A stretch of DNA of 41,183 nucleotides from Pseudomonadota bacterium (GTDB lineage Bacteria > Pseudomonadota > Alphaproteobacteria > Puniceispirillales > Marisalimonadaceae), in the NCBI GenBank assembly GCA_028382005.1, contig JAOESH010000016.1:1-41183 (forward strand), in the 5' to 3' direction. Below, piece by piece: positions 1 through 41,183 of the stretch; the stretch's first letter is position 1, and each line of letters begins with the position of its first letter. The notes below the pieces were generated by a model. That model was not told the origin of the DNA and did not search any database. It worked only from the letters and a program-made list of their open reading frames with translations. A program made the position numbers and the translations under genes.

Positions 1-1202
1 AGCATAATGTCTTCGTTATCAACTCCAAGATCTAAGAGCATGTTAACAACAGCCTGGTTCATCATAGGAGGACCACACATATAATATTCACAATCTTCAG
101 GTGCTGGGTGGTCTTTTAAATATTGCTCAAAAAGTATATTATGGATAAACCCTTTATGACCATCCCATTTATCTTCTGGCATAGCGTCAGATAAACCAAT
201 ATGCCAAGTAAAATTTTTATTTTCAGCAGCTAATTTATCAAAATCTTCAACATAAAACATTTCTTTTTTAGATCTTGCTCCATACCAAAAAGTAACTTTG
301 CGGTCGGTTTTAATTCTATTAAATTGATCAAAAAGATGACTTCTCATAGGAGCCATACCTGCTCCACCCCCTATAAAAACCATTTCTTTATTTGTTTCTC
401 TTGCGTAAAATTCTCCAAAAGGTCCAGATACTACAACTTCATCACCTTTTTTAAGATTAAAAATATAAGATGACATTTTACCCGCAGGAATACCTGTTGA
501 ACCTGGAGGCGGAGAAGCTATTCTAACGTTCAACATAACAATGCCTTTTTCAGCAGGACAGTTAGCCATAGAGTAAGCTCTTTCAATTGGCTCATCACTT
601 TCAGCATTAAAATCCCAAATTTTAAATCTATCCCAATCTTCATGATACTCTTTTCCTACGTCATAATCCTTATACGAAAGTGAATATTTTGGAGCCTCTA
701 TTTGTATATAGCCACCTGCACGAAAATTAACATCTTCACCTTCAGGGAGATCAAGTATCAATTCTTTAATAAAAGTAGCAACGTTATCATTACTCCGAAC
801 TTTACATCTCCATTTTTTTACACCAAAAACTTCTTCCGGTACTTCAATTTCCATGTCTTGTTTAACAGCTACCTGACAAGATAATCTGTCACCACAAGAT
901 GCTTCTCTTTTGTTAATATGACCTTGTTCAGTAGGTAGAATAGATCCACCACCTGAATGAATTTTAACTCTACATTGAGCACAAGTTCCACCACCACCAC
1001 AAGCGGAAGGAACAAAAAGTTTTTCTGCTGCTAGGGTTTGTAAAAGTTTGCCACCAGCAGGCACTGTTACAGTTTTCTCGCCATTTATAGTTATATTTAC
1101 ATCACCAGTTGAGACTAGTTTACTTCTTGCAAAAACTATAATTGTAACAAGTGATAATACAATCATAGTAAAAAGACTTATACCTAAAACAAATGTATCC
1201 AT
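1..1202 (-). CDS. nqrF: Na+-translocating NADH:quinone reductase subunit F (3' end cut by window)
   Basis: NqrF is the NADH-oxidising entry subunit of the sodium pump Na+-NQR, passing electrons from NADH through FAD to a 2Fe-2S cluster. Reading the minus strand from ATG at 1202 gives about 400 residues with no stop before the window edge; the family is about 407, so only a few C-terminal residues are missing. An N-terminal membrane helix (about residues 3-25) is followed by a ferredoxin domain with Cys68, Cys74, Cys77 and Cys109 in the expected CX5CX2C...C spacing. Next come the FAD-binding RAYSMAN segment, the [12 protein letters not shown] nucleotide-binding motif and CGPPMMN near the end. 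It is the last gene of the nqrABCDEF run, 11 bp after nqrE. The identification is secure. Confidence 0.97.
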
Positions 1203-1213
1203 ATTAAATATCC

Positions 1214-1822
1214 TTAAAGTTTGACACCAGAAAAGCACATAAAAGCCATTGCCATGAGGCCTGCAGTAATAAATGTTATACCAAGTCCTTGAAGACCATC
1301 AGGTATATCGCTATATTTTAATTTTTCTCTAACACCAGCCATCGTAGTTATAGCCAGTGCCCACCCAAATCCAGAAGCAATCCCGTAGGTTGTTGCTTCA
1401 GAAAAATTGTAATCTCTTTCAACCATAAATAATGACCCACCTAGAATAGCACAATTAACTGTTATTAATGGTAAAAATATACCTAATGCATTATATAAAG
1501 AAGGAAAATATTTATCTAAAACCATTTCTAAAATTTGAACTAAAGCTGCGATAACCCCAATATATGATATTAATCCTAAAAATGTCAGATCAACATCTGG
1601 AAAACCTGCCCAAGCAAGAGCACCTGGTTTAAGTAAATATGTCAAAATCACATTATTTGCAGGAACTGTTATTGCTTGAACAATCATTACAGACACACCT
1701 AATCCAATAGCGGTAGATATCTTTTTTGAAACCGCAATAAATGTACACATTCCAAGAAAAAATGAAAGAGCAAGGTTTTCAACAAAAATAGCTTTGACTG
1801 CTAATGAGATTAAAGCTTCCAT
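1214..1822 (-). CDS. nqrE: Na+-NQR subunit E, membrane
   Basis: NqrE is an integral membrane subunit of Na+-NQR, related to RnfA. The 202-residue length is typical. It has about six hydrophobic helices. Cys26 (in FFLGMCTF) and Cys124 (in [10 protein letters not shown]) sit where NqrE contributes ligands to the intramembrane 2Fe-2S centre shared with NqrD; that role is known from Vibrio and inferred here. Its ATG overlaps the nqrD stop by one base, which implies translational coupling within the operon. No anomalies were seen. Confidence 0.97.
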
Positions 1823-2475
1823 TAATGAACCTCTAAAGTTTGAATTTTATATTCACGAGCTTCAACTTGTGACTTTTTCCATGATCTAATGCCCCATATT
1901 AAAAATCCAATAATAAAAAAAGCTGAAGGTGGCAATAATAATAATCCATTAGGAACATACCATCCTCCATTACTTACTGGATCTAAAATAGTTATACCAA
2001 ATAAAGAACCTGAACCGAAAAGCTCTCTAAAAACCCCAACACACATTAATAACAAACCATAGCCTAAACCATTACCTACACCATCTATAAATGAGTCCAC
2101 AGGAGTATTTTTCATAGCAAATGCTTCAGCTCTTCCCATAACAATGCAATTAGTAATAATTAGGCCAACAAAAACAGAAAGAGTTTTTGAAATTTCGTAA
2201 GCATAAGCTTTAATAATTTGATCAACCAGTATCACAAGAGAAGCAATTATTACCATTTGAACAATAATTCTTATAGAGTTTGGAATATAGTTTCTTAACA
2301 TTGAGATAAAAAGAGATGAAAAACCAGTAACGGCTATAACAGCTAGAGACATAACAAAAGCAACATTTAACGATGATGTAACTGCTAAAGCTGAACAAAT
2401 ACCTAACACTTGAAGAGTAATCGGGTTATTATCAACAAGTGGGTCTATTAATAATTGTTTCCTAGTCTGTGACAT
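1822..2475 (-). CDS. nqrD: Na+-NQR subunit D, membrane
   Basis: NqrD is the membrane partner of NqrE, related to RnfE. The protein is 217 residues, with about six transmembrane segments and a basic C-terminal tail. Cys27 (LGICSAL) and Cys110 ([14 protein letters not shown]) correspond to the NqrD cysteines that, with those of NqrE, hold the membrane-embedded 2Fe-2S cluster in characterised enzymes. The [12 protein letters not shown] segment is a family hallmark. The start overlaps the last base of nqrC and the stop overlaps the start of nqrE, so the gene is embedded in the nqr operon. Confidence 0.97.
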
Positions 2476-3266
2476 TAAGCTTCTCCACTTTTTAAATTTT
2501 TAAGAAACTTTTTAAACCCAGATTTACCCATCCAAAACTTTACTAAGTTATTTACTCCGTTAGATGTAAGCGTAGCACCTGCTAAAGCATCAATGTGATA
2601 ATCTTTGTTCTTAGAAGTTTTAGCAACCTGTATCATTAAATCACCTTTTTCGTTATTTAACTTTTTACCTTTCCATTGTGCTTTCCATTTTGGATTATCA
2701 ACTTCCGCACCCAATCCTGGTGTTTCGGCATGTTGATAAAATTGAAGACCAAATATATCATTTAAGTTATTTTCTAGAGCGATAAAACCATATAATGTTG
2801 ACCATAAACCATACCCATGTACAGGAAGGATTATCTTATCCAAGGAACCATCATTATTTTTTAACAGATAAATCGTAACAAAATTTGCTCGTCTACCAAT
2901 TGAAGCCGGGTCGTCTTTTAATGCAACACTCAATAAAGGGTCTTGGGCTGCTTTTTTATCATCAAAAATCAATGGGTCAAATTTGTTTGTAAATTTACCA
3001 TTCTCTATATCAACAATCAAAGGCTCAAATGATGAAAAAGTTTCTTGAATATTCACGCCATCATAATATTTTCCAGCAACTTGCAAGATATTTTTTTGCT
3101 TATCAAGGGCTTTATTAACATCTTGCTTTGATTTCAAATTTACAGCTGCAAAAGAGACAACCATAGAACATATAAAACACAAAGTTGTAGCAACGATTAT
3201 TGTTTTTACCATGCCATCAACAGGCATATTTTTAAATTTTACAAATATATTATTTGAATTAGACAT
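2475..3266 (-). CDS. nqrC: Na+-NQR subunit C, covalent FMN carrier
   Basis: NqrC carries a covalently bound FMN in the electron path of Na+-NQR. The 263-residue protein has one N-terminal membrane anchor (about residues 20-42) followed by a periplasmic FMN-binding domain. The flavinylation site is read as [13 protein letters not shown], with the acceptor threonine at about residue 232. The S/T position of the usual flavinylation consensus is Ala here. The ETPGLGAEV segment is a further family signature. It overlaps nqrB by 8 bp. ApbE, needed for FMN attachment, is encoded divergently at 6066. Confidence 0.97.
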
Positions 3267-4467
3267 TAAAAATTGCCCTTCTCTTAATATTAGCCATTAC
3301 AACAAAGTGATCTATCAAAGGTGCAAATATATTCCCAAATAAAATTGCTAACATCATACCCTCAGGAAATGCTGGATTTAAAACTCTTATCATGACAACC
3401 ATAAAACCAATAAGTCCGCCATAAATGTAACGACCTAAATTCGTATGACTACCAGAAACTGGCTCAGTAACCATAAAAACCAAACCAAAGGCGTAACTTC
3501 CAACAACCAAATGCCAGTACCATGGCATACTAAACATCGGATTAGTATCCGATCCAATCCAATTCAAGAAAGACGAGAAAGCTATCATTCCAAATAAACA
3601 ACCTACAATCATTCTATAATTAGCTATTTTAGTTAGCAAAAGAAAACATAAACCAATCGCAATGGCTAATGTAGAAGTTTCTCCAAGAGATCCTTGGATT
3701 GTACCTAAAAAAGCATCTGTCCAAGTTATGCCATAATTGCTTAAGCTTTCATAACCTTCAGAAGCAGATAACCCTAATGAAGTTGCACCTGAAAAGCCGT
3801 CAACGGGGGTCCAAATTGAGTCACCTGACATGTAAGCTGGATAAGCGAAATACAAAAAGGCACGACCTGTTAATGCGGGGTTTAAGAAATTTTTACCTGT
3901 ACCACCAAAAACTTCTTTGGCAACAACAACCCCAAAAGCAATACCTAATGCCACTTGCCAAAGTGGTGTAGAGGCAGGTAAAGTTAGAGCAAATAACATT
4001 GATGATACAAGAAAACCCTCGTTAACTTCGTGACCTCGGACAGTTGCAAATATTACTTCACATAATCCACCAGCTACTAAGGTTGTAATATAAATGGGCA
4101 AAAAATATAATAAGCCGTGAGATACGTTAGAAACTAAACTTGTAGGATCAATACCTAAACCTGTTAATTGTAAAAGATGAATCCTCCAACCCGATATTTC
4201 TTTAATATCTAATGAAGATAAAGCAGAATTTGTTTGAAAACCAGTGTTGTATAATGCCCATAAAACACAAGGAATAGTTGATATAACTACATACGTCATA
4301 ATTCTTTTCATATCAACAAAACTACGAGCATGTGGAGCAGCTTTAGTAACAGTATTACTTGTGAAAAATATTGTTTCTATCATTTCAAAAATTGGATAAT
4401 ATTTTTGGAATTTACCACCTTTTTCAAAATGAGGCTCAATTGAACTGAAATAACTTCGAATTGACAT
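3259..4467 (-). CDS. nqrB: Na+-NQR subunit B, membrane, covalent FMN
   Basis: NqrB is the large membrane subunit of Na+-NQR, holding covalent FMN and riboflavin and central to sodium transport. About 402 residues with roughly ten hydrophobic segments are visible. The flavinylation motif DGFSGATSLG places the FMN threonine at about residue 229. GKNFLNPALTGRAFLYFAYP is a conserved NqrB segment. I chose ATG at 4467 over the in-frame TTG at 4470, because AAGAAGG lies about 7 bases before the ATG and only 4 before the TTG. It starts immediately after the nqrA stop. Confidence 0.97.
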   Translation of the reverse strand: MSIRSYFSSIEPHFEKGGKFQKYYPIFEMIETIFFTSNTVTKAAPHARSFVDMKRIMTYVVISTIPCVLWALYNTGFQTNSALSSLDIKEISGWRIHLLQLTGLGIDPTSLVSNVSHGLLYFLPIYITTLVAGGLCEVIFATVRGHEVNEGFLVSSMLFALTLPASTPLWQVALGIAFGVVVAKEVFGGTGKNFLNPALTGRAFLYFAYPAYMSGDSIWTPVDGFSGATSLGLSASEGYESLSNYGITWTDAFLGTIQGSLGETSTLAIAIGLCFLLLTKIANYRMIVGCLFGMIAFSSFLNWIGSDTNPMFSMPWYWHLVVGSYAFGLVFMVTEPVSGSHTNLGRYIYGGLIGFMVVMIRVLNPAFPEGMMLAILFGNIFAPLIDHFVVMANIKRRAIFNV

Positions 4468-4470
4468 CAA

Positions 4471-5814
4471 TTAACCTTCTTTCTCTATTTTCTGTAAACT
4501 ATCTCTCAAAGCAGATCCATATTCATATTTTGCTGGGCAGGCAAATGTACATAAAGCAAGATCTTCTTCGTCTAATTCTAAGGCTCCAAGTGATTGAGCA
4601 ACATCTGTGTCCATAACTAGAAGAGCTCTCAACATTTGCGTAGGTAAAAAATCTTGTGGCATCAAAGTTTCAAAGACACCTGTTGGAACCATAGCCCTTC
4701 GACCTCCGTTTAAATTTGATGTTAAATTAAATAATTTAAAAAATCCAAAAGCGGATAAGAGAACAGGCATTACTGAAAATTTATTCGGTTGAGGTTTAAT
4801 CCATCCAAAAAAATGTTTTTCTAAATCTTCTTTTATTATTGTAATCTGACGAGAATATTTACCTAAAAAAGCCAAGTCATCAACAGCATGAAATCCAGAA
4901 AGTACAGAGCCTGAAATAACCCTACAATCTTCGTATTTGTTATATTCACCCTCTAAAATATCATCTAGAGATGCACCCAAAACCGTTTTCACTAAACGCG
5001 GTTTCAAAGCATTCGGTCCAGCGATAGATATAACTCTATTAATATCAATAAACCCTGTTAAAAAGAGTTTACCAATTGCGATAACGTCTTGATAACCAAT
5101 TGACCAAACAGTTTTTGAAGAAGAGGGAGCGTCTAGAAAATGCATATGAGTACCAGCTAATCCAGCTGGATGAGGACCTGAAAACTCGTAAGTGTCAAAT
5201 CCTTCAACAACAAGTTGACTAGTATTTTTTTTACAAATAAACACGTTGCCTTTTGTAAGGAGAGATATTTTTTTTACACCTTCTTCAAAAGCTTTTAAAT
5301 CTTGATTTATTATTAGATCTGCGTCTGGACATAATGGTTCTGTATCCATTGCTGTTACAAATATTGATGAAGGAACACTATCACTAGATGGAACTTTAGA
5401 ATAAGGCCTTGTTAGAAATGACGTCCACAAACCGCTATCAAATAGACATTTTTTTACAAATTGCTCTTGAGATTTTTCATTAGAATGTGATTTAGTTATA
5501 GCAATGCCCTCATCGTCTATACTTTCAACATCAATAACTACACTAAGAAGAACTCTCTTTTCACCTCTATTTATAACTTTAACTTCACCCTTGCATGGAG
5601 AAACATATAAAATTTCTGGAGCATCTTTATGGCAAAAAAGTGGAGTACCTCTTATAACTTTATCTCGTTCACTCACAAGCATTTTAGGTTTTAGCCCTTT
5701 AAAATCAGGACCAAGTACAGCAACTGAATTTGGGACTTTGATATCATGAATTACTTGATCTGGAATTCCTAAAATAGGAATATTTAAACCTTTCTTTAGA
5801 TTAAAAATACTCAT
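4471..5814 (-). CDS. nqrA: Na+-NQR subunit A
   Basis: NqrA is the peripheral cytoplasmic subunit of Na+-NQR and the first gene of the operon. The 447-residue length is typical. Recognisable segments are GLNIPILGIPDQ at the N-terminus, the FSGPHPAGLAGTHMHF region and a C-terminal half ending near CTFACPAKYEYGSALRD. Upstream, a 10-base A/T run and an AT-rich gap separate it from the divergent apbE, so both operons are probably transcribed from the 5815-6065 interval. I see no strong Shine-Dalgarno at the usual spacing. Confidence 0.97.
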   Translation of the reverse strand: MSIFNLKKGLNIPILGIPDQVIHDIKVPNSVAVLGPDFKGLKPKMLVSERDKVIRGTPLFCHKDAPEILYVSPCKGEVKVINRGEKRVLLSVVIDVESIDDEGIAITKSHSNEKSQEQFVKKCLFDSGLWTSFLTRPYSKVPSSDSVPSSIFVTAMDTEPLCPDADLIINQDLKAFEEGVKKISLLTKGNVFICKKNTSQLVVEGFDTYEFSGPHPAGLAGTHMHFLDAPSSSKTVWSIGYQDVIAIGKLFLTGFIDINRVISIAGPNALKPRLVKTVLGASLDDILEGEYNKYEDCRVISGSVLSGFHAVDDLAFLGKYSRQITIIKEDLEKHFFGWIKPQPNKFSVMPVLLSAFGFFKLFNLTSNLNGGRRAMVPTGVFETLMPQDFLPTQMLRALLVMDTDVAQSLGALELDEEDLALCTFACPAKYEYGSALRDSLQKIEKEG

Positions 5815-6065
5815 TTAAAAAAAAAATACCCTTTGGAATTTAATAATAGATTTATGTTTGTATTGTTAACAGATTACTAAGAAACATATATAATATATTT
5901 AAAAAAAAACAAGTGTATATATATATATATTTTTTTAAGTTTTTTATATTATTTTCTAATGAATAATACAAAGAACATTAAACATTAGTATAAAAATATT
6001 TTATTGTTATTAGTTAAAAAGATGTATAAAAAAAATTCTAGTTTGATTTTATTGAGAGATTACAA
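5815..6065. promoter_or_regulatory. Divergent intergenic region between nqrA and apbE
   Basis: These 251 bp separate the minus-strand nqr operon from plus-strand apbE-nqrM, so promoters for both must lie here or nearby. The sequence is very AT-rich: an A10 run at 5817-5826, a (TA)n tract at 5916-5930, and a loose inverted pair TATGTTT (5853-5859)/AAACATA (5882-5888). GAGAG just before 6066 can serve as ribosome binding site for apbE. I cannot assign -35/-10 boxes with confidence because nearly everything resembles a -10. Confidence 0.5.
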
Positions 6066-7088
6066 ATGAAATTACTAAATTCTTTTTTCCTTTTAGCCAC
6101 TTTTATATTCCTATTCTCCTGTTCAAACAATAATACACAGAACATTGAGATTAAAGGCAATGCTATGGGTACATTTTATTTCATAAAGATGATTGATGTT
6201 CCAAATAAGTTAGAAAAAGATAAATTAAAACTTGAGCTTAATAAAACTTTTCTTGAAATTAATAAAATTGTATCAAATTGGGACAAGCTTTCAGAAATAA
6301 GTATTTTAAATAATAATAAAACATTAGCGCCTGTAAAAATTTCAGATAATTTATTAGATGTATTTTATACAGCAAACATTATACATTTAAAAAGTAATGG
6401 TTTTTTTGATATTACACTTGATCCTCTAATAGAATTATGGGGATTTGGTTATAAAGAAGAAAAAATAAAAAACGGACCTCCTCCTCAAAAAGATATATTA
6501 AAAGCTTTATCATTAGTAAATCAGAAATTATTTTTAGAAATTAATCTGCCTAAAAATCAAATAATAAAAAGAAATAAAGATGTTTCTTTTAATTTATCTG
6601 CAATTGGAAAAGGTTACGGAATTGATTTAATTGGTAAAAAATTAGAGAGTTTAAAAATAAATAATTTTCTTATAAATATTGGTGGGGACATATTAACAAA
6701 AGGTTACAACAACAAAAAACAGAATTGGGTAATTGGAATAGAAAACCCTAACTTACAACAACAGTTTATCAAAGAGATTGTAAATTTAACAAATAAAGGG
6801 GTAGCCACTTCGGGAGATTACAAAAACTTTTATGATGATAATGGTATAAAATATTCACATATAATTAATCCTAAAACAGGAATGCCAATCACTCACTCAA
6901 CAAAATCTGTAACAGTTGTAGAAAAAAGTTCTATGCTTGCAGATGGTTGGGCCACTGCATTACTTGCAATGGGTAGTTTGCAAGGGCTAAAAATTGCAGA
7001 AAAAGAAAATATAGCTGTACTTTTTATAGACAAAATAGGAAAAAAATTAATCAAAATCAAAAGCACTAAATTTCAAAGCTTAAAATAA
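6066..7088 (+). CDS. apbE: FAD:protein FMN transferase ApbE, lipoprotein
   Basis: ApbE uses FAD to attach FMN covalently to threonines of proteins such as NqrB and NqrC, on the periplasmic side. The 340-residue product begins with a lipoprotein signal (hydrophobic stretch, then LFSC with the lipidated Cys at about 19). Family signatures are MGTFYF near the start, DITLDPLIELWGFG, LSAIGKGYGID, NIGGDI, GVATSGDYKNF and YSHIINPKTGMPI. It faces the nqr operon and is followed by nqrM, so a role in NQR maturation is strongly supported by context. GAGAG precedes the ATG. Confidence 0.96.
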   Translation: MKLLNSFFLLATFIFLFSCSNNNTQNIEIKGNAMGTFYFIKMIDVPNKLEKDKLKLELNKTFLEINKIVSNWDKLSEISILNNNKTLAPVKISDNLLDVFYTANIIHLKSNGFFDITLDPLIELWGFGYKEEKIKNGPPPQKDILKALSLVNQKLFLEINLPKNQIIKRNKDVSFNLSAIGKGYGIDLIGKKLESLKINNFLINIGGDILTKGYNNKKQNWVIGIENPNLQQQFIKEIVNLTNKGVATSGDYKNFYDDNGIKYSHIINPKTGMPITHSTKSVTVVEKSSMLADGWATALLAMGSLQGLKIAEKENIAVLFIDKIGKKLIKIKSTKFQSLK

Positions 7089-7128
7089 AAAAATTGAAAA
7101 TTTAATACTTTTAGAGTAAAGACATTTT

Positions 7129-7344
7129 ATGGAAATATTTTTAATAACTTTTATATTACTTCTTATCATTATAGTCATTATGTCACTTGGTGTAATGTTA
7201 ATGGGAAAAAATATAAAAGGAAGCTGTGGTGGATTAAATGCAATTTCAGGCTCTGACAAATGTTCTATTTGCAACAAAGACATTGATCCCAACAACCCTT
7301 TAGTAAATCAACTTAAATGCAAAAATTTGCCAAAAACCATTTAA
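7129..7344 (+). CDS. nqrM: Na+-NQR maturation protein NqrM
   Basis: NqrM is a small membrane protein required for assembling functional Na+-NQR, probably by delivering iron to the NqrD/E centre; that function is known from the family. The 71-residue product has one N-terminal membrane helix (about residues 4-26), then GSCGGLNAI with Cys33 and a CSIC pair at Cys45/Cys48, plus Cys64. This is the characteristic Cys pattern of the family. It lies 40 bp after apbE on the same strand, so the two NQR accessory genes probably form one unit facing the nqr structural operon. Confidence 0.93.
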   Translation: MEIFLITFILLLIIIVIMSLGVMLMGKNIKGSCGGLNAISGSDKCSICNKDIDPNNPLVNQLKCKNLPKTI

Positions 7345-7351
7345 TATGAAA

Positions 7352-7552
7352 CTAATTCTTCATAGGTACTAAAACAATAATAAAAAATGATATTGAGGAT
7401 AACAACCCATAAATCCATGCTTTAATAAGCCATGCTTTAACTGTATTAGTATCTTTCATTTTCCAGTTTTCTCTGAAAGCTTTTCCAAACAAAATCATTA
7501 AAATGAGCAGTGCTAGACCTTCAAGTGAAGTGTATGAAATATTATTAATCAT
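7352..7552 (-). CDS. Small two-helix membrane protein, unknown function
   Basis: This 66-residue protein matches no family I recognise. It has two hydrophobic segments (about residues 10-23 and 44-63) joined by a basic loop with FRENWKMKD. A GAGG sequence stands about six bases before the ATG, and the gene begins 22 bp after the stop of the DMT exporter at 7575, so it looks like the second gene of that unit. It ends seven bases from the stop of nqrM on the other strand. It may be a real small membrane protein associated with the exporter; function is unknown. Confidence 0.65.
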   Translation of the reverse strand: MINNISYTSLEGLALLILMILFGKAFRENWKMKDTNTVKAWLIKAWIYGLLSSISFFIIVLVPMKN

Positions 7553-7574
7553 TAAAAACCTCAGACTTTAAAAA

Positions 7575-8465
7575 TTAGTATTGTTTTTGCTTATACTCAA
7601 ATAGATATATCCCCAAAAATATTAAACAAAGTGATATTAAATGATAAATTTGGAACAACTCCCCCAAAAAAAGAACCGCTAACATTGAACTGAATACTGG
7701 AACAAGATTGGTATATAAACCTGATCTAGATGGACCTATTTTTTCCACCCCTTTCATAAAAAAAATTTGGGCAAGAAATGAAGGGAAAATTATGATTACA
7801 GCTAAAATTAAAATACCTTTGTTACCTGGTAGAATTGTGTTGCCAGATAATGCTTCATAAAACAAGCCCGGTAAAGATCCTATAAAAGCTATATAGGAAA
7901 AGAATGTTAACAATGTTAATGCCCCTATTTTTGGTTTTTTTCTTAAACCAACTGCATATACTGCGTATAATGTACATGCTAATATCATAATAATATCACC
8001 CTTATTTAGCTTAAATTTTAATAAGCCGTTAATGTCTCCAGCACTTACAACTACTAAAACAGCAACAAAAGTAATTAGAACTCCACAAAGCTGTATCAGT
8101 TTTATTTCTTCTTTCAGCCAAATTCTTGCAATGATAATTATAAAAGCTGGCATTGTACCTTGAACAATACCTAAGTTAATAGCGATAGTGTCATGAGCGG
8201 CAATATAGTAAGATGAATTAAAACCCGTGAACCCAAGTAAGCCCATCATTATTAACCATTTAATCCTTTTACTAAGAATAACCCATGCTTCAATTAATTC
8301 TTGTCTACATATTAAAGTTAAAATAAGAGATACGAAAAACCATCGAACACTTACAATTAATAAAGGTGATACTTCTCCGACAGCTGCTCTACCGGCAATT
8401 GTATTCAAAGCCCAAAATAATGAAGTAAAAGTCAATAGAAAATGTGGATTATAAAAAATTTTCAT
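7575..8465 (-). CDS. DMT superfamily exporter (EamA family)
   Basis: This is a 296-residue integral membrane protein of the drug/metabolite transporter superfamily. It has about ten hydrophobic helices arranged as two EamA repeats (about 1-140 and 150-290). The first repeat begins with FTSLFWALNTIAGRAAVGEVSP, cited here only in part as SLFWALNTIAGRA, followed by a VRWFFVSL helix. GPSRSGLYTNLVPVF in the second half is the classic EamA signature. Substrate cannot be predicted. It is the first of four such transporters in this window and is followed by a 66-residue membrane protein on the same strand. Confidence 0.9.
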   Translation of the reverse strand: MKIFYNPHFLLTFTSLFWALNTIAGRAAVGEVSPLLIVSVRWFFVSLILTLICRQELIEAWVILSKRIKWLIMMGLLGFTGFNSSYYIAAHDTIAINLGIVQGTMPAFIIIIARIWLKEEIKLIQLCGVLITFVAVLVVVSAGDINGLLKFKLNKGDIIMILACTLYAVYAVGLRKKPKIGALTLLTFFSYIAFIGSLPGLFYEALSGNTILPGNKGILILAVIIIFPSFLAQIFFMKGVEKIGPSRSGLYTNLVPVFSSMLAVLFLGELFQIYHLISLCLIFLGIYLFEYKQKQY

Positions 8466-8582
8466 TGAAAAAATATAGCCATAGTGATTATTATGATTAT
8501 TGTATTAATTATGTTAACTTGTTATCTAACAGAAGTTACCTTTTATAAACACAAAAATAATTACTTTTCCTTGGGAGCAAAA

Positions 8583-9452
8583 ATGTCAGAAACACAATAT
8601 CTAGCTGCAAAAACAATTGAAGAAGCTGTTAAAGCTCATTCTAAAGCTAATGGGTCTGCTAGATTTCTAGCTGGTGGAACAGATTTACTTGTTCAGATAA
8701 AAAGTGGCATTAAGAAACCTGAATTGGTAATTGATGTAAAAAAAATTGTTGAACTTAATTCAATTAAAGAGCTATCAGACAATGAATTTGTCGTTGGAGC
8801 ATCCGTATCAGGTGCTAATTTGAATCGAAATCATAAATTTGCTAAACTTTGGCCAGGAGTTCTTGAAGCTTTCAGATTAATTGGTTCCGAGCAAATTCAA
8901 GGTAGAGCATCATTAGGTGGAAACCTATGCAACGGATCACCTGCTGGTGACAGTGTTCCCGCCCTAATTGCTGCAGGTTGTAAAGCAATAATAGCAGGCC
9001 CAGACGGTAGAAAAGAAATACCTATTGAAAACTTTCATAAAGGTCCAGGTAAAACTATATTAGAAAATGGTGAGATGCTGGTAAGTCTTAAATTTCCAAA
9101 ACGCGAAATAAATTCCTCTGATGTTTATTTGAGAATGACACCAAGAACTGAGATGGACATAGCTGTTGTTGGTTGTGGAGTAAACATTTCATTGGAAAAT
9201 AATATTTGCACTGCAGCCAGAGTATCTTTAGGAGCAGTTGCGCCAACTCCACTTCTTATTGAAGAGGCCTCAGAAATAATGGTAGGAACAGATTTAAACT
9301 CTGATGTACTGGATAAAGTCGCCGCTCTTTGTATGCAGGCTTGTAATCCTATAAACGATAAAAGAGGTACTATAGATTACCGAACTAAAGTAGCAGGTGT
9401 TTTGTTAAAAAGATCTGTGTTAATTGCTATTGACAGAATTAAAGGAAATTAA
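8583..9452 (+). CDS. Molybdenum hydroxylase FAD-binding subunit (CoxM-like)
   Basis: This is the medium, FAD-binding subunit of a xanthine dehydrogenase/CO dehydrogenase family enzyme, which passes electrons from the iron-sulfur subunit to an acceptor. It is 289 residues. AGGTDLL near residue 30 and IQGRASLGGNLCNGSPAGD around residues 98-116 are the FAD pyrophosphate-binding motifs, and the C-terminal CO_deh_flav_C region ends with YRTKVAGVLLKR. I chose ATG at 8583, preceded by GGGAG, rather than the upstream in-frame ATG at 8484, whose extra 33 residues are hydrophobic and unlike the family. It is the first gene of a three-gene operon. Confidence 0.92.
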   Translation: MSETQYLAAKTIEEAVKAHSKANGSARFLAGGTDLLVQIKSGIKKPELVIDVKKIVELNSIKELSDNEFVVGASVSGANLNRNHKFAKLWPGVLEAFRLIGSEQIQGRASLGGNLCNGSPAGDSVPALIAAGCKAIIAGPDGRKEIPIENFHKGPGKTILENGEMLVSLKFPKREINSSDVYLRMTPRTEMDIAVVGCGVNISLENNICTAARVSLGAVAPTPLLIEEASEIMVGTDLNSDVLDKVAALCMQACNPINDKRGTIDYRTKVAGVLLKRSVLIAIDRIKGN

Positions 9453-9456
9453 AATT

Positions 9457-9936
9457 ATGGCTAAAATTCAAGTTTCTACAAATATAAATAATGAATCTGT
9501 TGAGTATTTATGTGAACCACATGATACAATGTTAAGCGTCTTAAGAAATCAATTAGATTTAACAGGATCTAAGGAAAGTTGTGGTTCAGGTGATTGTGGG
9601 TCATGTAGTGTAATTTTAGATGGAGAACTTGTGTGTTCATGCTTAATGCTTGCCGCAGAAGCTGAAGGTAGTAAATTAGAAACAATAGAAGGTATGTCTG
9701 AAGGTGGAAAACTTCATGCTTTACAACAAAAATTTTTAGAAAAAGCTGCTCTACAATGTGGAATATGTACTCCAGGATTTTTAATGGCCTCTAAAGCACT
9801 GCTTGATCACAATCCAACCCCCACAGAAACAGAGGTTAGATTTTGGTTAGCTGGAAATTTATGCAGATGTACAGGTTATGACAAAATTGTAAAAGCTGTT
9901 CTTGAGGTAGCCGATGACATGAAGGAGAGTGCATAA
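9457..9936 (+). CDS. Molybdenum hydroxylase 2Fe-2S subunit (CoxS-like)
   Basis: This is the small iron-sulfur subunit of the molybdenum hydroxylase. The 159-residue protein has the two 2Fe-2S sites expected: an N-terminal plant-type ferredoxin site (ESCGSGDCGSCSV with a fourth Cys in LVCSC) and a C-terminal helical site (QCGICTPGF and NLCRCTGY). ATG at 9457 has AAAGGA about ten bases upstream; an in-frame codon at 9424 inside the preceding gene is unlikely to be used. It begins four bases after the FAD subunit and its stop overlaps the start of the large subunit. Confidence 0.95.
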   Translation: MAKIQVSTNINNESVEYLCEPHDTMLSVLRNQLDLTGSKESCGSGDCGSCSVILDGELVCSCLMLAAEAEGSKLETIEGMSEGGKLHALQQKFLEKAALQCGICTPGFLMASKALLDHNPTPTETEVRFWLAGNLCRCTGYDKIVKAVLEVADDMKESA

Positions 9937-12173
9937 TGAATGAAATTAGCAACAAATGGATTGGTAAAAACACTGTAAGACCAGATGGAGCAGAAAAAGT
10001 TACTGGACGAGCTCAATATTCATCTGACACAACGATGCCAGGAATGATATGGGGACATGTGTTAAGAAGCCCTCATCCCCACGCTAAAATTATATCTATA
10101 AACACAAAGAAAGCTGAGGCCTTAGAAGGAGTTAAATCAGTTATTACTTCAAAGGATATAGTAGACTTTCCATTAGACAAACCCGTAATGCTTGGAATTC
10201 AAGATATGCGTTGGATGTGCAGGAACATCATGGCTAGAGATAAAGTTTTATTCCATGGTCATCCTTTGGCTGCTGTTGCAGCGACCACAGAAGCTATTGC
10301 TGAAAAAGCTTGTAATTTAATTGAAGTTGAATATGAAATTTTACCTTGGGCTATAGATATTGAAGATGCCATTAAAGATGACGCTCCTATTCTACATGAC
10401 CACATTCACTTTGACGGTAAACCGTCAAATATCGCAGGTACTTTAGAACATAAAAAAGGTGACATAGAAGAAGGTTTTGAAAAGGCTGATGTTATTATTG
10501 AAAGGGATTTCAAAACAGAAGCTGTTCATCAAGGTTATCTTGAAACACATTCATGTCTTGTTAGTGTTGCTGCCGACGGGAGAGCTACTATTTGGAGTTC
10601 AAGCCAAGGACAATTTATGGTCAGAGCCATGACATCATTTTTAACAGGTATACCACAAAGTAATATTAGAGCCATACCAGCTGAAATCGGAGGAGGTTTT
10701 GGTGGAAAGACAATAGTCTATCTAGAGCCACTAGCAACAGTAATGTCACAAAAAACTGGACGCCCAGTTAAGATTGTGATGAATAGAGAAGATACTATGA
10801 GAGCTTCAGGACCTACCTCAGGATCGAAAAGTAAAATTAAAATTGGAGCTACAAAAGATGGAAAAATCGTAGCTGCTCAAGGTATTTATTATTTACAAGC
10901 TGGAGCTTTCCCTGGTTCCCCAATTAGAGGTGCAGCAGGTTGTTCTTTAGCTCCATATGACATTCCAAATGCACATACTTTTGGATATGATGTTGTTTCA
11001 AATAGAAGTAAAGTGGCCGCTTATAGAGCTCCTGGAGCACCTATTGGTGCATATGGTGTAGAGTGCGTTTTAGATGAAATAGCTGAGTCATTAAAAATAT
11101 GTCCTCTTGAATTAAGAAAAATTAATGCTGCAAAAGAAGGTACAAAAGCTGTCCACGGACCTGTGTTTCCTAAAATGGGATACATAGAAACATTAGATGC
11201 TGCCATTAATCACCCACACTACAAGGCCCCATTGGGGAAACATCAAGGTAGAGGTGTGGCAAGTGGTTTTTGGTTTAACGCTGGTGGTGAGTCAAGTGCA
11301 CAACTTAATATAACTGAAGACGGTAATGTAGTGGTTACTACAGGTCATCCAGATGTTGGAGGTTCAAGAGCTTCAATTGCTAATATTACCGCTGAACTTC
11401 TTGGCATTAATCATGATAGAGTTTCAGTTCTTATTGGAGACACAGCTACTATAGGATATAGTAATCTAACTGGGGGAAGTAGAGTTTTATTTGCTTCTGC
11501 ATTGGTAGTGACTGAATCAGCTCAGATAGTAATAAATCAATTAAAGCAAAGGGCTGCTAAAATTTGGGGTATTGACGAAGATGCTATTGACTGGGAAAAT
11601 GGAGAAGCTAGACCTGCTGGAGATAATGCTGGTAAATTTGCTCCTCTAACTTTAGCCGAGATAGCAGATAAAGCAACTGCAACAGGTGGGCCCATAGGAG
11701 CTGGTTATCAGGTTAACACTGAAGGTGCTGAGGGTGGCTTTGCCACACATATTTGTGATGTAGAAGTAGACATGGATCTAGGTATAGTCAGAGTTAAAAG
11801 ATATACTTCAATACAAGATGTAGGAAAAGCCATTCATCCAGACTATGTTGAAGGTCAGCTTCAAGGTGGGTGTGCTCAAGGAATTGGTTGGGCTTTGAGT
11901 GAAGAGTATATCTATAACAAAGATGGTCATTTAGATAATACTGGATTTCTAGATTATAGGATGCCTGTATGTTCTGACTTACCAATGCTAGATACTGTTA
12001 TTATTGAAGTACCTAACCCAAAACATCCCCAAGGTGTCCGTGGTGTTGGCGAGGTTCCGTTAGTACCTCCACTAGCTGCAATATCTAATGCTGTTTATCA
12101 AGCTATCGGTAAAAGATCATATAGCCTACCTATGTCTCCACCAAAAGTTTTGAAAATAATAGAAGGTAGTTAA
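9936..12173 (+). CDS. Molybdenum hydroxylase large subunit, Mo-pterin binding (CoxL/XDH family)
   Basis: This is the catalytic, molybdopterin-binding subunit. Its 745 residues carry the family order: an N-terminal a/b hammerhead domain, GGGFGGK for cofactor contact, then GVGEVPLVPP with the presumed catalytic Glu at about 706. The substrate loop reads AYRAPGAP at residues 362-369. Form I CO dehydrogenases have AYRCSFR and the form II clade AYRGAGR, so I do not call this CO dehydrogenase. The substrate is probably an aromatic or N-heterocyclic compound or an aldehyde; this is inference. moaC and moeA, needed for its cofactor, lie at 32005-33733. Confidence 0.93.
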   Translation: MNEISNKWIGKNTVRPDGAEKVTGRAQYSSDTTMPGMIWGHVLRSPHPHAKIISINTKKAEALEGVKSVITSKDIVDFPLDKPVMLGIQDMRWMCRNIMARDKVLFHGHPLAAVAATTEAIAEKACNLIEVEYEILPWAIDIEDAIKDDAPILHDHIHFDGKPSNIAGTLEHKKGDIEEGFEKADVIIERDFKTEAVHQGYLETHSCLVSVAADGRATIWSSSQGQFMVRAMTSFLTGIPQSNIRAIPAEIGGGFGGKTIVYLEPLATVMSQKTGRPVKIVMNREDTMRASGPTSGSKSKIKIGATKDGKIVAAQGIYYLQAGAFPGSPIRGAAGCSLAPYDIPNAHTFGYDVVSNRSKVAAYRAPGAPIGAYGVECVLDEIAESLKICPLELRKINAAKEGTKAVHGPVFPKMGYIETLDAAINHPHYKAPLGKHQGRGVASGFWFNAGGESSAQLNITEDGNVVVTTGHPDVGGSRASIANITAELLGINHDRVSVLIGDTATIGYSNLTGGSRVLFASALVVTESAQIVINQLKQRAAKIWGIDEDAIDWENGEARPAGDNAGKFAPLTLAEIADKATATGGPIGAGYQVNTEGAEGGFATHICDVEVDMDLGIVRVKRYTSIQDVGKAIHPDYVEGQLQGGCAQGIGWALSEEYIYNKDGHLDNTGFLDYRMPVCSDLPMLDTVIIEVPNPKHPQGVRGVGEVPLVPPLAAISNAVYQAIGKRSYSLPMSPPKVLKIIEGS

Positions 12174-12203
12174 CAATGAATATTAATTTTATTATCTAAT
12201 TAA

Positions 12204-13151
12204 ATGTTAAAAGATAATAAAATTATAATTTTAGCTTATATATCAGCTTTTCTTGGCGTTTGTGGACATGCGAGCTCTGAGTTTTTTGTAAAACTATCAG
12301 GCATTTCTGGTGTTGAAGTTTCTGTATGGCGATTTGGATTAGGTGGATTTGCGCTTTTATTGTTATGCCTTTCTATACCTAGTTCAAGAAACTTAATACA
12401 ACCTCTTAAGAAAAACCCCTTACCCATTGTTTTACTGTCAGTTTTTGGGATGGCTTTTGGGCAGTTCTTGTTTCATTGGGCATTAGACTTTGCAACTGTT
12501 GTCCAAGTTGCAACAATGGTTACAATAATGCCTATTGGCGTAGTTTTTGTAGCTAGAATTGTTGAAAAAACAAAGATAACTCCTCCAAAAATTATTAGTG
12601 GTGTAGGAGCTTTTTTGGGATGTGTATTTTTATTAACAGATGGATATATAGAACAAATAAGTGGAAATGAAAATAATTTGATTGGAATATATCTATCGAT
12701 TGGCTGTGCATTAATTGGGTCAATCTATCTAGTTTTAGTTAAACCTTATGTTAATTTGTATGGTCCCATTAGAATGACAACATACACATTTGTTCTTGGT
12801 TTTATTACCCTATATCCATCAATTGGTTTAATATGGGGTATCTGGGTTAACCCATTTGATTTGTTTGCAAGGTCAAGCACGGAATACTTATCTATTATAA
12901 CTCTTGGTGTCTGGAATACTTGTATAGCTTTTATATTATGGTTGTGGGGGCTATCTAAAATACCAGATGTGGCGAGAGGTAATTATTTATTTTTCTTGAA
13001 GCCAGTTATTGCATTATGTTTAGCTTATTTTATATTGGAGGATAACATAACTATTAATCAACTAATTGCGATCGCCGTAATTACTGGATTTGTTATTATA
13101 GAAGTATTTTACACTCCAATTTCTAAAATATTAAAAATTAATGCCAAATGA
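12204..13151 (+). CDS. DMT superfamily exporter (EamA family)
   Basis: This is a 315-residue membrane protein with about ten helices in two EamA repeats. SSEFFVKLSGISGVEVSVWR in repeat one, and the Trp-rich WNTCIAFILWLWGLSKIPDV followed by GNYLFFLKPVIALCLAYFIL (residues near 240-280) in repeat two, match the EamA pattern. It begins 30 bp after the molybdenum hydroxylase large subunit on the same strand and overlaps the next DMT gene by 11 bp, so all five genes could be cotranscribed. A link to the hydroxylase substrate or product is possible but only inferred from position. No clear Shine-Dalgarno was seen. Confidence 0.88.
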   Translation: MLKDNKIIILAYISAFLGVCGHASSEFFVKLSGISGVEVSVWRFGLGGFALLLLCLSIPSSRNLIQPLKKNPLPIVLLSVFGMAFGQFLFHWALDFATVVQVATMVTIMPIGVVFVARIVEKTKITPPKIISGVGAFLGCVFLLTDGYIEQISGNENNLIGIYLSIGCALIGSIYLVLVKPYVNLYGPIRMTTYTFVLGFITLYPSIGLIWGIWVNPFDLFARSSTEYLSIITLGVWNTCIAFILWLWGLSKIPDVARGNYLFFLKPVIALCLAYFILEDNITINQLIAIAVITGFVIIEVFYTPISKILKINAK

Positions 13152-14034
13152 AATAAAAAATACACTTACAGCTGTTTCGTTTATGATATTAGCCTCCTTA
13201 CTGATTGCTGGAACTACTATATTAGCAAAAATATTAGGCACTGATAAATTAGGCCCTCCTCTTAATGCATTACAAATTAGCAATGCTAGATTTTTTTTTG
13301 CATTTATATTAATTTTTATATTTTTTGTGATTACTAAATCTAAAATAATTAGACCAAGTTATAAGGTTCATTTAGGAAGATCAGTTTGCGGATGGGTTGG
13401 AATAAGTATTTTATTCGGGGCTTCTAGTGTTATCCCTGTAACAGACGCTACAGCAATAATTTTTACAAATCCTATTTTTACAATGTTACTTGCTATACCA
13501 TTATTAGGAGAAAAAATTAAACCTCTAAAATGGATAGCAGTTATAATTACATTTGTAGGGGCACTAATTCTTATAAGACCAGAAAGTAACTTCACAAACA
13601 TTCAATTAATAATAATTGTATTAATTTTAGGCGCATTTGCTTTAGGTCTTGAATCAGTTTTTATTAAAATGCTTACCCTTAAAGAAAATCCTAAACAAAT
13701 TTTATTAATAAATAATAGTATTGGCCTTTTAATTTCATCTATACCTGTTTATTTCATTTGGATAACACCAACAAAGTTTCAAATTTTAGCTATGCTTGGC
13801 ATTGGAGCATTAATGTTATGCGCTCAAGCATGTTTCATACAAGCTCTTAGGAGAAGCAAAGCTCACTTTGCCGTTCCGTATTTTTACTCTACCTTAATAT
13901 TTGTAGCTATATATGATTTTTTTATATTCAAAATAATACCAGATAATATTAGTTTTATTGGGGCAAGCCTCATAATCATAGGAGGTATTTCAATTTACTT
14001 AAGTGAAATAATAAAAAAACCAAATACAATGTAA
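13141..14034 (+). CDS. DMT superfamily exporter (EamA family)
   Basis: This is a 297-residue membrane protein with two EamA repeats. SNARFFFAFILIFIFF, VTDATAIIFTNPIFTMLLA and LLGEKIKPLKW are typical of the RhaT/EamA branch related to S-adenosylmethionine- or cofactor-type exporters. The substrate is not predictable. Its ATG lies inside the end of the preceding DMT gene (11 bp overlap), so the pair is translationally coupled. The two tandem genes are clearly different in sequence, not a recent duplication, and might form a heteromeric pair. Confidence 0.88.
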   Translation: MPNEIKNTLTAVSFMILASLLIAGTTILAKILGTDKLGPPLNALQISNARFFFAFILIFIFFVITKSKIIRPSYKVHLGRSVCGWVGISILFGASSVIPVTDATAIIFTNPIFTMLLAIPLLGEKIKPLKWIAVIITFVGALILIRPESNFTNIQLIIIVLILGAFALGLESVFIKMLTLKENPKQILLINNSIGLLISSIPVYFIWITPTKFQILAMLGIGALMLCAQACFIQALRRSKAHFAVPYFYSTLIFVAIYDFFIFKIIPDNISFIGASLIIIGGISIYLSEIIKKPNTM

Positions 14035-14103
14035 TGCTATAAATATTCATTTTTTTGATGTAAAAGAAAAAGTCTCAATAATAAATTAGGAATTAATAAA
14101 TTG

Positions 14104-15480
14104 ATGAATATTGGACTTATTGGACTTGGGTCAATGGGGTATAATTTAGCTAAAAATCTTACATCAAAAGATTTTAAAGTTTATGCCTATGAAAAAAATT
14201 TAGATATAATTGAGAAAATAGAACAAGATAAAATTACAAATTTATTTTTAGTTAAGTCTTTAAAACAACTAATAAATAATACACATAGTCCAAGAATAAT
14301 CATGCTAAGTCTGCCGGCTGATAAAATTGATGAATGTATAGACAACATAATTGAGTTTATGAACCCTGGAGATACTATTGCAGATTTAGGAAATTCGTTA
14401 TATTTGAAGTCAATTGAGAGGTATAATCGTTTACTTAATAAAAATATTAGTTTTCTAGGAATTGGCGTTTCTGGAGGGCCTAGGGGGGCAAGGAATGGGC
14501 CTGCTATTATGGCAGGAGGATCTGAAACTGCTTGGAGTAAAACTAAGCATATTTTTAATTCAATATCAGCAAAAAATGGTGAACAAAATGCTTGTTGCTA
14601 TTTTGGATCTCCAGGATCCGGTCATTTTATTAAATTAATACATAATGGCATTGAGTATGCTTTAATGGAAGTCCTTGCTGAAATAAGTATTATTCTCAAT
14701 AAAGCCTATAAATTAAATAATCACGAACAAGTAAAAAAATTTAAAGACGTTTTAAATACCACAAGCTCATCTTATCTTTTAGAAATTACTACCAAAGTAT
14801 TAAATGCAAAAAATGAAAATAATATATACTTCATTGACGATATAGACAATCGTATTGAACAAAATGGAACGGGCGTTTGGACTATCAAAGCAGCTTTAGA
14901 ACTTGGAGTAAGTATACCTTCCATTTACTCAGCAGTATCTACAAGGTCTAATTCACAATATTTTAACTATGATACAGGAGTAAATTTATCATATGATGAT
15001 TTAAAAATTAATTCGGAGGTTAATAATATAAATTTAGAAGAAATTATTTTCTTTAATTTTGCTTGTTCACTATTTCAAGGATTAAACCTTATCAAAGAGT
15101 CTAATAGATATGATTTTTTTGATTTTAATTTGCAAGATGTATTTAGAGCTTGGAGTGCTGGCTGTATTTTACAAGGAGAATACTTAAGATTTATTTCAAA
15201 TGAATTTAATATTAATAGAGATTTAAATTATAATTTTTTATACGAATTGATTAATAAAAAGTGCCCTAATATAAATAATATTCGAGATTTTTGTTCTCTA
15301 GCAATTAAACATGGTATTCCCTCACCTGTCTTATCTGCTAATTTAGCATATTACGATTTAGTATTTTCAAATCACAAAATTGGAGAGACAATTCAGTTAC
15401 AAAGAAGTTATTTTGGACTTCACCCTTTAAAACAAAAGAATAACAAAGACACTGTTAAACCATTTTGGACAGAATTATGA
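14104..15480 (+). CDS. gnd: 6-phosphogluconate dehydrogenase, decarboxylating
   Basis: This enzyme oxidises and decarboxylates 6-phosphogluconate to ribulose 5-phosphate with NAD(P)+ in the pentose phosphate pathway. At about 458 residues it is the long bacterial/eukaryotic type. The Rossmann motif GLIGLGSMGYNLAKNL is near the N-terminus, GVSGGPRGARNGPAIMAGG follows at about 125, and HFIKLIHNGIEYALME (about 178-193) holds the catalytic Lys and substrate-binding His-Asn. The C-terminal helix region ends in LQRSYFGLH. A TTG at 14101 just before the ATG is an alternative start with slightly better spacing to AGGA. The stop overlaps the gluconokinase start (ATGA). Confidence 0.94.
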   Translation: MNIGLIGLGSMGYNLAKNLTSKDFKVYAYEKNLDIIEKIEQDKITNLFLVKSLKQLINNTHSPRIIMLSLPADKIDECIDNIIEFMNPGDTIADLGNSLYLKSIERYNRLLNKNISFLGIGVSGGPRGARNGPAIMAGGSETAWSKTKHIFNSISAKNGEQNACCYFGSPGSGHFIKLIHNGIEYALMEVLAEISIILNKAYKLNNHEQVKKFKDVLNTTSSSYLLEITTKVLNAKNENNIYFIDDIDNRIEQNGTGVWTIKAALELGVSIPSIYSAVSTRSNSQYFNYDTGVNLSYDDLKINSEVNNINLEEIIFFNFACSLFQGLNLIKESNRYDFFDFNLQDVFRAWSAGCILQGEYLRFISNEFNINRDLNYNFLYELINKKCPNINNIRDFCSLAIKHGIPSPVLSANLAYYDLVFSNHKIGETIQLQRSYFGLHPLKQKNNKDTVKPFWTEL

Positions 15481-15980
15481 ACGGCAAATATTCAACTTTC
15501 CTGATAATGGGTGTTGCCGGTTCAGGAAAAACATCAGTAGCGGAAAAGTTGTCCAAGAAAATAAATGCCCATTTTATTGAAGCTGACAATTTTCATAGTA
15601 AAGAAAATATTACCAAAATGAGTGCTGGGAACCCCTTAAATGATGAAGATAGACGTGGTTGGTTAATAAAGATTAAAGATGAAATTATTAAAAGAAAAGA
15701 TTTTCAGAATCTTGTTGTAGCCTGTTCAGCTTTAAAAGAGAAATACAGATTAATGCTAGATATTAATAACTATCACCTCATTTATTTAAAAATTGATAAA
15801 AAAACAGCTAAATTCAGAATGAATAATAGACAAGGTCATTTTATGCCTGACAGCTTGATCGATAGTCAATTTTCAATTTTAGAAGAACCCAAAAATTGCA
15901 TTATTTTTGAACAAAATTTAAATCAAAATCAAATAGTAGATCAAATAATACAAAAACAGGAACTTATTAAATATAATTAG
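15477..15980 (+). CDS. gntK: Gluconokinase
   Basis: Gluconokinase phosphorylates gluconate to 6-phosphogluconate, the substrate of the enzyme encoded just upstream. The 167-residue product has a Walker A loop GVAGSGKTSVA at about residues 12-22, the EADNFHSKENITKMSAGNPL substrate region and the CSALKEKYR motif typical of the family; QGHFMPDSLIDSQFSILEEP follows. The ATG shares bases with the gnd stop, showing translational coupling. No gluconate permease is seen in the window. Confidence 0.94.
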   Translation: MNGKYSTFLIMGVAGSGKTSVAEKLSKKINAHFIEADNFHSKENITKMSAGNPLNDEDRRGWLIKIKDEIIKRKDFQNLVVACSALKEKYRLMLDINNYHLIYLKIDKKTAKFRMNNRQGHFMPDSLIDSQFSILEEPKNCIIFEQNLNQNQIVDQIIQKQELIKYN

Positions 15981-15981
15981 A

Positions 15982-17265
15982 ATGAATAAAAACTATATAA
16001 ATTACAGTGATTTACCTGAAATAATTGAATTCAAAAATGAATTTAAAGATATTTTTCATAAAATGGAGTATTCGAGAGAAAACATGTTTATTACTGGGAA
16101 AGCTGGCTCAGGTAAAACAACTCTTTTAGAATATTTTCGCATTAATTCTTCAAAAAATTTTGTAATTTTAGCTTCAACAGGTATTTCTGCAATCAAAGCT
16201 AAAGGTAAAACCATTCACTCTTTTTTTTTATTTCCACCTAGAATACTGATTAATGAAAAAATACAAAAACTAAGAGGAAAAGTAATTAATAATGTTGAAA
16301 CAATCCTGATAGACGAATGTTCAATGATTAGATCGGATGTCCTTGATGGTATAGACCAGTCCTTAAAGTTTAATAGAAATAATGAAACACCTTTTGGTGG
16401 CGTTCAAATCATTCTTTTGGGAGACATACATCAATTACCCCCTGTCGTAAGAGAAAATGAACAAGAAATTTTTGATAACTTCTATCCTTTTGGTCATTAC
16501 TTTTTTCATGCCAATTGTTTTCAAGAGAGCAATATTAAAAAATACGAGTTAAAAAAAGTTTACAGACAAAAAGATTTAATTTTTTTGGACATTCTAAATA
16601 ATATAAGAATAGGTAATATAAACGAACAAGACCTTTTAATACTTAACGACAGAGTAATTAATAATGATTTAAAATTTCCCTTAGAGACAATTATATTATC
16701 TCCAACTAATAGAAAGGTTGATGGGATCAATAGACATAACCTTGAAGACATTGATAAAGAAACGTTTTCTTACTTATCAACTGAAACAGGCGATTTCAAA
16801 GAAAAACCGGCTGACGAAACACTTCTATTAAAAGTTGGAGCCCAAGTTATGCTAATTAAGAATGATACAAAGTCACCTAAAAGATGGGTAAATGGCTCTA
16901 TTGGCGTTGTAACTGAACTAAGTAAAGATAGCATTCAATTAAGAATTAAAAATAAAACACATAAAATAATTCAAGATACTTGGGAAAAATTTAATTATAG
17001 GATCCAAGAGAACCAGGTAGTTCATGAAATAACTGCTACGTTTACTCAATACCCTATTAAGCTTGCATGGGCAGTCACCATACATAAAAGTCAAGGACAA
17101 ACATTTGAAAACGTAATTCTTGATTTAGATACAGGTTCATTTGCTCATGGCCAAACTTATGTGGCGCTCAGCAGAGTAGTTTCATTAGAAGGTTTGTTTT
17201 TAACAAGGAAAATAAAAATGTCTGACATAATTTTTAACCAAGATTTACAAGAATATTTAACTTAA
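15982..17265 (+). CDS. PIF1-like superfamily 1B DNA helicase / AAA ATPase
   Basis: This 427-residue protein carries superfamily 1 helicase motifs in order. Walker A is GKAGSGKTTLL (about 32-42), motif Ia is LASTGISAIKAKGKTIHSFF, Walker B is LIDECSMIRSDVLDGID, and motif III is LLGDIHQLPPV. VYRQKD is motif IV-like, and motif V/VI is LAWAVTIHKSQGQTF plus YVALSRV. This is the PIF1/RecD2-like arrangement, predicting a 5' to 3' DNA helicase. It starts one base after the gluconokinase stop, an unrelated function. It is shorter than many PIF1 proteins and shows no extra C-terminal domain. It overlaps the convergent DMT gene by four bases. Confidence 0.85.
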   Translation: MNKNYINYSDLPEIIEFKNEFKDIFHKMEYSRENMFITGKAGSGKTTLLEYFRINSSKNFVILASTGISAIKAKGKTIHSFFLFPPRILINEKIQKLRGKVINNVETILIDECSMIRSDVLDGIDQSLKFNRNNETPFGGVQIILLGDIHQLPPVVRENEQEIFDNFYPFGHYFFHANCFQESNIKKYELKKVYRQKDLIFLDILNNIRIGNINEQDLLILNDRVINNDLKFPLETIILSPTNRKVDGINRHNLEDIDKETFSYLSTETGDFKEKPADETLLLKVGAQVMLIKNDTKSPKRWVNGSIGVVTELSKDSIQLRIKNKTHKIIQDTWEKFNYRIQENQVVHEITATFTQYPIKLAWAVTIHKSQGQTFENVILDLDTGSFAHGQTYVALSRVVSLEGLFLTRKIKMSDIIFNQDLQEYLT

Positions 17266-18212
17266 TTATTGTTAATTTTATAACGTTCTCTCCAAGCAAT
17301 TAATATTCCTGATACAGCAATAAAACTTATACCAATTATATTTAAATATGTAGGCCAAACATCAAACAACAATTTTCCCCAAATAGCCGCAAATATTAAG
17401 TATGAATAGTCAATTGGAGCCAACCAACTGCTTTCTGCAGTTTGATAAGCTTTTGCTAACAAAATGTTGCCTGTAACATTTAATAAAGAACAAGAGACAG
17501 AAAAAAATAAGACAATTAAAGTTAAATTTGGCCAGCCAACAAAAACAAATGGTGCTTGCTCTCTTAAAAAATCATTAATTAAAATAAATTCAAATAATAT
17601 TATACCTAAGCATGCGGATATAAAAAACACAACTCCCACAGCTAACGTAAGTGAGACAACAGTTTCTTTTCTACAATATTTTCTGATTAATACAATATTA
17701 GTAGCAAAAAAAAAGCCAGCCATGATCGGTAGTAATTGTAAAACTGTAAATTGTTCAGACCACGGCTCTAGTATTAACAAAGCTCCTAAACAACCTATAA
17801 TTAAAGCTGAAAACCTCCAAAATTTAATAGTTTCTTTTAAAACTAGGACAGCTAAAATTGATACAAATATTGGATAAGTGTAAAGCCCTGCTGCCATTTG
17901 AGCTAAACTTAAACTTGGTGAGGCAGCAAAGAAACAAAACATACAAGATGTCATCATAAAAGCCCTGAAATAAACAGGTTTCCAATTTAGAGGAAATAAA
18001 GATTGTAACCCAATTGTGAATCTTGCAATTAAGCATAGTAAAATAATATTTCCAATTGATCTAATAAGCTGAAATTGCCAAAAACTTGTACCTGGTGCCA
18101 TATATTTGATAAGACCATCTTGAAGAGATAATATTAAAACTCCAAAAATAATCATACAAAGCGCTGCAATTGGGTTGTCATCTATTTGAGAATTTAAAAA
18201 ATCAAATTTCAA
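17262..18212 (-). CDS. DMT superfamily exporter (EamA family)
   Basis: This 316-residue membrane protein has about ten helices and two EamA repeats. SLQDGLIKYMAPGTSFWQFQ and the adjacent IRSIG-containing helix mark repeat one, and AESSWLAPIDYSYLIFAAIW marks repeat two. It resembles the RarD/YdcZ-like DMT proteins common in marine alphaproteobacteria. The start is TTG at 18212; the first internal ATG, at residue 20, would remove part of helix one. No strong Shine-Dalgarno was seen. It lies 25 bp after the acyl-CoA synthetase on the same strand in terms of gene order (the synthetase stop is at 18238) and converges on the helicase gene. Confidence 0.87.
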   Translation of the reverse strand: MKFDFLNSQIDDNPIAALCMIIFGVLILSLQDGLIKYMAPGTSFWQFQLIRSIGNIILLCLIARFTIGLQSLFPLNWKPVYFRAFMMTSCMFCFFAASPSLSLAQMAAGLYTYPIFVSILAVLVLKETIKFWRFSALIIGCLGALLILEPWSEQFTVLQLLPIMAGFFFATNIVLIRKYCRKETVVSLTLAVGVVFFISACLGIILFEFILINDFLREQAPFVFVGWPNLTLIVLFFSVSCSLLNVTGNILLAKAYQTAESSWLAPIDYSYLIFAAIWGKLLFDVWPTYLNIIGISFIAVSGILIAWRERYKINNN

Positions 18213-18237
18213 TGTGTTTAAACCATTTCACAGACTA

Positions 18238-19989
18238 CTAAAAAAAAGATTTTTTATATAAATTTTCTAATTGATGTTTATATTCAGCTGCAATTACGCG
18301 TCTTTTAATTTTTAGTGTAGGTGTTAATTGACTATTTTGAATATTAAAACTTTGATCTGTTAATAAAAATTTTCTTATTTTTTTACTCTGAGATAATTGT
18401 TTATTTACTTCATTAATAATCTCTTGAAACAATGAATTATGTTCAAATATATTTTGAGTGCCCTTAATTAAAGTTTCATTTGGCACTATAATAGCTGTGA
18501 GAAATGGCTTGTTATGTCCAAAAATCAAAATTTGCTCAATTTCTTCGTACGTTAATAATAAATTTTCAATAGGCACAGGTGCAATGTTTTCTCCTCCAGA
18601 ACTTACAATCATTTCATTAACTCTACCGGTTATTTTGATATAATTATGCTTGTCTAATATTCCTAGATCACCAGTGTGAAGCCAACCATTAATAATTGTT
18701 TTATTAGTGCTCTGTTGATCTTTCCAATAACCTTTCATTACCGATGCACCTTTTACAAGTATTTCATTATCTGCTGAAATTTTAACTTCAAGACCTTTAA
18801 TAACAGGACCAACAGTATCTATTTTTATAGAATGCATAGGATTACATGAAATTAAAGGTGAACATTCAGTTTGACCATAACCTTGAAGGATATTAATACC
18901 TAAGGATTGAAAAAATAAACCAACCTTATAATTAAGAGCAGCGCCACCAGAAATAAATGCCTGTAATTGGCCTCCAAATTTATTCCTTATCTTTTTTCTA
19001 ATTATCAAAGTTAATACATTATTAATTAGTTTTTCAACAAAAGTAAGATTGTGTCCCTGAAAATCTTTAGTCCCCAATTCAATTGTTTTATAAAACAATT
19101 TTTGTGACGTTTTATTTTGAGTTAATAATTGATTGTTAATCTTTTTATAAAGAAGATCATACAATCTTGGTACAGCAACCATTAATGTAGGTTGCACATT
19201 CTGCAAATCGTTAACAATTTGGTCTCTGTTATCATTAAAATAAATCTCTGCTCCTAAGTAAACAGGCAATAAAAAGCCAGCTGTATGCTCATAAGCATGT
19301 GACAGAGGTATAATTGATAAAAAACGATGCTCTTTAATATTAATATCTTTAACTAACTCATATGCGCCTAATATATTTGAAATAATTGAGGTGTTAGTCA
19401 ACATAACACCTTTGGGAGTACTACTCGTTCCAGAAGTATATATTAAAGAGACAACATCATCTTTTTTAAGCTTACTTACAAAAGTTTCTAAGAATTTATC
19501 GTGTAGAGAACTTTTATAACCTATTTCAAGTAATTCATTAAAATTTAAAAACTTAGCATTTTTTTTAAAATTATCTTTTGGAGTATTATCTAGACAAATA
19601 ACACATTTAATTTTTTTTAATTTTGGTAAAATCTTTAAAATAATTGGAAGTAATTTGCTGTTTACAAATACAATTGATGAATCTGAATGTGATAATAGGT
19701 AAAATATTTCTTCTTCGTTACTTGTCGTGTAACCAGGGACAGTAATCGCGCCTAGGCTCATTATAGATAAATCAATAACACACCATTTGTAACTATTTTC
19801 AGCTATTAATGAGATTTTATCATTTTTTTTAACTCCAATTTCATGAAGCCCCAACGCTATATTTTCAACAAGCTCTTTACTTTTGTTCCATGATATTGTT
19901 TTCCAGTTTTTACCATCCTTAAACCCGAAAAGAGTTTTATCTTGATAAATATGGGTATTTTCAAAAAATAATGATGCTAAAGTATTCAT
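18238..19989 (-). CDS. Long-chain acyl-CoA synthetase (AMP-forming)
   Basis: This is an AMP-dependent synthetase/ligase that activates fatty acids to acyl-CoA. The 583 residues contain the family motifs in order: LIYTSGTSSTPKGVMLTN (P-loop, about 183-200), SIIPLSHAYEHTAG, ISGGAALNYKVGLFF, LQGYGQTECSPLISCNP (about 378-394), WLHTGDLGILD with the ATP-binding Asp, and the IKITGRVNEMIVSSGGENI hinge. The C-terminal LTPTLKIKRRVI includes the region of the catalytic Lys. Overall it resembles the FAA1-like long-chain type. The substrate chain length is inferred. It is divergent from the alpha/beta hydrolase gene. Confidence 0.92.
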   Translation of the reverse strand: MNTLASLFFENTHIYQDKTLFGFKDGKNWKTISWNKSKELVENIALGLHEIGVKKNDKISLIAENSYKWCVIDLSIMSLGAITVPGYTTSNEEEIFYLLSHSDSSIVFVNSKLLPIILKILPKLKKIKCVICLDNTPKDNFKKNAKFLNFNELLEIGYKSSLHDKFLETFVSKLKKDDVVSLIYTSGTSSTPKGVMLTNTSIISNILGAYELVKDINIKEHRFLSIIPLSHAYEHTAGFLLPVYLGAEIYFNDNRDQIVNDLQNVQPTLMVAVPRLYDLLYKKINNQLLTQNKTSQKLFYKTIELGTKDFQGHNLTFVEKLINNVLTLIIRKKIRNKFGGQLQAFISGGAALNYKVGLFFQSLGINILQGYGQTECSPLISCNPMHSIKIDTVGPVIKGLEVKISADNEILVKGASVMKGYWKDQQSTNKTIINGWLHTGDLGILDKHNYIKITGRVNEMIVSSGGENIAPVPIENLLLTYEEIEQILIFGHNKPFLTAIIVPNETLIKGTQNIFEHNSLFQEIINEVNKQLSQSKKIRKFLLTDQSFNIQNSQLTPTLKIKRRVIAAEYKHQLENLYKKSFF

Positions 19990-20176
19990 TAGGTGCCCAA
20001 AGTAATTAGAAGTTAAATTTATAATATTTAATATACGAAAAAAAATAATTATGTATTTAATAATTTTATTTTTTATTAGAATTAATGTTAAAATACTAAG
20101 TAATTATGATAAGAGAGGTAATTAAATTATTTTTAAAACTATTTTTTTTTTAATAATTTCTTTTTTCATTATAATA

Positions 20177-21103
20177 ATGTTTTCAACTGTATTTTTTAAA
20201 GATCAAAATAATCTTAATAGTAATTTCGATAGAAATTCTTTAGGAGTTGACCTCAATAAATATTTAAAAAACAATGAAAAAAAAATACCTGATATTAAAA
20301 CAGGTGTTGAAAAAAGAATAATTTGGTCAAATCAAAAAAATATAAAAACTCCAATTTCAATTATTTATATTCACGGGTTTTCGGCTAGCTCTGAAGAAGC
20401 TCGCCCTGTACCTGACATGTTAGCGAAAGAGCTAAAGTCAAATATTTTTTACACAAGATTAGCTGGTCATGGAAGAAACCAAGAAGCAATGGGTGAATCT
20501 TCTATTAAAAATTGGGTTAAAGATTTACATGAAGCTATTGAAATCGGCACTAGAATTGGCCATAAAATCATTGTCATGTCTACTTCAACAGGAGGCACAT
20601 TAAGTTCTATTGCCGCAATTGACCCTACCTTGTCAAAAAATATTTTAGGATTTATATTTGTATCCCCTAATTTTGGAATAAATCATAAGTTAGCAAATTT
20701 AATAACATGGCCTTTTTCAAAATATTGGTTAAGTTTAATTATTGGGAGAACAACTACTTCAAAGGCAAGAAACCAATTAAACGCAAAATTTTGGACTTTA
20801 ACATATCCTACTAATGCTTTAATACCAATGGCTGAGTTAGTAAAAAAAATAAACAAAAAAAATTTTACTAATGTGAATATTCCAGCATTATTTTATTTTT
20901 CTTTAGACGACAATGTAGTTAAGGCAGATAAAACAATTGAATTTATTCAAGGTTGGGGTGGGGAAAAAATAAGTCATAATGTGACCATGTTAGATGGTGA
21001 CGATAAATACTCTCATGTAGTAATAGGTGATATAATATCACCAAATCAAACAGAACATGCATATACAGTCATGATTGACTGGATTAAAAGTTTATCTAAT
21101 TAA
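20177..21103 (+). CDS. Alpha/beta hydrolase, probably with an extended N-terminal membrane anchor
   Basis: This is a 308-residue serine hydrolase-fold protein of unknown substrate. IYIHGFSASSEEARP (about 63-77) is the oxyanion strand-loop; MSTSTGGT puts the nucleophile at Ser137, with Ser in place of the first Gly of GxSxG. SLDDNVVKAD and DDKYSHVVIG supply the probable Asp and His. The ATG at 20177 has no Shine-Dalgarno. In-frame sequence upstream to 20126 encodes a run of hydrophobic residues continuing into the annotated start, and AGAGAGG sits 7 bases before an ATT at 20126. The true 5' end is therefore probably upstream. Confidence 0.85.
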   Translation: MFSTVFFKDQNNLNSNFDRNSLGVDLNKYLKNNEKKIPDIKTGVEKRIIWSNQKNIKTPISIIYIHGFSASSEEARPVPDMLAKELKSNIFYTRLAGHGRNQEAMGESSIKNWVKDLHEAIEIGTRIGHKIIVMSTSTGGTLSSIAAIDPTLSKNILGFIFVSPNFGINHKLANLITWPFSKYWLSLIIGRTTTSKARNQLNAKFWTLTYPTNALIPMAELVKKINKKNFTNVNIPALFYFSLDDNVVKADKTIEFIQGWGGEKISHNVTMLDGDDKYSHVVIGDIISPNQTEHAYTVMIDWIKSLSN

Positions 21104-21110
21104 ACTGTCG

Positions 21111-22070
21111 TTAGGTATTTGATAATATTTCTTCTACTAAGTTTTGCACCCTAAATGCTTCATCAATAGTTGCTAAAGTATTTGGCTTATTATTTATTTT
21201 AAGAACCAAATTATCAAGTTGTGCCTTTAAGCTAACAGCCCTTGGATCTAAAGGTTCTTGCCTAATAGGTATAAAATTATCTCCCGTAGATACTGAATCT
21301 TTATAAAATTCTGATACTTTTCTACTTTTTTTTGATCCTTTGATTGTGAATTCCTGTCTATCTGGTTGCTGACCACCTACACTCGCAAAAATATTTACTG
21401 ATAAGCCCTTATCAGTTTCTAATTTGGCTAGAACACCAGTTTCACATAATGTTGGATCTGTTGGGTACGACGTACGAGCCCACTTTACTTTCAAAGGACC
21501 TAAAACACGTTCAGTAAAAAATATAAAATGGGATATTACTTCTCTTGTCATTCCACCTTCTTTTTTAAATCTAAGCCAATCTGCCTCTTGTTGCCACTGA
21601 CGAGGCCATGCAGAATATGTAACTATAATGTCTACACCAAGCATTTCTCCCATTTCACCACTGTTTTTGCTCGCTAATATGTCAGCTAAAGCATCACCTC
21701 CAGCTTGAGTAAAATTGACAGCCACAGGAACATCATAATTTTTAAGTTTTTCAATAAAGTTTTTGCTATCTTGAATATTTATTCCAAATGGCTTTTCTAG
21801 AAAAAGAGCTTTACCCATTTCAACAGTTTTTATGGCATACATTTCTCTTACACTGGGAGGACATGCTAAATAAACTAAGTCTGCATTTTCTATAGCTTCA
21901 TTAGCACTTTTCATAATTTGGGATTTACTATCTTGTTTGATAATATTTTTACAAGCAACTGGGTTTGGGTCCCATAAGAAATCTGGACTAAATTCTTCAT
22001 GTAACCTCATATGCTTCAACATACGAGATCCCATTATACCTAACCCAATAATAGCCACACTTGTTGTCAT
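21111..22070 (-). CDS. Gfo/Idh/MocA family oxidoreductase
   Basis: This is a 319-residue NAD(P)-dependent oxidoreductase. The N-terminal Rossmann fold begins SVAIIGLGIMGSRMLKHM, and the conserved family motif LFLEKPFGINIQDS (EKP with the catalytic-region Lys, about residue 93) follows. The C-terminal alpha/beta domain includes KKEGGMTREVISHFIFFTER, where the His is a candidate active-site residue. Substrate is unknown; members act on sugars, inositols and related compounds. It is followed on the same strand, in gene order after the thioesterase at 22100, by a 29 bp gap. Confidence 0.86.
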   Translation of the reverse strand: MTTSVAIIGLGIMGSRMLKHMRLHEEFSPDFLWDPNPVACKNIIKQDSKSQIMKSANEAIENADLVYLACPPSVREMYAIKTVEMGKALFLEKPFGINIQDSKNFIEKLKNYDVPVAVNFTQAGGDALADILASKNSGEMGEMLGVDIIVTYSAWPRQWQQEADWLRFKKEGGMTREVISHFIFFTERVLGPLKVKWARTSYPTDPTLCETGVLAKLETDKGLSVNIFASVGGQQPDRQEFTIKGSKKSRKVSEFYKDSVSTGDNFIPIRQEPLDPRAVSLKAQLDNLVLKINNKPNTLATIDEAFRVQNLVEEILSNT

Positions 22071-22099
22071 ATTAACACCTTACTAAGTTTTAAATAAAT

Positions 22100-22528
22100 T
22101 TACTTTAGAGGAAACGTTGAAGTGGCATGACATAATATATCTTCTTTATTATTTTCTGAGTATACTTTTGTTTCCCCAATAGCAATGGTACTTCCAAACC
22201 TTTGAACCACACTCTCAATAATAAAATAATCACCAAACGCAGGACGAATAAAGTTATTATTTTGTGAAAGTGTACCTCTTTGTGATTTTAAAGATGTATT
22301 CATTGCAATTGACATAGTTGTATCAATAACAGACATAAGAACTTGTCCTGATAGAGCTCCAGTAACGAATTGATATTCTGCTGAGTTATCTAGCCTAGCC
22401 ACTACCCTTCCTTCTTCTATTTCCAAAAAGGATAATTTAAGATGTTTAACATAAGGTGCAAAAATATATTCATAAACTTTTTCTACGTTATCTAAAGTTA
22501 TAGTTGTATTTGGGAGTTTGTTATTCAT
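22100..22528 (-). CDS. PaaI-family hotdog thioesterase
   Basis: This is a small hotdog-fold protein of 142 residues, predicted to hydrolyse acyl-CoA thioesters. Typical PaaI features are the central ALSGQVLMSVIDTTMSIAMN stretch (the Asp of the usual HGG...D active-site region is kept, while HGG itself reads as TGALSG) and the following RPAFGDYFIIESVVQRFG strand. The missing HGG makes the catalytic assignment uncertain. It lies directly upstream of the oxidoreductase gene on the same strand, so the two may be cotranscribed. Confidence 0.75.
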   Translation of the reverse strand: MNNKLPNTTITLDNVEKVYEYIFAPYVKHLKLSFLEIEEGRVVARLDNSAEYQFVTGALSGQVLMSVIDTTMSIAMNTSLKSQRGTLSQNNNFIRPAFGDYFIIESVVQRFGSTIAIGETKVYSENNKEDILCHATSTFPLK

Positions 22529-22768
22529 TATTAATTATAACTAATAAATCACTAAAAGATCAATAAGTAAAATGGTGACACCTAAGAGGTTCTAACTGAT
22601 ATATAATTGTGTCAAATTGTATCTAAGTGAGTCTGACTATTTGTAATAATCAAGTTATATACACTGATATACAAGTAGCAATAGTAGGAAATAATTTTAT
22701 TTAGCACTAGAAATTTTATTCAATACTAAAATATATCCCTATGAATTTTATGACTAAAAACGTCACAA
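22529..22768. other. Intergenic region containing a tRNA-3'-like fragment
   Basis: These 240 bp lie between the thioesterase start and the stop of the coiled-coil protein gene, so they hold the thioesterase promoter and the end of the island-like region. The only clear element is a decayed tRNA 3' end at 22573-22602. To its right, short TATAC-containing repeats (ATATAC around 22655-22670) occur in AT-rich sequence. I see no open reading frame and no convincing terminator hairpin. Confidence 0.5.
22573..22602 (-). repeat. Decayed copy of the tRNA-Glu 3' end (candidate outer att remnant)
   Basis: Read on the plus strand, these 30 bases match the CCA-T-arm end of the intact tRNA-Glu at 25638-25667 at 23 of 30 positions by hand alignment without gaps. 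TGGTGA at the CCA end, CCTA at the acceptor-T-arm junction and TTC-AACT in the T loop are kept; the T-stem no longer pairs fully, so it is not a working tRNA. It has the same orientation as the intact tRNA and lies 3,065 bp beyond its 3' end, where an outer attachment site would lie after integration into the tRNA gene. Confidence 0.6.
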
Positions 22769-24628
22769 TTAATTTAATGCAGCAATATAAGAAAGATCTG
22801 CAATAAATAACTCACCCTCTAGGTTAAGTCCTTTTGTAAGTGGATGTTCTCCAATTTGTTGAGATGCATAAAAAGTTTCGATTTGACCTGGCTTAAAGGC
22901 ACCAACCTCCAATAAAATGCCAGAAGCAACAATGAATTGACCTCTATCAAGCTTAGCTAATTCTCTAAACCTTCTATCCTCATATGGAATAGTGGCTCTC
23001 CACTCTTTAGAGCCTTTTTTTAGCCAACTACTTTTTGTATCTATTTGCCCTGAACCAACAAAACTTTTACAAGGAAGGCTCAAAACCACAGCTGCTGAAC
23101 CATCTTCAATTTGGTCAATTTTAACAACTTTAAAAATCCAATTATTAACCTTTCCACCAGGCAACAAACCATCAAGGTTCTCTTGTCTTTCTTTATGAAC
23201 CATATTGATTTTAATTTCATTTCCTGAAGAATTAGCTTTTACAATATCCCCGAAAAATCTCTTCGTTAATTGACAAAATTGTCTTTGTTGAAGACTAAAG
23301 TCGTACCTATAAGGGATCCATTCTTTAGGAAGATTAATTGTCTTTTTTGATGTTTCTTTAATTTGTTTTTCATTTTCTTTCTTTAAAGAAGCAATTTTTA
23401 ATTCTAGTTGTTGTCTTTTGCCTTCTTCTACTAATCTTTTTTTCTCTTCTTCCTCTAATTTTTTAGCTGCAATTAATTTTTCTTTTTCCTTTTCTTTAGC
23501 AAGTTGCTTTGCTTTTTTAAATGCCTTAAATTCAGCTAACTCTCTTTCTTTTTCTAATTTTTTAGCTTTTTGTTTTGCTAAGCTTAAGGCTTTTTCTTTT
23601 AGTAATTCGCGTTCTTTTTGCAAAGCTAATTCTTTTTTTAATTTTTTTGATTTTTTGTCAGCTTTAAGCTTTGCTACTGCAATTTCTTTTGCTAGTTTTA
23701 GAGCGTTCGCCTCCGCTAACTTTATAGATTTTTCTTGTTTTTTTCTAAGAGATCTTTCTTTTTCTAATTCTAATTGTTTTTGATTGGCTAATTTTAGAGC
23801 CTTCGCCTCAGCTATCTTTATAGATTTTTCTTGTTCTTTTCTAAGAGCTCTTTCTTTGTCTAATTCTAATTGTTTTTGATTAGCTAATTTAATAGATTCT
23901 GTGTCTTTTTTAAATACAACCTTGGATTTTGATTCTAACTGAGCCTTTTTAATCGCAAAGTCAGTTAAAATATCTGTAAGGTGAAATTTAGTTTTTAAAT
24001 TATATCCATTTTGAGAGAATAAATTTATAATTCTGTATTGAGCACTTTCAAATCTTTTAATAATATCCATTGATTTAGATATTTTTGTGACCTCATCATT
24101 TAATTCATTAATTGTTGAATTCCAATATTCCAAACGTAAACTGCAAGTTCTTGAATTCCATCTATTCGATTTAGTTATTTCAACAATCTTTGGTCTATCA
24201 TTTAAATCATTAAAAATTTGTTTTACATTTACTTCACCTATATTTTTCAAAACAGTAAAAAAACTATCTTCATATTTCTTATTTAAACCTTTTTTAAAAC
24301 CGTCTATTCGAAAAATATTTTTTTCTTTATCTTTAAATCCAATTAAGATGTTTAAATTTTTTTTTGTGCTTTTATATGCCCAAAAATAATTAGAATTATA
24401 AAACATAGTAAATGTATCTGTGTAAGTCTTTCCTGATTTATAGGTACCACCCTTTTGTTTGGGGCAAACCAATTTTAAATTTTTTGAGTAAAAATATGGA
24501 TCATCTGGATAAATTGTCCCCAATCTATCACTAAATCCTGTTCCATCTGCATAAACCGAAGTGGTATTTATAGAAAACAAGAATGTAATAACTATTATTA
24601 ATTTAAAAATATTCATTTTCATATTCAT
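22769..24628 (-). CDS. Exported coiled-coil protein of unknown function, C-terminal domain shared with neighbour
   Basis: This 619-residue protein belongs to no family I recognise. A signal peptide (residues 1-27, ending SVYA before DG) leads to an N-terminal domain with Cys55 and Cys162. A highly charged Lys/Glu/Gln/Ala coiled coil spans about 225-425, including a 32-residue tandem repeat at about 247-310. A C-terminal domain follows (about 435-619). That domain is clearly homologous to the whole mature part of the neighbour at 24646: both have QFC-LT, GNEIKIN/KNEIKIN, RQE-LD-L-P-GK--NWI, GSG, W-ATI-Y and YIAA-N, with Cys452 and Cys520 conserved. Probably periplasmic. No Shine-Dalgarno is evident; it starts 17 bp after the paralogue ends. 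Confidence 0.82.
   Translation of the reverse strand: MNMKMNIFKLIIVITFLFSINTTSVYADGTGFSDRLGTIYPDDPYFYSKNLKLVCPKQKGGTYKSGKTYTDTFTMFYNSNYFWAYKSTKKNLNILIGFKDKEKNIFRIDGFKKGLNKKYEDSFFTVLKNIGEVNVKQIFNDLNDRPKIVEITKSNRWNSRTCSLRLEYWNSTINELNDEVTKISKSMDIIKRFESAQYRIINLFSQNGYNLKTKFHLTDILTDFAIKKAQLESKSKVVFKKDTESIKLANQKQLELDKERALRKEQEKSIKIAEAKALKLANQKQLELEKERSLRKKQEKSIKLAEANALKLAKEIAVAKLKADKKSKKLKKELALQKERELLKEKALSLAKQKAKKLEKERELAEFKAFKKAKQLAKEKEKEKLIAAKKLEEEEKKRLVEEGKRQQLELKIASLKKENEKQIKETSKKTINLPKEWIPYRYDFSLQQRQFCQLTKRFFGDIVKANSSGNEIKINMVHKERQENLDGLLPGGKVNNWIFKVVKIDQIEDGSAAVVLSLPCKSFVGSGQIDTKSSWLKKGSKEWRATIPYEDRRFRELAKLDRGQFIVASGILLEVGAFKPGQIETFYASQQIGEHPLTKGLNLEGELFIADLSYIAALN
23691..23882 (-). repeat. 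96-bp in-frame tandem repeat inside the coiled-coil gene
   Basis: Two adjacent 96-bp units (23691-23786 and 23787-23882) encode 32-residue coiled-coil segments that differ at few positions; the start of a third unit is visible from 23883. Each unit encodes a stretch like KQLELEKERSLRKKQEKSIK. The period of 96 keeps the reading frame, so unit number can change without disrupting the protein. The remaining coiled coil (residues about 318-425) looks like older, diverged repeats of similar composition. Confidence 0.85.
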
Positions 24629-24645
24629 GGAAAGAACTGATTTTA

Positions 24646-25287
24646 TTAGTTAGCGGCTGCAATATAAGTTAAAAATGCAAGAAACAATTCATCTCCAGTT
24701 CCATATTTATTATTTTTTAAATTAGATAAATCTTTACTAGTAAGAGGCCTAGAAGCATAATAAGTTTCTCTCTCGTTGGGGATAAATTCATTAAGCTTTA
24801 AAAAAGTTCCAGATATAATAGCAAAATCTCCAGAAGATAGCTTTGATACTTCTCTATATTGCCTACTTTTATATTTAATAGTTGCTCCCCAAGACAATTT
24901 TCCGTCAATTAAAAAACTTCCTGAGCCAATTTGTGAACCACATGACAATTCAAATACAGCGGCTGAATCTCCATCAGTGTTTTCATTATTTGGAGATTTA
25001 ACTTGTTTAATTGAAACCAGCTTTACAATCCAATTTTGATATTTACCCTCAGGCATTAATGCATCAAGATCTTCTTGTCTTTGTTTTTTTACTCTATTAA
25101 TTTTAATTTCATTCTTAGAATTAATGGCATTATTCAAGTCCATTACATAATTATCTGTTAGGTCACAAAATTGCTTTTGTTGAATTGAAATATACTTTTC
25201 AGCATCAGTCCAATTCATGGGTCCTGCATGAACAGTTGAACATCCAAAAAGAATAAAAAAAATAAAGAATCTTAAATTGTAAAACAT
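24646..25287 (-). CDS. Predicted lipoprotein of unknown function, paralogue of the coiled-coil protein C-terminus
   Basis: This is a 213-residue protein with a lipoprotein signal: a hydrophobic stretch to residue 15, then LFGC with lipidated Cys16. The mature domain aligns through its length with residues about 435-619 of the downstream coiled-coil protein. Conserved positions include Cys41 in QFCDLT, KNEIKIN, RQEDLDALMPEGK, NWIVK, Cys116 in LSCGSQIGSG, W-ATIKY, and SGDFAIISG. Two conserved cysteines in an exported domain may form a disulfide. The beta-rich pattern resembles an OB-like fold, a weak inference. AAGGAAAG stands before the ATG. No known family is recognised. Confidence 0.8.
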   Translation of the reverse strand: MFYNLRFFIFFILFGCSTVHAGPMNWTDAEKYISIQQKQFCDLTDNYVMDLNNAINSKNEIKINRVKKQRQEDLDALMPEGKYQNWIVKLVSIKQVKSPNNENTDGDSAAVFELSCGSQIGSGSFLIDGKLSWGATIKYKSRQYREVSKLSSGDFAIISGTFLKLNEFIPNERETYYASRPLTSKDLSNLKNNKYGTGDELFLAFLTYIAAAN

Positions 25288-25425
25288 ATACTTTCCTTTT
25301 TTAATATTAACTCTGAAAATACTAAATAAAATTTCTTAAACAGTTAAAAATTTTACATTTTAAATTATTACTTACTATAAGATCATAAGCAAATAAATTA
25401 TATTGAAAATTTTAAAAAAATAAAT

Positions 25426-25464
25426 TGTTGATCCCTTCTAGATTCTAGTTTGTATTAAGGCCGT
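25426..25464 (-). pseudogene. Decayed tRNA-Glu 3' half
   Basis: Aligned without gaps to the intact tRNA-Glu at 25638-25676, these 39 bases match at 29 positions. The match runs from the CCA end (TGTTGATCCCT versus TGGTGATCCCT) through the T arm (AGATTC) and variable region (GTATT) to the start of the anticodon stem (GCCGT). Beyond that the similarity fades, with only a possible TGTCC-TAA match further on after extra bases. The orientation equals that of the intact gene. The T-stem and CCA are damaged, so it is not a functional tRNA. Confidence 0.75.
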
Positions 25465-25546
25465 ATGATAACATTTTATATTATTCTTATGTCCCTAAAC
25501 ATAAACAAATGAGCCATATCATTAATAAACACTTTGTAATTCAAGA

Positions 25547-25568
25547 AAAACTATAACAAAACTATAAC
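25547..25568. repeat. 11-bp direct tandem repeat
   Basis: AAAACTATAAC occurs twice head to tail, followed by AAGCTATAATAAC as a degenerate third unit. It lies between the decayed and intact tRNA-Glu copies. It could be a recombinase arm-type binding repeat or simple sequence slippage in AT-rich DNA; the sequence does not decide. Confidence 0.6.
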
Positions 25569-25637
25569 AAGCTATAATAACAACTAAAATTACTCTGATA
25601 ACCACTCGTAAGCTATTAATATATATAGGAAATTAAG

Positions 25638-25712
25638 TGGTGATCCCTACGAGATTCGAACTCGTATTGCCGCCGTGAAAGGGCGGTGTCCTAACCGTTA
25701 GACGAAGGGACC
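25638..25712 (-). tRNA. tRNA-Glu (anticodon UUC)
   Basis: Read on the minus strand, the 75 bases fold as a complete cloverleaf. The acceptor GGTCCCT pairs with AGGGATC (one G-U pair). A D arm contains CGTCTAACGGTTAGGACA, and the anticodon stem CCGCC/GGCGG encloses loop CTTTCAC, with anticodon TTC at 25677-25679. The T arm is CGAGTTCGAATCTCG, and CCA is encoded at the 3' end (25638-25640). It lies 36 bp after the recJ stop on the same strand. Two decayed copies of its 3' part lie to its left. Confidence 0.97.
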
Positions 25713-25748
25713 ACATGAGAATGTTATTATCTTTAATTTAAACAAAAA

Positions 25749-27563
25749 TCAAGTAACATCTGCATAAATTATATCATCTAACATCATTTCTAAAGATTTG
25801 CTGTTATTCCAAGTATCTATGTTTAATCTTCCTAAGAAACTTAAGTTAACATTTTCGTAATTATCAAAAATTTTGTTTAAAGGACTGTTTAAAATATTAA
25901 ATTTTTTAACTTTTAATTTTTTTGAAGATCTATCACTTATATAAAACGATATGTGTTCTTTACTAGAACCAAATTTTCTTAAAGATGAAATTTTAGCATT
26001 AGGAATTATAAATTTTGGCTCTTCCATACCAATTCCCCATGGCCCTAAATCTTCTAACCACTCAGCTAACTCTATAGTACAGCCTGAAATAGGAATAACT
26101 GATGCAGCAAAATGTGTAACTTTAGGAATTTCATTATTTATAAGCAAATCTACTTTTTTAATTAAAAATTCACAAAGTTCATCAATTTTACCTTCTTTAA
26201 TTGTAAAACCAGCAGCCATGTCATGACCACCACCTGAGTTAATTATTTTCAACTTGGACGCTTCTAAAATTATATCTCCTAAAGGGATACCGTTAACAGA
26301 TCTCCCAGAACCTTTACATGTACCATCTTTATTAATAGCAATCACCAATACAGGTCTATTATATAACTCTTTCATCCTGCCAGCTACAATACCAATTATT
26401 CCTTCATGAAAATCCTTGCCACTGACTACTATTGCATTTGGGATTATATTGTTATTATCATTTATATTTTTTTCAATTTGTCCAATAACAGATTTTTCTA
26501 ATTCAGAAGTAAGTAACCTTCTTTTTTCATTTAAATCATTTAACTTACGAGCAATCTCAATTGACTTGAATTCATCTGTCTCTTTAAGAAGACAAACCCC
26601 TAATTCACTATTACCTATTCTCCCACCAGCATTTATTCTTGGCCCTAAAGAAAAACCTAATGCTTGAGTGTTTGGTTCATTATTTACATTACTTACATCA
26701 CATAAAGCTTTTATCCCTAAATTTTGTCTTTTTTTCATAACTAATAGACCTTGTTTTACAAAAGCTCTATTTAAACCTCTTAGTGGAACTACATCACACA
26801 CTGTTCCTAAAGCGACAAGATCTAAAAATTTAAATAAGTTAGGTTCTTTTCTATTTTTAAAAAAACCTTTATTCCTTAATTCCCTATTTAAACCAATTAA
26901 AAATATAAAAGTAACTCCTGCAGCACATAAATCTTCATATCCTTTTTGAGTATCAATTCTTTTAGGATTAATAATAGCATATGCTGGTGGCAAAGTTATA
27001 TCTGGGTTATGATGATCTATAACAATAAGGTCTAAGTTTACTGAACTCATTGCCTTAAGTGGTTCGAAAGAAGAAATTCCACAATCTACTGTAATAATTA
27101 ACTTAGTTCCTTTTTCATGGAGACCTTTTAATGCTTTTTCATTAGGACCATAACCTTCCAAAAATCTATCTGGAATATGAATAAATGATTTACATCCGCA
27201 ATATTCTAAATAATTTGCTATCAAAGCTGCAGAAGTTGCTCCATCAACGTCATAATCACCAAAAATTCCAATTGGTCGAGAGTTTAAAACTTCTTCTGCT
27301 AATCGATTTACCCCTTTTTCTAAATCTTTAAATACAAAAGGATCAGGTAATAGATTTTTTAATTTAGGGCTTAGAAAATTATCAAAATTATCAAAAGTCA
27401 TACCTTTATAGGATAAATAAGGAGAAATATAATTTGGTAAATTAAATTTTTGATGTAAATAATCAACAAGTCTTTGAGTTTCGTTATCTAAAGTTAATAA
27501 ATGCCAGTATGCATCCATAATAGATGATTGTGCGTTATATAATTTAGAGTTATCTAATGACAT
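25749..27563 (-). CDS. recJ: Single-stranded-DNA-specific exonuclease RecJ
   Basis: RecJ is a 5' to 3' single-strand DNA exonuclease of the DHH superfamily acting in recombination and repair. The 604-residue protein shows the DHH phosphoesterase motifs: IFGDYDVDGATSAALI (about residue 100), ITVDCGISS, LIVIDHHNPD, and GTVCDVVPLRGLNR. The DHHA1 region contains SGGGHDMAAGF with the substrate-binding GGGH. Length and order are normal. It starts 16 bp after hom on the same strand and is followed by tRNA-Glu. Confidence 0.95.
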   Translation of the reverse strand: MSLDNSKLYNAQSSIMDAYWHLLTLDNETQRLVDYLHQKFNLPNYISPYLSYKGMTFDNFDNFLSPKLKNLLPDPFVFKDLEKGVNRLAEEVLNSRPIGIFGDYDVDGATSAALIANYLEYCGCKSFIHIPDRFLEGYGPNEKALKGLHEKGTKLIITVDCGISSFEPLKAMSSVNLDLIVIDHHNPDITLPPAYAIINPKRIDTQKGYEDLCAAGVTFIFLIGLNRELRNKGFFKNRKEPNLFKFLDLVALGTVCDVVPLRGLNRAFVKQGLLVMKKRQNLGIKALCDVSNVNNEPNTQALGFSLGPRINAGGRIGNSELGVCLLKETDEFKSIEIARKLNDLNEKRRLLTSELEKSVIGQIEKNINDNNNIIPNAIVVSGKDFHEGIIGIVAGRMKELYNRPVLVIAINKDGTCKGSGRSVNGIPLGDIILEASKLKIINSGGGHDMAAGFTIKEGKIDELCEFLIKKVDLLINNEIPKVTHFAASVIPISGCTIELAEWLEDLGPWGIGMEEPKFIIPNAKISSLRKFGSSKEHISFYISDRSSKKLKVKKFNILNSPLNKIFDNYENVNLSFLGRLNIDTWNNSKSLEMMLDDIIYADVT

Positions 27564-27579
27564 AAATTTAATTATTTTA

Positions 27580-28875
27580 TCATGAATATATACTTAAACA
27601 AACTGGCTCAGCAATTACACCATCTAATTTAATTATAGATATAAGAGCTTTATCTAGTATTAATTTATCAGCTTCATGAGTTATTATCACTAATTCAGCA
27701 GTTTTATCCTCATGATTTGATTTTTGAATAAAGCTCTCAATTGATAATTCGTGATCTTTGAAAATGGAAGTAAGATTTGCTAGAACACCAGATTTGTCAA
27801 TTACATTTAACCTTAAGTAAAATCTAAATTTATCAACGTAAGCCTTTGTATTATAATTGTTTTTTATTTCAAACGAACTTCTGCCAAATGAAAGTAAGTT
27901 TGTACCATTTGCAAAATCAACAATATCAGCTAATACAGCTGATGCTGTAGGTTTTCCACCAGCACCAGCGCCTGTAATCATAACGCTTCCTGCTAAGCTA
28001 GATTGTACTTGAACGGCATTAAGCACGCCAGAAACATTTGACAAGCCAAAATTTTTGGGTATTAGCCAGGGTTCGATAGAACAGAACAATTCTTCTTCAT
28101 TATCTTCATTTTTAGTAACTAAAGAATTACCTAATAATTTAATTTTATATCCTAGTTCTGAACAATATTTAATATCATTTAAAGAAATATTTCTAATACC
28201 CTTTATAGCTAAATTATTAATATTAGGCATTTTACCATAAGCAAGACCTGATAATATGATAGTTTTGTGAGCAGCATCAATGCCATCAATGTCAAATGAA
28301 GGATCTGCCTCCGCATACCCTTTCTTTTGAGCGTCACTTAGAACCTCATCAAAGTTTTTTTCAGTCAACTCCATTTCTGACAAAATATAATTAGCAGTGC
28401 CATTCAAAATTCCAGTTAATTTTGTAATCTCATTTACTATTAACCCTTCTCTAATCAATTTTAAAATAGGAATACCGCCTGCTACAGAAGCCTCGAAAGA
28501 GAAAAATAAATTGTCATTCTCAGCTATTTCAGCAAGTTCTTTACCATATTTAGCAATTAAAGCCTTATTTGCAGTTATAAGACCTTTTTTATTTTGAAGT
28601 GAAGAAAAACATAAATCTTTTGCAACACCATCGTCACCTCCAATTAATTCTACTATCACATCTATGTCAGGAGAATGAGACATAGCAACTGGATCGTCAA
28701 AAAAAGGTATGTTTTTAATATTAACCTTTCTCTTTTTATCTTTTGATTTAGCTGACACACCGTGTAATTCAATTTGAAATTGATCATTTTGTACCCTAAA
28801 ACCTTTAATAAGCTGGTATGCAACTTCTTCGCCCACATTACCAAGTCCTGCTATACCAATTCTAATAGGCTTCAT
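27580..28875 (-). CDS. hom: Homoserine dehydrogenase
   Basis: This enzyme reduces aspartate semialdehyde to homoserine in threonine and methionine synthesis. About 431 residues: a Rossmann domain opening with IGIAGLGNVGEEVA, a catalytic domain with LTGILNGTANYILSEM, GYAEADPSFDIDGIDAAHK (containing the conserved Glu and Asp) and GAGAGGKPTASAV. A C-terminal ACT domain (LNVIDKSGVLANLTSIF) is the likely site of threonine feedback. I chose ATG at 28875, which has AAGGA eight bases upstream, over the in-frame TTG at 28893. recJ follows 16 bp later. Confidence 0.95.
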   Translation of the reverse strand: MKPIRIGIAGLGNVGEEVAYQLIKGFRVQNDQFQIELHGVSAKSKDKKRKVNIKNIPFFDDPVAMSHSPDIDVIVELIGGDDGVAKDLCFSSLQNKKGLITANKALIAKYGKELAEIAENDNLFFSFEASVAGGIPILKLIREGLIVNEITKLTGILNGTANYILSEMELTEKNFDEVLSDAQKKGYAEADPSFDIDGIDAAHKTIILSGLAYGKMPNINNLAIKGIRNISLNDIKYCSELGYKIKLLGNSLVTKNEDNEEELFCSIEPWLIPKNFGLSNVSGVLNAVQVQSSLAGSVMITGAGAGGKPTASAVLADIVDFANGTNLLSFGRSSFEIKNNYNTKAYVDKFRFYLRLNVIDKSGVLANLTSIFKDHELSIESFIQKSNHEDKTAELVIITHEADKLILDKALISIIKLDGVIAEPVCLSIYS

Positions 28876-28930
28876 CGACAAATCCTTTTTCAAATAATTA
28901 TTTAAAACATTTATTCATTAATTAATAAAC

Positions 28931-28957
28931 AAAAAAAGGTGTGCAGAGCACACCTTT
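28931..28957 (-). terminator. Rho-independent terminator of the rplM-rpsI operon
   Basis: A perfect 10-bp inverted repeat (AAAGGTGTGC at 28935-28944 and GCACACCTTT at 28948-28957) encloses a 3-base AGA loop. On the minus strand it is followed by a T run (the A run at 28931-28937 on the plus strand overlaps the stem end). It lies 22 bp after the rpsI stop, so it ends the ribosomal protein transcript before hom. Confidence 0.92.
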
Positions 28958-28979
28958 AAGTAAAAACAATAAACAGAAA

Positions 28980-29468
28980 TTATCTTTTAGAAAATTGAAA
29001 GCTTTTTCTTGCTTTTGCTCTACCGTATTTTTTACGTTCTACAACTCTTGAATCTCTTGTTAACATCCCGGCTACTTTTAGAGGTTTTCTTAAGTCAGGT
29101 TCAAATAAACTTAATGCCCTACTCAAGCCATGCCTCACAGCTCCTGCTTGACCTGACAAACCACCACCTTTGACGGTAGCTGTAACATCAAATTGATCTT
29201 TTCTTTCTGTTACATCAAATACAAAGTTCAATTGCATTTGCAAAACAGGCCTAGCAAAATACAATGACATATCTTTGCCATTGATTATAATTTTACCTGT
29301 GCCCCTTTTTACCCAAACTCTAGCAGTAGACTCTTTTCTTCTACCAGTAGAGTATGATCTGCCTAATTTATCAATTTTAGGCTCACGCTCTATTGTTGAG
29401 ACTTCTTCGTTTTGATTTAATTTTGATAAATCACTTAAATTATTAATATCTTTGTTTTCTTCAGTCAT
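28980..29468 (-). CDS. rpsI: 30S ribosomal protein S9
   Basis: S9 is a ribosomal protein of the small subunit whose C-terminus reaches the P-site tRNA. The 162 residues are longer than the typical 130 because of an acidic N-terminal extension (about residues 1-33), as is common in Alphaproteobacteria. The core begins at [18 protein letters not shown], and [19 protein letters not shown] is the family signature. The C-terminus is [10 protein letters not shown] with the conserved SKR end. It starts 11 bp after rplM and is followed by a strong terminator. Confidence 0.98.
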
Positions 29469-29479
29469 TTCAAAAACCC

Positions 29480-29944
29480 TTAACTATTTTTTCTGTTCAT
29501 AGATTTAACATCTAGAACTTTTGGAGATTGAGCCTCATGAGGATGTGAGTTACCAGCGTATAAATGCAATTGCCTCATAACTTGTCGACCAAGCGGCCCC
29601 CTCGGTATCATTCTTTCGACAGCCTTTTTAAGAACCCTGTCAGGAAATCTACCATCAAGAATTTTATCAGCTTTTCTCTCTTTAATCCCACCTGGATAAC
29701 CGGTATGCCAGTAATAAGTTTTTTGAGTTCTCTTATTACCTGTTAAAACAACTTTTTCGCAGTTGATAACAATTACATTATCTCCACAAGCCATGTGAGG
29801 TGTAAAACCAACTTTATGCTTACCTCTTAAGCGATTAGCTATAATAACAGCTAAACGCCCTAATACTAGACCCTCTGCATCTACCACAAACCAATCTTTG
29901 CTTATATCATTAGGCTTGGCTGAATAAGTACCCTTTAAAGCCAT
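29480..29944 (-). CDS. rplM: 50S ribosomal protein L13
   Basis: L13 is an early-assembling protein of the large subunit. The 154-residue product has the L13 signatures [49 protein letters not shown] and [21 protein letters not shown] (only partly cited here). AAAGGA precedes the ATG by six bases. It heads the rplM-rpsI pair, a nearly universal bacterial operon; the promoter lies in the 29945-30183 gap. Confidence 0.98.
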
Positions 29945-30183
29945 TTAATTTCCTTTTAAATAATGTTAAACTAATTTTTCATTCTTTTACAGCTATTAGA
30001 TAACATAGTCAATAGAATTAAATTAAATAAAATCTATTGTTTTCAATGATTTATATTAAAGAGTATTATAATACCACATATTAATAAGTAAATTTTATTT
30101 CTAACATTGGCTAATTAAAATATTGTATTTAGTAACAATATAAGATTAATTATAATGTAAATTATTCAAAGGTAAGTAAATTT
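29945..30183. promoter_or_regulatory. Divergent intergenic region between rplM and trpD
   Basis: These 239 AT-rich bases separate the divergent rplM-rpsI and trp-moa-lexA units and must hold both promoters. Two symmetric elements are visible: a palindrome GTATTATAATAC at 30063-30074 and a 7-bp inverted pair ATATTGT (30120-30126)/ACAATAT (30135-30141), about 43 bases before trpD. AAAGG near 30170 can be the trpD ribosome binding site. I see no trp leader peptide with tandem Trp codons and no attenuator. Confidence 0.45.
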
Positions 30184-31206
30184 ATGCAAAGTAATGAAAA
30201 CTTTAAAAGCCTTCTTAAATATATAACTGATGGAACAAAACTAAATTATCAGCAAAGTAAACAAGCTTTTGAAATAATCATGTCTGGAGACGCGACTGAT
30301 TCACAAATTTCATCATTTTTGACTGCAATCAAAATGCAAGAACACAACCCTATTATGATTGCAGCTGGTGCAGAAATTTTGCGTTATAAATGTTCTAAAA
30401 TTAAATCTAAGGATAATACAATAGATGTAGTAGGTACTGGTGGAGATAATTTAGGTACATTAAATATTTCAACTGCGGTTTCATTTGTAATAGCTGGAGC
30501 TAATATTCCAGTTGCAAAACATGGAAATTATTCTGCAACTTCAAAATCTGGAGCTGCAAATGTCTTAAAATCGCTTTCAGTTAATATTGACTGTGATATT
30601 AATGTTGTAGAGAAGTGCCTGCATGATATTGGAATTTGTTTTCTACTTGCTCCTAAACATCATACAGCCATGAAATATGTTGGTAAAATAAGACAAGAAA
30701 TTGGCATTAGGACAATTTTTAATCTCCTGGGACCATTATCTAATCCTGCTTTAGTTAAAAAACAATTATTAGGTGTATATGATAAATCGTTAATTATTCC
30801 ATTTGCAGAGTCATTAAAAAAATTAGGTTCTACTCATGCCTGGATTGTACATGGAAGTGATGGGTTGGATGAAGTTACTATAACTGGTAAAACTTACTGT
30901 GCACAATTGAAAGATAACGAAATTACTGAATTTTTTATACACCCCTCTGACTTAAACATACCAACAGCAAAAATAAATGATATAATTGGAGGTGAACCAG
31001 ACGAAAATGCAAAAGAAATTATTGCTTTGTTAAACGGTAAAAAAAGTGTTTTTAGAGACGTAGTAATACTAAACTCAGCCTCTGCATTATTGGCTACTGG
31101 TAACGCTTCTGATCTAGAAGAAGCTGCAACTAAATCAATTCAATCTATAGATAATGGAAAAGCTCTAGAAAAATTAAATATGTTAATTAAAATGACTAAT
31201 AATTAA
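30184..31206 (+). CDS. trpD: Anthranilate phosphoribosyltransferase
   Basis: TrpD joins anthranilate and phosphoribosyl pyrophosphate in tryptophan synthesis. The 340-residue length is standard. DVVGTGGDNLGTLNIST (about residues 81-97, PRPP/Mg binding) and KHGNYSATSKSGAANVL (about 112-128) are the two hallmark motifs; FLLAPKHHTAMKYV and GIRTIFNLLGPLSNPA follow. Unlike many alphaproteobacteria, trpG is not immediately upstream. trpC follows 13 bp later. Confidence 0.97.
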   Translation: MQSNENFKSLLKYITDGTKLNYQQSKQAFEIIMSGDATDSQISSFLTAIKMQEHNPIMIAAGAEILRYKCSKIKSKDNTIDVVGTGGDNLGTLNISTAVSFVIAGANIPVAKHGNYSATSKSGAANVLKSLSVNIDCDINVVEKCLHDIGICFLLAPKHHTAMKYVGKIRQEIGIRTIFNLLGPLSNPALVKKQLLGVYDKSLIIPFAESLKKLGSTHAWIVHGSDGLDEVTITGKTYCAQLKDNEITEFFIHPSDLNIPTAKINDIIGGEPDENAKEIIALLNGKKSVFRDVVILNSASALLATGNASDLEEAATKSIQSIDNGKALEKLNMLIKMTNN

Positions 31207-31219
31207 GGTTTTAAAATAA

Positions 31220-32008
31220 ATGTTAACAAAATTACAAGAGATTATAAATTATAAAAAAGAAGAGTTTTTATTTAGAAAAGGGAAAATAACTGAGCAAGAG
31301 ATTAATTCCCAAATAGATATACAGGAAAAACCAAGAGAGTTTATTAAAAAACTAAATAATCCAGAACAACTAAATTTGATCGCTGAAATTAAAAAAGCTT
31401 CTCCTAGCAAAGGTTTAATAAGAAGTGATTTTAATCCAATTGAACTTGCTGAATGTTACGAGAATGGAAATGCTTCTTGTTTATCTGTTTTAACTGATGA
31501 AAAATACTTCCAAGGAAATAATAAGTATATCAAAATGATCAAGGATAAAGTCAATTTACCTATACTAAGAAAAGACTTTATAATTGATCCATGGCAAATT
31601 AGAGAGTCTCGGGCATTAGGGGCTGATTGTATATTGTTAATAATGGCAGCTCTTAGCCTTGACGAAGCTAAATTATTAGAAAATGAAGCTCATAATTATA
31701 ATATGGATGTATTAGTGGAAACTCATACATATGAAGAAATAATAATGGCAAATAAATTAAAAACTAATTTAATAGGCATCAATAATAGAAATCTAAAAAC
31801 CATGGAAGTTGATATCAATAACACTATAAATTTAAAAAAACATATCGATGTTGATAAAATTATCGTTGCTGAAAGTGGATTAAAAAACCATAAAGATTTA
31901 ATTATGTTAAAAGAAAATGGTATTAATATTTTTTTAATTGGTGAAAGTTTAATGAAAGAACAAGATTTGGAATTAGCTACAAAAAAAATCTTAGGAATTG
32001 AAAATTGA
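31220..32008 (+). CDS. trpC: Indole-3-glycerol-phosphate synthase
   Basis: TrpC cyclises carboxyphenylaminodeoxyribulose phosphate to indole-3-glycerol phosphate. The 262-residue (beta/alpha)8 protein has IAEIKKASPSKGLIR with the substrate-phosphate and catalytic Lys, then LRKDFIIDPWQIRESRALGA (about residues 113-132), GINNRNLKTMEVD and VAESGLKNHKDL. It is a stand-alone TrpC without fused TrpF. Its last four bases overlap the moaC start codon region, so moaC is translationally coupled. Confidence 0.97.
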   Translation: MLTKLQEIINYKKEEFLFRKGKITEQEINSQIDIQEKPREFIKKLNNPEQLNLIAEIKKASPSKGLIRSDFNPIELAECYENGNASCLSVLTDEKYFQGNNKYIKMIKDKVNLPILRKDFIIDPWQIRESRALGADCILLIMAALSLDEAKLLENEAHNYNMDVLVETHTYEEIIMANKLKTNLIGINNRNLKTMEVDINNTINLKKHIDVDKIIVAESGLKNHKDLIMLKENGINIFLIGESLMKEQDLELATKKILGIEN

Positions 32009-32487
32009 CCGATAAATTAACTCATTACAACGTTGATGGAGACCCAAGTATGGTCGATATTAACCATAAAGAAAGTACTGTAAGAGTTGCTATTGCAGCT
32101 GGTACAATTACTATGAAACCAGAAACTCTTCAGAAAATATTAGACATTAAAATTAAAAAAGGTGATGTGCTCAATATTGCTAAATTAGCGGGTATTATGG
32201 CTGCAAAAAAAACAGATCAACTAATACCCTTATGCCACTCAATACCTCTTTCTTATGTAAATGTTGACTTACTGCCTGATAAACAAAAATCATGTGTGAA
32301 TGTCGTTGCTGAGGCATCTTTAATTGGGAAAACTGGTGTTGAAATGGAAGCTTTTACTGCAGTATCGATTGCACTATTAACTATTTATGACATGTGTAAA
32401 GCAGTAGATAGAGGAATGGTAATATCAGACATAAAACTTACACACAAATCAGGTGGAAAATCTGGAGTATTCAATGCCAACGTCTAA
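32005..32487 (+). CDS. moaC: Cyclic pyranopterin monophosphate synthase MoaC
   Basis: MoaC completes the first step of molybdenum cofactor synthesis, forming cyclic pyranopterin monophosphate. The 160-residue product shows MVDINHKESTVRVAIA, GIMAAKKTDQLIPLCHSIPL, and TGVEMEAFTAVSIALLTIYD with MCKAVDRGM, which together hold the active-site His, Glu, Asp and Lys. The start is TTG at 32005, overlapping the trpC stop by four bases; no ATG fits the family N-terminus. It supplies cofactor for the molybdenum hydroxylase at 8583-12173. Confidence 0.96.
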   Translation: MTDKLTHYNVDGDPSMVDINHKESTVRVAIAAGTITMKPETLQKILDIKIKKGDVLNIAKLAGIMAAKKTDQLIPLCHSIPLSYVNVDLLPDKQKSCVNVVAEASLIGKTGVEMEAFTAVSIALLTIYDMCKAVDRGMVISDIKLTHKSGGKSGVFNANV

Positions 32488-33733
32488 ATTAATATCCTTA
32501 GATACAGCCATTGAATATATTAAATCTAATTTCTCAAAAATCAGTAATGAAGATATATTTCTTCAAAACGCTTTAGGTAGATGCTTAGCTCAACCTGTTT
32601 ATAGTAATATTAACAATCCAAAATATGATGTTTCTTCTATGGATGGTTACGCTATAAATCACAATGACTTCATAGAATTAAATTCCAATAGCAAAAATAA
32701 TTCTAAAAAGATTATTAAGTTTAAAGTTAACGGAGAGTCATCTGCAGGAAATCCATTCGAAAAAAAAATTGAGCCTTTTGAAGCAGTAAGAATATTTACG
32801 GGTGCAAAGATACCACAGGGTTGTGATACAGTAGTTATTCAAGAAAATGTTCAGGTTTCAAGCGATAAAAAGTATATTTCAACAGAGGCAATTGTTAAAA
32901 AATATGAAAATATTAGAAAAAAAGGCTTAGATTTTAAAAAAGGTGAATGTGTTTTTGAAGCGGGATCATTAATTAAGTCTAGGCATTTAGGTTCTATTGC
33001 TATGACTGGTCAAGCGTGGGTTACTGTAACAAGAAAACCTATTATTTCTATATTATCAACTGGCAACGAAATTTCGAGAGTAGGAGAACAGCTAACAAAA
33101 GATCAAATTCCTAGTGGGAATAGTTTAATGTTAGCAGCAATGGTTTCTGAATTTGGAGGTATCCCAAGAATTTTACCTATAACAGACGATGATCAGAATA
33201 ATATTTATAATACTCTAAATGAAGCTCTTGATAGTGATTTAATAGTGAGCACTGGAGGAGTGTCAGTTGGCAAATATGACTTAATTCAAAAAGCTTTAGA
33301 AAATTTTAAAGGTAAGAATAAAAATGAATTTTGGAAGATTGCAATGAGGCCTGGAAAACCTCTGTTATTTTCTAAAGTTATTAACACCCCTTTTATTGGC
33401 CTCCCAGGAAATCCAGTTTCAAGTGGTGTCTGTTCTTTAATTTTTGTAAATATAGCTATTAGGTCAATGTTGGGTATTACTGGGGTTTACCCTATATTTG
33501 AAAAAGCGGTATTAAATGGTAATTTGTCTGTTAATGATAAAAGAATGGATTTTGTAAGAGCGAAAATGAATCCTAAAGACAGTAATAATTTAGTTACACC
33601 TTTTAAGAAACAAGACAGTTCTATGATAACACAGTTTTCACATTCTGATTGTTTAATAGTTAGAGACCCATTTGAAGAAATAAAAAATAAAGGAGAATTA
33701 GTTAAAATTCTTAGATTCCCTAACAATGTTTAA
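32474..33733 (+). CDS. moeA: Molybdopterin molybdenumtransferase MoeA
   Basis: MoeA inserts molybdate into adenylated molybdopterin. The 419-residue protein has the expected order: YDVSSMDGYAIN (domain with the catalytic-region Asp), GESSAGNPF, AVRIFTGAKIPQGCDTVVIQE, ISILSTGNEI, STGGVSVGKYDL and RPGKPLLF...GLPGNPVSS. I chose ATG at 32474, with GGAG nine bases upstream inside moaC, rather than a GTG at 32453. It overlaps moaC by 14 bases. moaC-moeA-lexA is a common alphaproteobacterial order. Confidence 0.96.
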   Translation: MPTSKLISLDTAIEYIKSNFSKISNEDIFLQNALGRCLAQPVYSNINNPKYDVSSMDGYAINHNDFIELNSNSKNNSKKIIKFKVNGESSAGNPFEKKIEPFEAVRIFTGAKIPQGCDTVVIQENVQVSSDKKYISTEAIVKKYENIRKKGLDFKKGECVFEAGSLIKSRHLGSIAMTGQAWVTVTRKPIISILSTGNEISRVGEQLTKDQIPSGNSLMLAAMVSEFGGIPRILPITDDDQNNIYNTLNEALDSDLIVSTGGVSVGKYDLIQKALENFKGKNKNEFWKIAMRPGKPLLFSKVINTPFIGLPGNPVSSGVCSLIFVNIAIRSMLGITGVYPIFEKAVLNGNLSVNDKRMDFVRAKMNPKDSNNLVTPFKKQDSSMITQFSHSDCLIVRDPFEEIKNKGELVKILRFPNNV

Positions 33734-33744
33734 AAAAAACTTGA

Positions 33745-33750
33745 TATAAT
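33745..33750 (+). promoter_or_regulatory. Probable -10 box of the lexA promoter
   Basis: TATAAT stands 12 bp after the moeA stop and 15 bp before the SOS box. A convincing -35 hexamer at 16-18 bp spacing is not seen, so the promoter assignment rests on the perfect -10 and on its position next to the LexA operator. Confidence 0.45.
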
Positions 33751-33765
33751 AAACATACCATGATA

Positions 33766-33780
33766 GAACAAATCACGAAC
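33766..33780 (+). promoter_or_regulatory. Alphaproteobacterial-type SOS box (LexA operator)
   Basis: GAACAAATCACGAAC is a direct repeat GAAC-N7-GAAC, the complement of the GTTC-N7-GTTC LexA site known from Alphaproteobacteria. It ends 12 bases before the chosen lexA ATG and lies 15 bp after a perfect TATAAT, where bound LexA would block transcription. It implies autoregulation of lexA and independently supports the taxonomic assignment. Confidence 0.9.
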
Positions 33781-33792
33781 ATTGAGGTTATA

Positions 33793-34485
33793 ATGCTTAC
33801 CGTAAAACAAAATCAGTTATTAAATTATCTTATTATACGTATCGAAAAAGATGGGGTGTCTCCGTCATATCAGGAAATTTGCAAAGAGTTAGAATTAAAA
33901 TCTAAATCAGGCATTCATAGAATTGTAAAATCTTTAGAAGAAAGAGGTTATATTGAACGTTTAGAAAATAAGGCAAGAGCTATAGCTCCTAAAAAATATC
34001 CTAACGGTCAAGCATATAATAGTGATGTAATTAATTTTAAAGATAAGTTTATCAATAAACATTCACATTCACATTCAATAGTAAAAAATTTTAAATCTCA
34101 GAGCTATGAAATTCCACTCCTTGGCAAAATTGCTGCTGGATCTCCTATTGAAGCAATATCTAATTATGGTGAATACTTAGATATACCCTCTTTACTTCTA
34201 ACATCTGAAGATTGTTATGCATTGCATGTAGAAGGTGATTCAATGATTGATGAGGGTATTTTCGATGGAGACACAGTAATAATTAATAAAACACCCAATA
34301 TTCACAATGGTGATATTGTTGTAGCTTTAATTGACAATGAAGAAGCAACTTTAAAAAAGTTTAGAAAAAAAGGTGATAGTATAGCGCTTGAACCAGCTAA
34401 TAAAAATTATAAAACACAAATTTATGGTCCTGATAGAATTGTTATACAAGGTAAAATGAGCGGGCTTATAAGAGGTTATAATTAA
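33793..34485 (+). CDS. lexA: SOS repressor LexA
   Basis: LexA represses DNA damage genes and self-cleaves when RecA is activated. About 230 residues: an N-terminal winged helix (MLTVKQNQLL, SPSYQEICKELELKSKSGIH) and a C-terminal S24 peptidase domain. The cleavage site is IAAGSPI (Ala115-Gly116), the nucleophile is Ser150 in VEGDSMID, and the base is Lys188 in ATLKKF. I chose ATG at 33793, with GAGG five bases upstream; the in-frame ATG at 33760 would place the operator inside the coding region and adds residues unlike the family. Confidence 0.96.
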   Translation: MLTVKQNQLLNYLIIRIEKDGVSPSYQEICKELELKSKSGIHRIVKSLEERGYIERLENKARAIAPKKYPNGQAYNSDVINFKDKFINKHSHSHSIVKNFKSQSYEIPLLGKIAAGSPIEAISNYGEYLDIPSLLLTSEDCYALHVEGDSMIDEGIFDGDTVIINKTPNIHNGDIVVALIDNEEATLKKFRKKGDSIALEPANKNYKTQIYGPDRIVIQGKMSGLIRGYN

Positions 34486-34560
34486 ATTTTATTTATTAAT
34501 CTTTAATTTTCTATAATTCTATGCCATTAGTACTTTTTTAACTAAATTGAGAGAATTACT

Positions 34561-35928
34561 TTGAGCGTTATTACTAGATTTGCTCCTTCGCCAACAGGTT
34601 TTTTGCATATAGGTGGTGCAAGAACAGCTATATTTAATTTCTTGTTTGCTAAAAAACATAAAGGGAAATATTTAGTTAGAATAGAAGATACAGACCTAAA
34701 AAGATCTACTGATGAAGCAATTCAAGCAATTCATGATGGCCTTGAATGGCTTAATATTGTTCCTGATGAAAAAATTATATACCAATCACAAGAGGTAAAA
34801 TCACACGTTAAGATAGCAGTGGAACTTTTAGAAAAAGGTTTTGCATATAAATGCTATCTAAATTCTGACGAACTTAAACAACTTAGGTTTAAAAGTAGAG
34901 AAAATGGATCTCCGATAAAATCTCCTTGGAGAGACAAATTAAACAAAAATAACGATGACAGCTTTGTTATTAGACTTAAGATGCCTTCGAAAGGTAAAAC
35001 TACAATACGTGATTTAGTCCAAGGTGAAGTTTCTGTTAATAATGAAATCTTGGATGACATGATTATACTTAGATCTGATAGAAGCCCTACGTACATGCTT
35101 TCTTCAGTAGTAGATGATTATAATATGGGAATTACTCATATTATAAGAGGTGATGATCATCTAAATAACGCTTTTAGACAAGTTCAAATTATTAAGTTTT
35201 TGAATTGGAAAGAGCCCTCTTATGCACATGTTCCTCTTATACATGGAAGTGATGGTCTAAAATTATCAAAAAGACATGGTGCTACCAATATATTTGATTA
35301 TCATAAAATGGGGTATACTACTGAAGCTATGTTTTTGTACTTAATGCAATTAGGTTGGACAGCAAATAACGAGAATGATTTTGATTTAGATAAAATTATA
35401 AAAGAATTTTCTCTTGAAAAAGTTAATAAGTCTCCTGCAAGATTTGATATCAAGAAATTAAATAGCATTAATTCTAAAAATCTTAGGCAAAAAGATCTTG
35501 ACGAAGTTTTAGAATTAATAATGAAACATTTTTCACTCAAACTTGAAAACATTCAAAAATACAGACTTAAATCTTTATTACCTGAACTTTTAAAAAGAAC
35601 TAATACATACATAGAGATTAAAGATGATATAGAATGGATTACAATTGATGACTTTATATGCAATAATAAAGATAACCTTTTGATCCTAAAAGATAAAAAT
35701 ACAACCCTAAAAGAAATAGGTTTTTTATTAAATGAATGCATATGGTCTAAAGATAGCATTGATAGTTGTCTTAAAAAGTATATAATAGATAAATCTTTAA
35801 AATTTAAGGATATTGGTCCTATTTTAAGAATAGCACTTACTGGAAAAACTAGTTCGCCAGATTTAGTTACAGTTATATATGAACTAGGTTGTACAATTTC
35901 TTTAAATCGACTAAATTATAAATACTAA
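34561..35928 (+). CDS. gltX: Glutamyl-tRNA synthetase
   Basis: This enzyme charges tRNA-Glu; the tRNA itself is at 25638. The 455-residue class I synthetase begins TRFAPSPTGFLHIGGARTA, containing the HIGH-type motif, and has KLSKRHGA in place of KMSKS. The anticodon-binding C-terminal domain is present. The start is TTG at 34561, with GAGAG about nine bases upstream; no ATG fits the conserved N-terminus. Many alphaproteobacteria have a second gltX elsewhere, so it could be the discriminating or the non-discriminating form. comEC, often between lexA and gltX, is absent. Confidence 0.95.
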   Translation: MSVITRFAPSPTGFLHIGGARTAIFNFLFAKKHKGKYLVRIEDTDLKRSTDEAIQAIHDGLEWLNIVPDEKIIYQSQEVKSHVKIAVELLEKGFAYKCYLNSDELKQLRFKSRENGSPIKSPWRDKLNKNNDDSFVIRLKMPSKGKTTIRDLVQGEVSVNNEILDDMIILRSDRSPTYMLSSVVDDYNMGITHIIRGDDHLNNAFRQVQIIKFLNWKEPSYAHVPLIHGSDGLKLSKRHGATNIFDYHKMGYTTEAMFLYLMQLGWTANNENDFDLDKIIKEFSLEKVNKSPARFDIKKLNSINSKNLRQKDLDEVLELIMKHFSLKLENIQKYRLKSLLPELLKRTNTYIEIKDDIEWITIDDFICNNKDNLLILKDKNTTLKEIGFLLNECIWSKDSIDSCLKKYIIDKSLKFKDIGPILRIALTGKTSSPDLVTVIYELGCTISLNRLNYKY

Positions 35929-35970
35929 CATAATTATGTTAAATCATTCATACTTACTAAGGTAGTTAAC

Positions 35971-37272
35971 ATGTCAAATAGTTCAAATTCACAAAAAAAC
36001 AAAATTGTTTTCAATGGTAAAGAGCTGGAATTAAAAGCGTTATCTGGAACAGTTGGTCCTTCTGTTTTAGATATAAGATCTCTTTACAGTGATTTAGGTA
36101 TATTTACTTATGACCCTGGTTATGGATCGACTGGATCTTGTGAATCAGCAATAACTTATATAGACGGAGAAGAAGGTATATTACTCCACAGAGGTTATCC
36201 TATCGATCAACTGGCTGATAATAGTAGTTTTTTAGAAGTTGCTTATTTATTACTTAATGGTGAATTACCCAAAAAAGATGAAAAAATAGAATTTGAAAAT
36301 GCAATAACCTTGCACACTATGGTTCATGAACAACTTATAAATTTTTATAGAGGCTTTAGACGTGATGCTCATCCAATGGCTATAATGGTTGGTGTTGTTG
36401 GAGCTCTTTCTTCTTTTTATCCTGATTCCACTAATATTAATGACCCTTATGAAAGAATGGTTTCCTCTCGTCGATTAATAGCTAAAATACCTACGATTGC
36501 AGCCATGGCCTATAAATATTCATTAGGACAACCATTTAATTATCCACAAAATGATTTAACGTATGCTGAAAATTTTTTACATATGTGCTTTTCTGTACCT
36601 GCTGAAAAATATAAAATAGACCCTATCATTTCAAATGCTATGGATAAAATTTTAATTTTGCATGCAGATCATGAACAAAATGCATCAACATCAACAGTCA
36701 GGATTTCTGGGTCCTCTGGGGCTAACCCTTTTGCTTGTATTGCAGCAGGAATAGCATCTTTATGGGGACCGGCGCATGGTGGTGCAAATGAAGCAGTTTT
36801 AAAAATGTTGGCTGAGATTGGTGACGTAAACAACATTAGTGAATATGTAAATAAAGCTAAAGATAAAAATGACCCATTTAGACTTTTTGGATTTGGTCAC
36901 AGGGTATATAAAAACTATGATCCAAGAGCTACTGTAATGCGAGTTTCATGTCATGAGGTTCTTGATTTATTAGGAATTAAAAATGATCCATTGTTAGAAA
37001 TTGCTATGGAATTAGAAAAAATTGCCCTGAATGATGAATATTTTATTGAGAAAAAGCTTTATCCAAATGTTGATTTTTATTCTGGTATTATTTTAAAAGC
37101 AATGGGTTTTCCTACAGATATGTTCACTGTGCTTTTTGCAGTAGCAAGAACTGTAGGATGGGTAGCTCAATGGAATGAGATGATTACTGACCCTGTCCAA
37201 AGAATTGGAAGACCTAGACAATTATATACAGGTTATCAGAAAAGAGACTTTTTAGATTTAAATAAAAGATAA
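35971..37272 (+). CDS. gltA: Citrate synthase (type II, hexameric)
   Basis: Citrate synthase condenses oxaloacetate with acetyl-CoA at the entry of the TCA cycle. The 433-residue protein is the longer bacterial type II form. It shows the [20 protein letters not shown] region, [20 protein letters not shown] with the first active-site His, [15 protein letters not shown] with the second, [15 protein letters not shown], and the late Asp in [12 protein letters not shown] precedes the ATG by eight bases. It ends three bases before the convergent lpxB stop, with no room for a hairpin terminator between them. Confidence 0.97.
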
Positions 37273-37275
37273 TTA

Positions 37276-38490
37276 TTAATTAAAACTATTAATAACATTC
37301 ATTATTTCATTACTAGATTGTGTAGCAAAATTAATTTTTTTTTCACTTTTTGAATAATCCATTCTTTCTATGATTTCGTTTGATGCTTCTTTAAATATTC
37401 TTTTTTTAGATTCTATTTGTTCAATGTTCTCATATAAAAGTTGATTAATATATTTGAATTGACACTTTTCTTGAAATAAAAAAGGTACAATTCCTCTTTC
37501 CAGAATAAAATTTGGTAGTAACACATTTTTAAAATCGACTAACATTCTACCTATACATGAACTCAAAAAGTCTGTTTTATAAACTGCTATTGTAGGTATT
37601 TTAAATAATACAAGTTCTAAAGTTATTGTACCACTACACGCAACAGCAATGTTAGCACATTTTAAAATATCATAATTATCTTTTAAGATAATTACTTTAA
37701 CAATGTTAGAAAGCCCATTAATCTCTATTTTATCAACAATCTTACAGTATTGTAATTTAGTTGTCGGAATAAACCATTTAATATTTTTAGATTTATCTTT
37801 GTTATTTTTAATTAATAAAATAAATTCTGATAATATATTTTTAATTTCTGTATCTCTACTACCAGGAAATAAAAGGCAAATAAAGTCCTGTTCTTGAGCT
37901 TTATATTTTTTATACAAAATATTGGAATTATTACTTTTTTTATTAATATCTATAAAATTCTCGATTACTGGGTTTCCTACATAATTACACTTAACATTGT
38001 ATTGATTAAAAATACGTTCTTCGTTCTTAAATAAACAGAACAATCCGTCATGAAGATTTCTCCATTTGTTTATTCTAGATTTTCCATATGCCCAAATAGT
38101 TGGAGGTACAAAATGTATTAAAGAACATTTAAAATTATTTTTTTTAAACAAAGTTTTTAATTTCTTAGCCAAAGCAAAAGAAAACCCCTTGGTATCAATT
38201 GTTATCACAGCAACAGGTTTCTCTCTTAGAATATGACTAATGATGTTATTCTTATAATTATTTAATTTTTTATACTTATGAATAGTATTAACAAAACCCA
38301 TTATATTAAAATCATTCATTTCATACATAACATTTAATCCTTCTTCCTTCATAAGTGAACCACCAATGCCAAAAAAAGAAATATTGGGCCCTTCTTTATC
38401 TTTTAAGCCTTTAATTATTGAGCGGCCAATATAATCACCTGAAGTTTCACCAGCTAAAATAAAAAATTTTTTATTAATATTTAATGTCAT
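37276..38490 (-). CDS. lpxB: Lipid-A-disaccharide synthase
   Basis: LpxB joins lipid X and UDP-diacylglucosamine to the lipid A disaccharide at the inner membrane. The 404-residue GT-B-type enzyme has ILAGETSGDYIGRSIIKGL at the N-terminus, FFGIGGSLMKEEGL, IDTKGFSFALAKKLK, and LLFPGSRDTEIKNIL followed by ACSGTITLELVL. Its length is slightly over the usual 380. It is the last gene of the lipid A cluster, 28 bp after lpxI, and converges on gltA. Confidence 0.94.
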   Translation of the reverse strand: MTLNINKKFFILAGETSGDYIGRSIIKGLKDKEGPNISFFGIGGSLMKEEGLNVMYEMNDFNIMGFVNTIHKYKKLNNYKNNIISHILREKPVAVITIDTKGFSFALAKKLKTLFKKNNFKCSLIHFVPPTIWAYGKSRINKWRNLHDGLFCLFKNEERIFNQYNVKCNYVGNPVIENFIDINKKSNNSNILYKKYKAQEQDFICLLFPGSRDTEIKNILSEFILLIKNNKDKSKNIKWFIPTTKLQYCKIVDKIEINGLSNIVKVIILKDNYDILKCANIAVACSGTITLELVLFKIPTIAVYKTDFLSSCIGRMLVDFKNVLLPNFILERGIVPFLFQEKCQFKYINQLLYENIEQIESKKRIFKEASNEIIERMDYSKSEKKINFATQSSNEIMNVINSFN

Positions 38491-38518
38491 AAATAAAAAG
38501 CTTCCATTAAATCATTTA

Positions 38519-39328
38519 TTAAACAACATAGATGCAAAAATCATTTTTCTTAATTAAGTTCATGATTTTTTTTATTTCAAAAATCAAAGTTCCATTAGAT
38601 GAAATAACTAATGAACTAAAACCATATTTTATACATCTCTTAACAGTATCAAAACCTACAACTGGAAGATCTAAATTAATATTTTGATTAATTTTTGGAA
38701 GTTTTATTAAAACTGGACCTAAGTTTTTAGATAAAATATTTTTGTTCATTATCAAACCTGCTCTATCAATCATAATGTCAGTTCCCTCTTGACCTTCTAT
38801 TGCATAAATTAATTTTGAAGACACAACAACTGATTGACCAATATCAAATCTTGATATTGTATTTAACAAATCGATACCAACTTCTGCACTTTCTAAAATA
38901 TATTTTTGTAAAGACGGCAATAATTTTCTTTCTGGATAAAAACCTTTAGGTAAAAAGCAATCTTTTAAAAATGAATATAAAGGAAGTATTTCAAAACCTT
39001 GTTTATTAAAAAAAATTTGAATCAAGTTTAAAGCTGAATCATCTCCTAAAAAGCTTATTTTCTTTACAAGATCTTCTCCAGTTTTACTCAATTTATCATT
39101 TATTACTTTTGGTCTGTTTATTTTACCAGCCATTACAATATGGGATATGTTGTTTAAATTTAAAATTTTGATCCAATTATCTGGATCTAATAATGAAACA
39201 CTGGAAGCTTTATTTTTAAATGAACTAGTATGAGAATGTTCTTTAATACATAACACAAAAGCATCCTTGTTTTCTTTAGCTAAGTAAACAGGTAAACCAC
39301 CACAGCCCGCAATAATACATACTTTCAT
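38519..39328 (-). CDS. lpxI: UDP-2,3-diacylglucosamine pyrophosphatase LpxI
   Basis: LpxI hydrolyses UDP-2,3-diacylglucosamine to lipid X; it replaces LpxH in most Alphaproteobacteria. The 269-residue product matches the former DUF1009 family, with IIAGCGGLPVYLAKE at the N-terminus, MAGKINRPKV, GDDSALNLI, and the conserved AIEGQEGTDIMIDRAGLIMN segment (about residues 176-195). LPVVGFDTVKRC follows near the end. It overlaps lpxA by four bases, giving translational coupling in the lipid A operon. Confidence 0.93.
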   Translation of the reverse strand: MKVCIIAGCGGLPVYLAKENKDAFVLCIKEHSHTSSFKNKASSVSLLDPDNWIKILNLNNISHIVMAGKINRPKVINDKLSKTGEDLVKKISFLGDDSALNLIQIFFNKQGFEILPLYSFLKDCFLPKGFYPERKLLPSLQKYILESAEVGIDLLNTISRFDIGQSVVVSSKLIYAIEGQEGTDIMIDRAGLIMNKNILSKNLGPVLIKLPKINQNINLDLPVVGFDTVKRCIKYGFSSLVISSNGTLIFEIKKIMNLIKKNDFCIYVV

Positions 39329-40128
39329 TGAAATTTATCCGTTTTAGGATGAACTAAAGGCCGATTAGAGTTATTTGATAAAAAGTTCAAAATTTCTTTA
39401 ATAAGTAAATTACTACTATAAGATTCTTTTACCTCCGACAATCTTTCATTAAAGGTACCTTCAGGAGCAAATAGCAAACGATAAACATTTCTTAATGTTT
39501 TAATTTCGTCTTTTGAAAAAGATCTTCGCTTCAATCCTACTAAATTTAGACCACTAAGGAATCCTCTGCTCCCAACAACGGAAGTAAAAGGTATAACGTC
39601 TCCATCAATAGTTGTTCCAGCACCAATAATAGCATGCTTTCCAATTCGACAAAATTGATGAATAGCACTATGACCTCCTAAATAGACAAAGTCAGAAATT
39701 TCAACATGCCCTCCTATAACCGCATTATTAACAAACACAACATTATCCCCAACAATACAATCATGAGCAACATGACACCCGACCATAAAGAACCCATTAT
39801 CACCAATTATTGTTTTTTTTGTACCAACATCTGTCCCCGGATGAATAGTAACATGTTCTCTAATAATATTATTATTTCCTATAATTAGTTTAGTAATTTC
39901 TCCTGAAAATTTTAGATGTTGAGGATTAGATCCAATTACAGAAAATGGATGAATTTGGTTGTCAATTCCTATCTTAGTATATCCATCAATGACAACATGA
40001 GAATGAATAACAGTGTTATTACCGATTTCAACATTAGGGCCTATAACTGAATATGGACCAACAGATACATTCTTTGAAAATTGTGCCTTGGGGTGAATTA
40101 TCGCTGTAGGGTGGATTATTTGATTCAT
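39325..40128 (-). CDS. lpxA: UDP-N-acetylglucosamine acyltransferase
   Basis: LpxA performs the first step of lipid A synthesis, acylating UDP-GlcNAc at the 3-OH. The 267-residue protein has the left-handed beta-helix made of hexapeptide repeats (IHPTAIIHPKAQFSKNVSVG and onward). The catalytic His lies in FFMVGCHVAHDC (about residue 122), and HSAIHQFCRIGKHAIIGAG follows. The C-terminal helical part begins near LVGLKRRSFSKDE. It overlaps fabZ and lpxI by four bases each. Confidence 0.96.
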   Translation of the reverse strand: MNQIIHPTAIIHPKAQFSKNVSVGPYSVIGPNVEIGNNTVIHSHVVIDGYTKIGIDNQIHPFSVIGSNPQHLKFSGEITKLIIGNNNIIREHVTIHPGTDVGTKKTIIGDNGFFMVGCHVAHDCIVGDNVVFVNNAVIGGHVEISDFVYLGGHSAIHQFCRIGKHAIIGAGTTIDGDVIPFTSVVGSRGFLSGLNLVGLKRRSFSKDEIKTLRNVYRLLFAPEGTFNERLSEVKESYSSNLLIKEILNFLSNNSNRPLVHPKTDKFQ

Positions 40129-40604
40129 GAAGCTTTTTCCTGATCAACTAACATCGCAGAAAAATCAGATGATGCTACTAAATTATCTTCAATATACGCT
40201 TCACCAGCAAATTTATATAAGGACCTTTTGTTTGTAACAATATTAATTTTTAAATTTAAAATACATCCAGGTACTACTGGTTTTCTAAATTTTGCTTTTT
40301 CAATGCCTGTAAAAAAAACTAATTTATCTTTAGACAACGACTTATCTCCATAACCAACTAAACAAGCGGCAGTTTGAGCCATTGACTCTAAAATCAAAAC
40401 TCCAGGCATAACTGGATAAGAAGGAAAGTGACCTTGAAAAAATGGTTCATTAAAAGTAACGGACTTTATACCTGTTGCAGATTTCCCTAAGTTTATGTCG
40501 GTTATTTTATCAATTAATAAAAATGGGTACCTATGAGGAATTAAATTTATTATTTCATTATGTAAAAGTACTTTAATTTTACCATCATCATTTTTAAGAA
40601 TCAT
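40125..40604 (-). CDS. fabZ: 3-hydroxyacyl-ACP dehydratase FabZ
   Basis: FabZ dehydrates 3-hydroxyacyl-ACP in fatty acid elongation and competes with LpxA for hydroxymyristoyl-ACP, which explains its place in this operon. The 159-residue hotdog protein shows IPHRYPFLLIDKI and FFQGHFPSYPVMPGVLILES (active-site His and Glu about residues 58 and 72), then MAQTAACLV and FTGIEKAKFRKPVVPG. It overlaps lpxD by 11 bases and lpxA by four. Confidence 0.97.
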   Translation of the reverse strand: MILKNDDGKIKVLLHNEIINLIPHRYPFLLIDKITDINLGKSATGIKSVTFNEPFFQGHFPSYPVMPGVLILESMAQTAACLVGYGDKSLSKDKLVFFTGIEKAKFRKPVVPGCILNLKINIVTNKRSLYKFAGEAYIEDNLVASSDFSAMLVDQEKAS

Positions 40605-41183
40605 TTTTTTTAAACTTTCTTTTTCTTAACTCTTGTTTTTGGAATATTATAAGCCTTTGCCATCCAATTAAATCCTGGGCAGGATTGCCACCAATTTTAC
40701 TGTTTTTTGGAAAACTATTAAAAATTTTTGAAGCTCCAGAAATTAGGGAATTTTCTCCAATAGTAACATTATCCTTGATACTTACATCCCCACCCATAAC
40801 AACATTTTTTTCTAATTTAACAGACCCTGATAGACCTACTTGACCAGCTAATATACAAAAATCATCAATAAAACAATTGTGACCTATATGAACTTGATTA
40901 TCAATCATTACAAAGTTACCAATAATTGTATCATCAATTAATCCTCTATCTATAGTGCAACCAGACCCAATGTTTGTGCTATTACCAATAATAACTGCTC
41001 CAATATGTGGAATTATAAATGTATTGACTTCATCAGGAACAAAGCCAAAACCTAGCTTTCCAATAACAGTATTTGGAGCAATTTTTACGTCATCACCCAC
41101 ACTTGAAAATTCAATAAAAACACCAGACGAAATGATAGATCTTTTTCCTATTTTACTATTGTAAGAAATCATTACTCTTTCAC
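40594..41183 (-). CDS. lpxD: UDP-3-O-acylglucosamine N-acyltransferase (5' end cut by window)
   Basis: LpxD adds the second acyl chain to UDP-3-acylglucosamine. About 195 codons are visible; the frame stays open to the window edge (ERV precedes MISYNSKIGKR), so the N-terminal uridine-binding domain and first repeats, roughly 130-150 residues, lie outside. The hexapeptide-repeat beta-helix includes GFGFVPD, IGSGCTIDRGLIDDTIIGN and QVHIGHNCFIDDF, where the last holds the catalytic His. The ATG at 41172 is an internal Met, not the start. Confidence 0.94.
   Translation of the reverse strand, partial: ERVMISYNSKIGKRSIISSGVFIEFSSVGDDVKIAPNTVIGKLGFGFVPDEVNTFIIPHIGAVIIGNSTNIGSGCTIDRGLIDDTIIGNFVMIDNQVHIGHNCFIDDFCILAGQVGLSGSVKLEKNVVMGGDVSIKDNVTIGENSLISGASKIFNSFPKNSKIGGNPAQDLIGWQRLIIFQKQELRKRKFKKNDS

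Follow-up and report, generated by a model that had tools for sequence, protein, structure and literature searches.

Introduction

Several mobile elements keep their recombination sites in a reduced form. CIMEs are described as decayed ICEs or IMEs that retain attL and attR, have lost the genes for integration and transfer, and accrete in tandem at the end of a target gene (PMC5704250). CALINs and MITEs are dependants lacking an integrase or a transposase, which keep recombination sites and borrow the enzyme (PMC11389934). Phage satellites, including the PICI, P4-like, and PICMI elements (PMC11389934, PMC10803314), travel with a helper phage. Tycheposons are reported to possess a tyrosine recombinase and to span 4-200 kb (PMC10872708). 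The many ssrA-specific islands of Dehalococcoides carry changing cargo at one RNA gene, and an integration module was described in 16 of 31 (PMC3146451). Among marine phages, group G16 of Mizuno et al. 2013 has a mean genome of 35.5 kb and 35.2% GC, and some members have an integrase and an attP that matches a SAR116 tRNA (PMC3861242).

Here we describe a tRNA-Glu locus of a SAR116-cluster bacterium, in a stretch of 41,183 nucleotides (the window). On the sequence comparisons below, our favored reading, held with modest confidence, is that positions 22573-25712 are a decayed tandem of integrase-free cargo inserts, framed by phage att sites and mobilised by phage integrases.

Results

ARAGORN and Rfam both call a single tRNA-Glu (TTC) at 25638-25712 on the minus strand, which is the strand of every feature given below. 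This intact gene is the integration target. The initial annotation had noticed by hand two copies of its 3′ end in the same orientation, and the local alignment with shuffled controls that it proposed reproduces both. The nearer copy (25426-25464; 39 nt spanning CCA to the anticodon loop) matches at 29 of 39 positions with a score of 28, and 200 dinucleotide shuffles of 22500-25637 reach at most 23. The farther copy (22573-22602) matches at 23 of 30 positions (strictly 20/25, score 25), compared with a maximum of 17 in 200 shuffles of its 300 b. Both are oriented like the tRNA and start at TGG, its CCA end. The opposite strand, used as a control, scores 19, a value that 20 of 200 shuffles attain. 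The fragments are imperfect, as would suit chance similarity in AT-rich DNA, but this explanation was rejected because all 200 shuffles fall below the fragment scores; the CCA anchoring, the phage arms, and the relatives described below also argue against it, and we regard its probability as negligible. The two decayed tRNA-Glu 3′ ends in the window are confirmed as real, and we read the nearer as an old attR and the farther as an older one.

The neighbourhood was compared at 40 recJ-tRNA-Glu loci fetched from SAR116 relatives. Six carry 3′-anchored tRNA-Glu copies, the best at 44/44 and another at 49/51; no such fragment was found in the other 34, several of which are cut by contig ends. The locus is syntenic and its cargo varies. 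Two cassettes are stacked in tandem in one relative (G028), and the window and the six relatives keep the tRNA plus a 3′ copy, that is, both att sites. In SAR116 relatives, tRNA-Glu is a hotspot of integration. The repeated site-specific integration suggested by the initial annotation is borne out by the shuffles, by fresher copies and other cargo in relatives, and by phage attP arms.

The flanks of several tRNA copies match these arms, which come from temperate marine phages with the tRNA-Glu 3′ end as their attP core. ARAGORN was negative for tRNA genes in all 16 viral stretches carrying the 23-nt tRNA 3′ end. After the core, an 11-bp repeat is the best of 20 lags in 13 of the 15 viral stretches tested; among host segments adjoining tRNA-Glu (39 relatives and the window), 11 is the best lag in only 3/40. 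Aligned with the phage set, the P arm preceding the fragment scores 420 in L065, 400 in L035, 293 in L071, 119 in L036, and 83 in the window, with shuffle maxima of 45-60 (40 shuffles each). Both arms exceed the shuffles in a 6.2-kb cassette (L035, L065) and in L071, and phage L132 matches cassette arms at 263 of 300 columns. No phage in the set matches the P side of L043 or L070, and for L065 a single P-side segment is marginal (46 vs 42). L033 was omitted from the arm and repeat-lag tests and L143 from the repeat-lag test, as too little sequence extends past their cores. Shuffles kept base composition only in the phage P and P′ arm comparisons and in those of family genes with P arms (below), and dinucleotides in the tRNA-fragment alignments, the repeat-lag scans, and the comparison of tRNA-side DNA with relatives.

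In the window, the DNA between the tRNA and the nearer fragment (25465-25637) resembles a phage P′ arm. Its first 110 b score 61 against the same place in both G028/L065 and G044/L043, which none of 200 shuffles reached in either case. Its full-arm alignment with the phage P′ set is not significant (50, shuffle maximum 52), so the evidence relied on is the 11-bp repeat together with the similarity to L065 and L043. Here 11 is again the best of 20 lags (score 13; 0 of 100 shuffles), and an 11-bp-spaced pair, GTTATAG-TTTT-GTTATAG, lies at 25548-25568. We take this pair to be putative arm-type sites of an integrase. The pattern occurs once in the window and in none of 100 shuffles, and the pair flanks the tRNA 3′ end on both sides in 11 of 34 matching viral stretches. 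At the other end, P-arm-like DNA fills 22603-22768, from the stop codon of a 619-aa gene to the far tRNA fragment. Compared with phage L131 it scores 79, and 50 shuffles do not go beyond 49; against the P-arm set it exceeds the maximum of 46 in 40 shuffles. With the core included, 144 of 223 positions are identical. Neither a P arm before the near fragment nor a P′ arm after it, in the far insert, is significant. Judged from these alignments, the frames of the inserts are of temperate-phage type, which lies beyond what the initial annotation could draw from the window alone.

Two genes are enclosed. The 619-aa protein (22769-24628) has, by eye, an apparent signal peptide and a charged middle rich in Lys, Glu, and Ala, and the 213-aa protein (24646-25287) has a hydrophobic N-terminus with an apparent lipobox, also by eye. 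They had been described as paralogous exported proteins of no recognised family, and both points stand: they have a C-terminal domain of ~190 residues in common (84/197 identical, E 1e-45), and no family was found for either in Pfam, PADLOC, and PHROGs, even with E as high as 0.1. A predicted structure of the 213-aa protein had a mean pLDDT of 45 and was set aside. Homologues of the 619-aa protein occur in G043, G056, and G009. A family homologue is present in 4 of 136 genomes of the order, one of them decayed (in G009), and in 1 of 385 genomes of the class, namely the window's own. Because the family is so rare, an ancestral gene pair was rejected; general presence in relatives, which the initial annotation had named as evidence against an insertion, is not what we find. 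The two proteins, with export read from their sequences, are members of a small SAR116 family.

In G043, a relative of the 619-aa protein is the sole gene between the tRNA-Glu and the 49/51 copy, and 183 of 191 columns of a phage P arm follow it. Across the six runs of this family, the last gene adjoins P-arm-like DNA in five; the site is tRNA-Glu in three of the genomes, and in a fourth it is a tRNA-Asp fragment. No P arm follows a gene remnant at the end of contig 1 of G043 (33, shuffle 52). The last codons of a phage mini-ORF lie between family gene and P arm in G043, G056 (twice), and G009, and are the sole trace of a phage gene seen; the PHROGs searches covered the two window proteins, which have no match, and a minority of the cargo proteins of relatives. 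The position of the family genes is the place expected of a passenger (moron) gene at a prophage end, and the inserts might be ordinary phages reduced to their ends plus a passenger, now inert. The phage-derived ends, present as in a defective prophage, the decay of the window's fragments (20/25, 29/39), and the decayed relative in G009 are consistent with such dead prophages. However, the family matches none of 66 viral loci compared. This result also weighs against our favored reading, as does the absence of the cargo genes from viral contigs in four scans, none of which used more than six short exact peptide patterns. We consider dead prophages unlikely, also in view of the transferred cassette described below.

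The element had been thought to lack an integrase, with its cargo left behind, and a six-frame PF00589 search agrees: all five integrase-family hits of the genome are on contigs other than the window's. The same search in eight relatives with fragments or homologues gave 41 hits, all of them outside the cassettes. The PF00589 searches, and general Pfam and PHROGs searches of island and cargo proteins, turned up no genes for integration or transfer in the cassettes. The genomes searched contain no close relative of either of two phage integrases, so these phages gave no sign of a resident copy there. Each of the eight relatives has one to nine other integrase-family hits outside the cassettes, and among these may be a resident helper of a different type.

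Two species, G028 and G036, share a 6.2-kb integrase-free cassette that is 98.0% identical, compared with 73.6% for the backbone beyond it. A 1.3-kb cassette is likewise 93.3% identical between two genera with a backbone identity of 68.6%. Since the 6.2-kb cassette is so much more alike than its surroundings, its comparison shows that the integrase-free form itself was transferred between species. The 98.0% identity spans both arms and the gene junctions; the cassette was therefore already free of phage genes, whether by loss or from the start, when it moved, and inert remains of dead prophages would not move. Homologous recombination between chromosomes, with the phage arms as old litter, would suit the bacterial cargo and the syntenic locus; yet the block stops on its right where the tRNA copy ends, and the two species have different neighbours on both sides, which makes this explanation very improbable. 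The left edge is less sharply judged, as islands were cut at the tRNA for comparison. The near identity of this fresher insert in two related species suggests that the movement of such inserts relies on borrowed phage enzymes.

Discussion

According to our favored reading, two successive integrations into tRNA-Glu would have produced the window's arrangement, each leaving the tRNA gene intact, with its 3′ end duplicated at the far border. Both inserts would be bounded by temperate-phage attP arms (P′ and P), with bacterial cargo in place of phage genes. The far insert would hold the 213- and 619-aa proteins, and the near insert would be an emptied remnant of ~172 b. An infecting or co-resident phage whose arm-type repeats match may supply, in trans, the integrase for excision and insertion, and the cassettes may enter new cells inside phage particles. 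The cargo might confer some benefit. Counting against this reading are the lack of a P arm at the near remnant and of a P′ arm at the far insert, the unmatched P sides of L043 and L070, the small number of host segments with a best lag of 11, the 34 relatives in which no fragment was found, and the failure to see a resident copy of the two phages.

Cis-mobilisation by accretion, as in CIMEs, offers another route. A phage would integrate beside a cassette and excise as a composite, from its own attL to the attR of the cassette. The tandem stacking in G028 and in the window, and cassette arms that match present-day phages such as L132, would fit. However, no phage-cassette composite was seen, and packaging would need to accommodate a 6-kb cassette on top of a phage genome of ~34 kb. 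We therefore think this route improbable, at about the level of dead prophages.

More tentatively, marine temperate phages could support a class of attP-only dependants, a phage-based equivalent of MITEs. Bacterial genes would lie between the P′ and P arms of a phage, and the arm-type repeats would address them to one particular integrase. One branch would have the 619-aa family as its standing cargo, as the last gene adjoins P-arm-like DNA in most runs of this family. Gene content at the tRNA-Glu site varies among close SAR116 relatives, yet the inserts bear no integrase mark. With only cargo and a phage address, such cassettes would escape island finders keyed on integrases. If mobilisation by phages is correct, it would let metabolic genes pass from species to species at a single site. 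The idea can be tested directly, as sequences of matching phages and cassettes exist and the arm repeats predict which integrase pairs with which cassette.

In the open-access literature searched, we found no elements of this build in print. G16-type phages are, by analogy, a likely candidate source of such arms, but they are phages, not cassettes. Phage satellites are known to carry their own integrase and regulators. Like them, the cassettes here would travel with a helper phage; unlike them, they have neither. The Dehalococcoides islands target the tmRNA gene, about half have an integration-gene module, and phage arms do not feature in the parts of their description drawn on here. CALINs and MITEs depend on integron attC sites or IS ends, whereas phage attP arms at a tRNA are found here. 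Tycheposons are similar in their marine oligotroph hosts, their tRNA-anchored islands, and their metabolic cargo, but our cassettes contain no tyrosine recombinase and measure 1.3-6.2 kb. The closest likeness in form is to CIMEs: attL and attR are retained, integration and transfer genes appear to be gone, and accretion is in tandem at the end of the target gene. The flanks here are phage attP arms, and for this reason descent from a decayed conjugative or mobilizable element does not apply. Instead, the frames are those of temperate phages, and two species share the reduced form itself in a nearly identical state.

tRNA-Glu fragments and arm remnants in the window

On the minus strand of the window, which is contig 9 of a 1.81-Mb genome in 65 contigs, recJ is followed by tRNA-Glu (25638-25712), a near tRNA fragment (25426-25464), genes for a 213-aa (24646-25287) and a 619-aa protein (22769-24628), a far fragment (22573-22602), a thioesterase (PF03061) and an oxidoreductase. 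The initial annotation took both fragments for decayed 3' ends of tRNA-Glu, and this assignment holds. Their local alignment scores, 28 for the near fragment (shuffle maximum 23) and 25 for the far one (shuffle maximum 17), exceed those of all 200 dinucleotide shuffles, and both are anchored at the CCA end in the orientation of the tRNA. The opposite-strand control gives a best score of 19, attained in 20 of 200 shuffles.

The DNA between the 619-aa gene stop and the far fragment resembles the P arm, one of the two flanks (P and P') of a phage attP core, of the viral stretch L131 (79 against a shuffle maximum of 49); together with the core, 144 of 223 positions are identical. Beside the tRNA, 25548-25568 carries the pair GTTATAGTTTTGTTATAGTTT, found in none of 100 shuffles of the window, and 11 is the best of 20 repeat lags, as in only three of 40 host segments (the window, L056 and L071). 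The pair flanks a tRNA 3' end on both sides in 11 of the 34 viral stretches containing it, and their cores look by eye like tRNA-Asp and tRNA-Ala; the remaining 23 have single or unpaired matches. In addition, the 110 b next to the tRNA align with the equivalent place in the relatives G028 and G044 at a score of 61, reached in 0 of 200 shuffles. Arm alignment found no P arm at the near remnant and no P' arm in the far insert, which is as expected from decay but does not prove it. Two further integrase-family genes lie elsewhere in this genome, near tRNA-Arg and tRNA-Leu (G000:C21:4787-5248, with an internal stop, and G000:C55:6170-6589).

The recJ-tRNA-Glu site in relatives

A recJ search matched 123 of 151 genomes, 43 of them from the same genus or family, and the stretches downstream of recJ were compared in 40 of these 43. 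An intact tRNA-Glu lies 38-89 b past the end of the recJ match in all 40, and the content beyond it varies. The thioesterase match starts ~250 b past recJ in four relatives (L047, L050, L058, L062) and 0.4, 2 or 8-9.7 kb past it in others; in still others it does not occur ahead of the hydrolase or was not seen. The earlier proposal of integration behind tRNA-Glu is thus borne out by alternative cargo and by 3'-anchored tRNA copies in six of the 40 relatives (L035, 26/27; L036, 24/30; L043, 34/44; L065, 44/44 and 26/27; L070, 27/28; L071, 49/51). No such copies were found in the other 34, several of whose stretches end at contig ends. Matches in L036, L039 and L072 that lack 3'-end anchoring were treated as chance.

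Pfam matches of nine cargo proteins include Alpha-E, circularly permuted ATP-grasp, transglutaminase and proteasome-like proteins, an Na+/H+ exchanger, an M19 dipeptidase and an alpha/beta hydrolase; two of the nine have none. An integrase-family search of eight relatives (G001, G009, G028, G036, G043, G044, G054, G056) returned 41 hits, none inside a cassette; the closest on a cassette contig is ~95 kb off, in G036. Beyond the 49/51 copy in G043, L071 carries several TTCCTACGGGA-like repeats as well as an inverted repeat (about 760-680, minus strand), by eye like the DNA following tRNA-Glu in G054.

Phage attP sites and cassette frames

A 40-nt tRNA-Glu 3'-end pattern retrieved three stretches from two viral contigs. 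One contig, of 34.5 kb with a ~300 b terminal overlap, encodes a 382-aa integrase (PHROG) adjoining attP and a terminase 56% identical to those of HTVC010P-type pelagiphages. A 23-nt pattern from the window's own tRNA retrieved 16 additional viral stretches, in which ARAGORN found no tRNA. PHROGs confirmed the integrase of L132; in the other stretches an integrase-like start after the core was judged by eye. Of the 15 phages tested for repeats after the core at 20 lags, 13 score best at 11 bp, L141 and L146 being the exceptions; L143 was dropped from this test. By eye, the repeat word at the attP of L095, L118-L130 and L131-L146 varies from phage to phage (GGTGACA, GGTGTAAA, GAGTGCT, GTACCCA, GTACACA, GTAGACA, GTTTGCA, GTTAACA) and recurs on both arms within one phage, with the 11-bp spacing and the match of the two arms mostly preserved, as though arms and integrase changed in step across phages. 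Seven of the 18 viral contigs (L095, L096, L131-L146) have their attP ≤610 b from an end, against 2.07 expected (P 0.0022), with a cut-off picked after the positions were seen; this may be an assembly effect or reflect a packaging end close to attP.

Against shuffle maxima of 45-60, the flanks of L065 and L035 align with the arms of L132 at 420 and 400, that of L071 with an arm of L095 at 293, that of L036 with an arm of L136 at 119, and that of the window with an arm of L131 at 83. The first copy in L065 scores marginally, and the flanks of L043 and L070 do not rise above shuffles against the phage arms tested. The L035-L132 homology (263 of 300 columns) begins close to where the last phage gene terminates. 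G043 agrees with a phage P arm at 183 of 191 columns. These alignments show that several of the cassette frames are phage attP arms.

Cassette transfer between species

One block of 6,219 columns is 98.0% identical between G028 and G036, whose backbone past it is 73.6% identical. The block starts ≤2 bases from a tRNA 3' end, where the G036 island had been cut for comparison, and ends at the final base of the next tRNA copy. Since this 6.2-kb block has both arms and no integrase, the reduced form is the form transferred. A second cassette lies in front of it in G028 and shares 93.3% identity with one in G044, from another genus (backbone 68.6%); this match extends ~25 b beyond the tRNA copy. 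Within the 98% cassette, the ATP-grasp gene reads as a single 483-aa ORF in G028 but in G036 is divided into ORFs of 230 and 218 aa (L035 oriented island 2689-4117).

The 619-aa protein family

The 619-aa family has 11 profile matches, in four of 136 genomes of the order; among 385 genomes of the class, only the window's gave a match. Two named relatives with homologues of the island proteins, AG-426-A06 (a SAR116 cluster bacterium) and AG-919-E16 (a SAR116 isolate), probably correspond to the carriers G056 (contig 43) and G043 (contig 29), which belong to the window's taxonomic family. The 11 matches form six runs. P-arm-like DNA and a tRNA fragment come after the last gene in five of these (the window, G043 contig 29, G056 twice, G009). 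The P arms of the two G056 runs score 178 and 98 against 45. In G009, on a contig that also carries flagellin, a family remnant with three stops precedes both a P arm, which scores 185 against 44 with phage L128, and a fragment reading as tRNA-Asp. Alongside these (L093, G009 contig 32, 2260-2600, minus strand) lies an 18-nt tRNA-Glu-like fragment; the adjoining gene has a 92% identical relative that is the first cargo of the G001 tRNA-Glu cassette.

For the sixth run, which lies where G043 contig 1 ends, no P arm was found (33 against 52). By eye, this end and the G056 contig each adjoin a 263-aa gene; its position in G040, as the second gene past tRNA-Glu, assigns both to the tRNA-Glu site. 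Conservation is concentrated in the final 450 nt of the family gene, where DNA identity between the window and G043 is 71-80%, against 37-65% upstream. Apparent export signals suggest a cell-envelope location, and our guess is a putative surface protein altering phage entry.

Mechanism

The comparisons establish the integration geometry, the phage-type arms, the absence of integrase and the cross-species transfer of the reduced form. We infer that a phage integrase acting in trans moves the cassettes and that their transfer is particle-borne. A single aberrant excision would keep only one arm and would not account for host genes standing between both.
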